This document shows positions 1-64,000 of a stretch of 64,000 bases of DNA, in pieces. The position numbers and the translations under genes were made by a program. The stretch is from Pseudomonadota bacterium. GTDB lineage: Bacteria; Desulfobacterota; Binatia; UBA9968. Under the pieces are notes generated by a model that was not told the DNA's origin, made no database searches, and was given only the letters and a program-made list of their open reading frames with translations. Each line of letters begins with the position of its first letter. Positions within the stretch are counted from its first letter, which is position 1. The stretch is taken from NCBI GenBank assembly GCA_021324155.1, contig JAJPJQ010000023.1, forward strand, positions 186,001-250,000, given 5' to 3'.

Positions 1-1220
1 ACAGCATCTTGAAGCGTGCGAGAGAGAAAAAGCTCCTCGACGTGCGCTTCGTCGACCCGCGCGATTTCACGGGCGACAAGCACCGCACCGTCGACGATAC
101 GCCCTACGGCGGCGGCCAGGGAATGGTGATGAAGCCCGAGCCGCTGGTCGCGGCGATCGAGTCGGCGAAAAAAAATCTCAAGCAGCCGAGAGTCATCCTG
201 TTGAGCCCGCGGGGCAAGCTCTTCGAACAAGCCGAGGCGGCGCGGCTCGCGCGCGAGGAAGAGATCGTGCTCGTGTGCGGGCGCTACGAGGGCGTCGACG
301 AGCGCGTGAAAGCCTTCGTCGACGAGGAATTGTCCGTCGGCGACTACACGCTCTCCGGCGGCGAACTGCCGGCGCTCGTCGTGATCGACGCGGTCGCGCG
401 CCTCGTCCCCGGCGTCCTCGGCAATGCGCAGTCGCCGGAGGAGGACTCGTTCAGCGACGGCCTGCTCGAGTTCCCCCAGTACACGCGGCCGGAGGAATTC
501 CGCGGCATGAGAGTGCCGGAGGTGCTGATCTCCGGCGATCACGAAAAAATCCGCCGCTGGCGCGCCGAGGCAAGCGCGAATTTAACGCGCGAGCGCAGGC
601 CGGATCTATTCGCGAAGACGCAATCGGCCACAGCGAAGCCGCGCGCGAAAATTTACATTGCCCTGCTGCACCATCCGGTCTACGACAAGAACCGCGAGAT
701 CGTCACGACCGCGGTCACCAACATGGACATTCACGATATCGCGCGCGCCGCGCGAACCTACGGACTCAAGGGTTTCTATGTCGTCACGCCGGTGAAGGCG
801 CTGCAAAAGCTCTCGCTCAAGATCATTGCCCATTGGGAGACTGGCTACGGCGCCGAATACAACGAGACGCGCAAAGACGCGCTCGCGCTCGCGCGCGTGA
901 CCGACACCCTCGACGACGCGATCATCGACATCGAGCGCGAGACGGGCGAGAAACCCCGCCTGGTCGTCACCTCGGCCCGCAAAGGCGAGGGCCGGAGCCC
1001 TTTCACCAGCCTCAAGAACATGCTAGTAATAGACCCTTCGCCTTTCCTGATACTCCTGGGTACGGGATGGGGCCTCACCGAAGAAGTCCTGGCCCGCTCC
1101 GACATCATCCTAGAGCCGATCGAAGGCGATAGCGATTACAACCACCTCTCGGTTCGCTCGGCGGCGGCGATCATTCTCGACCGTCTGTTGGGAACGAATT
1201 CGATCAAGGAGAAGCCATGA
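1..1220 (+). CDS. trmD: tRNA (guanine-N1)-methyltransferase fused to a C-terminal RNA-methyltransferase-like domain (5' end cut by window)
   Basis: TrmD methylates G37 of tRNAs next to the anticodon, using SAM, which prevents frameshifting. The trefoil-knot domain is clear: the [20 protein letters not shown] segment, the [13 protein letters not shown] knot and the [14 protein letters not shown] loop, then [11 protein letters not shown] with the catalytic acid. From about residue 210 a second domain of about 185 residues follows ([15 protein letters not shown] onward, then LVVTSARKG). It matches the SAM-dependent Methyltrn_RNA_4 type family that is fused to TrmD in Deltaproteobacteria, Aquificae and relatives. 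The N-terminal 25 or so residues lie upstream of the window. The TTG at position 9 is only the first possible start inside it, because the frame stays open to the edge. The stop overlaps the rplS start (ATGA), so the two are translationally coupled, as in the usual rpsP-rimM-trmD-rplS operon. Confidence 0.95.
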
Positions 1221-1564
1221 ATACGCTGGATCAGCTCGAAGCCGAGCAGAGCAAGAAAGAAATCCCCGAATTGCGCCCGGGCGAGACCGTCCGGGTGCAC
1301 GTCAAAGTCGTTGAGGGCGAAAAGGAGCGGACGCAGGTCTTCGAAGGCATCGTGATCCGCATCTCGGGTAAAGGCAACCGCGCCAACTTCACCGTGCGGA
1401 AAATCTCGTACGGCATCGGCGTCGAGCGCATCTTTCCGTTCCATTCGCCGCGCGTCGACAAGGTCGAAGTCGTCTCGCGCGGCAAAGTCCGTCGCGCCAA
1501 ATTGTATTATTTGAGAGAGAGATCAGGCAAAGGCGCGCGCCTCACCGAGGAAGAAGCGGGCTAA
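1217..1564 (+). CDS. rplS: 50S ribosomal protein L19
   Basis: L19 sits at the 30S-50S interface of the large ribosomal subunit. The 115-residue product has the normal family length. It carries the recognisable core: [32 protein letters not shown], the [15 protein letters not shown] segment and the basic [19 protein letters not shown] tail. It starts within the trmD stop codon, the standard arrangement in the ribosomal operon, and the GAGAAG six bases before the ATG can serve as ribosome binding site. The short extension after the basic tail is common. It ends convergently with the bactofilin gene, sharing four bases. Confidence 0.97.
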
Positions 1565-1571
1565 AGCCCGC
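1556..1571. terminator. Small GC hairpin spanning the convergent stop codons of rplS and bactofilin
   Basis: The sequence forms a 6-bp perfect stem (GCGGGC / GCCCGC) with a TAAA loop that holds both stop codons. There is no U-tract, so it is not a canonical intrinsic terminator. It may help end both convergent transcripts, but this is inferred from position only. Confidence 0.3.
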
Positions 1572-1914
1572 CGAGCTGCGCGTTGCCGTCGAAGACCCCG
1601 CCGGCATAGATTTTCAGTCTGCCGCCTTCGATATTTCCCTGAAAGCGCCCGCCGGGCAGAATCTCGATCCAGTCCTTCACGTGGACCGTTCCCTGTAGAG
1701 CGCCTTCAATCCGGAGGTGGCCGGCGGCTATGGTGGCCGAAACCTCCGCCTGCGGCCCCAAGACCAGCAGCGAGGTCGCTTTGATCTCGCCTTTGAACTT
1801 GCCGTCGATCTTGACCGGTCCGTCGTAGACGAGCTTGCCGGTGACTGACGCGCCGGGCTCCAGCACGGTGCGCGGCTCGTGTAGATAAGCGGGGTCTTTG
1901 CGATCGGGCTCCAT
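1561..1914 (-). CDS. Bactofilin-family (polymer-forming) cytoskeletal protein
   Basis: Bactofilins polymerise without nucleotide and act as scaffolds at membranes, often for cell-wall enzymes. The 117-residue protein has the short disordered N-terminus, then the repeating beta-helix pattern typical of the DUF583 domain. Examples are [56 protein letters not shown] and [20 protein letters not shown]. Gly and hydrophobic residues alternate every 5-6 residues, as expected for right-handed beta-helix turns. It converges on rplS with a 4-bp overlap. No M23 peptidase partner, a frequent bactofilin neighbour, lies beside it. Length is at the low end of the family. Confidence 0.85.
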
Positions 1915-2040
1915 CGGCTTCGGCAGATGCTATATCTCAAGCGGAGTTGGAATACAAAATATTTATTGCTTGTCGAAAACCAGACGCCCTCGCCCTGATC
2001 TGGAGGCAGAGGATCGAGGTAAGGGTGGCTCTCACCCTGG

Positions 2041-2063
2041 CCCTTTCCCGCCGCGGGAGAGGG
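2041..2063. repeat. GC-rich hairpin repeat in the bactofilin-rarA gap
   Basis: A 10-bp stem (one G-T wobble) with a 3-base loop. The right arm reads GCGGGAGAGGG, and the surrounding text (CACCCTGGCCCTTTCCC) resembles the short intergenic palindromes scattered through many GC-rich environmental genomes. Function is unknown. It lies 74 bases before rarA and could be transcribed as its leader. Confidence 0.4.
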
Positions 2064-2136
2064 AACTTGCTCGGCACGGCGAGCTGCCAAGTACCCGCCT
2101 GCGCCTTCCGCGGCGAACTGTGCTAGCATATTCCTC

Positions 2137-3468
2137 ATGGAGCTTTTCGACACCGCCGGCGCCGGAAAAGGAGCCAAGGCGGTCCCGCTGGCGGAGCGCA
2201 TGCGACCCAAAGCGCTGGACGAGTTCGTCGGCCAGCAGCATCTGCTCGGGCCCGGAAAGTTTCTCCGCGGCATGGTCGGCGCCGGCGAGCTCCGCTCGCT
2301 CATCCTTTGGGGTCCACCCGGAAGCGGCAAAACGACGCTGGCGGAGATTCTGGCTAGCTCGGGCGGCGCGCGCTGCGTGCGATTTTCCGCCGTCACTTCG
2401 GGCGTCAAAGATTTGAAAAAGATTGTAGAGGAGGCCGAGCGCCTCCATCGCCTGGGCAAGCGCACGGTCCTATTCGTCGACGAGATCCATCATTTCAACA
2501 AGGCCCAGCAAGATAATTTCCTGCCGCACGTCGAGCGCGGCACGCTCATCCTGATCGGCGCGACGACCGAGAACCCCTCGTTCGAAGTCATTTCGCCGCT
2601 GCTCTCGCGCGCGCAGGTGCTGGTGCTCCAGCCGCTCTCCCCCGCCGATATCGGCACGATCGTCGACCGCGCGCTCAGCGACCGGCAAAACGGTCTCGGC
2701 GAGTTCGGCCTCGAGATCGCCGACGACGCGCGCGCATTCCTAATCGATCAGTCGCAGGGCGACGCCCGCATCGCGCTGAACGCGCTCGAGACCGCCGCCG
2801 CGCTGCTGAAAAAAGAAAAAGGCGCGCGGCGTATCGACCTCCCGCGCATTCAGGAGGCGCTGCAGAAAAAGGCGCTGCTCTACGACAAGGCCGGCGAGGA
2901 GCACTACAACGTCATCTCGGCGTTCATCAAGAGCATGCGCGGCAGCGATCCCGACGCGGCGGTTTACTGGCTCATGCGCATGCTGGAGGCCGGCGAGGAC
3001 CCGCTCTTCATCGCGCGGCGCATGATCATCCTTGCCGCCGAGGATATCGGCAACGCCGACCCGCAGGCGCTCCAGGTCGCGGTCGCGGCGAAGGACGCGT
3101 TTCATTTCGTCGGTCTTCCCGAGGGCCGAATCCCGCTCGCGCAGGCGGCGACCTATCTTGCCAGCGCGCCCAAGTCGAACGCATCGTATAAGGCGATGCT
3201 CGCCGCGGCGAACGACGTCGAGGACAAAGGCACACTGCCTGTGCCGCTGCATCTCCGCAACGCGCCGACGCCACTGATGGAAAAACTCGGCTACGGCAAG
3301 GACTATCGCTACGCGCACGACTTTCCCGACCATGTCGTCGGCCAAGAGCATCTGCCGGACGCGCTACGCGGCAAGAAATATTACTCGCCGACCGATTCCG
3401 GCTATGAGAAGACGATCAAAGACCGCCTCGCCGGATGGGAAGAGCGAAAGCGCGGCAAGAAATCCTGA
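2137..3468 (+). CDS. rarA: Replication-associated recombination protein A (AAA+ ATPase)
   Basis: RarA (MgsA) is a homotetrameric clamp-loader-like AAA+ ATPase acting at stalled replication forks with SSB. The 443-residue length is typical. Visible features are the N-terminal [20 protein letters not shown], Walker [14 protein letters not shown] near residue 68, Walker [16 protein letters not shown], sensor 1 [20 protein letters not shown] and the C-terminal MgsA region ([38 protein letters not shown] split over residues 248-285, then RGKKYY near the end). The start is the ATG directly before ELFDTAGAG. No close SD is evident. It appears monocistronic, with 97 bases before the next gene. Confidence 0.95.
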
Positions 3469-3565
3469 CCGCCTCTTCACCGTCTCCCGCTTGCCAACAT
3501 CGTTTAGCTTATAGTAGCTTCCTGGTGTTTCGTCCGGACTTCTCGTCGTCTTTCAGGAGGCGGCT

Positions 3566-4462
3566 ATGAATCGACGCATCGCACTCTTTGTCGCCGGCTG
3601 CGCGCTCCTATTGGCCGCCGCTCACGCGCGCGCTGCAGGCCAGGGCGCAAAGACGCTTGCGCTCGGATTCGTGTCGGAGAAGCCGGCCGCGGAGGTAGAG
3701 GCGCACCTCAAAGACTTCATCGGCTACGTCGCGAGCAAGCTCAACGTCGAGGGCAAAGTCGTCACGGCCAAGACGCCGTCGCAGCTCGCGAACGCAATCG
3801 AGACGAAAAAAGTCGACTTTTACATGGACAGCCCATATCCGACGTATCTGGTGAACCGGAACGGCGCGGCGGTGCTTTTGCTCCGCCGGTGGAAGAACGG
3901 CAAGGCCGAGTACCGCAGCATCGTCTTCACAAAAAAAGACGGCGCGGTGAAGAAGCTCGACGATCTCAAAGGCAAACTGATGGCGTTCGAAGATCCCGGC
4001 TCGACTTCTGCTTATTTTCTGCCCAAAGTCTACTTGATGAAAAAAGGTCTGACCCTGACCGAAAAGCCGGCACCCGACAGCCGCGTCGCGCCGAAGGAGA
4101 TCGGCTACATTTTTACCTATTCGACGGCGAAAACGATCGACATGGTGCTCACCGGCAAGGTCACCGGCGCTGCCTTCAGCGACGACGACTTCGCCAAAGC
4201 CGACGACCAGGCGAAAGCGCAGATCACGAAGCTCGCCGAGACCGGCGCCTTTCCGCGCAATCTCGTGTCGGTGCGGAAAGACCTCGAGCCGGCGCTGACC
4301 AAAAAGTTGAAGGACGCGTTGCTGGGAATGGCGAACGACGCCGAAGGCCGCAAGGTCCTCGCCAATACCGACGCGACCGATAAATTCGATCCGCTTCCCG
4401 GCGGAGAGGAAGCGATGCGGCGGCAGCTCGTCGAGCTGTTCCGCCCGCGCGGGAAAAATTAG
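3566..4462 (+). CDS. PhnD-like phosphate/phosphonate-type ABC substrate-binding protein, copy 1
   Basis: A periplasmic binding protein of the PhnD/phosphite type (298 aa). A signal peptide precedes the mature start near residue 24 (LLLAAAHARAAGQ). Family landmarks are ALGFVSEKPAAEVEAHLKDF, the DFYMDSPYPTYLVNR segment, FEDPGSTSAYFLPKVYL and the GAAFSDDDF segment. Such proteins bind small oxyanions such as phosphonate or phosphite, and the ligand here cannot be told from sequence. It is followed after one base by a diverged copy of itself. No PhnC ATPase or PhnE permease lies nearby. A good ribosome binding site (CAGGAGGCGGCT) precedes the ATG. Confidence 0.85.
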   Translation: MNRRIALFVAGCALLLAAAHARAAGQGAKTLALGFVSEKPAAEVEAHLKDFIGYVASKLNVEGKVVTAKTPSQLANAIETKKVDFYMDSPYPTYLVNRNGAAVLLLRRWKNGKAEYRSIVFTKKDGAVKKLDDLKGKLMAFEDPGSTSAYFLPKVYLMKKGLTLTEKPAPDSRVAPKEIGYIFTYSTAKTIDMVLTGKVTGAAFSDDDFAKADDQAKAQITKLAETGAFPRNLVSVRKDLEPALTKKLKDALLGMANDAEGRKVLANTDATDKFDPLPGGEEAMRRQLVELFRPRGKN

Positions 4463-4463
4463 G

Positions 4464-5357
4464 ATGCTAAAGAAATCGATCTACGTAATCGTCTCCCTTT
4501 TGACCGTCTTCGTTTTTGCGGAGCATGCCGCGCCGCAGACGAAAACCATCGCGCTCGGCGTCATCTCCAAACGGCCGCTGGCCGAAGTCGAGCCTCAGTA
4601 CCGCGACTTCGTCCGCTACATCGCGCGCAAGCTCTCGGTTCCGGCGCGCGTCGAAGGCAAAGTCGTGACGGCGCAAACCGTCTACCAGCTTCAGAAGCTG
4701 CTAGAGCAGGACAAAGTCGATTTTTACATGGAGAGCCCCTATCCGACTTACCTGATCAACCGCGACGGGGTGGCGATGCCGCTGCTCCGGCGGTGGAAGT
4801 CGGGCTCGCCGGAATACCGCTCCATCTTATTCGCGAAAAAAGAAGGCGGCGCGAGAGACATCGCCGATCTCCGCGGGTCGCTGATCGCGCTCGAAGACCC
4901 GGGCTCGACGTCCGGCTACTTTCTGCCTAAGGTATTTCTTGCCGGGAAGGGCATGAAGCTCGCCGAGAAGACTTCACTCGATGCGCCCGTGGGCTCGAAT
5001 GAAGTGGGTTATATTTTCGCCTACTCGGCTTCGAAGGTCGCCGACATGGTGTTGACGCGGCGCGTCACGGCCGGCGCGTTCAGCAACGAGGACATGGACC
5101 GCCTCGACGCAAAGAGAAAGGCCGACATTGTCATCCTCGGCGAGACGGAGAACTTCCCGCGCTATTTCGTTTCCGTTAGGAAGGAAATGGATCCGAAAGC
5201 CATCGATCGGCTTCAGGAAGTTCTCGTCTCGATGCACCAGGACCCCGAAGGGCGCGCGATTCTCGATAAGCTCGAGAACACGACGCGGTTCGACGTCGCC
5301 CCCGGCGGCGAGCAGGCGGTGCGCTTCAAGCTCCAGGAAGTCTTCGGCCTGCAATAA
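4464..5357 (+). CDS. PhnD-like ABC substrate-binding protein, copy 2
   Basis: A 297-residue paralogue of the preceding protein with the same plan: signal peptide (VIVSLLTVFVFAEHAAPQ), then ALGVISKRPLAEVEPQYRDF, DFYMESPYPTYLINR, LEDPGSTSGYFLPKVFL, and a GAFSNEDM segment in place of AAFSDDDF. By eye the two copies match at roughly half of positions over their whole length, so this is an old tandem duplication and not a recent one. The start lies one base after the previous stop, implying coupled translation. The downstream cyclase gene begins three bases after its stop, suggesting that a binding-protein signal and cyclic nucleotide synthesis share one transcript. Confidence 0.85.
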   Translation: MLKKSIYVIVSLLTVFVFAEHAAPQTKTIALGVISKRPLAEVEPQYRDFVRYIARKLSVPARVEGKVVTAQTVYQLQKLLEQDKVDFYMESPYPTYLINRDGVAMPLLRRWKSGSPEYRSILFAKKEGGARDIADLRGSLIALEDPGSTSGYFLPKVFLAGKGMKLAEKTSLDAPVGSNEVGYIFAYSASKVADMVLTRRVTAGAFSNEDMDRLDAKRKADIVILGETENFPRYFVSVRKEMDPKAIDRLQEVLVSMHQDPEGRAILDKLENTTRFDVAPGGEQAVRFKLQEVFGLQ

Positions 5358-5360
5358 GCT

Positions 5361-6116
5361 ATGAAAAAGTTCTTCACGGCGGCGCGGCAGCGAGTGGGCG
5401 GCGCGCGCACCGTGCGCCGCGTTTATCGCCATCTCCCTTCGCGGCAGCGCTGCAAGGAATGCCTCGTGCCGTTTCTCGGGATGTTCTCCGTCCCCTTCCG
5501 CCTCGTCAACATCCGCCCGTCGCGCAAGAACCCGAGCCTCTGCACGCTTTGATACGAGCTCGCTCCCCCGGGCGGGGAGACGCGGATCGTCTCAGTGCTA
5601 TTCGTCGATGTGCGCGGCTTCACCGCGCTCGCGGAAAAGCTCAGCCCAGCGGAGATCGCGGACCGGCTCAATAAATTCTACGCGCTCGCGAGCGGCGCCG
5701 TGTTTAGCCGCGACGGCACGGTCGATAAGCTCGTCGGCGACCAGGTGATGGCGTTTTTCGGCGCGCCGATCCATCATGACGATCACGCGCGCCGCGCCGT
5801 CGAGACGGCGATCGAGATCGTGCGCGGCGTGATGGCCGAGGAAGAAGGCCTCCAGGTCGGCGGGGGAGTCGCCACCGGCGAGGCGTTCGTCGGCAACGTC
5901 GGCGGCGGCGGTGTCGTCGATTACACGGTGCTGGGCGACACCGTGAATGTCGCCGCGCGCCTCCAGGGCGCCGCCGCCGCGGGCGAGATTCTACTGACGG
6001 AGGAAACGTACGCGCAAGTCGCAGAACAATTTCAGGACGCAGGAAAAAGAGAGCTGGAATTAAAGGGCAAGAGCGCGGTCGTGGCGGCTAGGGTGATCAA
6101 GGCAAGGTCGGAATGA
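5361..6116 (+). CDS. Class III adenylate/guanylate cyclase with Cys4 zinc-ribbon-like N-terminus, interrupted by an in-frame TGA at codon 64
   Basis: The reading frame is continuous from the ATG at 5361 to the TGA at 6114 apart from one internal TGA (5550-5552). The N-terminal part has Cys31-x-x-Cys34 and Cys61-x-x-TGA64. The second cyclase in this window (9492-10598) has Cys14-x-x-Cys17 and Cys44-x-x-Cys47 with the same 27-residue spacing, so TGA sits on the fourth Cys. The catalytic domain (about residues 78-245) is intact: VLFVDVRGFTALAEKL with metal Asp, DKLVGDQVMAFFGAP with the second Asp, then VDYTVLGDTVNVAARLQG with the base-reading and transition-state residues. It could be selenocysteine recoding, a nonsense mutation, or a sequencing error. 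If TGA stops translation, the GTG at 5595 could start a shorter cyclase. The next gene overlaps its stop (ATGA). Confidence 0.8.
5550..5579 (+). promoter_or_regulatory. In-frame TGA followed by a SECIS-like hairpin
   Basis: After the TGA (5550-5552) a perfect 6-bp stem CTCCCC (5563-5568) / GGGGAG (5574-5579) encloses the loop CGGGC. The loop starts 17 bases after the TGA, and G is its second base. Published bacterial SECIS criteria ask for a short stem, a small apical loop with a G in its first two bases, and a loop about 16-37 bases after UGA, so the geometry fits. Caution: the same bases encode the Pro-Gly-Gly stretch common in this protein family, and such codons self-pair by chance. Confidence 0.35.
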
Positions 6117-6388
6117 ACGAGCACGAGATATATCTTATCGATTTGCTACGCAACGCAGTCGATAAAAATCTTCAGCAGGCGATAAAACCGTTCGAAGAAT
6201 ATTATTGGTCATTTGGAGTTGACGGAATCTCGTGGGATTCACAGTTAGACCAGGCAATTCACGAGTTTGCTGATGGTTTGGAATACTTTGAACCGAAAAG
6301 AGAGTGGCGGACATATCCCGGCCTTTATGACGAAGACGAATTGCGCAGAAGAATTCTTCGAGTACTTGCCTTACTCGACCTACATTGA
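6113..6388 (+). CDS. Small conserved-looking protein of unknown function
   Basis: A 91-residue acidic soluble protein starting inside the stop codon of the cyclase gene (ATGA), so it is probably co-translated. It has the pattern IYLIDLLRNAVDKNLQQAI, an aromatic stretch FEEYYWSFGVDGISWDSQLD, then FADGLEYFEPKREWRTY. No signal peptide or membrane segment is seen. The gene is clearly richer in A and T than its neighbours and its third positions are less GC-biased, suggesting later arrival. The size and the acidic Trp/Tyr-rich make-up recall contact-dependent immunity proteins, but I do not recognise the family and assign no function. Confidence 0.6.
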   Translation: MNEHEIYLIDLLRNAVDKNLQQAIKPFEEYYWSFGVDGISWDSQLDQAIHEFADGLEYFEPKREWRTYPGLYDEDELRRRILRVLALLDLH

Positions 6389-6404
6389 TGTCGCTGTTTA
6401 ATTT

Positions 6405-7016
6405 TTACTTAAAACCCACCATCTCCAGCTTCGTGAACTGAAATTGCTTGCCCGTGTCGGACGGCAGGACCGTGAACTGGTGGAAGGTGTATTCCTGCTC
6501 GTAGTTGGAATTCGCTACCATCCCGTCCATTGGAATCACGACAATATAGCGGTGCATGCGCGCGGCGGTAGTGGCGGTGTAGAGCACGGCGGCGTTAGTC
6601 GACGCGCCGGTGATAACGACCGTCTTGATGCCCTTCTCTTTCAATAATGCCTGCAGTTCGCCGCCGGTGAACTTGTCGAACGCGTCGGGATAGATGATCG
6701 GCTCGTTGTCACGGCGCTTGAGCGGCGATGCGACCTCGCCGAGCGGCGTTCCCTTCGCCGACGCCGACACGGAATAGACGATCAGCACGTTCGCGCCGCG
6801 CACTTTCTCCAAGAACTCGCCCAGGCGCGGCGTAAGCTTGTTGCATATCTGCTTCGCGTCGTGGCAGCGCGCGTTCAGATCGAGGACCAGAACGGCCGTC
6901 GTTTTCGCGTCGAGCGTCACCGGCTTCGCCTCCGGCCGGTTCGGCCCTTCGCCCGCGAATAATTGCGCGCTCAGCAAGAAGACGAAAAGGACAATGATTG
7001 TTTGTGGCCTCGGCAT
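6405..7016 (-). CDS. Exported isochorismatase-fold protein lacking the nucleophilic cysteine
   Basis: A 203-residue protein with an N-terminal signal peptide (IIVLFVFLLSAQLFAGEG) and an isochorismatase/nicotinamidase fold. The catalytic Asp region (AVLVLDLNARCHD) and the Lys region (YPDAFDKFTGGELQALLK) are visible. Where the family has a Cys nucleophile in the G-x-x-T-N-x-C-V pattern, this protein reads TGASTNAAVLYTATTAA, with alanine. It therefore should not work by the usual Cys hydrolase mechanism and may be a binding protein or use another chemistry. A subfamily with this substitution exists as far as I recall. The SD AAGGAGGGG lies two bases before the ATG, fixing the start. It is followed on the same strand by no partner; the Dph6-like gene lies upstream. 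Confidence 0.8.
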   Translation of the reverse strand: MPRPQTIIVLFVFLLSAQLFAGEGPNRPEAKPVTLDAKTTAVLVLDLNARCHDAKQICNKLTPRLGEFLEKVRGANVLIVYSVSASAKGTPLGEVASPLKRRDNEPIIYPDAFDKFTGGELQALLKEKGIKTVVITGASTNAAVLYTATTAARMHRYIVVIPMDGMVANSNYEQEYTFHQFTVLPSDTGKQFQFTKLEMVGFK

Positions 7017-7049
7017 ATCCCCTCCTTGTTACTTTTGCCCTTTAACTTT

Positions 7050-7757
7050 TTACTTGATCATCAGATCCGCGAAGACAAAGCCGTCGCGCGTTACGATCTC
7101 GCCCGAGCGGATCGGAATGGGCCGGCGGAACATCGGCCCATCATAGGCGAACGTATGGAATTCGCCGCGCTCGCCGCAGGGATCGACGCCGAGTGGAAGG
7201 TCAGCCAGGAACGCGGCGTCGAATTCCCTGCCGGTGAAGGACGCGTCCAGCTGTTTCGGATCGACGCAGGTGATCCGCGCCCGCAGACCACCGGCGATCA
7301 TCTCGCGCGCGAGCTCCCGCGTACGCCGCGCCCAGATCGGAAAGATCGGCCGCACGCCCGTATTCCGCAACCGCGCTTCGCGATAGGCGCGGATGTCTTC
7401 GAGAAACAAATCGCCGAAAGCCATCGCGGCGATCCCCTCCGATTTCGCCCGCTCGACCGCCGCCTGCATCGCCTCTTCGTAGCGCTCGTTGCTGCACGGA
7501 TAAGGAATCGGGACCTTCCACAGCGAAAGGCCAGCCGCATCGGCCTGGGCCTCGAGCAATTCGAGCCGGACCGCGTGCATCGCAACCCGTTCGTAGGTCT
7601 CATTCACGGTCGTGAGCAGAGCCGCGACCTCGAATTCGCCCATTTCACGTAGAACACGCAGCGACCAGGCGCTGTCTTTGCCGCTGCTCCAGGATAACAG
7701 CGTTTTTTCCTTGCCGCCGGCCGTATCCATCGCCCCCGGATTAACGAAAAGCGCCAT
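7050..7757 (-). CDS. Dph6-like ATP-binding amide ligase (diphthine-ammonia ligase family, PP-loop)
   Basis: The N-terminus has the PP-loop LLSWSSGKDSAWSLRVL, the ATP pyrophosphatase signature that adenylates substrates. It continues with NETYERVAMHAVRLELLEAQ, then AFGDLFLEDIRAYREARL, and ends with GERGEFHTFAYDGPMF. These are hallmarks of the Dph6/MJ0570 family, whose eukaryotic member amidates diphthine on EF2. Bacteria lack diphthamide, so the bacterial substrate is unknown. Length (235 aa) is typical. The first possible ATG (7757) is used here; the ATG at 7730 is an alternative that would remove nine residues before MDTAGGKEK. It is transcribed in the same direction as the isochorismatase-like gene, with 33 bases between. 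Confidence 0.8.
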   Translation of the reverse strand: MALFVNPGAMDTAGGKEKTLLSWSSGKDSAWSLRVLREMGEFEVAALLTTVNETYERVAMHAVRLELLEAQADAAGLSLWKVPIPYPCSNERYEEAMQAAVERAKSEGIAAMAFGDLFLEDIRAYREARLRNTGVRPIFPIWARRTRELAREMIAGGLRARITCVDPKQLDASFTGREFDAAFLADLPLGVDPCGERGEFHTFAYDGPMFRRPIPIRSGEIVTRDGFVFADLMIK

Positions 7758-7826
7758 AAAAGTCCAATATAAAAGCGCGTTGACTTATATAGCCAGGATC
7801 GGATACCCTTCAGCCGAAGGCAGAGT

Positions 7827-8366
7827 ATGGGCTGGCATTGGCGTGAATGGGCTACCGACCCCGAGCAGCTTAGGCGGCTCAAGCTGCTCGCCTGCGTGCC
7901 GCTTTTCGCCGGCTTAAATCGCCACCAGCTCGGCAAGCTGCTGATCAAGCTTTTCGAGAAGCGCTACCCCGCCGGCGAGACGATCTTTCGCGAAGGCGAT
8001 CCGGGCAAGGCGGTTTTCATCGTTCTCGACGGCAGAATCTCGATCATTCGCGCCGCCGACGGCGCCGAGAAGCCGCTCGCGGTCCTCGGGCCTGGCACCT
8101 ATTTCGGCGAACTCGCGCTCATCGACGACCAGCCGCGCTTCGCCGCCGCGCGCGCCGATGAAGACACCACGCTGTTGATCCTCTACAAGAGCCACTTCGA
8201 CGATCTGATCGAAGGTCAGAAGGCGCTCGCCGTGCACGTCATGGAGAATCTCCTCAAGACTCTCGCCGGCTACGTGCGCAACGAGCAGGCGCGCAACGCG
8301 CTGCGCGGTTCGAAGGGCCAGGTGACGCTCGCCGAGCCCGCCGCCGCCGAGAGGACGCGCCGGTGA
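7827..8366 (+). CDS. Stand-alone cyclic-nucleotide-binding domain protein
   Basis: A 179-residue protein consisting of one cNMP-binding domain (about residues 22-150). KLLACVPLFAGLNRHQLGKL leads into the beta-roll FREGDPGKAVFIVLDGRISI and the phosphate-binding cassette YFGELALIDDQPRFAAA, with the Arg that contacts the cyclic phosphate. There is no helix-turn-helix after the roll, so it is not a Crp-type regulator. The charged tail may contact a partner. It is the first gene of a three-gene operon: its stop overlaps the transporter start (GTGA), and a cyclase gene ends the operon. The obvious inference is that it senses the product of that cyclase and controls the transporter. Confidence 0.85.
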   Translation: MGWHWREWATDPEQLRRLKLLACVPLFAGLNRHQLGKLLIKLFEKRYPAGETIFREGDPGKAVFIVLDGRISIIRAADGAEKPLAVLGPGTYFGELALIDDQPRFAAARADEDTTLLILYKSHFDDLIEGQKALAVHVMENLLKTLAGYVRNEQARNALRGSKGQVTLAEPAAAERTRR

Positions 8367-9490
8367 GCCCCGAGGCCGCCGCCGCGCCGGACCAGCCGCG
8401 CACCCGCTGGTTTCCGCCGCCACCTACGATCGTGTGGGCGATCGCCATCGCGATCGTCGCCGCGATCGCTTACATCGCCAGCGACGTGGTCGTGCTCGTC
8501 ATCTTTTCCGCGGCGCTCGCGTACGTCATTAGCCCGCTCGTGCGCAGGCTGGAGGCCGCCGCCATCCGGCACAACCTCGCCGTCAGCGGTGTCTACATCG
8601 CGATCTTTCTCCTCTTCACCATTACCGCCGCCCTGGTTTTGCCGCGGCTGCGCACCGAAATAGTCACGCTCTCTTCCGGAACGTTCAAGCAACAGATCGA
8701 CCAATCCGTCGACAAGCTGCACCGCGAGCTCATCGAAGAATATCCGGCGCTCGAACAGGTACTGGGCGATCCCGAATCGCGCAACGAGCGTTTGAGCACG
8801 GTCTTCCAGCAGCAGACCGCCAATCTCCCCAACCTCTTGAGCCATGCGGTGGAGATCGCCATCGTCATCGTGCTGATCCCGGTGTTTTCCTTTTTTTTCC
8901 TGCGCGACAGCCGCAGGCTCCTACAGCTCTTGATGGACCGCCTGCCGGCCGACGAGATCGAGACTTCGGTCGCGGTCTGGTGCGAGATCGAGCGCATTAC
9001 CGGCCGCTATCTCCGCGGCCTCGCGCTCGAGGCCATGGCGATTGCGACGATCGCGTCTACCGGTTTGTGGCTGCTCGGGGTTAACTATCCGCTGTTTCTC
9101 GGCGTGTTCTCCGGCATGGCGAACGTGATCCCGTACGTCGGTCCATTTCTCAGCGGCACGGTCGTCGCGATGATCGCGATGATCCAGTTCCAGAGCTTCG
9201 CGCCGCTCGTCAAGGTCATGTTGCTCTATCTCCTCATCAAGTTCTGCGACCTCACGATCATCCAGACGTTGACCGTCGGGCGCAGCGTCCATCTCCATCC
9301 CATTCTGCTCGTCGGGTCGCTGTTGATCGGCGGCCATGCCTTCGGCCTGATCGGCATGGTCGTCGTGGTGCCGATCGTCACCGCGCTGCAGGAAGTCACG
9401 CGGCTCCTGCTCGAACACCGCCGACGCAAGGCGGGCATTCGCACGCCGCGCCGCGCGCCGTCGACACCGATTCAAAACTGCGTCTGCTAA
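8363..9490 (+). CDS. AI-2E family membrane transporter (PerM/YdiK type)
   Basis: A 375-residue integral membrane protein of the AI-2E exporter superfamily. It has two N-terminal helices (IVWAIAIAIVAAIAYIAS and VVLVIFSAALAYVISPLVRR), a long soluble stretch rich in charged residues, then a C-terminal set of helices. This set includes the diagnostic GVFSGMANVIPYVGPFLSG and LLIGGHAFGLIGMVVVVPIV motifs. Substrates in the family range from autoinducer-2 to Na+ or small metabolites, so none is assigned. The GTG start overlaps the upstream cNMP-binding gene, and the cyclase gene follows after one base, which places transport under likely cyclic nucleotide control. Confidence 0.88.
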   Translation: MSPEAAAAPDQPRTRWFPPPPTIVWAIAIAIVAAIAYIASDVVVLVIFSAALAYVISPLVRRLEAAAIRHNLAVSGVYIAIFLLFTITAALVLPRLRTEIVTLSSGTFKQQIDQSVDKLHRELIEEYPALEQVLGDPESRNERLSTVFQQQTANLPNLLSHAVEIAIVIVLIPVFSFFFLRDSRRLLQLLMDRLPADEIETSVAVWCEIERITGRYLRGLALEAMAIATIASTGLWLLGVNYPLFLGVFSGMANVIPYVGPFLSGTVVAMIAMIQFQSFAPLVKVMLLYLLIKFCDLTIIQTLTVGRSVHLHPILLVGSLLIGGHAFGLIGMVVVVPIVTALQEVTRLLLEHRRRKAGIRTPRRAPSTPIQNCVC

Positions 9491-9491
9491 T

Positions 9492-10598
9492 ATGGCGGAA
9501 GCCGGCACGGCGTCGGCAGTCGCCGCGCAATGCGGCATCTGCGGCAGCCCGCTTGCGGGCGCCCTCGGACGCGTCTACCGCGCCGCGGGCGTCAAGCGCA
9601 GCGCGCGCAATCCCAATATCTGTAACCGCTGCGACACCCACGTCGAAGAGGGCGCGCTCATCGAGATGACCGTCCTCTTCGCCGACCTATCTTCGTTCAC
9701 CGAGCTCACGCAGGATCTCGGCCCGGAGCGGACGCACGAAGTAGTCGATGCTTTTCTTAAAACGGCGACCGAGATCATCACACGGCGCGGCGGATTTATC
9801 GACAAATACATCGGCGACGCGGTGATGGCGCTCTTCAATGTGCCGATTAAGCACCCCGACCACGCGCGCCGCGCGGTTGACGCCGCCGTCCAATTGCAAT
9901 CGGCCATGGCGGAATTGAGAACGCGTTTTCACATGGACTTGCAGGCCTCCGCCGGGGTAGCGAGCGGCTGGGCGCGCGTCGGACGGCTCGGCTCCGGCGA
10001 CAGTCGCGATATCACGGCGATCGGCGATGTGGTGAATCTGGCCGCGCGGCTCGAAGGCAAAACGCGCCCGGGGGAAATCCTCGTCGATGCCGCCGCGTAT
10101 AAGGACGCCGCCGGCGAGTTCGGCGGCGCGGCAGAAGAGCATCTCATGCTCAAAGGCTTCAAAGACCCCGTCGCCGCCCATCGCCTGCAAGCGCGAACGG
10201 ACCTGCCCCGTCCGCCCGACGACGCCTCCGAAACGCGCACAGGTTTTCGCTGGGGCGCGGTCGTCATCGGGCTGCTCGGCGCGCCGTGCGCGATCGGCAC
10301 CCTCATCGGCCCGCTCGCCGTTGCGCTCGGCGTCGGTGCGCTGTTCGGCCTGGGAGGCGCGCTTACCTTCCTAGACCAGAGTGCACTCCGTCTTCCGGTC
10401 CTGATCCTCGCCACCTTGGCCGCGCTCGCCAACCTGTATACGGTTTATCATGCCCGGCGGCTCCGCGCGGCCGAGCGGCTGAGCGAGCCGACCCGCCTCG
10501 AAAAGCGCCGCGCCACTGTCGTGCTCGCGACCGCCGTGCTGACGCTCGCCATCGTCGCCTTCGAACTCGTCGCGCACGCCGTCCTGCATCCGACTTGA
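9492..10598 (+). CDS. Class III adenylate/guanylate cyclase with Cys4 N-terminus and C-terminal membrane helices
   Basis: The N-terminal 50 residues hold CGIC and CNRC pairs 27 residues apart, a probable zinc ribbon. The cyclase homology domain follows (about residues 58-225). VLFADLSSFTELTQDLG holds the first metal Asp, DKYIGDAVMALFNVP the second, and RDITAIGDVVNLAARLEG the base-specifying and transition-state residues. After a Pro-rich linker come about four hydrophobic segments (residues 245-365), such as WGAVVIGLLGAPCAIGTLIG and ATVVLATAVLTLAIVAFELV. The catalytic domain is thus anchored by its C-terminus, which is unusual since most bacterial membrane cyclases carry N-terminal helices. 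All catalytic residues appear present. It ends the cNMP-binding/AI-2E operon. Confidence 0.9.
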   Translation: MAEAGTASAVAAQCGICGSPLAGALGRVYRAAGVKRSARNPNICNRCDTHVEEGALIEMTVLFADLSSFTELTQDLGPERTHEVVDAFLKTATEIITRRGGFIDKYIGDAVMALFNVPIKHPDHARRAVDAAVQLQSAMAELRTRFHMDLQASAGVASGWARVGRLGSGDSRDITAIGDVVNLAARLEGKTRPGEILVDAAAYKDAAGEFGGAAEEHLMLKGFKDPVAAHRLQARTDLPRPPDDASETRTGFRWGAVVIGLLGAPCAIGTLIGPLAVALGVGALFGLGGALTFLDQSALRLPVLILATLAALANLYTVYHARRLRAAERLSEPTRLEKRRATVVLATAVLTLAIVAFELVAHAVLHPT

Positions 10599-10676
10599 CA
10601 GCTATTTTCCCCTCCCATAGTAGTAGGCATGCCGGAGCCGTAGCTCCGCGCCGAGGAACCCATAAGGAGGACGCTC

Positions 10677-11663
10677 ATGGTTCGCATCGCCAGCATCGCC
10701 GCCGCGCTGATTATCGCCGCATCCGCCGCTCTCGCCGACGCCGCCGACGCGCAGAAGATCAAGCTCGGCTCGTCGCTGAGCCCGCCGTCGCTGGAATCGA
10801 TTTCGCCCTATGTCGCAATCGAGAAGGGCTTCTTCAAGAAAAACGGCGTCGAGGCCGAAGTCGTCGAGTTCCGCGGCGACGCGACGCATGTCAAGGCGCT
10901 GCTATCGGGCGACATCGACGCGTCGATCAACATGGGCGCTACCGAGGCGATCGTCACCGCTCCCAAGGCGCCGATCCGTCTGTGGGTCGTGGCCAATCCG
11001 ATCACGCCGTATTACCTGATCGCGCGCAAAGAAGCGGGCACGACGGTACAGGCGCTCGTCGGCAAGAACGTCGCCGTGTCGGGCATCGGCGCGATCTCTT
11101 ATCACATCCCGCGCATCGTCTTCGAGCGCAGCGGCGTCGATCCCGAAAAATTCAAATACGTCGCTGTCGGTTCGCCGGCCGACCGCTTCAAGGCGCTGGT
11201 GGCCGGCAAGGTCGATGTGACCGTCGTTACGACCACCGAAGTGGCCAAGCTGGATAAATTTCCGGATATCATTCCGCTCGTGAACGTCCCCAAGGTCGTG
11301 CCGGAAATCCCATATGAGTTCGGCATGGCAAAGGAGGATTGGATACAGAAAAACGCCGACAAGGTACAAAGGATGACCAAGGCGATCATCGAAGCGAACC
11401 GGTGGATCGCCGCTAACAAGGCGGGCACGGTGGAAGTCGCGAAAAAAGTCCTCCCTGACGAATCGACCGAGGCGCTCGGCAAGGCCTACGATCTTGTCGA
11501 CCCACGTATCTGGGGTATCAACGGCGATCTCAGTGAGTCGTCGTATAATTACACCGCCGACTTTATGAAGAAGGTCGGCTTCCTGAAAGAGGCGTTGCCC
11601 TACAAAGACTTCTTCGACCGTCGCTTCGTCGATCGGGCGCTGAAAGAGCTGGGCAAGAAATAG
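10677..11663 (+). CDS. NitT/TauT-type ABC transporter substrate-binding protein (NMT1-like)
   Basis: A 328-residue periplasmic protein with a signal peptide (IASIAAALIIAASAALADA) and an NMT1/SsuA-like fold. The recognisable segments are KLGSSLSPPSLESISPYVAI, EKGFFKKNGVEAEVVEF, the INMGATEAIV segment and VAVSGIGAISYHIPRIVFE. Members bind taurine, nitrate, sulfonates, riboflavin precursors or thiamine precursors; sequence alone does not tell which. The strong SD AAGGAGGACGCTC precedes the ATG. ATPase and two permease genes follow in the same direction, making this the only complete ABC importer in the window. A 6-bp hairpin (10633-10648) lies in its leader. Confidence 0.9.
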   Translation: MVRIASIAAALIIAASAALADAADAQKIKLGSSLSPPSLESISPYVAIEKGFFKKNGVEAEVVEFRGDATHVKALLSGDIDASINMGATEAIVTAPKAPIRLWVVANPITPYYLIARKEAGTTVQALVGKNVAVSGIGAISYHIPRIVFERSGVDPEKFKYVAVGSPADRFKALVAGKVDVTVVTTTEVAKLDKFPDIIPLVNVPKVVPEIPYEFGMAKEDWIQKNADKVQRMTKAIIEANRWIAANKAGTVEVAKKVLPDESTEALGKAYDLVDPRIWGINGDLSESSYNYTADFMKKVGFLKEALPYKDFFDRRFVDRALKELGKK

Positions 11664-11742
11664 CTTCGAGTTTCAGGTTTCGGGTTTCAAGCGCGCATTC
11701 CGACTAGAAACTTGAGACTAGAAACCGGAAACTCATCCACGC
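11664..11742. repeat. Imperfect inverted repeat between binding-protein and ATPase genes
   Basis: GAGTTTCAGGTTTCGGGTTTC near the left end pairs imperfectly with the reverse complement of GAAACCGGAAACTC near the right end. The whole 79-base gap can fold into a long hairpin with many T-C and A-G blocks. It lacks a U-tract. Such a structure could attenuate or protect the message so that the binding protein is made in excess over the ATPase and permeases; this role is inference. Confidence 0.4.
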
Positions 11743-12504
11743 ATGCTTGAGGTACGGGAGCTCAGCAAGGTTTTTTTCGAGGACAACGATCCGCGGAAGC
11801 CGGGCCTCGTCGCGCTCCACAACGTCTCCTTTTCGGTGCGACAGAACGAGTTCGTCTGCCTGCTCGGCCCATCGGGCTGCGGCAAGACGACGCTCATCCG
11901 CATCATCGCCGGCCTGATCCGCGCCGACCGCGGCGAGATCCTGGTCGAAAACAAGCGAGTGGTCGCGCCGGGGCGCGACCGCTGCATGGTATTCCAACAA
12001 TTCGGACTGCTCCCCTGGCGCACCGTGCTCGCCAACGTCGAGTTCGGCCTCGAGATCGAGGGAGTTCCGCGCGAGGAGCGCCAGGCGGTCGCGCGCCAGT
12101 ATCTCGAGCTCGTTGGCCTCAACGGTTTTGAGAAATATTATCCGCACCAGATCTCCGGCGGCATGCAGCAGCGCGTCGGCATCGCGCGCGCGCTATCGAA
12201 AAAACCCGACATCCTGCTTATGGACGAGCCTTTCGGCGCGGTCGACGCGCAGACGCGCGAGCAGCTTCAGGAAGAGCTGCTCAAGATCTGGACCAAGACG
12301 AAGAATACCGTTATCTTCGTAACGCACAGCATCGACGAATCGATCTACCTCTCGGATCGTGTGATCATCATGCAGGCGCGCCCGGGCCGCATCAAAGAAG
12401 ACGTGAAGATCGAACTGCCGCGTCCGCGCTGGGAGGGCGACGTCAGGGCAGACCCGCGCTTCGCCGCGCTGCGCACGCACATCCGCGAATCGCTGAGGTG
12501 CTGA
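11743..12504 (+). CDS. NitT/TauT-type ABC transporter ATP-binding protein
   Basis: A 253-residue ATPase that drives the importer encoded around it. All nucleotide-binding motifs are present: Walker [21 protein letters not shown]-loop [18 protein letters not shown], signature [20 protein letters not shown], Walker [18 protein letters not shown] and the H-loop [18 protein letters not shown]. The sequence between Walker A and the signature is of the SsuB/TauB/NrtD subgroup. The start ATG lies 79 bases after the binding-protein stop. The first permease starts one base after its stop. Confidence 0.93.
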
Positions 12505-12505
12505 G

Positions 12506-13327
12506 ATGGCCGCGCACGACGAGCAGATCATCGCCGATCTCGGGCTCCGCCGCGAGAGCGCGCGCTCGCTCTACGATTACCCGAACGTCATCCGCGCGCT
12601 CTCGGTCCTGTGCTTTCTTATCGCGTGGGAAATCTACGGCCGGCGCGTCGATCCGCTGCTGCTCACCTATCCCACGGCCGTCGTCCAGGCGGCTTTCGCG
12701 CTGATCACAAGCGGCGAGCTGCGGCGGCAGATGGCGGACAGCCTGACGACGCTCGCGCTGGGCTTCGGCGCGTCGGTGATCCTGGGCGTCGGGCTCGGCC
12801 TCGTGATGGGGCGCTCGCGGATCGCGAGTGCGGCGCTCGAGCCGCATATCAACGCACTCTACGCGACGCCGCAGGTCGCGCTCACGCCGCTGCTGATGAT
12901 GTGGTTCGGCCTCGGCTTCACGGTCAAGGCGGTCGTGATCTTTCTCTTCGCGTTTTTTCCGATTCTCATCAACACAGCGAGCGGCGTGCGCAACGTGAGC
13001 GCGTCGACGATCGAGGTCGGCCGCGCCTATCTTGCCTCGCGGACGCAGATTCTTTTCAAGGTCGTCTTCCCCGCCGCGGTGCCTTTCATCATGGCGGGCA
13101 TCCGGGTCGCGATCGGCCGCGCCATCGTCGGCATGGTCGTCGCCGAGCTGTTCACGGCGATCACCGGCCTCGGCGCGATGCTCACGCTTTATGGCAATCT
13201 TTTCGAGACCGCGAAAATGTTCGTCGTCGTGATCGTGCTGGGAGTTCTCGGCGTCGTGCTCGTGCGCGCGACGCAGGCGCTCGAGCGGCGGATGGCGCGC
13301 TGGAAGGAGACCGAGCGCGCGAGCTGA
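12506..13327 (+). CDS. NitT/TauT-type ABC transporter permease 1
   Basis: A 273-residue inner-membrane permease of the BPD_transp_1 family. A cytoplasmic N-terminus of about 30 residues is followed by six predicted helices. The coupling (EAA-type) loop reads GVRNVSASTIEVGRAYLASR then VFPAAVPFIMAGIRVAIGRA, which docks on the ATPase. The YPTAVVQA segment after the first helix is usual in the SsuC/TauC group. It is translated right after the ATPase gene. A paralogous permease follows 76 bases later, so the transporter probably uses a heterodimeric pore. Confidence 0.92.
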   Translation: MAAHDEQIIADLGLRRESARSLYDYPNVIRALSVLCFLIAWEIYGRRVDPLLLTYPTAVVQAAFALITSGELRRQMADSLTTLALGFGASVILGVGLGLVMGRSRIASAALEPHINALYATPQVALTPLLMMWFGLGFTVKAVVIFLFAFFPILINTASGVRNVSASTIEVGRAYLASRTQILFKVVFPAAVPFIMAGIRVAIGRAIVGMVVAELFTAITGLGAMLTLYGNLFETAKMFVVVIVLGVLGVVLVRATQALERRMARWKETERAS

Positions 13328-13403
13328 TTATTTTCGATTGCCGATTTTCGATTGAAGACCGGATTGCGAATCGAAATCTAAAATCCAAAATCTAAACATC
13401 GAT
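13328..13403. repeat. Short direct and inverted repeats between the two permease genes
   Basis: The gap carries repeated words: TTTTCGATTG then CGATTTTCGATTG, mirrored by GAATCGAAATC, then AAATCCAAAATCTAAA. Words of this kind, copies of AATCTAAAATCCAAAATC, recur in intergenic spacers of many environmental GC-rich genomes. I see no promoter or terminator in it. Confidence 0.35.
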
Positions 13404-14231
13404 ATGGCCTTAAGCACACTGGAACAACAAGCCCTGGCCGAGCTCGATCTCGTGCGGCAGAAGCCGTTCCGCCTCGTCGACCATCTCGGGCTCGTGCGCT
13501 GGGTGTCCGTCTTCGGCGCGATTCTCCTGTGGGAGGTTTTCGGCCGCGACGTCAACCCGCTGTTTCTCTCCTATCCGAGCGCCATCGCACGCGCGGCCGT
13601 CCAGCTCGTCGGCGCCGGCCAGTTCACGCAACAGGCGCTGAACAGTCTGCAAGTTTATTTCATCGGCCTCGCGGGCGCGCTCGTCGTTGGCATTGTCCTC
13701 GGTCTGCTGATGGGCCGGTACCGGCTCGCGGAATACATTCTCGACCCGTTCGTCTACGCACTCGACGCGACGCCGCGCGTCGCCCTGATACCGATTCTGC
13801 TCCTCTGGTTCGGCCTCGGCGCGCCGGCGAAGATCGCGGTGGTTTTCCTGAGCGGCGTCTTTCCGGTGTTGATGAACACCTTCAGCGGTGTGCGCACCGT
13901 GAGCTCCGGCCTCGTCGAGGTCGGGCGCGCCTACGGCGCCGGCGAGGGAAAAATCTTCACCAAGATCATCATGCCGGCCTCCCTTCCCTTCATCATGGCC
14001 GGCGTGCGGCTCGCGGTCGGGCGCGCCCTCATCGGCATCATCACGGCCGAGATGTTCGCCGCCGTCACCGGCCTGGGCGCGCTGCTCGTGCGCTATTCCA
14101 GCGCGCTCGCGACCGACAAATTCTTCGTCCCCGTGATCTTCCTCGCCCTTCTCGGCGTGATCCTCACGCGCGCGGTCGAGTATTTGGAAAAGCGCTTCGC
14201 GCCGTGGAAAGAAACGGAGCGGGCGCTGTAA
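13404..14231 (+). CDS. NitT/TauT-type ABC transporter permease 2
   Basis: A 275-residue permease paralogous to the one before it, with the same layout. A conserved front (VSVFGAILLWEVFGRDVNPL) is followed by LSYPSAIARAAVQL and the coupling loop GVRTVSSGLVEVGRAYGAGE then IMPASLPFIMAGVRLAVGRA. The two permeases keep the same length and motif spacing, so they come from a gene duplication and presumably form a heterodimer. It is the last gene of the importer operon. The frameshifted Imm8 gene on the other strand ends 45 bases downstream. Confidence 0.92.
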   Translation: MALSTLEQQALAELDLVRQKPFRLVDHLGLVRWVSVFGAILLWEVFGRDVNPLFLSYPSAIARAAVQLVGAGQFTQQALNSLQVYFIGLAGALVVGIVLGLLMGRYRLAEYILDPFVYALDATPRVALIPILLLWFGLGAPAKIAVVFLSGVFPVLMNTFSGVRTVSSGLVEVGRAYGAGEGKIFTKIIMPASLPFIMAGVRLAVGRALIGIITAEMFAAVTGLGALLVRYSSALATDKFFVPVIFLALLGVILTRAVEYLEKRFAPWKETERAL

Positions 14232-14275
14232 AGCTGAGAGCTGGCTGCAAAGTTTTCCGTCGGCTGCTGGCGTAA

Positions 14276-14645
14276 TTAATCGTCGGAACTTTCTGTATAA
14301 TCCTCGAATTCATAATGGCCTAGTTTTTGAAGCTTCTTAGCGATCTCCGCCCAGTTCGAGCCCAGCCGCCTTTCACAAAAAGCAGTAATTGCAGCGGCAA
14401 TTTTTTTTAAAATTGTATTCAAAGACAATCAGCTTATCGTAACCGAAAATTACCGCATCTACGCCGCGCTCCTGTAAAAGCCATTTAGGCGTGCACACCA
14501 ATACGTCAAACGATTCTTCACCGGGTTGATTCTCTGGACCGACCATCACCTGAAGCAGGAAGCCGAATGACTCGGGGTCTTCCGGATGAAAGTTATTCAA
14601 GTCGTCAATATCAGGACTAAAAAATCTTTTGACTTGGGCGCGCAT
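14276..14645 (-). pseudogene. Imm8-family immunity protein gene with a frameshift at an A8 run
   Basis: The first 80 residues match the Imm8 pattern: FSPDIDDLNNFHPEDPESFG, FLLQVMVGPENQPGEESFDV and VCTPKWLLQE. Then the frame runs through eight A bases (14401-14408 as T on the + strand) and stops at 14373. If one A is skipped, the other frame reads IAAAITAFCERRLGSNWAEI then AKKLQKLGHYEFEDYTESSD, and stops at 14276. This gives a full-length protein of about 122 residues. It may be a real indel, polymerase slippage on A8 giving two products, or an assembly error. Imm8 proteins neutralise polymorphic toxins. No toxin is adjacent, so it would be an orphan. It starts one base after the channel gene stop and is poorer in GC than its surroundings. 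Confidence 0.7.
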
Positions 14646-14646
14646 T

Positions 14647-15825
14647 CTATCTTTTCGCCGGGTCGAGGTGCGCCTGCGCGACCCGCTCCTCGGCGACGGC
14701 GTCGATCTGGGCCTTGAGCTCCGGGTGCGCCTCGAGGAGGTTGCGGAAATCGGTCGCGTCGAGCGCCAGGAGCTGCGTCTCTTTGCGCGCGACGACGGTC
14801 GCAGTGCGGACGGTATCGCGCAGCAGCGCGATCTCGCCGAAATACTGTCCGGGACCGAGACGGACCGGATGCGGCGGCACCTCGACCTCGACCTCGCCCG
14901 CCATGATGAAAAACATCGCGTCCGCCGGCTCGCCGCGGTGCACGATCGCGCTGCGTGCGGGGATCACGCGCCGCTTCAAAAGGCCGGTGATCTCGGCGAT
15001 GCGGCTCGCCTCCAATCCGGCGAAGAGCGGCATCCGCGCGACCGTGTGCCAGGTGACGACGAAATCGCGCTTACGGATCTCGGCGGCGAAGCCGCTGGCG
15101 AGAATGCCCGCGGGCACGGCGAACATCGCGATGCCGACCACCATCACGACGCCGCCGAAGAGCTTGCCGGCCGGCGTCACCGGCACGACGTCGCCGTACC
15201 CCACCGTCGCCATCGTGACGATCGCCCACCACATCGTGTGCGGAATGCTGGCGAAGATCTGCGGCTGCGCGCGGCGCTCGATGATGAACATAATGCCGGA
15301 TTCGACGACCAGCAGCACCGCCATGACGAGAAACGCGGCGAGCAGCGGCCGGCTCTCGGCGCGGATTACGGAGACGAATAGCGGCAGGCCCGGCGAGTAG
15401 CGCGCGAGCTTCAGCAGCCGCAGGAGCCGCAGCACGCGCAGCCAATCCGGTTGGACCGGCACGAATAGATCGAAGTAAAACGGCAGGATCGCGAGCAGAT
15501 CGATGATGCCGTACGGCCCAACCGCATAGCGCAGGCGCGCGCGCCAGGGTGCGGCCGCGCCGGTCGCTTCGCTCTCGGGCGCAACCCACCAGCGCAGAAA
15601 ATAATCGACCGTGAAGAGCGCGACCGCGAGGATCTCGACGTCGTAAAAGACGCCCGCGTACCGGACGCGAAGCGACTCCATCGTCTCCAGCGCCGCGGCC
15701 GCCACCGTCGCGACAGCGGCGACGCAGAGAAACAGCTTGATGCTTTCTTCCAGAGGGGAGGTGTGCTCGGTCTCTTCGAGCAGGTCGTAGAAATAGGCGC
15801 GCAGGCTGCCGCCGGGTTCGGCCAT
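14647..15825 (-). CDS. Cyclic-nucleotide-gated potassium channel (six-helix voltage-sensor type)
   Basis: A 392-residue membrane protein with S1-S6 helices in residues 25-230. The S4 region has regularly spaced Arg (LRVLRLLRLLKLARYSPG). The selectivity filter reads ATVGYGDVVPVTPAGK, specific for K+. S6 is followed by a short linker and a C-terminal cNMP-binding domain (about residues 255-375) whose phosphate cassette is YFGEIALLRDTVRTATVVA, with the expected Arg and Thr. It resembles the MloK1 class, in which cyclic AMP opens the pore. Two cyclases lie within 10 kb upstream on the other strand. The start lies next to a dispersed leader repeat (15826-15864). The Imm8 gene follows directly. Confidence 0.9.
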   Translation of the reverse strand: MAEPGGSLRAYFYDLLEETEHTSPLEESIKLFLCVAAVATVAAAALETMESLRVRYAGVFYDVEILAVALFTVDYFLRWWVAPESEATGAAAPWRARLRYAVGPYGIIDLLAILPFYFDLFVPVQPDWLRVLRLLRLLKLARYSPGLPLFVSVIRAESRPLLAAFLVMAVLLVVESGIMFIIERRAQPQIFASIPHTMWWAIVTMATVGYGDVVPVTPAGKLFGGVVMVVGIAMFAVPAGILASGFAAEIRKRDFVVTWHTVARMPLFAGLEASRIAEITGLLKRRVIPARSAIVHRGEPADAMFFIMAGEVEVEVPPHPVRLGPGQYFGEIALLRDTVRTATVVARKETQLLALDATDFRNLLEAHPELKAQIDAVAEERVAQAHLDPAKR

Positions 15826-15864
15826 TGCCCCTGATTACCGTAGCCCGCTGGAAATGTCCAATTG
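15826..15864 (-). repeat. Leader repeat copy 1 (upstream of the potassium channel gene)
   Basis: Read on the minus strand, CAATTGGACATTT is followed by a GC-rich centre and TAATCAGGGGCA directly before the ATG. The same 38-base layout occurs before the starts at 52270 and 52739, which are near-identical to each other, while this copy has diverged in the centre. It could be a promoter (TTGGAC as -35 box) or a trace of a mobile insertion point. Confidence 0.55.
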
Positions 15865-16003
15865 CGCGGCTTCGGATCACTTTTGACCGTTTCAGTTTTT
15901 CTGCCATACTTAAATCTTCGCCTTCGGCACGAAACAACCCGCTCGTACGCACGTGAATATTCTCCGAATACGAGGCAGGCGCCGTCCCTGACGGGCGGCA
16001 TCC

Positions 16004-18454
16004 ATGCGCGCGCGCAATTTTCAAGATAAGCTTTGCGAGATCGGCCGGCCGGAGAAGATCATGTTTCCCGGCGGTTTCACCAAGCGCGAGGTCGCGGATT
16101 ATTACATCCGGGCCGCGCGCTGGCTGCTGCCGCATTTAAAAGACCGCCTGCTCACCCTCAAGCGCTATCCCGACGGTGTCACCGGCGAGCATTTCTACGA
16201 AAAAGACGCGCCGTCCTTCACGCCGAGCTGGATCGAGACCTATCCGGTGCCGCGCGCGGGCGGCGGTCCCCCGATCAATTACATTCTGCTGAACGACGCC
16301 GGCGCGCTCCGCTGGGCCGCGGACTCGTGCAATTTGGAAATCCATCCTTTTCTCTGCCGCGTCCCGGCGATCGATACCCCGACGAGCGTGGTCTTCGATC
16401 TCGACCCCGGTGAAGGCGCCGGCGCCATTCAGGCAGCGCAGGCCGCGCTGCTCGTAAAAGAGCTGCTCGACCGCCTTAAGCTCCGGAGCTTCGTCAAAGT
16501 CTCGGGCTCGAAGGGCATCCACGTGCATGTGCCGCTCAACGGCGGCGCGAGCTACGCGGTGACGCAGCCGTTCGCGCGCAGCGTCGCCGAGGCGCTGGAA
16601 AAAGCGCATCCCGACCGCATCGTCGCCGCAATGGCGAAAAATTTGCGCAAGGGAAAAGTCTTTATCGACTGGAGTCAGAACGCGGGGCACAAGACAACCG
16701 TCGCGCCCTATTCGCTGCGCGCCCACGCCGACGGCCCGACGGTCGCGATGCCGATCGGCTGGGACGAATTGGCAACCGCGATCAGGAGAGGCGATGCATC
16801 GGCTTTTCGCTTCGAGCCCGAGGGCGCGCTCAGGTGGCTCGAAAAGACCGGCGATCTGTTCGCGCCGCTGCTCAAGCTGAAGCAGAATCTGCCCGCACCG
16901 TTTCTCGCGCTCGCTCCGGCGAGAGTCTCTCCGCCGGCGCACGTCGCCGTGCGAGCTGCTCGCGCTCCGGCGCAGCTCGTGCCCAAGCTCAAGAGCCAGG
17001 GCGGGCGGCGGCTTTACGCCGTGCATTTGCGCGGCGCGCGCCGCCCACAGTACGAGCTGCTGCTTCAAGTCGGCGGCGCGCTGAAATCGTGGATGCTGGC
17101 ACAGCCGCCGCCGCTCGCGCCTCGCTCCGCGCACGAAATGAAGTCGGGAGCAGACCGCGCGCTGGATGAGGGGAAATTCGAGGGCGTTCGCCCAGGCGAA
17201 GCCGAAGCCGTCATGGTTTGGGATATCGGCAGCTATGAGATCGTCGAAGGCGATTACCTTAAAGGCGAGATGCACATCTGCATCAACGGCGCGAAGCTCG
17301 CCGGCGAATGGCTCCTGCGCAAGAAAACAAATCAAGTCTGGAAATGGAATCGTCTCGGCGCGGCGATGAAGCCGATCCCGGCGCAAAAGGCGCGCGTCTC
17401 GGCGCTAAGCGGGCGGACGATACAAGAGATCGCCGCGGTCGCGCCGCAGCGCGCGAACGGAAAAGCAAACACCGAGCAAAAGCCGCGTACGCTTGATCTC
17501 GCCACATCGCCGCAACGACCCATCCGCTTCATCGAGCCGATGTACGCCGAGCCGACCGCGGAGCTTCCGAGGACCGGCGAATGGCGCTACGAGATCAAAT
17601 TCGACGGCTACCGCTGCATGGCGCTGAAGCACGCCGGCAGAGTCGCCCTCTTCTCGCGCCGCGGCAACGATCTCGCCGGCGATTTTCCCGAAATTGCGCG
17701 GCAGCTCGCGGCGCTGCCCGAAGGCACGATGCTCGACGGCGAGGTCGTCGCCCTCGACGAGCAAGGCCGGCCGTCCTTCAACCTGCTGCAAAACCACCGC
17801 TCACTGCGCGACGCGCTGCGCTATTACGTCTTCGATCTGCCGATTTACCAAGGCCGCCGCCTACTCGGCGTGCCGCTCGACCAGCGCCGCGCGCAGCTGA
17901 AATCGCTTGTAAAAGCGCTGCCGCAGGTCTGCCTGTCGGAAGATTTCGCCGACGGCGAGAAGCTGATCGCGATTGTGCGCCGCATGGGCCTGGAGGGGGT
18001 CGTCGCCAAGCGCGTCGATTCCGTCTACGAGCCGGGCAAGCGCAGCGGCGCGTGGCGCAAGTACAAGCTCCAGCAGGGCCAAGAGGTCGTGGTCGGTGGT
18101 TATAAGGTCGGTAATCCGCTCGAATCGCTGCTCGTCGGCGTCAACGACGGCGGCCGGCTCGTCTTTCTCGACAAGGTACGCTACGGCTTGACCCCGTGGC
18201 TCCGGCGCCGGCTCCACGAGCGCCTCACGCCGCTCGAACAGGCCGCCTGCCCGTTCGCCAATCTGCCCGAGCGCCCGACGCGCAAAGGCGCCGTTACAAA
18301 GGATGAGATGGAGAAGTGCCGCTGGCTCAAGCCGCAGACCGTCGCGCAGGTAGAGTTCCGCGAATGGACGCCCGACGGCCACTTGCGCCACCCCGCTTTC
18401 GTCGCGCTTCGCGACGACAAGGATGCCGCCGAGGTCGTGCGCGAAAGCGTGTGA
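16004..18454 (+). CDS. ligD: ATP-dependent DNA ligase D with Pol, degenerate PE and ligase domains
   Basis: LigD seals double-strand breaks in bacterial non-homologous end joining. Residues 1-290 form the AEP-type polymerase/primase domain (VVFDLDPGEGA with metal Asp residues, VSGSKGIHVHVPLNGG and FIDWSQNAGHKTTVAPYSLR). Residues about 335-455 align with the 3'-phosphoesterase domain, but catalytic positions are lost. The H-x-A-x-R-L-H-Y-D-x-R pattern is replaced by RGARRPQYELLLQ, and the later D-H-P is replaced by A-D-R. Residues about 505-816 are the ligase: nucleotidyl Lys532 in YEIKFDGYRC, FSRRGNDL, LDGEVVALDEQG, GLEGVVAKR and the OB-fold. Domain order Pol-PE-Lig is that of mycobacteria. 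No Ku gene lies in the window. Confidence 0.93.
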   Translation: MRARNFQDKLCEIGRPEKIMFPGGFTKREVADYYIRAARWLLPHLKDRLLTLKRYPDGVTGEHFYEKDAPSFTPSWIETYPVPRAGGGPPINYILLNDAGALRWAADSCNLEIHPFLCRVPAIDTPTSVVFDLDPGEGAGAIQAAQAALLVKELLDRLKLRSFVKVSGSKGIHVHVPLNGGASYAVTQPFARSVAEALEKAHPDRIVAAMAKNLRKGKVFIDWSQNAGHKTTVAPYSLRAHADGPTVAMPIGWDELATAIRRGDASAFRFEPEGALRWLEKTGDLFAPLLKLKQNLPAPFLALAPARVSPPAHVAVRAARAPAQLVPKLKSQGGRRLYAVHLRGARRPQYELLLQVGGALKSWMLAQPPPLAPRSAHEMKSGADRALDEGKFEGVRPGEAEAVMVWDIGSYEIVEGDYLKGEMHICINGAKLAGEWLLRKKTNQVWKWNRLGAAMKPIPAQKARVSALSGRTIQEIAAVAPQRANGKANTEQKPRTLDLATSPQRPIRFIEPMYAEPTAELPRTGEWRYEIKFDGYRCMALKHAGRVALFSRRGNDLAGDFPEIARQLAALPEGTMLDGEVVALDEQGRPSFNLLQNHRSLRDALRYYVFDLPIYQGRRLLGVPLDQRRAQLKSLVKALPQVCLSEDFADGEKLIAIVRRMGLEGVVAKRVDSVYEPGKRSGAWRKYKLQQGQEVVVGGYKVGNPLESLLVGVNDGGRLVFLDKVRYGLTPWLRRRLHERLTPLEQAACPFANLPERPTRKGAVTKDEMEKCRWLKPQTVAQVEFREWTPDGHLRHPAFVALRDDKDAAEVVRESV

Positions 18455-19030
18455 GAGACGGCGGATCGGTTCGTATCGTAGGAGTCCTACAGCGACTCGC
18501 CCCCGCGCGTGTCCGATCGTAGAATTGCGGTGGGCCGTTTCTCGATGACGGCGACGAAAGGATACAAAGAGATCGACGCGAGGCAGGACTAAACAGAGTT
18601 CACCATGCCCGTGAGGCGCGACGAGGAATCGCCGGGCGCGAAACGCAGGAGATTCAGCTCGTCCACCAGCGCCTAGACGTAGCCAAGAAAGTTATGCTTC
18701 CCGTGGTATCTCTCGATGTCCTCGCATAAAGAAACGCCCTCGCTAGTAATGTGCGGCAGCATTTCTTCCAGCGTGATGATTTGATGCTCGGCCTCGTGGC
18801 TGCCGTCGTCGCCAAATCGTCGCTAACAACTTTCATTTCCCCCGGCCCCCTGCGAGAGAAATGCTAATCCCTACGTACGTCACCGGGTTGTCAAGGGTCA
18901 CAGCGGGTTCCTGGAAATGTGACCCAAAAAAAATAAATTTTCACTTTACTCCGTCCCGCCCACCGCGATAAAACCCCGCGGATATACGACTATCGTCCCG
19001 CCGACAGCGGGCGGATCAACGGGGGCTCTG
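18455..19030. other. Long gene-poor stretch between ligD and the beta-helix genes
   Basis: Most of the region holds no intact gene. Positions 18523-18815 look like a decayed reading frame on the minus strand (separate entry). Around 18895-18925 GGGTCAC and GTGACCC form a 7-bp inverted repeat with a 17-base loop followed by an A-run. Its right half recurs before the second beta-helix gene. The word TTTTCACTTTACT at 18938-18950 also recurs there, marking this as the 5' flank of the duplicated unit. Confidence 0.5.
18523..18815 (-). pseudogene. Possible decayed small gene of unknown family
   Basis: On the minus strand one frame reads with protein-like composition and no long low-complexity runs. 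It gives GSHEAEHQIITLEEMLPHIT, then SEGVSLCEDIERYHGKHNFL, then a TAG, then ALVDELNLLRFAPGDSSSRL and a second TAG near 18590. The alternating acidic, aliphatic and aromatic residues suggest a former coding sequence. Two in-frame stops and no clear start make it inactive. I do not recognise the family. Confidence 0.3.
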
Positions 19031-20440
19031 ATGAATTATTTTCAATCGCATTCTCTGCCGGCGGACGCCGGCGTCGTGGCCGCGTGGGAATCCGAGACGG
19101 CCCGCGCGAGGGAGATTCCCTTGCTCGCGCGCCTCATCGCCGAGCGCGGCGCCGAGCTTTACCCGGAATTCGTCAAGCGCTACGCCGAAGTGCGCGCGCT
19201 CTCGCGCAGCACGCGGCGCGCGTTGCAGCGGCGCCTCGCGGCCTCGCGCGACTTGACAGCAATTCCGGCCGAATGGCGGCGCAGGCTCGCGTATTCCATT
19301 GCCGGAGCCGCGCTGCTGCTCGTGCTGAGCGACGGGCCGACGCAGGCGGGCACGATCACCGTCGGCGCGGGCTGTACACTTACACAGGCCATCCTCAGCG
19401 CAAACGCGGGCACCAATGTCGGCAGCTGCACCGGCGCGACCGCGTCGCCGAACACGATCGTGATTCCGGCAAAGACGAAGATTACTCTTACGACCTACTA
19501 TCCGGGACCGTATAGCGCGACCGGCCTACCCAATGTGACAAGCACAATCACGATCAACGGGAACGGCGCCAGCATCAGTCGCAGCAAGAAGGGACCCGCG
19601 ATGCGCCTCATGACCGTCGGTCACAACGGCGATCTGACCCTCAACAATCTTACGCTGAGCGCCGGATACTCGTATTACGGCGGCGGTGCGATCTACAACG
19701 CCGGCATCCTCGAGGTAAACAACTGCATCATATCGGGTAATTTTTCTTATTCCGGCGCCATAGCGAACGCCGGCGCCAATCAAAACAATACTTTAGCTGT
19801 CGGAAACACCACGATCACCGGAACGACCTTCACTAAAAACGGCGCTTACGCCTACGGCGGCGCCATTTATAACATTTACGGCGACGTGGATGTCGTTAAC
19901 AGTACCATTACCGGCAACCGGGCTGACACCGGCGGCGGCATTGACAACGGTTACCAGGGCAGCATGGCGATCACCAACTCTACGGTCTCTAAAAATACCG
20001 CGTACCTAGGCGGCGGGGTCTCCAACTACAAAGGCGATATCACGATCGATCCTACGACTATTACCGGCAATAAAGCCTATTTCGGCGGGGGCATCGCGAC
20101 ATACCGTGGCGGTATGTACCTCGAGGACAGCACGCTGTCTAAAAATTCTTCGCGTTTCGGAGGCGGCGGAATACTCAATATCAACTCGACAGTGACCGTC
20201 GAAAACTCCAGCCTTATCACTGGAAATAAGGGTGGTCGCTACGGCGGCGGCGTGCTCAACTGCGGCGTTTTCACTCTCACCAGCAGCACTATCACGGGTA
20301 ATTCGGCGAAGGTGGCCGGCGGCGGCGTTGCCAATATTAATGGTACGTATGGATCATACTCGTGCAATTACTCGTTCACCGACAACGGCACGGTCACAGG
20401 GAATAAGGCAAAATTCTACGCAAATGTCTTTTACTATTAA
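19031..20440 (+). CDS. Right-handed beta-helix repeat protein with cytoplasmic-type N-terminus, copy A
   Basis: A 469-residue protein in three parts. Residues 1-87 are charged and helical (YPEFVKRYAEVRAL, RRALQRRLAASRDLT). Residues 88-108 form a membrane helix or late signal sequence (AYSIAGAALLLVLSDG). The rest is a long series of parallel beta-helix turns with GGGAIYN, GGGVSN and GGGIATY signatures, and N-S-T-x-T/S-x-N turns such as VNSTITGNRADTGGG. The repeats resemble the adhesin or polymorphic outer-membrane style (choice-of-anchor type) repeats of surface proteins. No autotransporter barrel or sorting signal is seen at the C-terminus. The start follows a GGGGGCTCTG leader. It is the first of a tandem pair, and the N-terminal 90 codons are nearly identical in DNA between copies. 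Confidence 0.8.
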   Translation: MNYFQSHSLPADAGVVAAWESETARAREIPLLARLIAERGAELYPEFVKRYAEVRALSRSTRRALQRRLAASRDLTAIPAEWRRRLAYSIAGAALLLVLSDGPTQAGTITVGAGCTLTQAILSANAGTNVGSCTGATASPNTIVIPAKTKITLTTYYPGPYSATGLPNVTSTITINGNGASISRSKKGPAMRLMTVGHNGDLTLNNLTLSAGYSYYGGGAIYNAGILEVNNCIISGNFSYSGAIANAGANQNNTLAVGNTTITGTTFTKNGAYAYGGAIYNIYGDVDVVNSTITGNRADTGGGIDNGYQGSMAITNSTVSKNTAYLGGGVSNYKGDITIDPTTITGNKAYFGGGIATYRGGMYLEDSTLSKNSSRFGGGGILNINSTVTVENSSLITGNKGGRYGGGVLNCGVFTLTSSTITGNSAKVAGGGVANINGTYGSYSCNYSFTDNGTVTGNKAKFYANVFYY

Positions 20441-20540
20441 CAAGACGCACTCAATAAACAGCGTCGCGAGGCCGAGGAACGATAAAGCCAAAGACGTCGA
20501 TGAACGTCGCCGCGATAATCGTCGAGCGGGGTCCCAGACT
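20441..20540. repeat. Degenerate copy of the mgtE 3' end between the two beta-helix genes
   Basis: About 75 bases starting at 20454 (ATAAACAGCGTCGCGAGGCC and onward) match the 3' end of mgtE at 22159-22235, with scattered substitutions and a 2-base gap. In mgtE this encodes the last residues of the protein on the minus strand. Here it is a fragment with no gene. It shows that the duplicated unit once ran from the promoter of the beta-helix gene into mgtE. Confidence 0.85.
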
Positions 20541-20657
20541 GCTTCGGCGAATGTGACCATTTTCGTTAGAAATTCACTTTACTAAACCCGCCCATCACGA
20601 TAGAACTCCCCACCTATTGTTTGCTCTTCACTGCGCACGGGGACGAGGGGAGGCGGG

Positions 20658-22073
20658 ATGGATTATTTTCGATCGTATACTCTGTCGGCGGACGTGTCGG
20701 TTGTGGCTGCGTGGGAGTCGGAGACCGCGCGCGCGAGGGAGATTCCGTCGCTCGCACGCCTCATCGCCGAGCGCGGCGCCGAGCTTTACCCGGAATTTGT
20801 CAAGCGATACGCCGAAGTGCGCGCGCTCTCGCGCAGCGCGCGGCGCGCGTTGCAGCGGCGCCTCGCGGCCTCGCGCGACTTGACCGCAATTCCGGCCGAA
20901 TGGCGCCGCAGGCTCGCCTATTCCATCGCCGGCGCCGCGCTGCTGCTAGTTCTGAGCGACGGGCCGTTGAAGGCGGCGACGATCAACGTCGGCCCCGGCT
21001 GCACGTTGAGGGACGCGATCCTCAGCGCGAACCGCGATACACAGTATGGCAGCTGCACGCCCGGCGCCTCAGGTCTCGACACGATCGTCATTCCGGCGAA
21101 AAGCAAGATCGTACTCACGAATATTCTTAGTATCGATTACGGCAGTGCCGGCCTTCCAACCGTCACGAGCCCGATCACGGTCACCGGTAATTTTGCCAGC
21201 ATTAGCCGCAGCAAAAAGGGCCCGGCGATGCGCCTCATAACTGTCGCGGGCAACGGCGATCTCACCCTCAACAATCTCACGCTCAGCGCCGGATACTCAT
21301 ATTACGGCGGCGGCGCGATCTACAACGCCGGCATTCTGGAGGTCAACAACTGCATTATCTCGGGCAACGCGGCTTACAGCGGCGCCGTCGCGACCAGCGG
21401 GACCGGCACCACCACGATCTCCGGAACGACGTTCACGAAAAACGTCGCTTACAATGGCGGCGCCGTCTATAACCAGGGCCAAACAGACATCCTCGACAGC
21501 ACTGTCACCGGCAACCGCGCGTTCTCTGTGGGCGGCGGCTTGTACAATTATAACGGCTCGATGTCGGTCCAGAACAGTACGCTTTCGAAGAATAGCGCCA
21601 ACGACGCAGGCGGCGCCATTGCCAACTATAACGGCGCCGTTAGCGTAGACCCGACGATCATCACCGGCAACAAGGCCGCGCTCGGCGGCGGAATCGCGAA
21701 TGCGTACGGCTATGTTTACGTCTCAGACAGCACGATTTCGAAAAATTCTGCAATCATCGGAGGCGGTGGAATCGCCAACATCGGTGGCAACGGCAGCGCC
21801 CCCAACGGCCCGCTCCCGACACTAATCGTCACCAACTCCACCGTGATCACCGGCAACAAGAGCAGCACGCTCGGCGGCGGGATCTTTAATTGCGGCAGGT
21901 TCATTCTTGACGACAGCACTATCTCCGGTAATTCGGCGAAGGCAGGGGGCGGAATAGCGAACGTGCACGGCTACAAGATTGGACTCTCCTGCTTTTTCAA
22001 TACCGATTACGAAAACAATCCAACCATCGCGGGGAACAAGGCGAAGGTCGGTGCGGATTACTTTGAGTATTAA
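20658..22073 (+). CDS. Right-handed beta-helix repeat protein with cytoplasmic-type N-terminus, copy B
   Basis: A 471-residue paralogue of the gene at 19031 with the same three-part layout: charged N-terminal region, membrane segment near residues 88-105, then beta-helix turns (GGGAIYNAGILEVNNCIISG, GGGLYNYNG, GGGIANAYG, GGGIFNCGRF). The N-terminal 100 residues and the block around ISRSKKGPAMRL are almost identical to copy A. The middle and C-terminal turns have diverged and shifted in number, as expected for repeat proteins under diversifying change. The SD GGGGAGGCGGG precedes the ATG. It ends 71 bases before the end of mgtE on the opposite strand. Confidence 0.8.
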   Translation: MDYFRSYTLSADVSVVAAWESETARAREIPSLARLIAERGAELYPEFVKRYAEVRALSRSARRALQRRLAASRDLTAIPAEWRRRLAYSIAGAALLLVLSDGPLKAATINVGPGCTLRDAILSANRDTQYGSCTPGASGLDTIVIPAKSKIVLTNILSIDYGSAGLPTVTSPITVTGNFASISRSKKGPAMRLITVAGNGDLTLNNLTLSAGYSYYGGGAIYNAGILEVNNCIISGNAAYSGAVATSGTGTTTISGTTFTKNVAYNGGAVYNQGQTDILDSTVTGNRAFSVGGGLYNYNGSMSVQNSTLSKNSANDAGGAIANYNGAVSVDPTIITGNKAALGGGIANAYGYVYVSDSTISKNSAIIGGGGIANIGGNGSAPNGPLPTLIVTNSTVITGNKSSTLGGGIFNCGRFILDDSTISGNSAKAGGGIANVHGYKIGLSCFFNTDYENNPTIAGNKAKVGADYFEY

Positions 22074-22143
22074 GCCTGAGCGGCAGTAATTGTACGGAGA
22101 TTACAGACGGATCCGAATGTTTCTCCATAGCACTCGCCGAGTA

Positions 22144-23496
22144 TCACGCCAGGTAATGCATAAACAGCGTCGCGAGGCCGAGGAACGATAAAAAGCCGAA
22201 CACGTCGGTGAATGTCGTCGCGATGATTGTCGAGCCGAGCGCCGGGTCGAGGCCGACGGCCTTGAGCGTGAGCGGGATCAGCGCGCCGAAAATTCCGGCG
22301 ACAAAGCCGGTGTTGATGATGTTCGCGAGCGCGAGCACGACGCCGAGCGACCAGTTGCCCTTCCAGAGATAAGCGGCAGCGCCGAGCAAAATTCCCGTCA
22401 CGACCGCGACGGCAACATTCACCGCGAGTTCCTTCGTGAGCGCGCGCCACGCGGACGAGAACTCAAGCTCGCCCAGCGCCATGCCGCGCACGATCACGGT
22501 CATCGTCTGCGTGATGCCGTTGCCGCCCATGCCCGCAACGATCGGCATGAAAGCCGCGAGCGCGACAGATTTCTCGATCGTCCCCTCGAACATCGCGATC
22601 ACGAGCGAGACCGGCAGATAGGTCACCAGATTGAAAATCATCCACGGCAGCCTAAGCCGCACCGAGCGGCGCGCGGGCGTGAAGACGCGGTCCTCGCCCG
22701 CGATGCCCGCCATCTTGTACATGTCCTCGGTCGCCTGCTTGTCGATGATGTCGAGCACGTCGTCGATCGTGACGATGCCGAGAAGCTGCCCGTCGCCGTC
22801 GACGACGGGCAGCGCGAGCAACTCGTATTTCGTGACGAGCCGCGCCGCGTCCTCCTGATCCATCATGGCTTCGGCGCGGATGGGATCAGGGATCATCATC
22901 TCGCCCAACGTGCGCTCCGGCGGCGCGATCACCATGTTGCGCAGCGGCGCGACGCCGACGAGCCTGCCGCCGTCGCCGACGACATAGACGTAAAAGAATG
23001 TCTCGAGCTCGCCGCGATGGCGGATCGCGTCGATCGCCTGCGGTCCGGTGAGATGGGGCGACAGCGCGACGTAATCGCCGCTCATGATGCGCCCGAGCGA
23101 GCCGGGCGGGTAACGCAGGATGCCGTTCAGCCGCGCACGCTTGTCCGGCTCCGCGTGCTCGAGCGCCACAGCGCGCCGCTCCGGCGGGAGCGGGTCGAGC
23201 AACACGACCGCGTCCTCGGGCGCCGCGTGCGCGATCATGCGCGCGAGCTTTTCGTCTTCGATGACGGCAAGAATGTCCGCCAACAGGTCGCGCGGCAGCT
23301 CCTTCAGCGTCTTGTCGGCGCGCCGCATCGAGAGGAGCACGTCGAAGAGGAAGCGGATCTCGTCGGGATTGAGATCCGCGAACAGCGGCGCGATGTCGGC
23401 GGGATGCCACTTGCCGATCAGGCGCACGATCGCCTGCGGCCTCGCGCCGTGGATATGCTCGCGGATCGTCGCGCGATCGAGTGAAGAGAGGGGCAC
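22144..23496 (-). CDS. mgtE: Magnesium transporter MgtE
   Basis: MgtE is a dimeric Mg2+ channel closed by cytoplasmic Mg2+. The protein shows the N domain (about residues 1-110, ADIAPLFADLNPDEIRFLFD, and RRAVALEHAEPDKRARLNGI), two CBS domains (MSGDYVALSPHLTGPQAIDA, MMIPDPIRAEAMMDQEDAARL and VDGDGQLLGIVTIDDVLDII), then five C-terminal membrane helices. These carry the pore motif PIVAGMGGNGITQTMTVIVR and the Mg2+-binding TFTDVFGFLSFLGLAT. The GTG at 23496 is preferred because a GGAGG lies nine bases before it; the frame opens further to 23553. Its 3' end has been copied into the spacer of the neighbouring tandem repeat. Confidence 0.93.
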   Translation of the reverse strand: MPLSSLDRATIREHIHGARPQAIVRLIGKWHPADIAPLFADLNPDEIRFLFDVLLSMRRADKTLKELPRDLLADILAVIEDEKLARMIAHAAPEDAVVLLDPLPPERRAVALEHAEPDKRARLNGILRYPPGSLGRIMSGDYVALSPHLTGPQAIDAIRHRGELETFFYVYVVGDGGRLVGVAPLRNMVIAPPERTLGEMMIPDPIRAEAMMDQEDAARLVTKYELLALPVVDGDGQLLGIVTIDDVLDIIDKQATEDMYKMAGIAGEDRVFTPARRSVRLRLPWMIFNLVTYLPVSLVIAMFEGTIEKSVALAAFMPIVAGMGGNGITQTMTVIVRGMALGELEFSSAWRALTKELAVNVAVAVVTGILLGAAAYLWKGNWSLGVVLALANIINTGFVAGIFGALIPLTLKAVGLDPALGSTIIATTFTDVFGFLSFLGLATLFMHYLA

Positions 23497-23817
23497 AGCG
23501 GTAAACCTCCGCCACACGATAACACGCAAAGAAAGGGGCGGAAACAAGCGCACAAAGAGTGACCTATGCGCGCATGCGTCCGAGCGGTGGTGAAAGTTTT
23601 TTTAAAATTGTCGCATGTCGCGCGAAATCGCTTTAGATTTTTCCGACGACACGTTCAGGTATCTCCCTGTCTTGAGTCAACCCCTCGGATGGGCCAACAA
23701 TATCTATATCATGGGTGGAGCTATTCTCACGCGAATATCATGCGCCATTTGAAGAACATGGCCGAATGGCCGGGAAACTCCGCCGCGACCCGGTCGATTC
23801 GGCGGAAAACCTGGACA

Positions 23818-24030
23818 ATGATACTGCGCTGCTACGAATGCCGCGTTCGTTTCGCCATCGGCAAAATCACCGTGGACCGGCTGGCGCTGGCGCCGCAGGT
23901 TACCGCGTGCAAGCACTGCGGCGCGCAGCCGGACGCGACGACATGGATGAAGGTCCATCATATCCTCGACATGCGCGAGGACACTGACAGCCCGGATCGT
24001 TCCGGTCCGTCCTCTTCTTCGGACGCGTAA
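23818..24030 (+). CDS. Small protein with two Cys-x-x-Cys pairs (zinc-ribbon-like)
   Basis: A protein of 70 residues beginning LRCYECRVRFAIGK and continuing to TACKHCGAQPDATTWMKVH. CYEC and CKHC, about 24 residues apart, fit a treble-clef or zinc-ribbon knuckle pair. The tail is Ser/Asp-rich. The frame is open upstream to 23566, but that part is Arg-rich and lacks a ribosome binding site, so the ATG at 23818 (after GGAAAACCTGGACA) is chosen. A second small gene follows nine bases after its stop. Role unknown. Confidence 0.5.
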   Translation: MILRCYECRVRFAIGKITVDRLALAPQVTACKHCGAQPDATTWMKVHHILDMREDTDSPDRSGPSSSSDA

Positions 24031-24039
24031 CGCATAGGC

Positions 24040-24228
24040 ATGTACGGTAAGCCGAAGCTCGTCACGCCCGCAACGTTCGATGACGTCGTGACGCGCTTTC
24101 CTGCGCTGGAAGTCGTGGTTAAGAACCTTGGCTGCAGCGAAGCCGAAAAACAGTTTTTGCGCGAGTTGTTCCTCGAAGTCTATCGTTTGGCTCTCGATGA
24201 TATGCAGCGCCACTACGAAGAGCCGTAG
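24040..24228 (+). CDS. Small helical protein of unknown function
   Basis: A 62-residue protein (VTPATFDDVVTRFPALEVVV then NLGCSEAEKQFLRELFLEVY) with amphipathic helical pattern, no signal peptide and no membrane segment. It starts nine bases after the zinc-ribbon-like gene, which suggests one transcript. Codon use is ordinary for the window. I do not recognise the family. Confidence 0.45.
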   Translation: MYGKPKLVTPATFDDVVTRFPALEVVVKNLGCSEAEKQFLRELFLEVYRLALDDMQRHYEEP

Positions 24229-24438
24229 TTGGTGCGTCCCTTACTGCATAAAACCAGCCTCTAATACTGAAGTAAAATCGCGCCAAAGTCCTCTTCATTG
24301 CGCCGTTTGCCCTCGCTTCGGGAAACCCCTACCGCGAATTAGGGTGAACACCCTACGCCTTAAAGCGATCTACATCGTCAAACTGTAAGGAGGAGGAGGA
24401 CCGTCCACGCAGGGCGGTAAGAAAAAGGAGGAGGAAAA

Positions 24439-25704
24439 ATGAGGCTATTAGCCAAGCAAATCGTGCTCGCACTGGCATTGGTCCTGGGCACAACCGTCGT
24501 CCAGGGCACGACCGCGACAGCGCAAGCGCAGGTGGTGCGTATCGGCGTCGATATCGCGGCATTTCCGCGCATGGTCGCCGTTCCGGGCTACCCGGTTTAT
24601 TACGCGCCGGACGTGCGCGCGAATTATTTTTTCTATGACGGTCTGTTCTGGGTCTTCAACGTGGATGACGGCTACTGGTATTCCAGCTCGTGGTACAACG
24701 GCCCATGGGTTGTCGTCGAGCCTGATTTCGTGCCGCAGCCGATCCTCGTAGTCCCGTATCGCTACTACCACGTCCGTCCGGCTTACTGGGGGGGCTGGGC
24801 ATACGACCGGCCGCCGCGCTGGGACATCTACTGGGGTCCGCGCTGGGTGGAACACCATCACAACTGGAATCATTGGGATCGGAACCGCCGGTGGACGGCG
24901 GCGCCGCTACCCGTATTTCAACGCGATTACCCGCGCAACCGCTATCCGGCGCCCGCGCAGCAGGTGACGATTTATAAGCAGCGCTACAACTATAAGCCGA
25001 GGGACGTCGTCGTGCGCGAGCGCCAGACGACCATCATCGAGCGTCAGTCGCGCGGCGGCGAGCGCGCAAGCGGGCGGGCTGAGTGGCTCCAGTTGAAGAA
25101 CGAAGATCGCGCGCAGCGGCAGGCGAACGTTCAGCAGAACCGCCAGACGCGGGAAAATATCCGTGAGCAGGAGAAGGCACAGCGCCAGTCCAATGCTCAG
25201 CAGAACCGCCAGCAGCGTGAGGCGATCCAACAGCAGGATCGCGCGCAGCGCCAGACAAACAACCAGCGCCGCGAAGATCTGAGGCAGGACCGCGCGCAGC
25301 GCCAAGCCGCGGACCAAGCGAACCGGCAGCGTCAGGAAGATCTCCGCCAGCAGGATAAAGCGCGCCGCGAGTCGAACAATCAGGCCGAACGCGCGCAGCG
25401 CCAGGCGGCCGCGCAGCACGAGCGCGCGCAGCGGCAAGCGAACGTTCAGCAGGACCGCCAGCGCCAGGAAGACGCGCGGCAACAGTCGCGGCAGCAGGAT
25501 AGAGCGCAGCGGCAAGCCAATGTGCAGGCCGAGCGTAGCCAACGTCAGGTGGCTGCGCAGCAGGAGCGCGCGCAGCGCCAGGCCGGCGCTCAGCAGGAGC
25601 GGGCGCAACGCCAGGCGAACGGCCATCAGGATAGAAGCCAGCACCAAGCGAACGTGCAGGAGCGCGGGCGCGACGCAAAGGAAAAAGGCGATCAGCGCGG
25701 ATAA
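24439..25704 (+). CDS. Exported aromatic-rich protein with long Arg/Gln repeat tail
   Basis: A 421-residue protein with a signal peptide (IVLALALVLGTTVVQGTTATA). A globular region (about residues 30-170) is very rich in Tyr and Trp (DGYWYSSSWYNGPWVVVEP, YRYYHVRPAYWGGWAYDRPP). Then some 240 residues consist of repeats of the type RAQRQANVQQ, RQQREAIQQQD and AERAQRQAAAQHE, with strong helical propensity. The front half recalls envelope proteins found in Geobacter-like bacteria, and the repeat tail would be a long, positively charged helix or coiled coil. AAGGAGGAGGAAAA before the ATG is a near-perfect ribosome binding site, suggesting high expression. A strong intrinsic terminator follows. Function unknown. 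Confidence 0.75.
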   Translation: MRLLAKQIVLALALVLGTTVVQGTTATAQAQVVRIGVDIAAFPRMVAVPGYPVYYAPDVRANYFFYDGLFWVFNVDDGYWYSSSWYNGPWVVVEPDFVPQPILVVPYRYYHVRPAYWGGWAYDRPPRWDIYWGPRWVEHHHNWNHWDRNRRWTAAPLPVFQRDYPRNRYPAPAQQVTIYKQRYNYKPRDVVVRERQTTIIERQSRGGERASGRAEWLQLKNEDRAQRQANVQQNRQTRENIREQEKAQRQSNAQQNRQQREAIQQQDRAQRQTNNQRREDLRQDRAQRQAADQANRQRQEDLRQQDKARRESNNQAERAQRQAAAQHERAQRQANVQQDRQRQEDARQQSRQQDRAQRQANVQAERSQRQVAAQQERAQRQAGAQQERAQRQANGHQDRSQHQANVQERGRDAKEKGDQRG

Positions 25705-25732
25705 CGCGCGGCGCTTTCGATCCTTGCGGTAT

Positions 25733-25768
25733 AAAAAGGGCCGGATTTTTAATCCGGCCCTTTTTTTT
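25733..25768 (+). terminator. Strong intrinsic terminator, possibly bidirectional
   Basis: A 14-bp perfect stem (AAAAGGGCCGGATT / AATCCGGCCCTTTT) with a TTT loop, followed by more T bases. It lies 29 bases after the repeat-protein stop. The A-run on the left side lets it work on both strands. Confidence 0.9.
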
Positions 25769-25865
25769 GGCCTACGGCATGACGGCGTCAAAAATCTTCC
25801 TTGACTCCCTATTTCCTCCGGTGTACGAGCAGCCTAGCGTTTAACTTCCCAAAGGGGGTGCCGCC

Positions 25866-26867
25866 ATGCTGAAAGCCGCCGCGCTCGCGTTGCTGATCGC
25901 CTTTGCTCTTCCCGCCGTCTGCTTCTCACAGTCCGACCCCAAGCTCGTCGAGGCCGCCAAAAAAGAGGGCGAGATCGTCTGGTACACCTCGATGACCTAC
26001 GATCAGAGCCAGGTGCTGATGCAGGCATTTCAGACTAAATACGGCATCCGGCCGGTGCTGATCCGCCTGGGCGGCGGCGCGGTTATGAACCGCGTGCTCA
26101 CGGAAACGCGCGCGGGCATGTTCGCCTACGATGTCGTCGGCGGGCGCGGCGAGATGATCAGCATTTTCAAAGAGCGCGGTATCATCACCCCTTACCTCTC
26201 GCCCGAGACGAAAATGATCGACCCCGATCTTTTCGACAAGCAGGGCTGGTTTTACGCCCACTACGTCATTCCCTGGGCGCTCGGCTACAACACGCAGCAC
26301 ATTAAAAAAGACGACGTGCCGAAAACCTACGAGGCGCTCGCCAATCCCAAATGGAAAGGCGGCAAGCTCTCGATGGATACCGAGGGCTACATGGTGCTCC
26401 AGGGGCTCATGGCCGCCTGGGGTCGCGAGAAGGCGGTCGACTACATGAAGAAGCTCGCCGCTCTCGGCCCGGTGATGAGCCGCGGCAACACCGAGCGCGT
26501 CACGCTCGCAGGCGCCGGACAATACGACCTCATCCTCGCCTACGCGCACACGCTCGAGCGGGAGAAATTCAAAGGCGCGCCCATCGAGTGGATCCCGCTC
26601 GAACCGGCGGTCACCGAGATCGACCCGCAGATGATCGGGTCCAAGGCGCCGCATCCGAACGCCGCGAGATTGTTCATGGACTACATCCTCTCGAAAGAAG
26701 GCCAGACGCTGCTGGTCGATTTCCAGCGCATCCCGGTGCGCAAGGACGTGGAGCCCAAGCCGGCGCGGCTTTTCCGCGGCTATCAGCGCGTCGTCGAACG
26801 TCCTGACGACTACAAGTATTTCACCGAGAACGTGAAGCTCTACGAGGATATCTTCAAGACGCGTTAG
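25866..26867 (+). CDS. Orphan extracellular solute-binding protein (iron-type, family 1)
   Basis: A 333-residue periplasmic protein with signal peptide (LLIAFALPAVCFSQ) and the fold of Fe3+/spermidine-type binding proteins. Segments are KLVEAAKKEGEIVWYTSMTY, FQTKYGIRPVLIRLGGGAVM, WALGYNTQHIKKDD, FMDYILSKEGQTLL and the C-terminal YKYFTENVKLYEDIFKTR. No Tyr pair diagnostic for Fe3+ is obvious, so the ligand is open. It stands alone: no permease or ATPase gene is near. The next gene on the other strand is a dCache sensor that ends 23 bases downstream, and the two may work together as a ligand scout and receptor. Confidence 0.8.
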   Translation: MLKAAALALLIAFALPAVCFSQSDPKLVEAAKKEGEIVWYTSMTYDQSQVLMQAFQTKYGIRPVLIRLGGGAVMNRVLTETRAGMFAYDVVGGRGEMISIFKERGIITPYLSPETKMIDPDLFDKQGWFYAHYVIPWALGYNTQHIKKDDVPKTYEALANPKWKGGKLSMDTEGYMVLQGLMAAWGREKAVDYMKKLAALGPVMSRGNTERVTLAGAGQYDLILAYAHTLEREKFKGAPIEWIPLEPAVTEIDPQMIGSKAPHPNAARLFMDYILSKEGQTLLVDFQRIPVRKDVEPKPARLFRGYQRVVERPDDYKYFTENVKLYEDIFKTR

Positions 26868-26890
26868 GCGAACGACCCTGCCGCTCAGGA

Positions 26891-28933
26891 CTAGCTGTCG
26901 CGCGCAATTTCCCTGCGCCGGCTGAGTAAATCGAGCGCCTCTTCGGCGCGCGTGCGCTCGATGAAATGCCCGAGCTGGATGCCGATGCCGGCGAGCGTAC
27001 GGACAAAATCCGGGTCGGGCACGCGCACTTTTCGACTGTAACATTCGACGAAGCCGAGCACCTCGGTGCCCAGCTTGATCGGAAAGCAAAAGGCGGCGTG
27101 AAGCCCGCTCTGCCGCGCCGCTTCGGCGCGCCTATAGTAACCGCTGTCGGTCGCGACGTCGGCGATCCACGTGGGTTCGCCGCTCTGCAATACCCGTCCG
27201 AGCAGTCCGAGGCGCTGAGCCAGCTTCGCGCGCCGGCCGCGGGTCACAGCTTCGAGTTCATTGGCCGGCATACCAAGGGGATGCCACACCTCGATGCAAA
27301 CGTATTCTCCTGTGCCCCGGTCCCACTGCCACAGGTTGCACATGTCCCATTCGCCCAAGTTTCCCAGCGTCTCAACCAGCTTCGGCGCCGCGTCTTTCAA
27401 CGTTCGCCGCCCGGCGAGAATCGCGTTGACGGCGGCCCTGCCCTCCCGGCGCCGCTCCTCGCGGCGGCGCTCGGTCGCGTCGCGATTGGTCTCGAGAACG
27501 ACGCGGCGGCCGCCGAACTCGGGGGCGACCACCTGCCGGCTGTCAACGTAAACCGCACGGCCGTCGCGGGCTGTGTGGATCAGCTCGCCGGCCCATGAGC
27601 CGTTTTCTTCGAGGGCCGTTGCGACAGAATCGACGCCGCGGGGATGAAACGTGTGGAGCAGCTCGCGCGGCGACCGGCCGACGGCCTCGGCCTTGGCATA
27701 CCCGTAGAGCATCTCCGCGCCTCGGTTCCAGTAGAGGATGGGCCCCGTGGGAAAAACGAAAACAAAAATCGCGTCGTGGGTCAGCTCCAGGAGGCTCGCC
27801 TGCTGCCAGAGTTCGCGCTCGAACGCGTCGCGCTCCTTGCCGCGCTCCTCGATTTGCCGCCGTGCGCTCAAGAAGGCGTCGCGCAGCTCGGCGACTTCGG
27901 CGATTTCCGCCGGGACCGTGTGCGGCTCGACGGCTCGTCCGGCGGCTAGATCGCCCGCCAAAGCGGAGAGCGCCTCGATCGACTGCGCCGTACGCTGGCT
28001 GAAGAGAAGGGCGAAAATTATGCCGAGAATCAAAAAGCCCAGGCCGAAGAGCGCGGTATAGGCGACCCGGCTGTGGAGCGGGCCGTCGACGACGGCGGCG
28101 GGAATCCCCAACGCGACGGTCCAGCCGCTGAATTCCGAGCGCTCATAGGCGGCGTACACGCTGTTTCCTTCGACCGTCGTGCCGAAAAACCATCCCACAG
28201 GAGAGACCGCAAGCGCAGCGCGCAGACTATCGGAGGCGCTCTTGCCGATCATCTTCTCGAGGTCGACGCTGCGCGCCACGATCATTTGCCGGCTGTCCAA
28301 AACTGTTGCCACCCAGTCCGACGGCAACTGTTGCTGTGCGATCAGCGCCTGGATCGTTTCGGGCGGGATGGCGGCCGTGAGAACATATTGGATGTCGCCG
28401 CCGCGCGCGACTGGAACCCGGATGGGAAAGTTGAAATTCGTCACAATCGGCCCGCGCACGATACGACCAACAATGGGTTTTCCGGTGCGCCGCACTTCGT
28501 CGAAGCTTTCTTGCTCGACGACGTGCGGCAGCTTCTCCCCAAAGGGACGTTGCAGATTAATAATTTGATTGCCGTCGAGGCCGCCGAGAATGATCGTCAA
28601 CCAATGAGGCTGGCTCTTGAGTACGCGCGAGGCCTCGTCGTAGAAGGCGCGGAAATCGCCGCGGTCCAATTCGTCCGCTGTCGCAAGCGCCTCGAGCGCC
28701 GTGATCGAGCTTTTGAGCTCGGCATCCAGCGCCGTCTTCATCGCGCGCACGCGCTCGATCGCGCCCCGTTCGAGCGTGGCGCGCTCCTGCTCGGCAGAGC
28801 GGTAAATCATATAGACCGCAAAGACAAACAGCGGCGCCATCGCGATCAGGAATAACGTAATCAAATGGTCGCGGAGGCGCCGCGGGCGAGCGCGGCGGGT
28901 GAAAACGTCACGAAGCATGCGGCTAATCTGCAT
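26891..28933 (-). CDS. Membrane sensor: dCache, HAMP-like, PAS and GAF domains, no output domain
   Basis: From the ATG at 28933 the protein has 680 residues. A first helix (LITLFLIAMAPLFVFAVYMI) is followed by a periplasmic dCache region of about 250 residues and a second helix (YTALFGLGFLILGIIFALLF). A HAMP-like linker (AQSIEALSALAGDLAAGRAV) leads to a PAS domain (LELTHDAIFVFVFPTGPILY, YWNRGAEMLYGYAKAEAVGR). A GAF domain ends the protein (WDMCNLWQWDRGTGEYVCIE, HAAFCFPIKLGTEVLGFVEC). The chain stops at RAEEALDLLSRRREIARDS, where a histidine kinase or GGDEF domain would be expected. It may signal through a partner or be truncated. Upstream ATG codons at 29017 add residues with no signal character. 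Confidence 0.8.
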   Translation of the reverse strand: MQISRMLRDVFTRRARPRRLRDHLITLFLIAMAPLFVFAVYMIYRSAEQERATLERGAIERVRAMKTALDAELKSSITALEALATADELDRGDFRAFYDEASRVLKSQPHWLTIILGGLDGNQIINLQRPFGEKLPHVVEQESFDEVRRTGKPIVGRIVRGPIVTNFNFPIRVPVARGGDIQYVLTAAIPPETIQALIAQQQLPSDWVATVLDSRQMIVARSVDLEKMIGKSASDSLRAALAVSPVGWFFGTTVEGNSVYAAYERSEFSGWTVALGIPAAVVDGPLHSRVAYTALFGLGFLILGIIFALLFSQRTAQSIEALSALAGDLAAGRAVEPHTVPAEIAEVAELRDAFLSARRQIEERGKERDAFERELWQQASLLELTHDAIFVFVFPTGPILYWNRGAEMLYGYAKAEAVGRSPRELLHTFHPRGVDSVATALEENGSWAGELIHTARDGRAVYVDSRQVVAPEFGGRRVVLETNRDATERRREERRREGRAAVNAILAGRRTLKDAAPKLVETLGNLGEWDMCNLWQWDRGTGEYVCIEVWHPLGMPANELEAVTRGRRAKLAQRLGLLGRVLQSGEPTWIADVATDSGYYRRAEAARQSGLHAAFCFPIKLGTEVLGFVECYSRKVRVPDPDFVRTLAGIGIQLGHFIERTRAEEALDLLSRRREIARDS

Positions 28934-29052
28934 GGTCGACGCTGCCGGCGGTGAATGGCTCCAACCCATGTTCCCGCCAAATGAGCGTATTTCACACCAC
29001 ACGAGGCGGACAGTCAATGGCGGAGCGAGGATATTAATCGTGAGGAAAACGC

Positions 29053-30423
29053 CTACGACTGCATGCCGTGGAGGCGGTAGTAGACGCTGCGAGCGACACG
29101 GTAAGAGGATGACTCGGGAGACACGAGGGCGCGAAGAATTCCCGCCGAGCGATTCTGCAGGCTGTGAAAGAAATGATCCAGCGGTGCCCGCCTGCGATAA
29201 GCCGCGAAATATGCTTCCAGCTCGTCGTATGTCTTCGCGCGGCCGTTGTCGGCGTACTTGGCGACGTACGGCGTGAAGTCCGGGTAGAGCGGCCGGACCG
29301 GACGGTGGCCGTGCAGCGTCGTGCGCATGAAGTTACCGATGAGCAGATCGTCGAAAATCTCGTTTTCAATCGCCGTCATCAGCGAATGGCGCGGCGCTTC
29401 GAACGTAATACCGAAGTTATTTTTGATCCCGCCCAGATCGACCGTGTGTTCTCTCCCGCCCACGCGGACGCGGATGAATTCATACTGTCGCCGCAGATGC
29501 TCGATCGCGGAAAAATAGGCTTTGATCTTTTCCACATCCGATCGCGTCAACGGGTCCGACCAGTTGTCTCCGAAAGCTTCCGGCGGCCACACGGTTTCGT
29601 GCAATGGCTCAGGGGCGATCTCCTCCACCTGCTCGCGCAAGCAGTCGTAGCGGATAAAAGCCGGGAGCAATTCGGTCACGTCCGACTCGAAGCCGTTCGC
29701 GTAATCGGCAAGCCGCGTGGCATATCGGTTCGCCCAGACGCTGTCGGCGCGCTGATAGCGGTGCATCGAGCTGAACGGCACAAAATATTTGACCCCGAAC
29801 TGTTTCGTTAATAGGGCGATTTGCTTCCCCACGGGGCGCCGTTTCGCTGCCCACGGCATGATCCACGCGCCGTCGTCGTCGAAACAATTGTTCATGTCGG
29901 CGTCGCCGTAGCCGGAAAGTTTCAGCAAAAACGAAACCTTGTACGCCTGGATCACTTTTTTGACGAAGCGCCCCCAGCCATTGTCGTTCGCGTCGTTCAT
30001 GTCGACGACGAGCTTGCCGCCGATGTCGATCAAAAGAATGCCGTCCTGGTTGTAGTCGGCGATGGACAGAACGCGCACGCGGTCGGAAAGGCGCGTCCAC
30101 TCGCGGTCCTTCAGTAAGTAAACGACGTAGCCTTGCTCCTTCAGGGCGCGATAGATTCGCCCGCCCTCGTGGTCGGGCAGAAGAATGATCTTGTCCTTAA
30201 ACTTCTCGATGGAGGTGGGGCTGAGGTGGTCGGGATGGCCGTGCGACAACCAGACGTAGCGACAGGCTTCGATGCTCTGGGCTTGCTCGCGCGGGATTTC
30301 GTGCGAGAAAGTCCAGCTGCCGAAATAGGCGGCGCCGTCGATCCAGGGATCGGTCACCAGCAGCGGCCGCCGGTCGTAGCAGATGAGCGTCGCGTTTCCG
30401 ATCGTATCGAAGCCGAGTTCCAT
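29053..30423 (-). CDS. Metallo-beta-lactamase-fold protein (long, UlaG/CMP-Neu5Ac-hydroxylase-like)
   Basis: A protein of 456 residues whose first 200 form an MBL fold. ELGFDTIGNATLICYDRRPL begins the first strands, VWLSHGHPDHLSP is the H-x-H-x-D-H metal motif, and VVDMNDANDNG supplies the further metal-ligand loop. The Asn-Ala-Thr start and the TDPWIDG segment resemble CMP-sialic acid hydroxylase-like and UlaG-like enzymes. The C-terminal 250 residues (for example PWAAKRRPVGKQIALLTKQF, FVPFSSMHRYQRADSVWANR) are not assigned. The ATG at 30423 is preferred over a TTG five codons upstream. It stands alone on the minus strand. Confidence 0.75.
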   Translation of the reverse strand: MELGFDTIGNATLICYDRRPLLVTDPWIDGAAYFGSWTFSHEIPREQAQSIEACRYVWLSHGHPDHLSPTSIEKFKDKIILLPDHEGGRIYRALKEQGYVVYLLKDREWTRLSDRVRVLSIADYNQDGILLIDIGGKLVVDMNDANDNGWGRFVKKVIQAYKVSFLLKLSGYGDADMNNCFDDDGAWIMPWAAKRRPVGKQIALLTKQFGVKYFVPFSSMHRYQRADSVWANRYATRLADYANGFESDVTELLPAFIRYDCLREQVEEIAPEPLHETVWPPEAFGDNWSDPLTRSDVEKIKAYFSAIEHLRRQYEFIRVRVGGREHTVDLGGIKNNFGITFEAPRHSLMTAIENEIFDDLLIGNFMRTTLHGHRPVRPLYPDFTPYVAKYADNGRAKTYDELEAYFAAYRRRAPLDHFFHSLQNRSAGILRALVSPESSSYRVARSVYYRLHGMQS

Positions 30424-30617
30424 TAAGCACACATCCAAGCAAAGGATTCACAACTCACCTTACAGGGCGCAATCTTTCGCGGAAAGGGCGTTTCAGTAAG
30501 ATTTACACGCATGGGTCATCACCCTGAGCTGTTTTCGAAAATCGAATAAATGGGACCTCGAACAAAATTCGGCTTCCTGATATGTCATTTCGGGACCTCC
30601 CGGAGAAAGGACAAAGT

Positions 30618-31448
30618 ATGCCAAACGCCAAGCTTTCCACCGGCGTCGATCTGTATTACGAATCGCACGGAAGCGGCGAGCCGCTCATCTTGGTGCCCTC
30701 GACGGCATTTTCCTGCGACGTATGGAAGCCCTCGCAGATGGCGCTCGCCGATTCGCTCAATCTGATCATCCACGACCCGCGCGGGTGCGGGCGCTCGGTC
30801 GCGCGGCAGGACGTCTGGACGATCGAGCAGATGGGCGCCGACATCGTTGCGCTCATGGATCACTTGAACATTCCCGCCGCGCATCTGCTCGGCCACTCGA
30901 TGGGTGGGCGCATCGCGCTCGCCGTCGCCGAGAATTTTCCGGGGCGCGTCAAGAGCCTGATCATGGCGGCGAGCGGCTCCGGTCCCGCGTCGCGCCCCGG
31001 GCCGGACTGCGTCCCGGGCCTGCCGCACAGGACTGTTTATGAGCTCGTGAGCCTCGGCCTGGAGGGAACCGTGCGCCACGAGATCTGCGAGTCGGATGCG
31101 TTTTTTACCAAAGACTACCGCGAGCGCCACTCCGACAAGGTCGAGGCGTTCTTCCGGCTCGCGTGGGCGACGCACGCCAAGCTGTCCGAGTTCATCCACA
31201 TCGTGATCGCGCGGCACAACTTCGAAGGCACGCATAGGCTCGGTGACGTGCGCGCGCCGACGCTCGTCGTCATCGGCGATAACGACAGCGGCCGCAGCAA
31301 TCACCTGGCGCAGGCCGAAGTGCTCGCGAAAAGAATACCGCGCGCCGAAATGAAAATACTAAAGGGACAGTCTCACGGCTTCTTCTGGCAGGCCACCGAA
31401 GAGACGAACTCGCTGATTTTGGATTGGGTCAAGAAATATTCGGCGTAG
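30618..31448 (+). CDS. Alpha/beta hydrolase
   Basis: A 276-residue soluble hydrolase of the haloperoxidase/3-oxoadipate enol-lactonase style. The nucleophile elbow is LLGHSMGGRIALAV, the oxyanion region is HDPRGCGRS, the acid probably lies in LVVIGDNDSG, and the His in KGQSHGFFWQA. No signal peptide. The ATG at 30618 is chosen because AGAAAGGA lies eight bases before it; the frame opens 12 codons earlier without one. Substrate unknown. No operon partner. Confidence 0.85.
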   Translation: MPNAKLSTGVDLYYESHGSGEPLILVPSTAFSCDVWKPSQMALADSLNLIIHDPRGCGRSVARQDVWTIEQMGADIVALMDHLNIPAAHLLGHSMGGRIALAVAENFPGRVKSLIMAASGSGPASRPGPDCVPGLPHRTVYELVSLGLEGTVRHEICESDAFFTKDYRERHSDKVEAFFRLAWATHAKLSEFIHIVIARHNFEGTHRLGDVRAPTLVVIGDNDSGRSNHLAQAEVLAKRIPRAEMKILKGQSHGFFWQATEETNSLILDWVKKYSA

Positions 31449-31477
31449 AACTGAACCATCGCTGCTAAATGAGAAAT

Positions 31478-33133
31478 TCAGCGGGCTGCAACTTCGGCGA
31501 GCGCATTGGGCGAATGTACCGGCAGAAAGATGCGAAACATCGTGCCGCGGCCGACTTCGCTCTCGACGTCGATGAAGCCGTGATGATCCCGCACGATGCC
31601 GTATGAAACGCTGAGGCCGAGACCTGAGCCTTTACCATTGATCTTGGTAGTAAAAAACGGCTCGAATATCCGCTCCAAGTCCACAGGCTCGATGCCCGGA
31701 CCGTTGTCCGTGATCGAGATACAGACATAACGTTCCGCCGCAGCATCAAGAAATCGCTGACGCAGCATCGCTCCGGCAACCGATTCTGTGCCAAAACTTA
31801 AGCGTCCGGAACCGGACATCGCATCGCGTGCATTGACGCTAAGATTGAGCAGCGCCTGATTCAACGAAGCGGCGTCCGCGAGCACCTCAGGGGTTTCGGG
31901 GTCGAGGTGCAAGGAAATGGCGATTGTTTTGGGGAAAGAGCCTTCGAGAAAGACAGCATGATGTTTTAGAAACTCGTTCAGATCCGTCGGCTCTAACTGT
32001 GCTTCAGTTTTGCGACCGATCGTGAGCAATTCCTGCACGATCGCCGCGCCTCGGTTGGCGGCTTCCTGAATGATATCCAGGCTTTGTGTCACTCCGGGAT
32101 CGCGGCTCTCCTGCGCCGTCCTCGATGTATAACCCATAATGATATTTAAAACGTTGTTGAACTCATGAGCGATCCCCGCGGCAAGCGCGCCCAAACTCTC
32201 CATCTTGTGCGCCTCGCGGACCGTTTCTTCCAGCACCTTCTGCCGTTGCATCTCCTGCAACAGCTTCTTCGTTGCCGCTTCGACCTCGGCGGTTCGTTCG
32301 GCCACGCGCCTTTCGAGCTCTTCGTTCATGCGCGCGAGATGCGCCTTCGTTTCCTGGAGCGCAGCGTCCGTGGCCTTGCGGCGCGTAATATCGCGCGCGA
32401 TCTTGGATGCGCCGACGATTTCACCGCTCGTATCCCGGATCGGTGACGTCGTGAGCTCGACATCGATCATTGTTCCGTCCTTGGCGACGCGAACCGTCTC
32501 GTAGTGGTCGATGCGCTCGCCGCGCTGCAGCCGGGAGAGGATGTATGTTTCTTCCATAAGGCGGCTTTGCGGGATGATCTTCGTGATCGGCTGTCCGATC
32601 ATTTCCTCGGCGAGATAGCCGAAGATTCTCTCCGCGGCGCGGTTCCAGCTCGTCACGATGCCGGTCAGCGTTTTCCCGACGATCGCATCGTCGGTACTTT
32701 CGACGATCGCCGCCAGTCGACTGCGTACCTCTGCGGCCTTTTTGAGTTCGGTAACGTCGCGCGTAAAACACTGCGTATGGATGAACTCGCCATCTTCCCA
32801 GTAGCCGCTTGAGTCGATTAAGACGTCGCGTATGGATCCGTCCTTGTGGCGCATTTGTGCGGCGTAGTCGCGCAACACATCGCCGCGTATCAGACGTTTC
32901 AACATATCCGCGACAACGCCCACATTGGTGTGAAATTCACGGATGTTATGACCGATGTATTCGTCTTCGGAATAGCCCAGCATTTCGAGCTCGGCTCGGT
33001 TTACGCGGAGAACGGTTCCGTCGGCGGCGACCCAGTGGAGACCAAAGGGCGCCGTCTCGAAAAAGACCTCCAATTCCCTTTCGCTGGGCGTTTTGCCCGG
33101 CAATGGAACGATAGTAAGTTCGGCGAATCCCAA
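31478..33133 (-). CDS. Soluble PAS-PAS sensor histidine kinase (NtrB-like)
   Basis: A 551-residue kinase without membrane segments. PAS 1 occupies about residues 20-135 (FFETAPFGLHWVAADGTVLR), PAS 2 about 145-265 (RLAAIVESTDDAIVGKTLTG, ITKIIPQSRLMEETYILSRL), then a coiled coil. The phospho-acceptor box is LAAGIAHEFNNVLNIIMGYT, the N box LLNLSVNARDAMSGSG, and the ATP lid regions SITDNGPGIEP and KINGKGSGLGLSVSYGIV. The start codon is TTG at 33133 with AGGAGG eight bases before it. No response regulator is adjacent, so it is an orphan. A MEDS-domain gene is divergently placed 162 bases away. Confidence 0.9.
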   Translation of the reverse strand: MGFAELTIVPLPGKTPSERELEVFFETAPFGLHWVAADGTVLRVNRAELEMLGYSEDEYIGHNIREFHTNVGVVADMLKRLIRGDVLRDYAAQMRHKDGSIRDVLIDSSGYWEDGEFIHTQCFTRDVTELKKAAEVRSRLAAIVESTDDAIVGKTLTGIVTSWNRAAERIFGYLAEEMIGQPITKIIPQSRLMEETYILSRLQRGERIDHYETVRVAKDGTMIDVELTTSPIRDTSGEIVGASKIARDITRRKATDAALQETKAHLARMNEELERRVAERTAEVEAATKKLLQEMQRQKVLEETVREAHKMESLGALAAGIAHEFNNVLNIIMGYTSRTAQESRDPGVTQSLDIIQEAANRGAAIVQELLTIGRKTEAQLEPTDLNEFLKHHAVFLEGSFPKTIAISLHLDPETPEVLADAASLNQALLNLSVNARDAMSGSGRLSFGTESVAGAMLRQRFLDAAAERYVCISITDNGPGIEPVDLERIFEPFFTTKINGKGSGLGLSVSYGIVRDHHGFIDVESEVGRGTMFRIFLPVHSPNALAEVAAR

Positions 33134-33295
33134 AGAATACCTCCTATGATTTTTGCATCTACTAACTGTTTAGGCCGAAGTGTTCAATAAGGTGATCGCT
33201 GTAAATAAACTAGGGTAAGTACCCGAATTCCGCCAGTACCTTGATTTATTATTGGCGGAGCACTAGTATCTACTGAACCAACTGACGCTCCTGCA

Positions 33296-34072
33296 ATGGA
33301 TTACTGCGGAAACCACTTCGTTCAATTTCACAAAGATTCAGCCACACTCGCCAAAGAGGTTTCCGCGTTTATAGCCACGGGTCTTCGGGGGAGCGAAGGC
33401 GTGGTGGCCATCGCCACCGAAGAGCACACCCGCGCAATTATCGAAGAGCTCTTTCACAAGGGATTCGACGCTGCGAACTGCCAGGAAGCAGGGCAGCTCG
33501 TGCTGCTCGACGCCGAAGCCACGCTTGCGGCTTTCATGTCTGTCGGCATTCCCGACTGGCCGAAATTCCGCGACACGATCGCGCCGCAAATTGCCGCGAC
33601 CCGCGACCGCGGCTTTCAGAAGATTCGTGCCTACGGCGAAATGGTCGATATTCTGTGGCGCAAAGGGAATTCCGCCGCAGCCATCCGTCTCGAAGAGTAC
33701 TGGAACGATATTAGCCACATCATGAGTTTCTCGCTGCTGTGCGCTTACATGCTCGACGGCCTCGACGAAAGTTCCTACGCAGGCCCGTTGCACGAGATCG
33801 GTCGCACGCACTCGGACGTTATCAGCGGCGAGGACGACGCGCGGCTGCTCTCGGCCATCGATGCCGCCAGCGAGGACCTTTGGGGCACTCGATTATCGAC
33901 TTTCGTCACGCTGTCGGAGTCGAGGCAGGGCGAGCACCGCCTGCCCGTCGGCCGACGGACGGTAATGTGGCTCAAGCGCACGATGCCTCTGAAAGTGACT
34001 GAAGTCCTCTATCACGCCAAGCGCCACATGGGGGACCCGAATTTCCTCACTCCTGAAAACAAAATCCGTTAG
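33296..34072 (+). CDS. MEDS-domain sensory protein (DcmR-like)
   Basis: A 258-residue protein. Its first 180 residues match the MEDS domain: HFVQFHKDSATLAKEVSAFI, GLRGSEGVVAIATEEHT, RGFQKIRAYGEMVDILWRKG and FSLLCAYMLDGL. MEDS domains bind small ligands in methanogen and methylotroph regulators and are often fused to kinases. Here the domain is free, with a C-terminal stretch of 75 residues of unknown type. It is divergent from the PAS histidine kinase, and this closeness suggests that it reports to or is controlled by that kinase. No good SD is seen before the ATG. Confidence 0.75.
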   Translation: MDYCGNHFVQFHKDSATLAKEVSAFIATGLRGSEGVVAIATEEHTRAIIEELFHKGFDAANCQEAGQLVLLDAEATLAAFMSVGIPDWPKFRDTIAPQIAATRDRGFQKIRAYGEMVDILWRKGNSAAAIRLEEYWNDISHIMSFSLLCAYMLDGLDESSYAGPLHEIGRTHSDVISGEDDARLLSAIDAASEDLWGTRLSTFVTLSESRQGEHRLPVGRRTVMWLKRTMPLKVTEVLYHAKRHMGDPNFLTPENKIR

Positions 34073-34242
34073 AAGTTCCTCTCGATGGTGGGAGTCGCCC
34101 AACGCGTCAGCTCTCCCCACAAAAATAGCGCAGTCACTTAATCTGGCGATTGACAACGCCGCCGACGGACGATATTGCTCGGACGAGAAAAAAATATTAC
34201 TTTTTCTTTGGATGTAGCGAACCAGGCCAGGAGGCAGAATAA

Positions 34243-34839
34243 ATGGCGACCGAAACGGAGCGCCCTCTCACGGATGCGCTCACCGCGATCAAGACGCGCC
34301 GCGCAATCAAGGAATACCTGCAGACCGAGATTCCACGAGAATGGATCGAAGAGCTGCTCGACGCCGCTCATTGGGCGCCCAATCATAAGCTGACCCATCC
34401 GTGGCGCTTCCACGTGTTCACCGGGGCGGGGCGCGAGCGCTTGGTCAGCGCGCGACAGGCGGCGGTGCGCTGGGCCGCCGAAAAAAAGGGGACGCAGCCG
34501 AGCGAGGACGAGCTACGCTTCGCGAGGGAAAAATGTTTTTCGTCCCCCGTCATCATCATCGTTTCGATGGTCGGCGACGAGAACAAGATCACCGATCAGG
34601 AGAACTACGCCGCCTGCTGGTGCGCAATCGAGAACCTGCTGGTCGCCGCGGCCGCGCGCGGCCTGGGGAGCTATCCGAGCACCGGCGCATGGATCGATCA
34701 AAACTTCGTCGGCCCAGTTCTCGGACTCACCGAGAAGGAGCGGCCGGTTTCCTGCATTTTCCTCGGGTACTCCGAGCAAAAAACGATGGCCAAGCGCCTG
34801 CCTGTGGAAAAGCACACGACCTGGTACACCGAGAGCTGA
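34243..34839 (+). CDS. Nitroreductase-family flavoprotein
   Basis: A 198-residue FMN enzyme of the nitroreductase fold. KTRRAIKEYLQTEIPREWIE is the phosphate-binding start, AAHWAPNHKLTHPWRFHVF the active-site turn, ENYAACWCAIENLLVAAAAR the dimer helix, and GLGSYPSTGAWID the C-terminal FMN loop. Such enzymes reduce nitroaromatics, quinones or flavins with NAD(P)H. The SD AGGAGGCAGAATA fixes the ATG. It is monocistronic. Confidence 0.9.
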   Translation: MATETERPLTDALTAIKTRRAIKEYLQTEIPREWIEELLDAAHWAPNHKLTHPWRFHVFTGAGRERLVSARQAAVRWAAEKKGTQPSEDELRFAREKCFSSPVIIIVSMVGDENKITDQENYAACWCAIENLLVAAAARGLGSYPSTGAWIDQNFVGPVLGLTEKERPVSCIFLGYSEQKTMAKRLPVEKHTTWYTES

Positions 34840-34900
34840 AGCAACCTGCGCCGCCTATTTACGTCGTGCGACGTCGGTATTAACGGCTAGAAACGCCGCT

Positions 34901-36094
34901 CTATCCTTGTTCGGCGGGTTTTTCCCTGGCCTGGTATTCGCTGAGCGTGGCGCGAACCGTCTGCTCGCGTCCATCGCGAACAACCGTGACCTCCACTGCC
35001 GTTCCCGGCGCCGTCGCCGCGACCTGATTCCGCAGCGTATTACCGTCGACGACCGGTTTGCTGTTGAATGCGACGATCACGTCGCCGCGGCGGATCCCGG
35101 CCGTCTCCGCCGGCCCGCCGCGCACAACATCGTTGACGATCACGCCGCGCGCCTGCTTCATCCCGAGCGACGCCGCAATGTCCGGCGTCACCGGCTGAAT
35201 CGAGACGCCGAGTTGGCCGCGCCGAACCTTGCCGCCCTTGATCAACTGATCGCTGACCTCGCTGACCATGTTCGAAGGCACGGCGAAGCCGATGCCGATA
35301 TTGCCGCCGGACGGCGACACGATCTGCGAATTGATGCCGATCAAGTCGCCGTTGGCATTGACGAGCGCCCCGCCCGAGTTTCCTCGATTGATGGGCGCGT
35401 CGGTCTGCAGGAAATCTTCGAAAGTCCCGTCGCTCAACCCCGTTGTCCGCCCTTTGGCGCTGATGATGCCCGCGGTCACGGTTTCTCCGAGACCCAACGG
35501 GTTGCCGATGGCCAGGGCGACATCGCCCACGCGCACGTCGTCGGAATCGGAGGGCGACAGGGCGACGAGCTGGCCGGCATCGACCTTCATGACCGCGATG
35601 TCGCTCGGTGCATCCGAGCCGATCACTTTCGCATCGAGTACCCGTCGGTCCGCCAGCTCGACTTTGATCGCCTCCGCGCCATCGATGACGTGGTGGTTTG
35701 TGACAATGTAGCCGTCCGAGCGCACGATAACGCCCGACCCGAGCGCCTGCACCCGTTGCGCCGCCTGCGGAGCGCTGCGCGAAGGAGCCCCGAAGAATTG
35801 GCGCAGCAAAGGATCGTTGAAGAAAGGAAATTGCTGCGGTGCGCGCACGCGCCGCTGCGCATGAACCGTCACAACCGCCGGGCTAACCCGGTCGACGATG
35901 TCGGCATAGGAAGTTTGCCGGACCGGCATTTCCCGCTTTATCGGTGACTGCTGCTGCGTCGGCGGCGGCGTGACGGCGGCCGTCTGCTGCGGCTTGCGGC
36001 ATCCGAAAACGGCAAGGACGGCGATAGCGACGAAGGCATACGAGCGGCGGCGAAACGCGTGTCGAGAATGCCGCCGATTTCGACAAGTACCCAT
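34901..36094 (-). CDS. HtrA/DegP-type serine protease, lipoprotein with one PDZ domain
   Basis: A 397-residue periplasmic protease. The N-terminus is a lipoprotein signal (AFVAIAVLAVFGC, Cys32), so the enzyme is probably membrane-tethered. Trypsin-like domain: His in GYIVTNHHVIDGAEAIKVEL, Asp in GSDAPSDIAVMKV, Ser in APINRGNSGGALVNANGDLI. One PDZ domain (about residues 285-385, LGVSIQPVTPDIAASLG, GPAETAGIRRGDVIVAFNSK) follows, as in DegS and MucD-short forms. Role: envelope protein quality control. The Gln/Pro-rich linker after the lipid Cys is usual. Confidence 0.92.
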   Translation of the reverse strand: MGTCRNRRHSRHAFRRRSYAFVAIAVLAVFGCRKPQQTAAVTPPPTQQQSPIKREMPVRQTSYADIVDRVSPAVVTVHAQRRVRAPQQFPFFNDPLLRQFFGAPSRSAPQAAQRVQALGSGVIVRSDGYIVTNHHVIDGAEAIKVELADRRVLDAKVIGSDAPSDIAVMKVDAGQLVALSPSDSDDVRVGDVALAIGNPLGLGETVTAGIISAKGRTTGLSDGTFEDFLQTDAPINRGNSGGALVNANGDLIGINSQIVSPSGGNIGIGFAVPSNMVSEVSDQLIKGGKVRRGQLGVSIQPVTPDIAASLGMKQARGVIVNDVVRGGPAETAGIRRGDVIVAFNSKPVVDGNTLRNQVAATAPGTAVEVTVVRDGREQTVRATLSEYQAREKPAEQG

Positions 36095-36220
36095 GACGTA
36101 TGTCCGGGAGACAAATCCGCTGGAACAATTCTGCTACTTTACTGCGTTGCAGCGAAGTGGGGTTTATCCTGCAAATTGAGGTGGAGACAAAATCGACGAA
36201 GGTAAATACGATTGTTTTCG

Positions 36221-36688
36221 CTAAGGCGACGGATTCGCCTGACTGTCGAGGGTTTTCACCGATTGGCAGCGTTTTTTCGCGATGGAGCCGATCAGCTTTT
36301 CTACCGACCGGAGGCCGGTGTCCAACAACTGCCTCTCCCTTCCGCCGCTGCCGAAAAGAACGCCTCCTTTCTTATCGATGAATACCTCCTCATCGAGAAG
36401 CCGGAGGGCTTTGAAGCGGACCTGGTTTTTATCGAAGCTTCCCCTTGTCGCCGTGCGCAGCGTTCGGCGCAAGCCTTCGGCCTCTTTGCCGCGGAAAAGG
36501 AGCGTGAAGCGGCAGGTGCCTTTATAGGTTTCGATTGTATCGATGGTAATCGGCGAGGAAACTTCGGCTCCGAACGGCACATAAAAGATAGTCACGTCGG
36601 CAAAGTCCGCCGGCGAAGTGCTCGCGGTGCTGCAGCCCGACACTTGAAGCAACACTGCGAGGCAAAGAAAACATAAATTTCCTCTCAT
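36221..36688 (-). CDS. Putative lipoprotein of unknown function
   Basis: A 155-residue protein with a lipobox (CLAVLLQVSGCSTAS). The mature part has alternating beta-like segments (ADVTIFYVPFGAEVSSPITI, YKGTCRFTLLFRGKEAEGLR) and a Gly/Arg-rich turn (FGSGGRERQLLDTG). It is neither fused to nor overlapping its neighbours. Transcribed in the same direction as the cupin gene 31 bases upstream, it may be read through from there. I do not recognise the family. Confidence 0.65.
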   Translation of the reverse strand: MRGNLCFLCLAVLLQVSGCSTASTSPADFADVTIFYVPFGAEVSSPITIDTIETYKGTCRFTLLFRGKEAEGLRRTLRTATRGSFDKNQVRFKALRLLDEEVFIDKKGGVLFGSGGRERQLLDTGLRSVEKLIGSIAKKRCQSVKTLDSQANPSP

Positions 36689-36719
36689 GACGCTTCGCCC
36701 CGCCGCTGCGCGGCTGGAC

Positions 36720-37349
36720 TTATCTATTGCCGAACATCTCCACCGGCGTCTGGCGCGGGCCGAGGCTCTCGTAGTACTCGTTTTTCTCCGGATTGTATCT
36801 TCCCTGATTGAAGCCGCCGCCCTTCTGGCTGCGGATGATGATCGCGACCGTGCGCTCGCCGACGGTGACCTCCGTGTGAATCTCGTACGGGCGGACGAGA
36901 TCGATCTCGCCGGGGCCGACGAGCACGTCGCTCGCCTTTTTGATCACAGCGTAGTCGGGCTTGCTGCGGTCGTCGAGGCGATCGTAGCGCTCGACGCGCT
37001 CGTGCCCGTCGAGCACGCCGTAGAGCGTATAGATGTGAGCGTGGTCGTGGATGCGCGCGCGTCCGCCGTTTCCCTGCCGGGCCTCGCCCTTGGTGAGCCC
37101 GTTGACCGCGAAGCCGAAGTCCGGGTCTTCGTAGAAAAGCAGATTCTCGGCGCGGCCGTCTCTCGGGACGCAGTCGGGCCAATGTTTCGAAGCCGCCTTC
37201 ACTTCGGGATCGGCGAGCAGCTCGGCGAGCGCCGGCGCGAGCTGCGTCCAACGCTTTTCCGGATCGCTCTCGCGCGCGAACAGCGCGCGCGTTTTCTCGA
37301 CGAAGCGCTCAAGCGCGTTTTGCTTCTTTACTTCCATGATGGCTTCCAT
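36720..37349 (-). CDS. Cysteine-dioxygenase-like cupin protein
   Basis: A 209-residue protein with a helical front and a cupin barrel. The metal motif HDHAHIYTLYGVLDGHERVE (two His near residue 110, then Glu-Tyr) and later RPYEIHTEVTVGERTVAIII supply His ligands for a mononuclear iron, as in the cysteine dioxygenase-like group. The ATG at 37349 has AAAGGAGC five bases before it and lies inside the end of the amidohydrolase gene (41-base overlap), so the two proteins are translationally coupled. A joint pathway, such as cleavage of an aromatic or thiol compound followed by hydrolysis, is likely but not determined. Confidence 0.75.
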   Translation of the reverse strand: MEAIMEVKKQNALERFVEKTRALFARESDPEKRWTQLAPALAELLADPEVKAASKHWPDCVPRDGRAENLLFYEDPDFGFAVNGLTKGEARQGNGGRARIHDHAHIYTLYGVLDGHERVERYDRLDDRSKPDYAVIKKASDVLVGPGEIDLVRPYEIHTEVTVGERTVAIIIRSQKGGGFNQGRYNPEKNEYYESLGPRQTPVEMFGNR

Positions 37350-38496
37350 GATCGGCTCCTTTCGTTGCAGCGCCTCCGCTTTCTTCCATTCCGTAAAACG
37401 CCGCGCAATTGTCCCAGAGAATTTTGCGCTTGTCCTCGTCGGCGAGCGGCAGCTTGAGGAAACATTCTACCGCGCGCGGATAGCGCGAGTCGCCGTGCGG
37501 GTAATCGGTCGAGAAGACGATTCGCTCGCTGCCCATCTCTGCGATCATATGGCGCGCCGGCGCTTCGTCGGGCTCGACCGCGACCCAGCACTGGCGCTTG
37601 AAGTATTCGCTCGGCGCCATGGTCAGCTCGGGCATGAAAACATCGCCCTCGCGCTCCCAGCCCTCGTCGAAGCGCCACAGGAGCCACGGTACCCAGGAGC
37701 AGTTCGCTTCCAAGAACGCGACCTTGAGCTTCGGGTGGCGGGCGAGCACGCCGCCGCCGATGAAGCTGCCGAGGCCCAGCATCTGCTCGAACGGCTGCGC
37801 GTAGACACGACGGATGCCGAAGTTCGGCTCGAACCAGTCTCCGGTCTGGCGCGCGCGCGAGCCTGTCGCTTCGTGAAAGCCGACGGGAATATCGAGCGTT
37901 GCGAGCGTGCTCCACAGCGGATCGTAATACGGATCGTGCCAGGTTTTGCCGTTGACGATGTTGGAGCGCAGGAAGACGGCGCGAAACCCCAGCTCTTCGA
38001 CACAGCGGCGGCTCTCGTCGACGGCATCTTGAATGTCGAAGACCGAGAGCATCCCCGCGCCGATGAGACGCGCGGCATCGACTTTGCAGAAATCCGCCAT
38101 CCAATCGTTGTACGCCCGCGCGATCGCCGCCGCGAAGCGAGGCTCGCGCTCGGGATTGGTCAGCACGCTCAAGCCACGGCTGGGAAAAAGCACGGCGACG
38201 TCGATGCCTTCGTTGTCCATCGCATCGAGTTGCACTTCCGGCCCCCAGCCGCGCCGCGCATCGTCCTTATAGAGAATCTGGTTCTTCTCGTAATTGCGGC
38301 CGCGGTGCGGCACGCCGCTGGTCCGCCTGCCGTTAGGGTCGCCGTCCGGAAAAATGATGCCGAGATCGCGCACGTTGTCGGACGTCCGGCCACGCGGCGC
38401 AACCGCTTTGAACTCCGGCGTTATGTAACGCTCCCAGAGGTCGGGTGGCTCCATTACGTGGAGATCGCTGTCGAAGACCTTAAATCCATCCTTCAT
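37309..38496 (-). CDS. Amidohydrolase 2 family (ACMSD-like) metal-dependent hydrolase
   Basis: A 395-residue TIM-barrel enzyme of the COG2159 type, whose members decarboxylate or hydrolyse aromatic or keto acids. Metal-binding entry motif: VFDSDLHVMEPPDLWERYIT. Further landmarks: RGLSVLTNPEREPRFAAAIA, NDWMADFCK, GFHEATGSRARQTGD, and the C-terminal metal Asp in IVFSTDYPHGDSRYP. The ATG at 38496 follows AAAGGAGC. The cupin gene overlaps its 3' end. A broken signal-peptide gene lies directly upstream on the same strand. The amidohydrolase/cupin pair is probably a catabolic unit. Confidence 0.87.
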   Translation of the reverse strand: MKDGFKVFDSDLHVMEPPDLWERYITPEFKAVAPRGRTSDNVRDLGIIFPDGDPNGRRTSGVPHRGRNYEKNQILYKDDARRGWGPEVQLDAMDNEGIDVAVLFPSRGLSVLTNPEREPRFAAAIARAYNDWMADFCKVDAARLIGAGMLSVFDIQDAVDESRRCVEELGFRAVFLRSNIVNGKTWHDPYYDPLWSTLATLDIPVGFHEATGSRARQTGDWFEPNFGIRRVYAQPFEQMLGLGSFIGGGVLARHPKLKVAFLEANCSWVPWLLWRFDEGWEREGDVFMPELTMAPSEYFKRQCWVAVEPDEAPARHMIAEMGSERIVFSTDYPHGDSRYPRAVECFLKLPLADEDKRKILWDNCAAFYGMEESGGAATKGADHGSHHGSKEAKRA

Positions 38497-38509
38497 GAAC
38501 GCTCCTTTA

Positions 38510-38736
38510 TCACTGCGAATAGATCTTGTCGATGAATCCGCTGTGATCGAGCTCGCGGACGATGCCGTCGTCGGCGCGCAAGAAAAGGCTTCGTCGGCGT
38601 CGCGCATATATAAGGAAATTCGAAGCGCGTCTTGAAGTCGGCCGTACTGGCGAGAATCTGAATGTCATGTCGGTGAAAAAGCGGCGGTGCAAAACAACAA
38701 CGCGCCTAACGACCAGAATCTCCACGGAAGTCCCAT
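38510..38736 (-). pseudogene. Remnant of an exported protein gene upstream of the amidohydrolase
   Basis: An ATG at 38736 with the SD CAGGAGGGAGTC starts a clean signal peptide (MGLPWRFWSLGALLFCTAAF) that stops after 23 codons. Protein-like sequence then continues in a second frame (ILASTADFKTRFEFPYI) and a third (LRADDGIVRELDHSGFIDK, stop at 38510). At least two frameshifts within 200 bases plus the very short total suggest an internally deleted periplasmic-protein gene, perhaps the binding protein that served the amidohydrolase pathway. Family not certain. Confidence 0.45.
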
Positions 38737-39221
38737 GACTCCCTCCTGAAGATGCGAAGCCGGCGATTTCAAGGAAGCTCTAGCGCGATAACGGGAAGAT
38801 GTCCATAGTGAGACCGATCTCGGGCGCTCGAATCGCACCCGCGACGGCTGATAATCAAAAGCTCGCCTATCGCTACCTTCTATATTTCCCTTAGGGTCTA
38901 TAAGTTACATAGGCAAAGATGAGCAATCGTTCAATTATGTTCAACTAAACTTCTTTATAGGTAACGTCTTCCGGCAACCAGCCGTTTCTCTTTTTACAAC
39001 CGCCGGCGACCCGTTCCGCCGATTTCCTTTTCACGTTTGAAAGCCCCGAACAGTGCCGTAGTTTGTCACGGCGCGGCGACACAAGTATTCCCTTTCATAC
39101 CCTCCGGCTCCCTTCCGCCGCGCTGACCGTGGCGGACAACTTTTGGAATGACGCTTGCTCCGGAAGCGCGTCGAATCTCTCAACTGTAGGCGCGATCGCC
39201 GACTAACCAAGGAGGGTTGGA
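38737..39221. other. Gene-free stretch upstream of the collagen-like gene
   Basis: 485 bases without a supportable gene. The centre (38880-39000) is AT-richer than the surroundings. A candidate sigma-54 promoter lies near the right end (separate entry). I see no repeat or RNA gene. Confidence 0.5.
39143..39159 (+). promoter_or_regulatory. Candidate sigma-54 (-24/-12) promoter of the collagen-like gene
   Basis: TTGGAATGACGCTTGCT has the GG and GC dinucleotides with exactly the 10 bases between them that RpoN promoters require, and T bases before the GC. Two positions of the -24 box differ from consensus. It is 63 bases from the GTG start, leaving a leader of about 50 bases with the SD AAGGAGGG. 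No enhancer-binding activator gene is adjacent. Confidence 0.4.
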
Positions 39222-40247
<1,026 letters not shown>

Positions 40248-40282
40248 CGCAGTAACGGGAGCTTCAAGCTTCGTCATGGGCG

Positions 40283-40321
40283 GGGCGAGCGCCGGGGGTC
40301 ATCCCGGCGCTCGCCCTTTTT
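40283..40321 (+). terminator. Intrinsic terminator after the collagen-like gene
   Basis: Perfect 14-bp stem GGGCGAGCGCCGGG / CCCGGCGCTCGCCC with loop GGTCAT followed by TTTTTAT. Confidence 0.9.
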
Positions 40322-40404
40322 ATAGAAGACTCGCAATTGTTCGCGCTACGGCGCGTCGCTTTCCATGTCGCGATCACGCGCAGTTTCCTCGCCGGCGCGA
40401 AGCC

Positions 40405-41115
40405 CTAGAGCGGAATCTTTTCCATCGCCTCGGCGACGCCGCCGCGGAAGATCCTGAAAAGATCGAGCGACTCGCGCACCGCCTGCATCGCCCGGGCCTC
40501 GCGCTCGCCCGTTGCAAAATTCTCGAGGTCGGCGAGAAACATCCGGCCGTGCTCCTCGTCGGCCTGGCTGTGAACTTTATAGTTCGGCATCTGCTTCCAG
40601 GTCAGTCCGAGGTCCTCCATCCAGCGCCGCGCGCTCCGCGTCGCGTGGCCGCCGCCCAGATCGGCCAGCAGCCGGTCATCGTTCGACCACTCTGTGACGG
40701 TGAGAGCCGCCATGCCTTCCACCCAATTCTTTTCGCGCGTCATCCACGCCCAGGCGTAGAGGCAGGCGCGCGTGATCGGCAGCGGCTCGACCGCGTTCAC
40801 CTCTTCCGGCGTCATGCCGATCGCTTCCGCCTGACGGATTACGAGCTCGAGGTGGCCGCGGTCGGTGTAGTCGTCTTTGATTACCTCCTCGTACTCGTGG
40901 CGGAGGATCTTCTGCTTGATCGACAGCTCGGGACAGTTCGCCGACAGATACGCCCAGCAATCGCGGCGGTGGCGGCTGAAGAGCCCGTGCTGGGTGAGCA
41001 TCATCGCGGCGCGCGGGCGGCTGAGCTTCACGGCGAAATAGCGGTCGAATTCCGGCGCCGCCATCACCTCGCGCACGGTCTTAGCCAGCCAGTTCTTCCA
41101 TTCATCGGCAGTCAT
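40405..41115 (-). CDS. Heme-oxygenase-fold protein (TenA/PqqC-like, putative diiron)
   Basis: A 236-residue all-helical protein of the iron-containing redox enzyme group. HEYEEVIKDDYTDRGHLEL is the first E-x-x-(H) ligand helix, MAALTVTEWSNDD a second, and NYKVHSQADEEHGRMFLADL the third with the His and Glu ligands. The pattern E ... E-x-x-x-x-x-H ... D-E-E-H-x-x is typical of heme-oxygenase-like diiron oxidases such as fatty-acid decarboxylases or pyrroloquinoline-forming proteins. The frame opens 17 codons upstream. The ATG at 41115 (TADEWKNW) is preferred because the extension has no conserved look. A second protein of the same fold lies just upstream on the same strand. Confidence 0.75.
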   Translation of the reverse strand: MTADEWKNWLAKTVREVMAAPEFDRYFAVKLSRPRAAMMLTQHGLFSRHRRDCWAYLSANCPELSIKQKILRHEYEEVIKDDYTDRGHLELVIRQAEAIGMTPEEVNAVEPLPITRACLYAWAWMTREKNWVEGMAALTVTEWSNDDRLLADLGGGHATRSARRWMEDLGLTWKQMPNYKVHSQADEEHGRMFLADLENFATGEREARAMQAVRESLDLFRIFRGGVAEAMEKIPL

Positions 41116-41186
41116 GTTGTATCGATCATAGCCAAATAGGGGCGAGGAAATCCAACCGGAATGCACGGGCGCTGCGCGGTGGCATT

Positions 41187-41216
41187 AAAAAAGGCCGGGA
41201 GAAAACTCTCGGCCTC
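41187..41216 (-). terminator. Intrinsic terminator of the second heme-oxygenase-fold gene
   Basis: On the minus strand GGCCGAGAG pairs with CTCCCGGCC (one mismatch) around a TTTT loop, followed by TTTTTT. It lies 52 bases after the stop of the gene ending at 41268 and separates the two similar genes. Confidence 0.8.
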
Positions 41217-41267
41217 ATAATCGACGCACGAGTGGATATTTAGATGTAGGTGTATGGGACAAAAGAT

Positions 41268-42008
41268 TTAAGCAGCGGCGGACATGTCCTTGGTCCAGCG
41301 GTCGCCCAACTCCAAAACGTCCGTGAACAGCTGGCTATAGTATCGGTAGGTCATTTTTACGGCCTGCACGATCTCGGCCATTTGCGCGCGGCCGCCCGCG
41401 TGCAACGCGATGGCGCGCGCCGCCGCATGAACGTGCTCCACGTCCACGCTTCCGTGAACGCGCAGGAAATTGGTCGCGCCGCGCGGGATGCCGTAATCCG
41501 CAACGAGCAGCTTCGCTACGTCCGCGCCATTGCTCGCGCCCAGCTCCTCGGTCGCGAAGGCCTCACCCAAAAGCGCGACGGGATTGCCCTGGCTCGCCCA
41601 GAAATAACACTGCGTAATCATGCCCCACGCGCCGGGATTCGGCGCGCCGGACAGGACGCGCCGCCGGTCCTCTCCTAGGGCGTTTATGTCGCGAACGCAT
41701 AAGAGCTCGTGTCCGGTCTCTTCGTCGGCGAAGTTACGAAAGTACGCGGCGAGCCGCGGGTCGGTCGCCACGACCCGGTCGGCGGCGATCCTCAGATACT
41801 TCGGCGTATGGATCACCAGGTGATACGTCTCTCGCAGATAAGCGAGGTAATGGAAGCGCGTAATCTCGCCGCGAGCGAGCCGCATAAAAATCGGATTTGA
41901 ATCAATATGAGGCTGGCGCAATCTCTTGAAGTCCTTGATCAATTCTGAAACCGCGCCGTCACGCGTAGCGCCGTCAGCTTCACCTCGAAAGTTGCCGTAA
42001 ATATCCAT
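41268..42008 (-). CDS. Heme-oxygenase-fold iron-containing redox protein
   Basis: A 246-residue helical protein. FMRLARGEITRFHYLAYLRE carries the first ligand helix, HLVIHTPKYLRIAADRV the next, FRNFADEETGHELLCVRD a clear E-x-x-x-H pair, FATEELGASNGADVA another, and VHGSVDVEHVHAA the last H-x-x-x-x-E-H ligands. This matches the heme oxygenase-like diiron superfamily more strongly than its downstream neighbour does. The substrate is unknown. Relatives include enzymes acting on fatty acids and amino acids in small biosynthetic clusters. An intrinsic terminator follows, so it is a separate transcript. Confidence 0.8.
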   Translation of the reverse strand: MDIYGNFRGEADGATRDGAVSELIKDFKRLRQPHIDSNPIFMRLARGEITRFHYLAYLRETYHLVIHTPKYLRIAADRVVATDPRLAAYFRNFADEETGHELLCVRDINALGEDRRRVLSGAPNPGAWGMITQCYFWASQGNPVALLGEAFATEELGASNGADVAKLLVADYGIPRGATNFLRVHGSVDVEHVHAAARAIALHAGGRAQMAEIVQAVKMTYRYYSQLFTDVLELGDRWTKDMSAAA

Positions 42009-42344
42009 ACGAAGAATTGTCGCAAGGGGGGTGCGGTAGGTTCAATACGGGTGAAAACCGGAAGGAAAAGCAGGCAGGCGCATAGGGCACCGTTGTCATG
42101 GTCCGCGAAAAACTTAAGAAAAACGCCCGCCCGGCAGCGGCACCAGGAGATCACGCGCGACGGCCGCGCCGGGCGCTACGTGGCGTTATTAACTTCGAGC
42201 GGCCAAAGACAGCGCCCACATTCCTCCTCTGTCTCGTGAACCGGGATCTGAGCATCAGGTATTTCCCGGCCCATTTTCAGGGTTATCCCGGATACAAATC
42301 TGCCGAAGTCCAACGTATTCTCCCGCCGCCGATAAGGAGAAGCG
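42009..42344. other. Gene-free spacer
   Basis: 336 bases between divergent genes with no supported coding sequence; the longest frame (42098-42367) is Arg/Pro-rich and overlaps the next gene out of frame. A GATAAGGAGAAGCG sequence at its right end is the ribosome binding site of the following gene. No repeat is seen. Confidence 0.5.
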
Positions 42345-42734
42345 ATGGAACATACGGGTTTCTTTAAAGAGGACGCTTCGTTATCCGTGCAGTATTGGGA
42401 GACATTCGCGAAGAGCGGCGACATCCAGCCGGAAAAACGGCTTTTCGCCGCGGTGCTCGACGACGCAGTAAAGAGCTACCGAAAACTCCTCGTCGTTCGC
42501 GGACGCCGCTTCGTCGAAGAGGAGACGTGGCTTTTCAGCAACGACAAAAACGCCACGTTCTCGTTTTGCAATGTCTGCGAAGTTTTGGGATTGGACCCCG
42601 ACCGAGTTCGTAAATCGCTCCGCAAGCCCGCGCCGAATCTCCCCGCGCTTCCCGCCGCAGAGTTGCCGCGGCCGGCGCACCGCGTGCCTTACCGACGCGC
42701 CGGGAAAGCCACGGCGGCCTTGCTGCGCGCGTAA
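42345..42734 (+). CDS. Conserved-looking small protein of unknown function
   Basis: A 129-residue soluble protein: YWETFAKSGDIQPEKRLFAA, VKSYRKLLVVRGRRFVEEET, then FCNVCEVLGLDPDRVRKSLR. The block ending LGLDPDRVRKSL is reminiscent of small helical DNA-associated proteins; a Pro/Arg-rich tail follows. The SD AAGGAGAAGCG lies just before the ATG. It converges with the broken lipoprotein gene 22 bases downstream. Confidence 0.6.
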   Translation: MEHTGFFKEDASLSVQYWETFAKSGDIQPEKRLFAAVLDDAVKSYRKLLVVRGRRFVEEETWLFSNDKNATFSFCNVCEVLGLDPDRVRKSLRKPAPNLPALPAAELPRPAHRVPYRRAGKATAALLRA

Positions 42735-42755
42735 AGAACCGCACGCATTTCCACG

Positions 42756-43361
42756 TTATAAATGAGACATCGGACGTGCCGTCGGGCGCGACCGCAGCGA
42801 TATCAACTCTCGCGCCGCCCAGGGAGACTTGGCCCAATTACGAAAAAAATAATCTCTGGCGCCGGCCTCGTCCGGGGCCTGGCTGGCGGTGCCGAATCCC
42901 CTCTCATCGACGTCAACGATGATGCCGCCGACGTATCCGACTTTTCCTGGCGACGGGCTGAACGCGAGCGTTCCGGTCGGAATCGCGTATCGTTCGACTG
43001 TCGACATATAGGAGCCTCTCCCGCTCATGGCAATGTTGCCGAAGCTCACTTGAGCGAGATCGTAGATGCCGGATGGGATATTCGGGAGAAAGAAGTAGCC
43101 CTCTTCGTCGGTCGAGACGCGCACGATCACCTTGCCTTGGCCGAAGAACTCGACCAGAATGCCCGCCTTGATGACTCCCGGAGGCGCAACACCTCAAGAC
43201 GTCGCGCGCCGATAATTGATGACAACCCTGCCGATGACGAGCGCACTTTCCGATGCCGCGGGCGCGAGCAGCGCCGGGGCGCAACCCGCGGCGACGGCGG
43301 AAAGCCATAGAACGAATGCCGCAGAAACTCCGCGGAGAAATACTTTTCGCGCGCGCCGCAT
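42756..43361 (-). pseudogene. Lipoprotein gene with an in-frame TGA (carboxypeptidase-regulatory-like)
   Basis: The frame begins at an ATG at 43361 with a lipoprotein signal (FVLWLSAVAAGCAPALLAP). It reads ALVIGRVVINYRRATS, then meets TGA at 43194-43196, and continues in the same frame with GVAPPGVIKAGILVEFFGQG and VIVRVSTDEEGYFFLPNIPS to 42756. The part after the stop looks like a carboxypeptidase-regulatory or CNA-B-like beta-sandwich (SGIYDLAQVSFGNIAMSGRG). A CGA-to-TGA transition would explain the stop. No SECIS-like hairpin lies at the right distance. A GTG at 43130 could start a headless form. Confidence 0.55.
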
Positions 43362-43519
43362 GGCCGAGCTTCATACGGTACGCGGCGAGCGCGTGTCAAT
43401 AGTATAAATAGTTTTGCGCATCGAAAAGGCCGACTCGCGTCCGGCATTTTTAATGTGCCCACGCCAAGTTGCACAGCCGACATATTCTGAAACGCCGCCT
43501 CCGCCCTCGCCGTCAAACT

Positions 43520-43655
43520 CGGCGAGGTCGAAGCGATCCAGGTTCATTCACCTTGCTCCACGCGGCTACGAAATCCTTCACGAACTTCTCCTGCGCGTCC
43601 GCCGCCCCGTAGACTTTTCCGCTATGACATTTCGTGCAACGGAAATTTGGGAAGG
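43520..43655 (-). pseudogene. Relic of catalase-peroxidase (katG) C-terminus next to a heme-c-type CxxCH motif
   Basis: On the minus strand GKVYGAADAQEKFVKDFVAA then WSKV, and after a one-base shift MNLDRFDLA, reproduces the C-terminal end of KatG almost residue for residue. The same frame just before it reads FPNFRCTKCHSGK, a cytochrome-c-type heme motif that KatG lacks. The shift inside WSKV-MNLDRFD and the absence of the remaining 700 residues show that this is a relic, perhaps a junction of two broken genes. Confidence 0.6.
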
Positions 43656-43847
43656 AAGTGCACTTTCCAACACTCGGCGGCGCGCGGGCATAAAATCGCG
43701 AATTTCCGCGATCGCACGGCTGTCACGTAAAACCGCACCGGTTACAAATCGCGTTAAAAGCGGACGGGCCTAGGCGCCGAATCGGCAAGCTATTTTGCCC
43801 CTGGCACATGCGTTGCTCCTTTACACGGGGCCATGGAGGGAAATGCC

Positions 43848-44458
43848 ATGCCGAGAGCGATGCACTCGACGACCGCTTTCATCATCGTCGCGTTCCTGCT
43901 TTTCTTCCTGGGGTTTATGCTGAAAACGCTGGTGGGCGCGGCGACGATCCAGGGCGACGACGAGAACCGCGCCATGCAGGAAGCGGGCGCGGACTCCGCG
44001 TCGCGGATCGCGCCGCCGCTTCGCCTCTCTTCGCTGCGGATCAATAGAACCGAGAACGGCCTAACGCTCGCGAGGCGATCGCCGCGCTGCGCTCGTCGGG
44101 GCGAGCGGTCGAGGTCGGCAAAGCCGCCTCCGGCGCCGAGCTGCTGGCGCTGCTGCCGCGCTACCTGCCCAAGGGCGCGGCGCGCGTGCTGGGCGTCTAC
44201 ATGGACGGTCGGCTCGCGGCGATCACGACGAGCTATCGCAACAGAGGCGCCGAGATATGGGAAAGCCTGCTCGCCGCGGCCAGGGCCAAATACGGCGAAG
44301 CTGTCGCCAGCGCGCAAGACGTGAGCAAATGGACCGACGGCCAGGTCGTGCTGGTGCTAAAAAGAGACGAGGCGGGCCTCGTCAGCGCCACCCTCGCTTT
44401 CATCGACTCGCTGCAAAAACACTACAGCCGCGCCGACGCCCGCACGCCCGGCTCCTGA
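43848..44458 (+). pseudogene. Membrane-anchored protein gene with a frameshift near 44065-44075
   Basis: An ATG at 43848 starts an N-terminal anchor (TTAFIIVAFLLFFLGFMLKT) followed by GDDENRAMQEAGADSAS and LRLSSLRINRTENGLT. The frame then becomes Arg/Cys-rich, while the adjacent frame turns protein-like: REAIAALRSSGRAVEVGKAA, LLALLPRYLPKGAARVLGVY, ITTSYRNRGAEIWESLLAAA, ending at 44458. Joined, the two give a protein of about 203 residues with one N-terminal helix. I do not recognise the family. The frameshift could be real or an assembly error. Confidence 0.5.
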
Positions 44459-44482
44459 TCGCCGCCCGAAATTTCCCGGCGC

Positions 44483-44737
44483 TTATTTCCCGGTCAGCGC
44501 CGACTGCACCTTCTTGAAGGTGTCGAGATTTTTCTGCAGACCGCTCACGTGATCCTGCATCTCGACGATCGCCGAGCCGAACTCCTTCGCTTGGCCGAAC
44601 ACGCCGCCGCCCTTGTCCAAAAGCCCGCCGAACTGCGCTTCGGCCGGCTGCTGGTTGAGCGTGCCGCAAACGTAACCCAGCCCAAACACGGCGACGATAA
44701 TAAGCGGCCTTAAAGCCCGCAAAAAGATTTTCTTCAT
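44483..44737 (-). CDS. Small exported or membrane-anchored protein
   Basis: An 84-residue protein with an N-terminal hydrophobic stretch (LRPLIIVAVFGLGYVCGTLN) and a helical periplasmic part (EFGSAIVEMQDHVSGLQKNL). There is an SD (AAAGGAGGCATTACG) close to the ATG. It resembles small anchored proteins found beside envelope genes. Divergent from the glucan synthesis gene. Confidence 0.6.
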   Translation of the reverse strand: MKKIFLRALRPLIIVAVFGLGYVCGTLNQQPAEAQFGGLLDKGGGVFGQAKEFGSAIVEMQDHVSGLQKNLDTFKKVQSALTGK

Positions 44738-44856
44738 CGTAATGCCTCCTTTAGATAGTCACGGGACGAATAGCACCGGCACGACACGTGTCAAGATAGC
44801 TACTGGCGGTCACGTCCGCCGGGAGCTATTCAATTTAGCAGCGCGACGGAAAGACG

Positions 44857-46455
44857 ATGCATCGCCGTACGGTCCTCAAATACGCTTCGCTGTTTTTTTT
44901 CTCACCTTTCTTGCCGCCGAAATTATTCGCCGCGGAAAACTCCGTCGAGCCGGCGGAATTTTTCGCGAGCCTCAAAGGCAAGGCGCGCGCGCGGGCGGCC
45001 GCCGCCTACCGGCCGCCGCGCAACATGCTCACGCCGCCGCTCGCCGAGATGAGCTGGGACCGCTTTCAAAAAATCCGCTTTCGTCCCGAGCGCGCGCTCT
45101 GGGCGGACGAAGGACGCGGCTTCCAGGCGCGCTACTTTCCACCCGGGCGCGGCTACAAGGAGCCGGTCGAGATCTACGAGCTGGCCGACGGCAAGGCGCG
45201 GCGGGTCGACTTCGATCCGGCGATGTTCGATTTCCGCGCGGCGGGCTTCGACGCGCTGCCCAAAGGGCTCGGCTTCGCCGGCTTCCGGATTTTTTTTCAT
45301 ACCGATTGGCAGCGCGACGTCGTCGCGTTTCTCGGCGCGAGCTATTTCCGCGCGGTCGGGGGCGAAAAGCAGTACGGCATCTCCGCGCGCGGGCTCGCGG
45401 TCGACACCGGACTCCAGCGCCCCGAGGAATTTCCCGTCTTCGAAGCGTTCTGGCTCACGCGACCCGTTAAATCGGCGCAGCGCCTGACGGCGTATGCCCT
45501 GCTCGATTCGCCGAGCGTCGCCGGCGCGTATCGCTTCGAGATTGCGCCGGGCGCGACGCTGACGATGGACGTCGACGCCGCGCTCTATCCGCGGAAGCCG
45601 ATCGAGCGGCTCGGCGTCGCGCCGCTCAGCAGCATGTTTCTCAGCGGGGAGAACGACCGGCGCGTGGCGGATGATTGGCGCCCGGAGATCCACGACTCCG
45701 ACGGGCTCGCGCTCTGGACCGGGCGCGGCGAGCGCATCTGGCGGCCGCTCCTCAATCCGCGGGGCGCGCGCGTCAACTCCTTCTTCGACGACAACCCGCG
45801 CGGCTTCGGCCTCATCCAGCGCGACCGCGACTTCGACCATTACCAGGACGACGGTGCTTACTACGACCGCCGCCCGAGCGTGTGGATCGAGCCGAAAACG
45901 ATCGGCGGCCGCGGCTGGGGCAAAGGCGCGGTGCTGCTGCTCGAGTTCCCGACCGCCGACGAGACGACCGACAACATCGCAGCGTTCTGGAACCCAGCGG
46001 CGCCACCGCAGCCGGGTGACGAGATGTTGTTTTCTTACCGCATGCACTGGGGAGCGCGCGCGCCGTTCGAGAGCGATGCCGGGCGCGTCGTCGCGACGCG
46101 CGACGGCATCGGCGGGGTCGTCGGCCGGAGGCGCGAGTACTTCTCGTGGCGATTCGCCGTCGATTTTTCCGGCGGCGAGCTCGCCGGGTTGGGCGCGAAG
46201 TCCGGCGTCGCCGCGGCGATCAGCGCCTCGCGCGGCGCGGTCGAGATCGTCTCCGCGCAGCCTCAGGAAGAGATCAAAGGATGGCGCGCGAAGTTCGACA
46301 TCCGGCCGACCGATGAGAGCGCCGAGCCGATCGACCTGCGGCTTTATCTCCGCCTCGGCAGCCGAGCGCTCACCGAGACGTGGCTCTATCAGTGGACGCC
46401 GCCCCCGCCCGAGGAGAAGCGGCGCTGGATCGCGGAAAAGATTCATCTCCCCTAG
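44857..46455 (+). CDS. Periplasmic glucan biosynthesis protein (MdoG/OpgD family)
   Basis: A 532-residue exported protein. A twin-arginine-type signal (MHRRTVLKYASLFFFSPF) fits OpgD, which is Tat-exported, rather than OpgG. Family segments: YRPPRNMLTPPLAEMSWDRF, FRPERALWADEGRGFQARYF, GFAGFRIFFHTDW, FLGASYFRAVGGEKQYGISA, FNPRG-like LNPRGARVNSFFDDNPRGFG, DRDFDHYQDDGAYYDRRPS, then a C-terminal Ig-like domain ending YLYQWTP-like WLYQWTPPPP. These proteins shape osmoregulated periplasmic glucans. No MdoH glucosyltransferase gene is seen next to it. Confidence 0.9.
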   Translation: MHRRTVLKYASLFFFSPFLPPKLFAAENSVEPAEFFASLKGKARARAAAAYRPPRNMLTPPLAEMSWDRFQKIRFRPERALWADEGRGFQARYFPPGRGYKEPVEIYELADGKARRVDFDPAMFDFRAAGFDALPKGLGFAGFRIFFHTDWQRDVVAFLGASYFRAVGGEKQYGISARGLAVDTGLQRPEEFPVFEAFWLTRPVKSAQRLTAYALLDSPSVAGAYRFEIAPGATLTMDVDAALYPRKPIERLGVAPLSSMFLSGENDRRVADDWRPEIHDSDGLALWTGRGERIWRPLLNPRGARVNSFFDDNPRGFGLIQRDRDFDHYQDDGAYYDRRPSVWIEPKTIGGRGWGKGAVLLLEFPTADETTDNIAAFWNPAAPPQPGDEMLFSYRMHWGARAPFESDAGRVVATRDGIGGVVGRRREYFSWRFAVDFSGGELAGLGAKSGVAAAISASRGAVEIVSAQPQEEIKGWRAKFDIRPTDESAEPIDLRLYLRLGSRALTETWLYQWTPPPPEEKRRWIAEKIHLP

Positions 46456-46574
46456 CCTCTCCAGCATAGGGAGGCGAATCGGAAAAGCGCGCGCAGCTCC
46501 AAAAGTCCCTGCGAAGTGAGATTTAGGGTAAATTGCTCGATTTCGTAGTTTATGCGCCCGAGGCGGCGCCGTTT

Positions 46575-47972
46575 TTATTTTGGAAAGATGACCGCGGGAT
46601 CCGTGACCTCGCCGGGCGAATGATCGGTCGCGAGCGAGACGGCGACGAAGGCGACCGCGCACACGAGCAGGCCGGGCAGGAAAGCTTCCTTCGGCGAAAT
46701 GAACAGGAAGGCGATCGTCGTCAGCGCGCCGAGGACGATCGCGGCGAGCGCGCCTTTCGCCGTGGCGCGGCGCCACAGCGCGACACCCACGAGCGCGGGC
46801 CCGACGACGATGATCATGTAATAAGCGTTCAGCATGAGCTGCACTAGGTCGGCGGACGCGATCGCCATGAGCGCGCCCGCAATCCCCACCAGCGCGGTGA
46901 GCGCGCGGCTGACTTTGAGATTCGACAGCGCGGTCGGGTCCATGCGCAAAAGGTCGCGGAATATCGTTCCCGCAATCACCACGGTGATCGTGTTTGCCGT
47001 CGAGATGACGTCGGAGTAGATCGCCGCGAGGCCGAGGCCGAGCAGCCCGGGCGGCAGCGTATCGGTGATCAGCTGGATCACCAGCACGTCGGATTTGATT
47101 TGCCCGCTGTAGAGCGCGTAGCCGAGCACGCCGGTGAAGATGGCGAAGGCGTAGAACGGCACGGCCAGCAGGCCGGCGAGCAGCATCACGCGCCGCGCCT
47201 CGGGCGCCGTGCGGCCCGCGTAGATTTTTATCCAGAGCTCGGGCGACAGCAGCGGGATGATGAAGCCGAGCAGCAGTCCGACAATCAGGAACGGCCAGCC
47301 GCCGAACGTGAGCGGCGACCAGATCGCCTCGGGAACAGCGCCGCTCCACTCCGCCGGCGGATGGCGCAGCATCAGGATGGGAAAAAGCAGCAGTAGGAAA
47401 ACCACGGCCTTGGCCCAGAAATGCAGCGTGTCGGTCACGATGTCGCCTTTGATGCCCGCGAACGCGCTGTAGACAATCCCGCTCGCCGCAGCGAACAGGA
47501 TCGTGAACTTGACCGCCCAGCCGGTGCCCAGCGTGACGAGGTACGATGCGCCGAGAAACTGGACCGCCAGGATCGAGATGTAGGTGAAGAGGATCACGAG
47601 CGAGGCCGCCACCTGGACCGACCGGCCGTAGCGCACGCGAAAAATCTCCGGCAGCGTGATCGCGCGGTAGTGATCGCCGAAGCGCTTGAGCGCCGGCGCG
47701 ATGTACGACAGCGCGGCGAAGCCCGTCACCGTGGAGACCAGTGCGACCAGGCCGAAGCCGGTGCCGCTCGAAAAAGTCGCCGAGGCGACGCCCAGGATCG
47801 CGCCCGCGCCGACCTGCGTCGATACGACGGTGAACAGCAGGCGCAGCGTGCCGGTCGCGCGGCGGTTGATCCAGTAGGCGTCGATGTTGGAGCGCAGCCC
47901 GGCGAGGATTCCCGCTCCGAGCGTGATGGCGATCCAGGCGAATACGACGGTGAGATCGAGGGACGAGGTCAT
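46575..47972 (-). CDS. Sodium:solute symporter (SSS family)
   Basis: A 465-residue membrane protein with about 13 helices. DLTVVFAWIAITLGAGILAG is the first, INRRATGTLRLLFTVVSTQV follows, and the SSS signature region GIKGDIVTDTLHFWAKAVVF and IYSDVISTANTITVVIAGTI are typical. The Ser/Thr of the Na2 site lies in ISTANTI. Substrates in the family include proline, pantothenate, sugars and acetate; none can be assigned. It is a single gene, and a small membrane protein gene lies upstream on the same strand. Confidence 0.88.
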   Translation of the reverse strand: MTSSLDLTVVFAWIAITLGAGILAGLRSNIDAYWINRRATGTLRLLFTVVSTQVGAGAILGVASATFSSGTGFGLVALVSTVTGFAALSYIAPALKRFGDHYRAITLPEIFRVRYGRSVQVAASLVILFTYISILAVQFLGASYLVTLGTGWAVKFTILFAAASGIVYSAFAGIKGDIVTDTLHFWAKAVVFLLLLFPILMLRHPPAEWSGAVPEAIWSPLTFGGWPFLIVGLLLGFIIPLLSPELWIKIYAGRTAPEARRVMLLAGLLAVPFYAFAIFTGVLGYALYSGQIKSDVLVIQLITDTLPPGLLGLGLAAIYSDVISTANTITVVIAGTIFRDLLRMDPTALSNLKVSRALTALVGIAGALMAIASADLVQLMLNAYYMIIVVGPALVGVALWRRATAKGALAAIVLGALTTIAFLFISPKEAFLPGLLVCAVAFVAVSLATDHSPGEVTDPAVIFPK

Positions 47973-48089
47973 GGAAAATCGCCGCGGGGCGGCGCGCCGG
48001 CATTCTACGCGAGCGTCGGCACAGCGGGCAAGTGGAAGCGGAGAACGATCGCCGTGCTGGTTATCGTCAGGGTCGCGATAAGTTTACGA

Positions 48090-48608
48090 CTACTTCGTCT
48101 TGCAAAAATAGGCGAGCAGTTCCGCGGGCGCCGCGTGCCAGCGGCCGGGCAGCGGCGCCCCGTTCGCGTTCAGCACGTCGAAGCGCGTCCGCTCTTTCAG
48201 GTCGCCCACGGTGGCATAGGTTCCAGTCCTGCAATTGATGAACTCCGCGCGCTGCGACTTCTCGAGTCGGCCGCCGCTGCGGGAAAAGCGCGCGACGATC
48301 GCCGAAATCAAATAGCGGCCGCTGCCGTCGACTTTGTAGAGCTTCTTCGTCAGCACGGGATGCGCCATGATCACCATCCCGGCGGGCTTCCATATCATCG
48401 TCCAGGGAAACACAAAGGTCGAGGCGGGCCGGCGCGCGAGAGTCTCCCACCCCACCGAGGCCCATTCGCTCTCGATCTCTCGATTCCAGCGGTACTCCTC
48501 GAATATTTCCGTATGAAGATTCATAAACGCGACCGCGAGAACCAAAACGAACGCGAGCGCAATCTCGCGAGCGCTCGCCTTCTTCGCATCCCTGGCTACT
48601 ACGATCAT
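48090..48608 (-). CDS. Membrane-anchored protein of unknown function
   Basis: A 172-residue protein with one N-terminal helix (EIALAFVLVLAVAFMNL) and a periplasmic domain (WASVGWETLARRPASTFVFP, YLISAIVARFSRSGGRLEKS, LAYFCKTK at the end). The ATG at 48608 has GGAGGG four bases before it; the frame extends 17 codons further without an SD. It lies 117 bases upstream of the symporter gene on the same strand. Confidence 0.6.
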   Translation of the reverse strand: MIVVARDAKKASAREIALAFVLVLAVAFMNLHTEIFEEYRWNREIESEWASVGWETLARRPASTFVFPWTMIWKPAGMVIMAHPVLTKKLYKVDGSGRYLISAIVARFSRSGGRLEKSQRAEFINCRTGTYATVGDLKERTRFDVLNANGAPLPGRWHAAPAELLAYFCKTK

Positions 48609-48851
48609 ATTGCCCTCCAGCCCTACATTCCGGCCGTCGCGCAGGAGCGTACAGGTCAAATACAGTCAGGATATGACATTCGATGACAATCGATGCCACC
48701 GAAGCAATTCGAAAACGTATTAAATTTTTACGAAACGCCGTTTCTATAGCACGGATCGCCCGCCGCGACAACAGAAAAAAGCCGCCGGCGAGCGCGGCGG
48801 AAATATCCATCCATGTTTGACAACACAGCGGCGCGAAGGTATTTCGACTGC

Positions 48852-49235
48852 ATGGCCAAAAAAGAAATCATCCAGGTAAAGCTCGCCGCCGCCAACCCCA
48901 ATCTCTCCGCCGCCGTCCGCTTCGGCGATCTGGTCTTCGTCGCCGGGCAGACCGGCCGCCACCCGGCCACCGGCGAGGTCGGCAAGGACGTGCGCGAGCA
49001 GACGCGCTTCGCGCTCGAGCGCGTCAAGACGATTCTCGCCGCCGCCGGCACGTCGCTTGACAACGTGCTCACCGTCTTGACGCACCTCACCCGGCGCGAG
49101 GACCTCGCGGCCTACAACGAGGAGTACGGCAAATACTTTGCCACGAACAAGCCCGCGCGCACCACCGTCGAGGTGATGCTCAACGCGCCCGAGCTGCTCG
49201 TCGAGATCACCGTCACGGCGGGAATGCCGGATTAA
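48852..49235 (+). CDS. RidA (YjgF/YER057c/UK114) family protein
   Basis: A 127-residue homotrimeric imine deaminase type protein. It shows the family core VRFGDLVFVAGQTGRHPATG, EQTRFALERVKTILAAAGTS, LTHLTRREDLAAYNEEYGKY and the end TVEVMLNAPELLVEITVTAG. The Arg that holds the substrate carboxylate is the one in PARTTVEV. The ATG at 48852 (AKKEIIQVKLA) gives normal length; an extension to 48813 is possible. The next gene begins 11 bases downstream. Confidence 0.9.
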   Translation: MAKKEIIQVKLAAANPNLSAAVRFGDLVFVAGQTGRHPATGEVGKDVREQTRFALERVKTILAAAGTSLDNVLTVLTHLTRREDLAAYNEEYGKYFATNKPARTTVEVMLNAPELLVEITVTAGMPD

Positions 49236-49245
49236 CGTTTATGAA

Positions 49246-49776
49246 ATGCTTTCTCGATATTCGTTGAAGAGGCTTACCGCTGTTACGATTGTTTTGACTT
49301 TCGTCTGCGGCTGCGGCGCATCTGGCGCGCGTTTTATGGAAACGCGCTTCGCGACGGAATCGGCGCCCGCGGATCGAGCGCGGCTCATCTTTATGCGCGA
49401 GGGCGACAGCCACTCCGAAGGGGGGTTCACCGATATTTATATCGACGGAGCGCGCGCCGGTAAAGTCGAGCGCGGCGGGTTCGCCGTCGTCGACGAGGCG
49501 CCCGGCGCGCGACAAATCGCGGTCGCCTGGAAAGATAAAAAGCCGCTCTTCGCGATCGATGTCGTCCTCGTCGCCGGCGAGAAGCGCTATCTCCTCGTTT
49601 CGTGGCGCGACGAGTACTGGCAGTCCATGGGATTGGCGGTCTTCGGCGGGATCGTCGGCGGCGTCGCCGCCGCGGCGATCTCGGCGCAAAAGGCGCCATT
49701 TAAAGTCGAGCCGGTCGATGAGGCGAAGGCGAAGGAGCTTTTAGCGGAGCTCCGGCTGTCGGAGGAGCGGAAGTAA
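49246..49776 (+). CDS. Lipoprotein, DUF2846-like
   Basis: A 176-residue protein with a lipobox (VTIVLTFVCGCGASGA). The mature part has the DUF2846 pattern: RARLIFMREGDSHSEGGFTD, IYIDGARAGKVERGGFAVV, EKRYLLVSWRD, a Gly/Ala-rich hydrophobic stretch (GLAVFGGIVGGVAAAAISAQ) and a Lys/Glu tail. DUF2846 proteins are envelope lipoproteins of unknown role. It starts 11 bases after the ridA-like stop, so they may share a transcript. Confidence 0.75.
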   Translation: MLSRYSLKRLTAVTIVLTFVCGCGASGARFMETRFATESAPADRARLIFMREGDSHSEGGFTDIYIDGARAGKVERGGFAVVDEAPGARQIAVAWKDKKPLFAIDVVLVAGEKRYLLVSWRDEYWQSMGLAVFGGIVGGVAAAAISAQKAPFKVEPVDEAKAKELLAELRLSEERK

Positions 49777-49782
49777 GCGAAG

Positions 49783-50205
49783 CTAGCCCGCGCGCTTGCG
49801 CGCGCGGCGGGGCTTCGGCTTCTGCTTGCCTGCGAGATTGAGCGCGACCGCGGCGCGGACGAGCTCGTTCAGCGCCGCCGCGTCGATCTCCTCGCCTTCA
49901 TGGATGTCGATTGCGCGCCGGACGTTCCCTTCGAGACTCGCGTTGAACAGCCCCGCGGCGTCCTTCAACTGAGCCCCCTTCGCGAATGTCAGCTTGACGA
50001 CGCTCTTGTACGTCTCGCCCGTGCAGACGATGCCGCCGCGCGACCAAACCGGCGTGCCGGGACTCGTCGCTTTCGCCCATTTCCACTCTTCCACGATTTC
50101 CGGGTGCGCCTCATGCACGATCGCGCGCACCCGCGCGAGCGTCTCCCCGCGCCAGTCCCCGAGCTCCGCGATTCTCGCGTCGATTTTTGCAGAGGCGGAT
50201 TGCAT
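49783..50205 (-). CDS. DUF1801-family protein
   Basis: A 140-residue protein. The body matches the YdhG/DUF1801 pattern: RGETLARVRAIVHEAHPEIV, EEWKWAKATSPGTPVWSRGG, YKSVVKLTFAKGAQLKDAAG, and a C-terminal helix EEIDAAALNELVRAAVALNL. It ends with a basic Lys/Arg tail that could bind nucleic acid. Related proteins are small and of unknown function. It is followed upstream on the same strand by an ABM-domain gene with six bases between, indicating a two-gene unit. Confidence 0.8.
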   Translation of the reverse strand: MQSASAKIDARIAELGDWRGETLARVRAIVHEAHPEIVEEWKWAKATSPGTPVWSRGGIVCTGETYKSVVKLTFAKGAQLKDAAGLFNASLEGNVRRAIDIHEGEEIDAAALNELVRAAVALNLAGKQKPKPRRARKRAG

Positions 50206-50211
50206 ACGTCC

Positions 50212-50508
50212 TCAGGCGACGTCAATGGCATCCAGCGTCATTGCCGTGCGCTCCGCGAGGTCGTTGATTTGCGCAAGATAATTATTGAAATGCGGCGACG
50301 CGCGGTGCGCTGCCACCGCCGCCTCGTCGGCATAGAGCTCCATGAGCACGAAACGCCCCGCGTCGGCGTGGTCGCGCCAGAGGTCGTACTGCAGGTTCCC
50401 CGGCTCGGCCCGGCTCGCGATCACCATGCCGTCGAGCAGCGCTCTAAGCTCCCCGGCCTTGCCGGGCTTGGCGGCAAGGATCGCGACGATCTTGACCGGA
50501 GTTGCCAT
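50212..50508 (-). CDS. Antibiotic biosynthesis monooxygenase (ABM) domain protein
   Basis: A 98-residue ferredoxin-like alpha/beta protein: VKIVAILAAKPGKAGELRAL, SRAEPGNLQYDLWRDHADAG, FVLMELYADEAAVAAHRASP, HFNNYL. This is the YgiN-type quinol monooxygenase or heme-free oxygenase pattern. It needs no cofactor. The ATG at 50508 follows TAGGAAAAAGAATT and is preferred to the upstream GTG-type starts. Sandwiched between the DUF1801 gene and a Kelch-protein gene, all on one strand. Confidence 0.85.
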   Translation of the reverse strand: MATPVKIVAILAAKPGKAGELRALLDGMVIASRAEPGNLQYDLWRDHADAGRFVLMELYADEAAVAAHRASPHFNNYLAQINDLAERTAMTLDAIDVA

Positions 50509-50522
50509 AATTCTTTTTCCTA

Positions 50523-51536
50523 TCAATTCGGCTCGAAGGCGTCCACGATCGGCGTCGTGCCCGGCGCGCGCCCGCCCTGCACGATGCTGCCCCCGGGAAG
50601 GTAAATCCGCTTGCCTACCACCGCGGCGCCGACGGCGTGGCGCGGCAGCGGCATCGGCGCGAGGCGCGTCCAGGCGTCATGCGCTGCATCGTAAAATTCG
50701 ACCTGGTTGAAGGTACCGAGCGACGTATTGTCGGGGTTGCCTTCGCCGCCGAAGACGTAGAGCCGATTATTTATGACGGCCGCCGCGCCGCCGGAGCGGC
50801 CGGTCGGCATCGGCGCCCGCTCGCTCCACGCGCGCGCCGCGGGATCGTACGCTTCGACATTTTTAATCGCATAGTTGGGCCGGTCGCGCCCGCCGAGGGC
50901 GTATATCCGCCCGCCGATCGCGCCGGCGAAGAGATGATCGCGCCGGTAGCGGAGCGGCGGCAGGATCTCCCACGCGTCGGTCTTGGGATCGTAGACCGCG
51001 GCGTCGGACACCGGCTCGTATGCGCCGGGCTTTGCCGCGCTCCAATGCTCCCCGCCGAGCGCATAGATTTTCCCGTCGAGCACCGCGACCGCGAGCGCGC
51101 CGCGCGGCGCCGGCAGCGGCGCGCGCTTCTCCCAGCGGTCGGCGGCGGGATCGTAGCGCCAGACCGAAGCGATCGGGTCGCGCTTGGCGAAGACGCCGGT
51201 GAAGCCGCCGACGACGTAGAGTTTGCCGTCGACCGCCGCCACGCCGTGGTGATGCATCGCCCGGGGAATCGGCGCGGCCTGCCTCCACTTATTCGCCGCC
51301 GGGTCGTACACCTGCACGAGGACGCTCGGCACCTGGTCGGAGCCGTAGCCGCTCACGATGTAAATCATATTCCCGAGCGCGGCGACGCCGGCCTCCTGGC
51401 GCGCCTCGGGCATCGCGCCGGCGAGACTCCACACACCGCCCTTCGGGAGCGCGGCGCTTTCTTCCGCCCCGGCACCGACGCCGCAGAACCCGAGCCCGAC
51501 AGCCAGCACGAAGAGCGTTTTGACGGCCAGATGCAT
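50523..51536 (-). CDS. Exported Kelch-repeat beta-propeller protein
   Basis: A 337-residue periplasmic protein with a signal peptide (TLFVLAVGLGFCGVGAGA). It carries six Kelch repeats, seen as V-Y-D-P/A-A-x-x-x-W and G-G units: YIVSGYGSDQVPSVLVQVYD, YVVGGFTGVFAKRDPIASVW, YALGGEHWSAAKPGAYEPVS, YALGGRDRPNYAIKNVEAYD, YVFGGEGNPDNTSLGTFNQV and YLPGGSIVQGGRAPGTTPIV. This makes a six-bladed propeller. Bacterial members include sialate mutarotase-like and ligand-binding proteins. It lies 14 bases upstream of the ABM gene. Confidence 0.88.
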   Translation of the reverse strand: MHLAVKTLFVLAVGLGFCGVGAGAEESAALPKGGVWSLAGAMPEARQEAGVAALGNMIYIVSGYGSDQVPSVLVQVYDPAANKWRQAAPIPRAMHHHGVAAVDGKLYVVGGFTGVFAKRDPIASVWRYDPAADRWEKRAPLPAPRGALAVAVLDGKIYALGGEHWSAAKPGAYEPVSDAAVYDPKTDAWEILPPLRYRRDHLFAGAIGGRIYALGGRDRPNYAIKNVEAYDPAARAWSERAPMPTGRSGGAAAVINNRLYVFGGEGNPDNTSLGTFNQVEFYDAAHDAWTRLAPMPLPRHAVGAAVVGKRIYLPGGSIVQGGRAPGTTPIVDAFEPN

Positions 51537-51640
51537 GGCGCCTCTCCTTTCGCGCGCACGGACGAGCGGGGGAAGGTGCGCGCGGGAGGAGAGTAGTCAA
51601 TCGATTAGGAAAATGTCAACGGCGGCGATGAGAGACATAC

Positions 51641-51889
51641 CTAGGGCGTCGGCTGAGGTAGTTCCGCCTGAGAAAGAAGTATAAGAACTGCTGTGCAAGC
51701 AAGAATTGCTATGAGCCCGATAAAACGAAGATACCAAAGATATATCCGTGATTTCATGAAAAATAAAAATGGGCTGTCGTTCGATGCGTCCAAATAAAAT
51801 TGCCAGACCCTTTCAGGCCAAAAGACGCACGCAAAGCCAATAGATAAAAACGCCGCTGCTACAACGGCAGCGAATAGTAAATTAATCAT
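51641..51889 (-). CDS. Small two-helix membrane protein
   Basis: An 82-residue protein with two hydrophobic segments (LLFAAVVAAAFLSIGFACVF and FIGLIAILACTAVLILL) joined by an aromatic stretch (WQFYLDASNDSPFLFFMKSR). GC content is lower than in the neighbours. It lies at the end of a run of small immunity-like genes and, like them, is preceded by a CGCC-rich repeat-like sequence (51914-51928). Function unknown. Confidence 0.6.
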   Translation of the reverse strand: MINLLFAAVVAAAFLSIGFACVFWPERVWQFYLDASNDSPFLFFMKSRIYLWYLRFIGLIAILACTAVLILLSQAELPQPTP

Positions 51890-51913
51890 AACGCGCGCGG
51901 CGGGTTAGAAGCT

Positions 51914-51928
51914 CCGGCATGGCGCCTG
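51914..51928 (-). repeat. 15-base direct repeat at the 3' side of the NTF2-like gene
   Basis: CCGGCATGGCGCCTG here is identical to 52264-52278, which covers the start codon of the gene at 51929-52270. The gene is therefore bracketed by a direct repeat, as a cassette or an insertion would be. On the minus strand this copy starts right after the TGA stop. Confidence 0.6.
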
Positions 51929-52270
51929 TCACTGCGTGAAATAAGATCCCAGAATTCTCAGCGTCTGCTTATCGATGGTTACGCCGGCCGCTCCGCCGAT
52001 TCTGTCCTTCGGCACTTCGTATGTCATGTCCCATGTAGCGCCTTTATCGATGAGCAAGAGTTTTCTGTCTCGGATATCGAAACCGTAATGCGTCTTGATG
52101 TAATCCGCGCCGATCTCTAAAGCCTTTTTTTTCTTTGTTGCTAGATCTTCGGTCGGCCGGGAGCGAAGAAACGAAAAGACCCATAGGAAAACGAGAACCA
52201 GGATCAGCCACAGCGCCAGATTGCGGGCCATCTGTCGCGTAAGCGGCCGGGAGTTAAAGTCGCCCGGCAT
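51929..52270 (-). CDS. Membrane-anchored NTF2-fold immunity-like protein
   Basis: A 113-residue protein with one N-terminal helix (LALWLILVLVFLWVFSFL) and a C-terminal domain (ALEIGADYIKTHYGFDIRDR, GATWDMTYEVPKDRIGGAAG, VTIDKQTLRILGSYF). The Y-G ... W-x-V/T ... GG-A-G-V-x-I-D-K-x-T-x-x-I order is that of the NTF2-fold (YbbC/YhhH type) immunity proteins of polymorphic toxin systems. No toxin is seen. The gene is framed by repeats: the 38-base leader element upstream and a 15-base direct repeat after the stop. A start at the second Met (52231) is possible. Confidence 0.65.
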   Translation of the reverse strand: MPGDFNSRPLTRQMARNLALWLILVLVFLWVFSFLRSRPTEDLATKKKKALEIGADYIKTHYGFDIRDRKLLLIDKGATWDMTYEVPKDRIGGAAGVTIDKQTLRILGSYFTQ

Positions 52271-52309
52271 GGCGCCTGATTAGCGCAGCGGCGGGCAAAT
52301 GTCCAATTG
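52271..52309 (-). repeat. Leader repeat copy 2
   Basis: On the minus strand CAATTGGACATTT, then a GC-rich part with CGCC...GGCG self-complementarity, then CTAATCAGGCGCC, ending at the ATG (52268-52270). It differs from copy 3 in about three positions. A TTGGAC box sits 18 bases from TAATCA, so it could act as promoter. It could also be a recombination site. Confidence 0.7.
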
Positions 52310-52319
52310 AGATCGACGG

Positions 52320-52739
52320 CTAGATAGAGCTCAGGTCGCGCCGGACCGCCTCCACCGCTTCGTCGGCGGTGTAGATAATGTCGTCGTCCGGGTAGAAGTA
52401 GATTCCGTCTGCCAGCTTCGCGAGCGCGGCGGCGGCCGAAAGGGCCGCGCACATTTCGGTCAGTTCGCCGCCCCAGATGAACGTCGCGCATTTGTCGCGT
52501 GCGCCGACCCGCGCTGCCACGTGCGGATAAGTGGGAAGCACGTCCGCAGCAGCGCCGAGAGTAAACTCAAAACCCGTCTCTTGCCCTTCGTACGTCGCGG
52601 GTCTAAAGCCGGTGTCGTGCCGAACATCGAAATTCGCGTCGAGGATCGTAGCGAAACCGAGATCCTCGATCGCCTTCTGCCATGTGGCGCGGTCGGGTAC
52701 GCGCGAATCGCTGAGAAAGATGTGGAGGTCGATGGACAT
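52320..52739 (-). CDS. Small soluble protein, immunity-like context
   Basis: A 139-residue acidic protein: SIDLHIFLSDSRVPDRATWQ, KAIEDLGFATILDANFDVRH, TGFRPATYEGQETGFEFTLG, CATFIWGGELTEMCAALSAA, LAKLADGIYFYPDDDIIYTA. The order resembles an uncharacterised family of small proteins common in accessory gene arrays of proteobacteria. No signal peptide. It has a leader repeat on its 5' side (copy 3) and is followed by copy 2. I cannot name the family. Confidence 0.65.
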   Translation of the reverse strand: MSIDLHIFLSDSRVPDRATWQKAIEDLGFATILDANFDVRHDTGFRPATYEGQETGFEFTLGAAADVLPTYPHVAARVGARDKCATFIWGGELTEMCAALSAAAALAKLADGIYFYPDDDIIYTADEAVEAVRRDLSSI

Positions 52740-52776
52740 TGCGCCTGATTAGCGCAGCGGCGGGGAAATGTCCAAT
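52740..52776 (-). repeat. Leader repeat copy 3
   Basis: Minus-strand ATTGGACATTTCCCC, then GCCGCTGCGCTAATCAGGCG, ending CA directly before the ATG of the gene at 52320-52739. Almost identical to copy 2. A partial REP arm (TGCAAGACCTGAC) lies 15 bases further upstream at 52792-52804. Confidence 0.7.
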
Positions 52777-52791
52777 GAGGAATGTATTACT

Positions 52792-52804
52792 TGCAAGACC
52801 TGAC
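52792..52804 (+). repeat. Partial arm of the 60.4-kb palindromic repeat
   Basis: TGCAAGACCTGAC matches 13 bases of the right arm at 60458-60473. The other arm is absent, so it is a degraded copy. Confidence 0.5.
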
Positions 52805-52829
52805 GCTAAATCACTGCGGGTCGTGATAG

Positions 52830-53018
52830 TCAGGAAGCGACTTTGGCCAGTGGTTTCTCTTGCCTCATTTGCCGCAAGGACTCTTCCGATAGATTCTTGA
52901 ATAACGCCGAGCTGGAATGCTCCTCTTTATGGACGGCGCCGGCGGCGTCTTGATACTCCAGCGCAAAGCTGTTCTGATTTTTTACCAGCTTGATCAACCA
53001 GCCTCCGCTGGAATCCAC
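52830..53018 (-). CDS. Small protein of unknown function
   Basis: 62 residues (WLIKLVKNQNSFALEYQDAA, EEHSSSALFKNLSEESLRQM), starting from a GTG at 53018. The frame upstream is open for a few codons without a better start. The charged helical end and moderate GC fit an accessory gene. It is the first of a run of four small minus-strand genes. Confidence 0.4.
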   Translation of the reverse strand: MDSSGGWLIKLVKNQNSFALEYQDAAGAVHKEEHSSSALFKNLSEESLRQMRQEKPLAKVAS

Positions 53019-53248
53019 ATTCGGCCTGCAATCCGGGGGTTCCCCGCCGCGATTTTCCTATTTCGTCGTGACGTATTTTGGCCCCTCTCGTCCTGAGCGG
53101 CCCGCGATGCGATCGGGCGGCAAGAACCGACCCCAAATTAGATCCGCAGCCTTGTTTTCAGAGTGGAAAGCCGATAGTCGTTTTTTGACTTTGACTTTCA
53201 TCACACGCCGCGCCATTCGTTGATAGGTCAGGCTTCCAACCTCGACAA

Positions 53249-54475
53249 ATGTGGAGCAACACGGAACCGATACATAGGTGGCCTGAATCGCTGTTGACCG
53301 AGCCGGCGCGCCTGGCGCTCATCTGTGCTGTCCTGCTGGCGGTTTTCGAGGTCTTTATCGACTGGGCGACCTGGATTCAGCTGAACGTCGCCATTGTCTA
53401 CGGCCTACCTCTGGTTCTTGCCGCCTTGGGACGGAACCGCCGCCTGCTTTGGGGCCTGACAGTCGTATTGCTCGCCGCGACATTCGTCGTCTATGCCCGT
53501 CAGATTCCACGGGGGGTTTTTTCTGCGGAGGAGCCGTTCTTCCTGGACCGCGTGCTTGCCGCGCTCGCACTGGTGTTGACCGCCGCCTTGCTTCATTTAT
53601 GGACGCTAGCCGTCGACGCCGTCGAAGCGCAGCGCCGATCCATCGAGGCAAAAAACCAGGACCTCGAAGCGGCGAACCGCGAATTACTCCGCTACGAAGA
53701 AGAGATTTCTCGTCAAAACGAGGAGCTGAGGCAGCGCCGCGAAGAGGCCGAGCAGACGAGCAAACGCAAAACCCAGCTGCTCGCTTCTGTGTCGCACGAC
53801 ATCCGCAACCCCGTGACGACAATCAGCCTGGCCGCTGAAGCCATCCGGCGGGCCATCGGCGCTTCGGCCGCTTTCCAGGGTATTTCGCCGCTGGCGGAGG
53901 AACTTCAATCTTCGACGCGCTTCCTCGTCAACTTCGTCTCGGAAGTTCTCGACGTAGCTTCCTTCGATTCCGGAACGGCCGTGCTCCACGAGAGCGAGTT
54001 TTGTCTCGACGAAGTCGTCGCGGACAACTGCGCCCGCCTGCGCACGTTAGCCGCGTCCAAGCGCTTGTTTCTCGAAGTGAAGACGCCGGAGCTGCCGATC
54101 AGGATCCGCACCGACCGCGTGAAACTGATTCGCATCGTCGAAAATCTGGTGACGAACGCCATCAAATTCACCGACCGCGGCGGCGTCACCGTAACCGCCG
54201 GCCTAGTCGCGGAGCAGAGCGTCTTCGTGCGCGTCAGCGATACCGGAATCGGAATCGACTCCGCGGATCTGCAACGCATTTTCAACGAAACCGTTCAGCT
54301 GACCAATCCCGGCCATCCACAAAGGGGTTGGGGCTTGGGGCTTGCGATATGCCGGCGCCTGATTACGCTGATGGGCGGCACGATCTCGGTCGAGAGCGAG
54401 CCCGGCCGCGGGAGCTGCTTCGAAGTCCGCCTGCCGTTGTCCTGTCTCTGCAATGACGGCCAATTCGAATCGTAG
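53249..54475 (+). CDS. Membrane sensor histidine kinase
   Basis: A 408-residue kinase. Four N-terminal helices (residues 15-125; LALICAVLLAVFEVFIDWAT, LLWGLTVVLLAATFVVYA) are followed by a coiled coil (VEAQRRSIEAKNQDLEAANR). The H box is LLASVSHDIRNPVTTISLAA, the N box IVENLVTNAIKFTDRGG, G1 VSDTGIGIDSADLQRIF and G2 RGWGLGLAICRRLI. There is no periplasmic loop of size, so the helices themselves probably sense a membrane or lipid signal. No response regulator lies next to it. Confidence 0.9.
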   Translation: MWSNTEPIHRWPESLLTEPARLALICAVLLAVFEVFIDWATWIQLNVAIVYGLPLVLAALGRNRRLLWGLTVVLLAATFVVYARQIPRGVFSAEEPFFLDRVLAALALVLTAALLHLWTLAVDAVEAQRRSIEAKNQDLEAANRELLRYEEEISRQNEELRQRREEAEQTSKRKTQLLASVSHDIRNPVTTISLAAEAIRRAIGASAAFQGISPLAEELQSSTRFLVNFVSEVLDVASFDSGTAVLHESEFCLDEVVADNCARLRTLAASKRLFLEVKTPELPIRIRTDRVKLIRIVENLVTNAIKFTDRGGVTVTAGLVAEQSVFVRVSDTGIGIDSADLQRIFNETVQLTNPGHPQRGWGLGLAICRRLITLMGGTISVESEPGRGSCFEVRLPLSCLCNDGQFES

Positions 54476-54661
54476 CGACCGGGCGAGTTCAACGCGAAGC
54501 AGCCATAGACAGCCCTTTTCGGCTGCTTTTTAGCTTGATCTTCCTTCCTGGGCGTTTCAATATACGGCCGAGTCGTGCAGGCGGTAGAGACCAAGATTAA
54601 GCGCATCGCGAAGTAGCTCGCCTGCAATCACGCGTCTCGTTCAACGGCCAGGGAGGAAAAG

Positions 54662-55231
54662 ATGAGTTCAGGAATTTTTCGGTTCTTCGGCGCCGCTGTC
54701 GCCGCGATGTTGTTGATCGGCTTCGTATCGACCGCAGCGCCGGCTGCGGAGGAGCTCAAATGCGCCAGCAATCCTTTGATCGGGACGTGGCGGCTGAATC
54801 TTCAAAAATCCACGATCACACGGAACAACGGCGTCATCGAGCCGCGCATCATGATCATCGCTCCGTTCGGCCAAAACGGCATCACGGAAGTGTTCATCAA
54901 TGACCGCGACCCCCGTCTGGTGGGACGGTGGGAGATGTGGTCGGTCGAGTTCGACGGGAAGCCATACCCCACCAAAGGCGGCGATCCGCGTCAGATGCGC
55001 TGGACGCGGATCGACTGCAATACCTTTCAGCACGAGACCTTGCGCCAGCTCTACTACAATCTGCCGGCCGGCACCGTGAAAGAATACATCCCCGAGGGCC
55101 GCGTCAGCTCCAAAGGGCTTATTACCGTCTCCGCGGATGGAAAAACGCTCACCAACAAACACTCGGGAACGCTGGGCAGCGGCAACCAGACGCGGTATGA
55201 GGATGAAATCCTCGTCTTCGACAGGCTGTAG
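54662..55231 (+). CDS. Exported protein of unknown function (lipocalin-like)
   Basis: A 189-residue protein with a signal peptide (AAVAAMLLIGFVSTAAPAA). The mature part begins NPLIGTWRLNLQKSTIT, the G-x-W-x-L-N start typical of small beta-barrel lipocalin-like domains, and goes on with VEFDGKPYPTKGGDPRQMRW, HETLRQLYYNLPAGTVKEYI and VSADGKTLTNKHSGTLGSG. The SD CAGGGAGGAAAAG precedes the ATG. Function unknown. It is common in soil bacteria with large periplasms. Confidence 0.7.
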   Translation: MSSGIFRFFGAAVAAMLLIGFVSTAAPAAEELKCASNPLIGTWRLNLQKSTITRNNGVIEPRIMIIAPFGQNGITEVFINDRDPRLVGRWEMWSVEFDGKPYPTKGGDPRQMRWTRIDCNTFQHETLRQLYYNLPAGTVKEYIPEGRVSSKGLITVSADGKTLTNKHSGTLGSGNQTRYEDEILVFDRL

Positions 55232-55246
55232 GCGGGCACTGATGTC

Positions 55247-56263
55247 TTACTGGATTCCCGCGGCCCTGGCGTAGCTGAGGTCGTAGAATCTCTCCGCCGG
55301 CGGCCACGGCTTGTCCCAAAGGCCGGCGTCCTTCGCGAATTGGAGGAGGTTGTTGAAGCTCGCGGGATCCAGCTCTCCTCTCCGCGGGAGAATCTGCCGG
55401 CCGGGATCGCTGTAGCTCGCCGCCACGCGATCGACAACCGCGGGCGGATAGCCCGTGACTTCCGCGATCGCGCGCTTAAGCGCGGCGCGGTTTTTCGGAT
55501 CGTGGATGAACGCCATGGCGTCGCCCTTGGCGCGCAAATAGCGCACCAGGATATCCCGATTTGCCTCCGCCCATTGCCGGCGCACGACCTCCATATAGAA
55601 GGTGACCGGACCCGCCTCCAGCGTCGTCCCGAGACTATGGTAGCCGCGGCCGAGATCGATGGCTTCTTTGTCGGACGGCTGCCCTGCGAGGATCGCGGCG
55701 CAGCGCCCTTCGTTCATGCATTCCAGGCGCGCATCCGACATCCTGATGCCTTCGAACGTGAAATCTTTCGGGCCGACGCCGTGCTTCGCGAGCAGCGCGC
55801 GCCCCGTCAGGCTGACCCCGTCCCATGTCGCCGTCATGGTGACCGTCTTGCCCTTGAGATCGGCATAGCTCTTGATCTCCGGCCTGACGATGAGCTGGTA
55901 AACCGGGTTGGCGGTCATGACGCCGACCGCGATCGCTTCCGAGCCGTTGAGCACGGCGTTGATGAAGAATCCGCCGTTGGCGACCGCCATATCGGCGCGC
56001 CCGCCGCGCTCGATGGAAGCCTCGTAGCCCTTCAGCGCCGCGCGCGAATTGCTGTCGCCGCCCGCGGAAGCGTTCTGGATCAGCTCCACGTCGAGGCCGT
56101 GCTTGGCGAAGAAACCCTGCTTCTGGGTGATGAACAGCGCGAGATGGTTCAAGCGCCCCCCGTCGCTCGCGACGCGCAGCGTCGGAAGGTCGGCGGCGAG
56201 CGCGTTGTGAAAGGATGCGAAGGCGAATACTCCGAAAAGAGCGGACGCAATCTTTCGCTTCAT
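55247..56263 (-). CDS. NMT1/TauA-type ABC substrate-binding protein
   Basis: A 338-residue periplasmic protein with a signal peptide (IASALFGVFAFASFHNALA). Recognisable parts are LPTLRVASDGGRLNHLALFI, TQKQGFFAKHGLDVELIQNA, then LKGKTVTMTATWDGVSLTGR, and a C-terminal helix block (FNNLLQFAKDAGLWDKPWPP). The ligand is not predictable. No permease or ATPase lies within 10 kb. A second orphan binding protein gene lies ten bases upstream, so both are made from one message. Confidence 0.83.
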   Translation of the reverse strand: MKRKIASALFGVFAFASFHNALAADLPTLRVASDGGRLNHLALFITQKQGFFAKHGLDVELIQNASAGGDSNSRAALKGYEASIERGGRADMAVANGGFFINAVLNGSEAIAVGVMTANPVYQLIVRPEIKSYADLKGKTVTMTATWDGVSLTGRALLAKHGVGPKDFTFEGIRMSDARLECMNEGRCAAILAGQPSDKEAIDLGRGYHSLGTTLEAGPVTFYMEVVRRQWAEANRDILVRYLRAKGDAMAFIHDPKNRAALKRAIAEVTGYPPAVVDRVAASYSDPGRQILPRRGELDPASFNNLLQFAKDAGLWDKPWPPAERFYDLSYARAAGIQ

Positions 56264-56273
56264 CGCCGCCCCC

Positions 56274-57419
56274 TTACTTCGCGTACTTCCCGCCCTGCGA
56301 CTGCGCCAGAGCCTTTGAGACGACGTCGAGGATCGGCGCCATGTCCATATACCGCGGATTGTCCGCGAACAAATACTTGACGCCGTCGACGCGCCTGAGC
56401 TCCTTGCGCACGACGTCTTTCGGAATATCGCTGCGCAGCGACTCCTCGGAATTGGTCGGCGTGTTGGCGATGCGCTGAAACGCGATCTGGCCCTCGCGCG
56501 ACAAGAGCCAGTTGACGAACAGGCGCGCGGCGTTGGGGTGAGGCTGCTGGGTCAGCAGCACCACCGAGCCCTGGTTGCCCGTGGAAATGGCTCGCATTTC
56601 TTTCCATTGCGCCGAGTCGAATTCGTCCACCGGCACGCCCTGCATCTTCGCCTTCTGAATCTCCGAACAGAAAAAACAGATGGCGAACTTGCCGGCGGCG
56701 AGCCAATCGGTCGCCTGACGCATCTCCTGCGTTATGGTGATGTCCGTCTCGCCGTACAGGCGGCGAATGAATTCGGCGCCGAGCTCCGGCGAGTAGTAAA
56801 TCATGCGCAAGCCGATGCGCTGGCTGCCGGAGATCTTCGGATCGCGCGAAAGCATCCTGCCTTTCCACTTCGGCTGGAGAAAATCCCAATAGGAGCGAAT
56901 CTCGCCCGGCTGCACCAGCTTGGTATTGTAGGAAATGTACTGGTTGACGTTGCCGACGTAGACGAAGATGTAGCGCTTCTCCGGATCGACGTACTGATGC
57001 TGGCCCGACCACCATTTGGACTCGTCGGTGACCTCGGGGAGGATCAGCGCCGCGCGCACGCTGTCCAGGATTTTGGCGCGATAAAATACGTCATAGGCCG
57101 TCGTCACTCCGGCGATGTAAACATCGACGAGATACTTGCCCGCGCGCCGCTCCGCCATGATGCGCGGCGCGAGCGTATTGCCGCGCCCCGGAGTCGTAAC
57201 GATATCGATCTCGGGATACTTTTTCTGAAATAGCCGCGCCACCGTGGCGAGGATGTCCTCGCCGTCGAACATATACAGCGAAAGCTTGCCCTCTTTCTTC
57301 GCCGCCTCGACCGTTTTCTCCCATTGCGCCTGCCAGGCGGGCTTCGCTTCGGCGGCGAAAATGTTCGCGCCCCAGGCGCAAACAACCGATAGGACCAAAG
57401 ACGCGATTAAATATTTCAT
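56274..57419 (-). CDS. Iron-type extracellular solute-binding protein (family 1)
   Basis: A 381-residue periplasmic protein with a signal peptide (YLIASLVLSVVCAWGANIFA). Front WEKTVEAAKKEGKLSLYMFD, then FQKKYPEIDIVTTPGRGN, the hinge SYWDFLQPKWKGRMLSRDPK and C-terminal HPNAARLFVNWLLSREGQIA are typical of Fe3+-binding or related proteins. No clear Tyr-Tyr iron site is seen. It lies ten bases upstream of the NMT1-like binding protein gene on the same strand. Two unlike binding-protein families in one transcript with no permease is unusual. Confidence 0.8.
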   Translation of the reverse strand: MKYLIASLVLSVVCAWGANIFAAEAKPAWQAQWEKTVEAAKKEGKLSLYMFDGEDILATVARLFQKKYPEIDIVTTPGRGNTLAPRIMAERRAGKYLVDVYIAGVTTAYDVFYRAKILDSVRAALILPEVTDESKWWSGQHQYVDPEKRYIFVYVGNVNQYISYNTKLVQPGEIRSYWDFLQPKWKGRMLSRDPKISGSQRIGLRMIYYSPELGAEFIRRLYGETDITITQEMRQATDWLAAGKFAICFFCSEIQKAKMQGVPVDEFDSAQWKEMRAISTGNQGSVVLLTQQPHPNAARLFVNWLLSREGQIAFQRIANTPTNSEESLRSDIPKDVVRKELRRVDGVKYLFADNPRYMDMAPILDVVSKALAQSQGGKYAK

Positions 57420-57699
57420 TGCGGCAAACTATCCACCGTCACGGCGCGCACGCGTTGCGGGCGAGCCCGATGTACTGAAACGGATTCACGAACTGAATCT
57501 GTTCGGGACAGTTTCTAGACAATCCTAAGAAAATCAAGAACAAGACCTCACCCCATCAGTCCGTGACGGCTTCAAAATCTCTCAAAACTCTCCAGCCGAT
57601 GGCCGCTGTCCAGTATTCGCCTTGACAACGGTTGCCAGAGAGCATATTGGCGTGCCATTCTCGATACGTAGAATTTCCCCATTCATTAAGGAGAAGAGT

Positions 57700-58053
57700 A
57701 TGCCGGACAAAATGCAGGTGAGACACATCGCCATAAGATCGGATAATCCGGACGAGCTCGCATCGTTCTACGAGAAAACCTTCGGCTTGAAGGTGGTGCG
57801 GCGAAACCCGCGCGGGAACAAGAGCAGCGTATACATGACCGATGGCTATATGCATATCGCGATCAATGCAATCAGCGATAAGCCGAGCGGCATCTGGCAC
57901 TTCGGCTTCCTCGTTCCGTCGCACGAACCTATACAGGCGATCACGCCGGTTCACAAGGGGGAAAGCGCGCCGGGACGCCACGCCGAGAATTATATTCTCG
58001 ATCCTCAAGGGAACCGCATCGACGTCGTTCTCGATATGTGGCCGATCGGGTGA
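57700..58053 (+). CDS. VOC-superfamily (glyoxalase-fold) protein
   Basis: A 117-residue protein of one VOC module. MQVRHIAIRSDNPDELASFY gives the first metal His, SGIWHFGFLVPSH the second, and LDPQGNRIDVVLDMWPIG the end, where the usual Glu is Asp. The module would pair as a dimer to form dioxygenase, lyase or binding sites. The ATG at 57700 has AAGGAGAAGAGT before it; a frame extension to 57622 lacks this. The next gene, a binding protein, begins 29 bases after its stop. Confidence 0.85.
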   Translation: MPDKMQVRHIAIRSDNPDELASFYEKTFGLKVVRRNPRGNKSSVYMTDGYMHIAINAISDKPSGIWHFGFLVPSHEPIQAITPVHKGESAPGRHAENYILDPQGNRIDVVLDMWPIG

Positions 58054-58082
58054 GCTGCGACGCCCTCCCTATTGGAGACTCT

Positions 58083-59030
58083 ATGGCGGTTATGTTGAAC
58101 CGGCGTTATCTACAGGTGCTTTTTTTCTGCATCGTAGCCTTCTCATCGGGGCAGGCTTGGTCGCTGGAAAAAGTTCGGCTCGGCATCTCGACGAAGAATG
58201 TCGTCTTGATGCCCTTCTATTACGCCAAGGACAAGCAGCTCTTCGAAAAGAACGGGCTGGATATGGAGATTATCCAGATCCGCAGCAACCTTCAGCTTGC
58301 CGGCCTTACCTCCGGCGACCTGGACTTCATCACCAGCATCGGACCGGCCATCGAAGCCATCAGCAAAGGCATGCCGTTGAAAGGCGTGGGCGTCGTCTAC
58401 CGCGCCCCGCTTTTCTCTCTCTTGAGCAAGCTGCCCAATGCCAAGGCGCTCGAAGGAAAAAAGATATCGGTGTCGCGCATCGGCTCCGAGAGTCATCTCA
58501 ACGGCGTGATGATGCTCGAAAAGGGCGGCGCCGATTCCAAGAAGGTCACGTGGATTCAGACCGGAAGCACGGCCTTGAATATGGTGGCGCTCGAAAGGGG
58601 TCTCGTCGAAGGCGCGGTTTTGAGCCCGCCCTTCAACGGCATGATGGCGCGCCAGGGTTTTAAGATTCTCATGCGGAGCGGCGACGTGATCGACTCATCG
58701 CCGTTCAACGGACTCGTGACGACAACTCAGCGGCTCCAAACCCATTCGGGGCGGATAAAAAACGCGCTCAAAGCGATGATCGAGTCCTTGCGCGCGATCC
58801 GACAGGACAAAAAAGGCGTCCTCGCGTATATACAGAAAACTTTCAACGTCGATCCAGGCGTCGCAGAGGAAGCCTACGACGACATCATCGGCGTGATGTT
58901 GGACGATATGTACATGCCCGAGAGCGCTTTGAAGAAGTTTCTCGAAACCGCCTATGCGAGAGGCGATGTAGCCAAAGCGATGGCGGTCAACGACATCGTG
59001 GATTATTCTTTGCTCCGCTCCGTGAAGTAA
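58083..59030 (+). CDS. NMT1-type ABC substrate-binding protein
   Basis: A 315-residue periplasmic protein with a signal peptide (LQVLFFCIVAFSSGQAWS). It carries KVRLGISTKNVVLMPFYYAK, DKQLFEKNGLDMEIIQIRSN, LQLAGLTSGDLDFITSIGPA and GAVLSPPFNGMMARQGFKIL, the usual NMT1/SsuA-like core. The ATG at 58083 follows GGAGACTCT. It is linked to the VOC gene by 29 bases. Both may belong to uptake and turnover of one aromatic or phosphonate-like compound, which is inference. A racemase gene converges just after it. Confidence 0.83.
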   Translation: MAVMLNRRYLQVLFFCIVAFSSGQAWSLEKVRLGISTKNVVLMPFYYAKDKQLFEKNGLDMEIIQIRSNLQLAGLTSGDLDFITSIGPAIEAISKGMPLKGVGVVYRAPLFSLLSKLPNAKALEGKKISVSRIGSESHLNGVMMLEKGGADSKKVTWIQTGSTALNMVALERGLVEGAVLSPPFNGMMARQGFKILMRSGDVIDSSPFNGLVTTTQRLQTHSGRIKNALKAMIESLRAIRQDKKGVLAYIQKTFNVDPGVAEEAYDDIIGVMLDDMYMPESALKKFLETAYARGDVAKAMAVNDIVDYSLLRSVK

Positions 59031-59033
59031 AGC

Positions 59034-59747
59034 TTACCGCCCGCTCGAATCGGGACGTTTGAGAGCGGCAACCAGCATCTCCGCCGTTCGAACCGACAGC
59101 AGTGCCGGATCCAAAACGGGGATATTAAGACGCTGCGAAACCTCAACAGCGGCAACCCGGATCGGAATGTATGCGAGTCCGGACGGGCAGATAATTTCCG
59201 CGCCGCGCTCGACCAATCTGCGCCCAGCCTCCAGAAAGGCGTCGGTCATTTCTCTGGGGTCCTGTCGCGCAAACGGCGCGAGCGGCCGGTCGATTGCCTC
59301 GATTCCGACGACATAATTTTCAATTCCGAGCGCTTTTAAATATGGTCCGTAGCTGCCGATCGTCTCGCCGCTCGGCGTCGTGATGCCGATCTTACGGGTA
59401 AGAGTCGCGCCGGCTCTGAGCGTCACCTCTCCAGGGCCGACGATTGGAATCCGAACCCGCGCGCGCGACTCGCTGAGCCCCGGGTCGATAAAGCAGTGGA
59501 TAATGACGGCGTCGAATCCGTCGCGCTCGGCCAATGCGCAGCGATCGGGGTAAAGCGGTCCCAAAGTCAATGCCTCTTTGCTGCCGAATTCGTAAACCTG
59601 GGCGCCGCCATCGCCCCGACTCGGCAGATATCCGATTGTCAGCTCGGTTCCGGGAGAACAGTACGCACCCCAAGTGACCTGGCGGGCCGTATCGGCTCCG
59701 CCCACATAACGCTCACGCGGTCCATTTAGCAGCAGCAGAATTCGCAT
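59034..59747 (-). CDS. Aspartate/glutamate (hydantoin) racemase family protein
   Basis: A 237-residue protein. Both catalytic Cys are present, in VIIHCFIDPGLSESR and EIICPSGLAYIP, with ARVRIPIVGPGEVTLRAGAT and KIGITTPSGETIGSYGPYLK between. This pattern fits the hydantoin-racemase branch of the PLP-independent racemases. The active site is intact. It converges with the binding-protein gene (three bases apart). The natural substrate is not known. Confidence 0.85.
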   Translation of the reverse strand: MRILLLLNGPRERYVGGADTARQVTWGAYCSPGTELTIGYLPSRGDGGAQVYEFGSKEALTLGPLYPDRCALAERDGFDAVIIHCFIDPGLSESRARVRIPIVGPGEVTLRAGATLTRKIGITTPSGETIGSYGPYLKALGIENYVVGIEAIDRPLAPFARQDPREMTDAFLEAGRRLVERGAEIICPSGLAYIPIRVAAVEVSQRLNIPVLDPALLSVRTAEMLVAALKRPDSSGR

Positions 59748-59997
59748 CAGAATCTCTGGCCTGCCTCCGCCTATACAACAAGGTTTGGGTCAGGCTTTCT
59801 ATTATCGTCGGGTATTTTCATTCAGGTACAAATTAGATTCAAGAGAATGGAAGGAGTCAAATCCGCCAGAGCTGCTTCGAGATATTCATCCTTTCTTTTT
59901 CCGCCCCGGGAATAAAGGCAGCGGTAAAACGGTTTAAACAGCTAGAAGGCACGATCGAGACCACGATCGTAATAAAATTGACACTAGGAGGTGTCTC

Positions 59998-60399
59998 ATG
60001 AACCATAAGTTACTTGCGATTTCGATGCTCGCCGGGGTGCTGACCGTTGCCGGATCGGCGCAGTCGAGCAGCAGCTTCAGCGACTTGCCCAGCGGCCGAT
60101 TGGCGCCGAGCACGCGGACGCGTTCAGGATCGCCGGCGAGCTCGACCTATATGGCCTCCGGCTTTTCTTCCGCTTCGACCCTCGGGTCTGGCTCCGACGG
60201 CACGTCGGACTCTTTCCCCTGGCATCCCAGCGGCAGGTTGGCTCCGAGCACACGGACGCGCTCAGAATCGCCGTCGAGCTCGACCAATATACGCTCCGGC
60301 TTTTCTTCCGGCTCCGACGGCACGTCGGACTCTTCCCAGTCGCCGCCCAGCGGCAAGCCGGCGCTGAGCAGACGGACGCGTGAATTTTCCGGCGACTAA
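59998..60399 (+). CDS. Exported Ser/Thr-rich repeat protein
   Basis: A 133-residue protein with a signal peptide (LLAISMLAGVLTVAGSA) and three tandem units of about 40 residues of the type PSGRLAPSTRTRSESPSSS followed by SGFSSGSDGTSDS. The strong SD AGGAGGTGTCTC before the ATG supports this frame over the antisense one. The minus strand over the same bases also reads protein-like repeats (LVELDGDSERVRVLGANLPL) in a frame with stops and no start, so which strand is coding is not wholly certain. No known domain. Confidence 0.5.
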   Translation: MNHKLLAISMLAGVLTVAGSAQSSSSFSDLPSGRLAPSTRTRSGSPASSTYMASGFSSASTLGSGSDGTSDSFPWHPSGRLAPSTRTRSESPSSSTNIRSGFSSGSDGTSDSSQSPPSGKPALSRRTREFSGD

Positions 60400-60925
60400 C
60401 GCAGTCGCTTGCGGGGTCAGGTCTTGCATTCCGACATTCGGTCGAGTGATGCGTGATTGCAAGACCTGACCCCAATTTGCCCGCGTCTTCCTCTGGATTA
60501 TTCGATACTGAATTGGCCTTTACAATCGGCGGAATCTCGTCGTCCGCGAGCGAGAGATAAAACTTCATGAACTCGCTCTCTTTCGGAGGCTCCTCTTTGA
60601 TCGCGGGGGCGGGTTCCGGTATGTGCCCCGTTATAGGATCGCCGGCGAGCGACAAATAAAACCGCATGAACTCGCTCTGAGGCGGTTCGCCGCTGGACGC
60701 GCCGGCTGGCGATCCGCTGGCTTGACCGGCCGGCTGTGGCACGGCCACCGGAGCGTACGGCTGAACGTTAGGACTGGCCGCCGGAATTAAATTTCCGCCC
60801 CCGGCGTTAAACGCCGGCGGCGCGGCTTTAGGCGCAAATGGATTGACATAGACGAACGGCGGAACGCCGATGCGGTTGGGGCGGCCGTAAAGCCGCATCA
60901 GCTCGCCTAGAACGCTCTTCGTCAT
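60077..60925 (-). CDS. Pro/Ala-rich small protein, C-terminus altered by a REP-like element
   Basis: From the ATG at 60925 (SD GAGGAGAGCAGA) the protein reads TKSVLGELMRLYGRPNRIGV, VYVNPFAPKAAPPAFNAGGG, a Pro/Ala/Ser linker, then two copies of a SEFMRFYLSLAGD-like unit (SEFMKFYLSLADDEI). After residue 150 the frame runs through the palindromic repeat (60413-60473) and then antisense through the Ser/Thr-rich gene, where it becomes Arg/Ser/Cys-rich. The native protein probably ended near 60474, and the last 120 residues are a consequence of the repeat. Function unknown. Confidence 0.5.
   Translation of the reverse strand: MTKSVLGELMRLYGRPNRIGVPPFVYVNPFAPKAAPPAFNAGGGNLIPAASPNVQPYAPVAVPQPAGQASGSPAGASSGEPPQSEFMRFYLSLAGDPITGHIPEPAPAIKEEPPKESEFMKFYLSLADDEIPPIVKANSVSNNPEEDAGKLGSGLAITHHSTECRNARPDPASDCVSRRKIHASVCSAPACRWAATGKSPTCRRSRKKSRSVYWSSSTAILSASVCSEPTCRWDARGKSPTCRRSQTRGSKRKKSRRPYRSSSPAILNASACSAPIGRWASR
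60413..60473. repeat. Perfect 16-bp palindromic (REP/BIME-like) element
   Basis: GGGGTCAGGTCTTGCA (60413-60428) and its exact reverse complement TGCAAGACCTGACCCC (60458-60473) surround a 29-base loop. The arm is a well-known repeat type in environmental proteobacterial genomes, usually spread by REP-associated tyrosine transposases or as a mini-transposon. No transposase is in the window. It lies within the 3' part of the minus-strand gene. Confidence 0.8.
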
Positions 60926-61145
60926 TTCTGCTCTCCTCTTTTTTCGCGAGGGCACCCCATCCATCGGCAACAATGCCGATGATCGGACGATGGCGATTGG
61001 GAGTAAAGCTTAAAGGCTCGGACTTACGGACGGTAATAGACGGTTATCGACAGGGTTGGAAAATTTATTTGGAGAGATGACAAGACGCGGCGTTTTCCCG
61101 CCGGAGCTCGGAAGCGAAAATGAGTATTATATCCCTCGATGACTT

Positions 61146-61481
61146 CTATTCATCGTCGAAAGGCGTTAAAAGGCTCTTCACCTCTGAATCCCGAAGAAAT
61201 CTTGAAAACAGTTCCGTTCCGTCCGACAGACTTTCACTTTCAATCGGACAAACGCGCCCCACTTGCATGAACGTCCATTTAGTTTTTTCGCCGGGCTTGG
61301 ATCCTTTATACTCGACTCCATACTCGTGCTCGGCTTCTTTCCCAATTTTCTCGCCTTTTTGACGCGCTTCCTCATCCGTCTGGGCCTCGACTAAGACTAT
61401 TCTTTCCTCCCAGAGAGGTTCACGTTCGGAAGGCGGCGAGTGAATCGATTTAAGCAGCAGGCTAATAGTATACCAGGGCAT
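61146..61481 (-). CDS. DUF4288-type protein
   Basis: A 111-residue protein: WYTISLLLKSIHSPP, then WEERIVLVEAQTDEEARQKG, KIGKEAEHEYGVEYKG, TKWTFMQVGRVCPIESESLS and DGTELFSRFLRDSEVKSLLT. The W-E-E-R, V-x-A-x-x-x-E-E-A and DGTE-x-x-S-R order fits DUF4288, found in contact-dependent or accessory contexts. Low GC for the window. Lies 29 bases beyond the stop of a Phd-type antitoxin gene. Confidence 0.65.
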   Translation of the reverse strand: MPWYTISLLLKSIHSPPSEREPLWEERIVLVEAQTDEEARQKGEKIGKEAEHEYGVEYKGSKPGEKTKWTFMQVGRVCPIESESLSDGTELFSRFLRDSEVKSLLTPFDDE

Positions 61482-61510
61482 AAATCACCATCGACGCTAC
61501 CCGTATCCAT

Positions 61511-61780
61511 TCAGTCAAGGTCTTCTAAAGCAACGCCGCGCCCCGCTCGCAAATTTTTGCGCGCCTGCTCGATGCGCTTGAGAAAACGGGGATCGTTTTC
61601 CAGGCGATAGTCGAACCAGTCGTCGTCGGATTCGAATCCGATGAGCACGCCGGCCGGCTTGCCGTGGCGTGTAATGACGATCTCCCGTTTTTCCGCCTCG
61701 CGCAAAAAGCGGGAAAGGTCGTCCTTGACCTCGGACAGGGGGACTTCTTTCATTCTACGCTTCCGAACTGCTCCAGCCAT
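61511..61780 (-). CDS. Phd/YefM-type antitoxin, orphan
   Basis: An 89-residue protein: MKEVPLSEVKDDLSRFLREA, then REIVITRHGKPAGVLIGFES, the typical DNA-binding N-terminal half of the Phd/YefM family that doubles as repressor. The C-terminal tail (DDWFDYRLENDPRFLKRIEQ) would bind the toxin. GGAGG seven bases before the ATG at 61780 fixes the start; a second Met is at 61753. No RelE or Doc toxin gene follows on either side. A GACCCC repeat pair lies at 61824-61848. Confidence 0.8.
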   Translation of the reverse strand: MAGAVRKRRMKEVPLSEVKDDLSRFLREAEKREIVITRHGKPAGVLIGFESDDDWFDYRLENDPRFLKRIEQARKNLRAGRGVALEDLD

Positions 61781-61881
61781 TTTGCAGCCTCCGATTTTGC
61801 GACAATGGCCAGGAAAGCTGAGTGGACCACCCTGACCCCAAAAGGGACCCCTATTTTTCTTTAGGCCAGCTGGATCAAGAG

Positions 61882-62205
61882 CTAGATTGCATTGAGACGA
61901 AGTTCACCGAGAACCTCAAAGACGACATCCGGATCCAATTGTGCGTGGTAGTTAAAATGCAAACGTAGAACTCCGTTCTTCGAATCTAATTTCTTCATTT
62001 CTATTTCGTCGGGAAGCCAGAGAAGCATTTTTGGTTCTTTTAGTTGTTGTGCCAAGACGGCAACCGGTTTGTTCGATGTAACCGACCAAGAGGCTAAACC
62101 ACCGGAGATCTTAGGAAGATAGTTGGCTTGAATAGTCGCTAAAGCTTCCTTTGAATGTGAATTCTCGGCGATGAGGCGCGTCGACATCATCCCCAGCACT
62201 GGCAC
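61882..62205 (-). CDS. Small protein of unknown function
   Basis: 107 residues: IAENSHSKEALATIQANYLP, KISGGLASWSVTSNKPVAVL, then MLLWLPDEIEMKKLDSKNGV and LRLHFNYHAQLDPDVVFEVL. Markedly AT-richer than neighbours, with a mixed alpha/beta pattern and no signal peptide. The DPDVVFEVLGELRL ending and the low GC suggest a transferred accessory gene. A start at the second or third Met is possible. Confidence 0.5.
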   Translation of the reverse strand: MPVLGMMSTRLIAENSHSKEALATIQANYLPKISGGLASWSVTSNKPVAVLAQQLKEPKMLLWLPDEIEMKKLDSKNGVLRLHFNYHAQLDPDVVFEVLGELRLNAI

Positions 62206-62270
62206 TTCGACGAGTTACATAGATTTGCATTTTGCACCTAACTTTTCGAATGCTCCCCGACTTCCGACCC

Positions 62271-63443
62271 TCACTTGGCGTCGGCGCGCTTGCCGTTCTT
62301 AACCGCGGGCAGCGTCTTATCGAGCCAGCGGGCGATCACCGCGGCGATCTCGGCGCTGTTTTTCTCCATCATCATGACGTGGCTGTTGCCGCGGATGTTG
62401 AGATCGGCGAGCTTGATCCAGGTCGGACGGACGCCCGCCTGCTCCAAATATTTCACCGTGCAGTGATCGTAGGGCGCGTGATAGGACGCCTCGGCGGTCA
62501 GCACGAGGACCGGCATCTTCTGCAGATTGGGCAGCTGGCGCGGCGGCGCCGCCTGGAGCCAGCATGTGACGAGGCCGTCGCCGTCGGCCTTGTCCTGCCG
62601 CACAAAGGAAAGCTCGGAGGCGGCGGCGACCGCCGGCGCATAGGTCAGCGGGTAGGCGCTGAGGCCGTAGACGAGCCCGAGCTGCCCCTGGCGGAAATAA
62701 TCCGGCGCGCCGGTAAATTCCACGCTGTACGCCGGCGGCCCGTTGGGCTCGATCGCGAGGATCGCTTTCACCCGGTCGGGCCGCGTGTCCGCGACCGGCC
62801 AGCCGAAGGCGCCCGCCTGCGAATGGACGAGTAAGATCGACGGGCCGATTTTATCGAGCAGCGCGACCAGCGCGGGGACATTCAAGAACTGCTGCTTGGT
62901 GAAGTCCTTGATCGCCGGGATCTGGCTCTGCAGCAGCTGCTGCACGCTCGGGTCGTCGAGCCCGCCGCTGCCGGGCCACTGCGTGTGCAGGCGCGCCTGC
63001 GGCCAGAGGTTGTATTTCTCCTGCGCGATGTAGCGCCGCTGCGAATTCTGGCTGTCGGCCATTTCGGTCGGGCCGTAGGTCTCCTCCATATAAGAGGAGC
63101 GCCCCTTGCCGACCTGATCGACCACGTACACGGCGTAGCCGCGGCGCGCGAAGTACTGCGCCCAGCCTTCGCGGCCGTCGGGCGTCCCGGTGTAGTTGGT
63201 GCCGGACATCGTGCCGCCGTGCACCATGACGATCGGATAGGGATGCGTCTGCCGCGCCGGAATCCGATACTCCACGTACATCTGCCCGGTCATGTACTGC
63301 TTGTCTTTGACCGTGGTGAGACGCCCGCCGACATAAAAGTAGCCGTCGCGCGCCAGCGCCAGCGGCGGCTCCTCGGCCGCCCGCGCGGGCAACGCCGCCG
63401 CGACGATCAGACCGATCGCGAGAAAAAAATGTTTGAGCGACAT
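62271..63443 (-). CDS. Exported alpha/beta hydrolase (esterase)
   Basis: A 390-residue periplasmic enzyme with a signal peptide (HFFLAIGLIVAAALPARA). The fold runs from MYVEYRIPARQTHPYPIVMV and VHGGTMSGTNYTGTPDGREG to the nucleophile elbow ILLVHSQAGAFGWPVA, then IEPNGPPAYSVEFTGAPDYF. The acid lies in VLVLTAEASYHAPYDH and the His in IRGNSHVMMMEKNSAEIA. It resembles bacterial esterases that act on bulky esters. The SD GGAGGCGCGT is before the ATG. It is divergent from the methyltransferase gene (198 bases). Confidence 0.88.
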   Translation of the reverse strand: MSLKHFFLAIGLIVAAALPARAAEEPPLALARDGYFYVGGRLTTVKDKQYMTGQMYVEYRIPARQTHPYPIVMVHGGTMSGTNYTGTPDGREGWAQYFARRGYAVYVVDQVGKGRSSYMEETYGPTEMADSQNSQRRYIAQEKYNLWPQARLHTQWPGSGGLDDPSVQQLLQSQIPAIKDFTKQQFLNVPALVALLDKIGPSILLVHSQAGAFGWPVADTRPDRVKAILAIEPNGPPAYSVEFTGAPDYFRQGQLGLVYGLSAYPLTYAPAVAAASELSFVRQDKADGDGLVTCWLQAAPPRQLPNLQKMPVLVLTAEASYHAPYDHCTVKYLEQAGVRPTWIKLADLNIRGNSHVMMMEKNSAEIAAVIARWLDKTLPAVKNGKRADAK

Positions 63444-63607
63444 ACGCGCCTCCTGGTGGGTTCGTCTTGGGCGAGGCCTATCACGTCGGGGCGTAGGTGT
63501 AAATGCGGGGGGAAATATCTATACCCGTGCTGAGAAGAAATTCGGGGATAGAAGATCGATTTCTGCGGATGGCTCGACGTTTCGGGCGGGGAGATATTAG
63601 AAACTTG

Positions 63608-63636
63608 TTGACAAAGACGTCTAGACGTCGTATGTT
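63608..63636 (+). promoter_or_regulatory. Sigma-70 promoter with a palindromic operator in its spacer
   Basis: TTGACA (63608-63613) and TATGTT (63631-63636) stand exactly 17 bases apart. The spacer contains GACGTCTAGACGTC (63616-63629), a perfect 14-base palindrome. The ATG of the methyltransferase gene begins six bases after the -10 box, where the transcript would start, so the message is probably leaderless. A palindrome between the boxes suggests repression by a dimeric regulator or by the methyltransferase itself. Confidence 0.75.
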
Positions 63637-63641
63637 CGGCC

Positions 63642-64000
63642 ATGTCCAAACGGCAGGTACGGCGCCGCCCGGGTGAAGTCAGAGATGCTATTCTCAGTGT
63701 TCTGTCTGAGCGCCCTCGCGGCGCGTCTCTCCGTGAGATTAACACCGGAGTCCAAGCACTGATCGGACGTGCCGCAGCCTCTAGCGTTCGATCTTATCTG
63801 CGGTTGAATTCGAAGTCACTTTTCAAACGATATGAACGTGGCGTGTATGTAATCCGGGAAACCGCTGAGCCATATGGGAAATCGCGTGAAATCCTAACGA
63901 TTGACTCTTTTACAACAGGCCGGGCCACAATGTTTAAAGCCGACTGTATTGAGTGGCTACGCCTCCAACCAGAAAACTCGATTCATGCTGTCGTCACCGA
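63642..64000 (+). CDS. DNA methyltransferase, N4/N6-type, N-terminal part (cut by window end)
   Basis: The frame is open to the window edge. The N-terminus is a winged helix-like region (KRQVRRRPGEVRDAILSVLS, ERPRGASLREINTG), which probably binds DNA. It ends in FKADCIEWLRLQPENSIHAV-VTD, the segment before the DPPY catalytic motif of N6-adenine or N4-cytosine methyltransferases. The rest of the enzyme lies outside the window. AT-rich third positions relative to neighbours suggest transfer, fitting a restriction-modification or phage-defence island that starts here. Confidence 0.75.
   Translation, partial: MSKRQVRRRPGEVRDAILSVLSERPRGASLREINTGVQALIGRAAASSVRSYLRLNSKSLFKRYERGVYVIRETAEPYGKSREILTIDSFTTGRATMFKADCIEWLRLQPENSIHAVVT

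Follow-up and report, generated by a model that had tools for sequence, protein, structure and literature searches.

An in-frame TGA in a cyclase gene of the window (the whole 64,000-nucleotide stretch of DNA analysed here) is real and very probably encodes selenocysteine (Sec). From its sequence, we put at about 0.88 the probability that the product is a selenoprotein, namely a class III adenylate cyclase with Sec in an N-terminal Cys4-type domain (Table 1). The preliminary description of this DNA had presented a single odd gene; it is rather one of a family with many predicted Sec members. Read with TGA as a residue, the gene (5361-6113) specifies 251 residues, places U at position 64 and reaches its next stop, again TGA, only at 6114-6116, bearing out the earlier claim of a frame continuous across the codon. 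By hand count, the cysteines of the window's other Cys4 cyclase (9492-10598), C14, C17, C44 and C47, have the same spacing as C31, C34, C61 and U64, so that the TGA, as first described, replaces exactly the fourth Cys.

Table 1. Predicted features of the cyclase gene and its surroundings in the window.
Feature	Position	Strand	Evidence
Second PhnD-like periplasmic binding protein, tandem copy	3566..4462	+	PF12974 5.7e-47
PhnD-like periplasmic binding protein	4464..5357	+	PF12974 2.9e-43; stop 3 bases before cyclase start
Putative Sec-containing class III adenylate cyclase gene	5361..6116	+	Frame unbroken if TGA = U, giving 251 aa including U64, then stop; PF00211 1.5e-22; orthologues with same TGA at up to 72% identity
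Cys3-Sec domain core C31xxC34-x26-C61xxU64	5451..5552	+	Alignment A2 rows: C31 and C61 73/73, C34 70/73, position 64 Cys or Sec 73/73
In-frame TGA, very probably read as selenocysteine (U64)	5550..5552	+	TGA here in 29/101 family members, Cys in 71
Predicted bacterial SECIS hairpin CTCCCC-CGGGC-GGGGAG	5563..5579	+	-9.8 kcal/mol; loop from +17, its second base G
Class III cyclase catalytic domain, residues ~71-249	5571..6107	+	Z 25.0 to CyaC 1wc1 over model residues 70-249; D83, K123, D127, T189, N196, R200
Cyclic-nucleotide-binding domain protein	7827..8366	+	PF00027 1e-25; 64% identical homologue, same order in G010
cNMP-domain ion channel	14647..15825	-	Within 10 kb of two cyclases

PF00211 matches the window protein at 80.5 bits (cut-off 21.9), and in a whole-chain model (pLDDT 94.5) the catalytic domain superposes on that of CyaC with an rmsd of 1.6 over 179 residues at 34% identity. 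All six catalytic residues listed in Table 1 are in the window protein, and we take them to fill the roles of metal Asp pair, substrate Lys, Thr/Asp, Asn and Arg; K123 is kept in 59 and T189 in 62 of 73 aligned members. As a rule of class III cyclases, Lys together with Thr points to ATP, which by sequence would make the protein a putative adenylate cyclase. The Cys3-Sec domain, which in the model lies six residues ahead of the first strand of the catalytic part (71-85), is predicted less confidently when modelled alone (pLDDT 75.5). Searches with this domain alone returned no fold match, either from Foldseek at E 0.001 (one match at E 8.6) or from VIA-align at Z 2, a result that does not imply a new fold. 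The window's domain has no Pfam match, its relatives give scattered weak matches to zinc fingers, and the best match in a PDB profile search was eL34 (0.0019), followed by zinc fingers, all too weak to use. Assignment to a known fold was set aside because neither the eL34 nor the Foldseek match is strong enough; the weak zinc-finger profile matches are compatible with a metal site but fall short of establishing one.

To define the family, a profile made from seven TGA orthologues (A1) was used to search 395 genomes of the window's phylum, 25 of its family and 148 of its class, as well as 400 genomes of the phylum and 393 of the class of G442, the genome of a Dehalococcoidia record (L041), all of these sets overlapping. 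The resulting Cys4-cyclase family counts 101 distinct members, mainly from the window's class and Chloroflexota: at the fourth Cys position 29 members, spread over 27 genomes, have TGA, 71 have Cys and one has neither. Because 14 to 38 first-look candidates were scored per genome in the phylum and class searches, members can be missed, and 101 is a lower bound. Matches beginning after profile position 15 were dropped; a Cys-type match without stops (G827:C128) stands outside the member count and 76 loci (L043-L118) outside the member scan, and those left-out loci whose sequence extends beyond the catalytic part (L051, L099 and L114) showed no Cys motif. Alignment A2 holds 73 of the 93 rows offered, and A3 61 of 94.

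Nowhere in the 101 members does TGA occupy any other of the four Cys positions, and the sole further TGA in the 85-residue segments compared lies in L155, past an apparent frameshift and off any Cys position. Every stop flagged within the A1 profile matches is TGA, with no TAA or TAG among them; sequencing errors or gene decay would not favour a single stop codon at a single residue. When 58 related genomes were first searched with the whole protein, one TAG-interrupted match did appear, in a distant cyclase of G039 (33% identity, 1368-residue frame). Where the fourth position is Cys, its codon is TGC in 58 and TGT in 11 of 95 members. The preliminary description had proposed asking whether orthologues carry TGA or Cys here. 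Among the matches listed from the 58 related genomes, the three nearest orthologues have the same TGA at 64-72% identity; the public genome collection adds three Chloroflexi or Dehalococcoidia metagenome-assembled genomes (MAGs) with TGA at the same codon; and TGA is kept in all seven members of the window's clade, Chloroflexi-titled records included.

This clade, group A, has the pattern C-x2-C...CTxUYE. Group B (L018, L140, L141) has Asp in place of the second Cys (CLxD) and keeps U; group C comprises L198, L219, L249 and L252; group D, of the GGAE type, comprises L180, L240, L243, L245, L246, L248, L251, L255, L256, L259, L261 and L263; and L250, L254 and L265 are single TGA members outside the groups. 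After the TGA the cyclase part runs on for at least 186 residues in 27 of the 29 genes, the other two (L254 and L256) being cut short 20 and 29 residues after it. In L042 (G443) there are two matched cyclase stretches, the first without the usual metal-Asp motif and with the TGA kept.

A tree of 95 members requires 11 switches between Cys and TGA, of which well-supported branches force at least eight, whereas shuffled labels need about 24 changes on the same tree. It omits five members under 180 residues in length as well as the member that has neither Cys nor TGA; the tree search was quick, and the placement of two long rows, L042 and L232, is unsure. The window's clade unites the window's family with Chloroflexi- and Dehalococcoidia-titled records, and a genome with the Cys form (G352) shares its genus code with one that has the TGA form (G1221). 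Pairwise comparison of the window gene, L010, L011 and L012 (six pairs) gives a dN of 0.10-0.33 and a dS of at least 1.0 (often saturated), both before (63 codons) and after (96 codons) the TGA: the coding sequence is under purifying selection on both sides.

A search of the genome for selA, selB, selC and selD had also been proposed, and all four are present. The tRNA-Sec, with anticodon tca (UCA), scores 74.8 bits against a cut-off of 47, a looser tRNA model matching all 14 control genomes and exceeding its cut-off in five; SelB scores 412 bits against a cut-off of 242 that is exceeded in two of the 14 control genomes; and SelA (603 bits) and SelD (370 bits) are clustered with SelB on contig C16. 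The selD gene of this genome (L136, G000:C16, minus strand) has an in-frame TGA of its own at 7187, within the catalytic loop AAGUAAK, and its product is probably a selenoprotein itself; the same motif with TGA recurs in four of eight further loci scanned around selB (L208, L209, L210 and L215). In another locus (L205, G053:C88, minus strand, 8765-9565 and 10925-14226), about 1.4 kb separates selB from a Cys-form cyclase downstream of it; selB is itself preceded on the same strand by what looks by eye like a selA-like frame.

Across the family, SelB is over its cut-off in 25 of 27 TGA genomes and in 33 of 43 genomes with other forms only (Fisher p 0.08; the 43 include G1216, which has the member with neither residue, and G024 was left out), and it is also present in 14 of 20 genomes of G442's phylum that have no family match. 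Sec is thus common in these lineages, which makes co-occurrence with SelB a weak discriminator, a sign that a prerequisite is in place; as proof we set it aside. Two TGA genomes in which no SelB was found, G1048 and G1054 (the latter with two TGA cyclases), may be incomplete assemblies, their completeness not being given, or real exceptions.

Downstream of the TGA, CTCCCC (5563-5568) and GGGGAG (5574-5579) can form a 6-bp stem around the loop CGGGC (5569-5573). The published model of bacterial SECIS elements (bSECIS), as given in PMC13188914, specifies a loop of 3-9 nt, a stem of 4-16 bp, a G in the first two loop positions, a spacing of 16-37 nt and a minimum free energy of -7.5 kcal/mol or lower. 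With a 5-nt loop opening on CG, 6 bp, 16 nt between TGA and loop, and -9.8 kcal/mol, the window hairpin agrees with this model, as the preliminary description had stated for the position of its loop, 17 bases after the TGA. Measured against chance, the hairpin of the window gene alone is borderline: among 500 synonymous recodings an equally strong one arises at a rate of 4%, and in a set of 200 the bSECIS model is satisfied by 19.5%.

For the family as a whole, we compared the 48 nt after the codon in each gene with 1000 synonymous recodings that followed the gene's own codon use, scoring the best unbroken stem. TGA genes (n = 29) have a mean of -8.76 kcal/mol versus -5.01 in their recodings (mean z -1.33; seven with p <=0.05), and Cys genes (n = 71) a mean of -4.03 versus -4.13 (mean z 0.01; three with p <=0.05). 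Because members are related, such gene-level p-values overstate the case and a test by clade is fairer: with 12 TGA clades drawn by hand and each entered as one value, 11 lie below zero (p 0.0007), L255 alone lying above, and TGA clades differ from Cys genes (p 0.0001). The proposed check at synonymous sites therefore separates the two forms, hairpins of the TGA form exceeding synonymous recoding and those of the Cys form not. The signal is strong in clades B and C (mean z -2.87 and -2.89) and weak in the window's clade (-0.68), where only the window gene among seven has p <0.05; the three members of clade B differ at one pair of the stem, with A-U in L018, G-U in L141 and G-C in L140. The earlier suggestion that the hairpin might come from conserved Pro-Gly-Gly codons is thus partly upheld within the window's clade, but it fails across clades, where different hairpins stand at the same place.

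The bSECIS model itself, with an unbroken stem, is satisfied by 17 of 29 TGA genes, where 4.6 are expected, versus 10 of 71 Cys genes, where the 70 recodable ones lead one to expect 7.9 (Fisher 1.4e-5), and with bulges allowed by 29 of 29 and 68 of 71. The bulged form, found in nearly all genes of both kinds, does not discriminate, and the TGA of SelD in the window's own genome fails the strict form, so that the model is only a guide. Among Cys genes, L244 (G881:C206) is nested in TGA clade C, in a genome where no SelB was found, and retains the hairpin typical of that clade (p 0.023), which gives it the look of a recent reversion from Sec to Cys, with the hairpin as a fossil. L241 likewise sits beside TGA genes and comes from a genome in which the search found no SelB; this Cys gene is without such a hairpin (p 0.94).

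In the window's genome the PhnD-like gene next to the cyclase is probably its operon partner, and an operon with two PhnD-like proteins suggests a link there to an oxyanion or similar ligand; no permease gene was seen directly beside the tandem pair (3566-5357). The cyclic-nucleotide-binding protein and the ion channel of Table 1 are possible cAMP effectors. Among 14 loci compared, the PhnD-like gene and the downstream order are common to G010 only, BLAST finding none in the other loci examined, and in a scan of 20 neighbours the genes beside other members were unrelated ones (among them amidohydrolases, M16 peptidase, PNPOx, nitronate monooxygenase, amidase); a conserved neighbourhood as a clue to the signal was thereby ruled out. 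Selenium uptake through the PhnD-like proteins was likewise rejected: their scores against TIGR04553 (putative selenate binding protein), 49.8 and 35.3 bits, are far below the cut-off of 250, and they are not members.

The simplest account of the TGA, raised at the outset, is a nonsense mutation from TGC, leaving a dead gene, or a sequencing error and hence a wrong assembly. The change takes a single base, and two of the 29 TGA genes are indeed cut short. Yet recurrence of the same TGA in separate MAGs contradicts this account and makes sequencing error very unlikely, and 29 members in 27 genomes, the absence of TAA and TAG among the flagged stops, purifying selection downstream and an open cyclase part in 27 of 29 genes leave mutation or decay the least credible explanation of all. 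Scarcely more credible is a split gene, in which UGA would be a true stop after a short Cys-rich peptide and the cyclase would start separately at GTG 5595. The frame from this GTG does span most of the catalytic domain, but the GTG is codon 79, inside the first catalytic strand of the model, and its product would lack the start of that strand; moreover, 71 of the 101 members are uninterrupted homologues with a Cys aligned to the TGA, and hairpins after the TGA exceed synonymous recoding. We give equally little weight to readthrough with another amino acid (Trp or Cys, through a suppressor or near-cognate tRNA) and no Sec. The two TGA assemblies without SelB would fit it, whereas the full Sec set and Sec-type SelD of the window's own genome, SelB in the other 25 TGA genomes and a hairpin excess present in TGA forms and absent in Cys forms as a group all speak against it. 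Decoding as Sec, the reading put forward in the preliminary description, is supported by the machinery in the genome, the orthologues that keep the TGA and the hairpin excess in TGA forms.

Under Sec decoding, the UGA would be read by SelB and tRNA-Sec with the aid of the hairpin, whose loop starts 17 nt downstream, and Sec would be the fourth ligand or the redox residue of the Cys4-type domain C31xxC34...C61xxU64. Lying six residues before the first catalytic strand, the CxxU pair may act as a switch: a reversible selenenylsulfide between C61 and U64, or a soft metal bound and released, would move the short linker, and the shift would reshape the entrance to the catalytic dimer and set cAMP output. 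A redox switch is the function to which we would assign even odds; sensing of a soft metal or metalloid is a tentative second candidate, and some other function is improbable. Sec might instead be a structural metal ligand only, with no switch and with Sec and Cys exchanging almost neutrally, as the at least eight exchanges on the tree, the conservation of all four positions in Cys forms and the weak matches to zinc-finger families would allow. Sec is costly, however, and the window's clade keeps it in seven of seven members; it is found at the fourth position only; and subfamily B keeps it with C34 replaced by Asp, which is hard to square with a four-thiol zinc site and favours the CxxU switch. 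We consider a purely structural role unlikely, if less so than the accounts that dispense with Sec.

Most known selenoproteins are redox proteins. No cyclase is among the 119 families in Table 1 of a 2026 selenoprotein inventory (PMC13188914), in line with the earlier remark that cyclases were not known as a selenoprotein family, and the word 'cyclase' is absent from the main text of PMC13188914, PMC12013277, PMC9312934, PMC2398784, PMC1794560 and PMC1088965. Nor, among the matches listed from open-licence PubMed Central full text, a collection without subscription papers or preprints, does any title or opening of an abstract deal with a Sec cyclase. NCBIfam lacks a model for the family: the matches that 73 members give at E 1e-5 are confined to two general cyclase-containing models, and the window protein reaches 36 bits where the cut-off is 706. 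Sec-UGA codons often lead annotation tools to truncate genes, as noted in PMC13188914, so that Sec cyclase genes have probably been missed. A Sec-bearing cyclase would place selenium chemistry inside a second-messenger enzyme, and a single domain that occurs naturally with Cys or with Sec, with at least eight alternations on the tree, would provide paired proteins for asking why Sec is used. Taking the sequence evidence together, the chances seem to us evenly balanced that these genes form a widespread, undescribed family of adenylate cyclases in which Sec, as a redox (or soft-metal) sensor, sets cAMP output and has repeatedly been swapped with Cys, both in the window's class and in Chloroflexota.

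Class III cyclases of the CyaC/CyaB type (1wc1, 3r5g, 2w01) have a catalytic fold like that predicted for the window protein (Z 24.5-25.0, 30-34% identity) and the same set of metal Asp, Lys, Thr, Asn and Arg residues, in roles that we presume to be shared, but they align from residue ~70 on, leaving the Cys3-Sec domain beyond their cover. The window's own Cys4 cyclase without Sec is a homologue with the same domain order and Cys spacing and 38% identity over residues 29-251; such cyclases have TGC or TGT where the window gene has TGA, and as a group their hairpins are no stronger than recoding would give. The Global Ocean Sampling (GOS) survey (PMC2398784) describes an FmdB-type putative regulatory selenoprotein with UxxU or U/CxxU; there, going by description only, Sec takes the place of a Cys in a CxxC pair, as it would in the window cyclase, although the FmdB type, unlike the window protein, is not listed as fused to a cyclase. 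By motif and listing, the closest parallels to its CxxU are SelW-like and AhpD-like proteins and GrdA, entered in PMC13188914 as oxidoreductase-type or reductase proteins, none of them a nucleotide cyclase.
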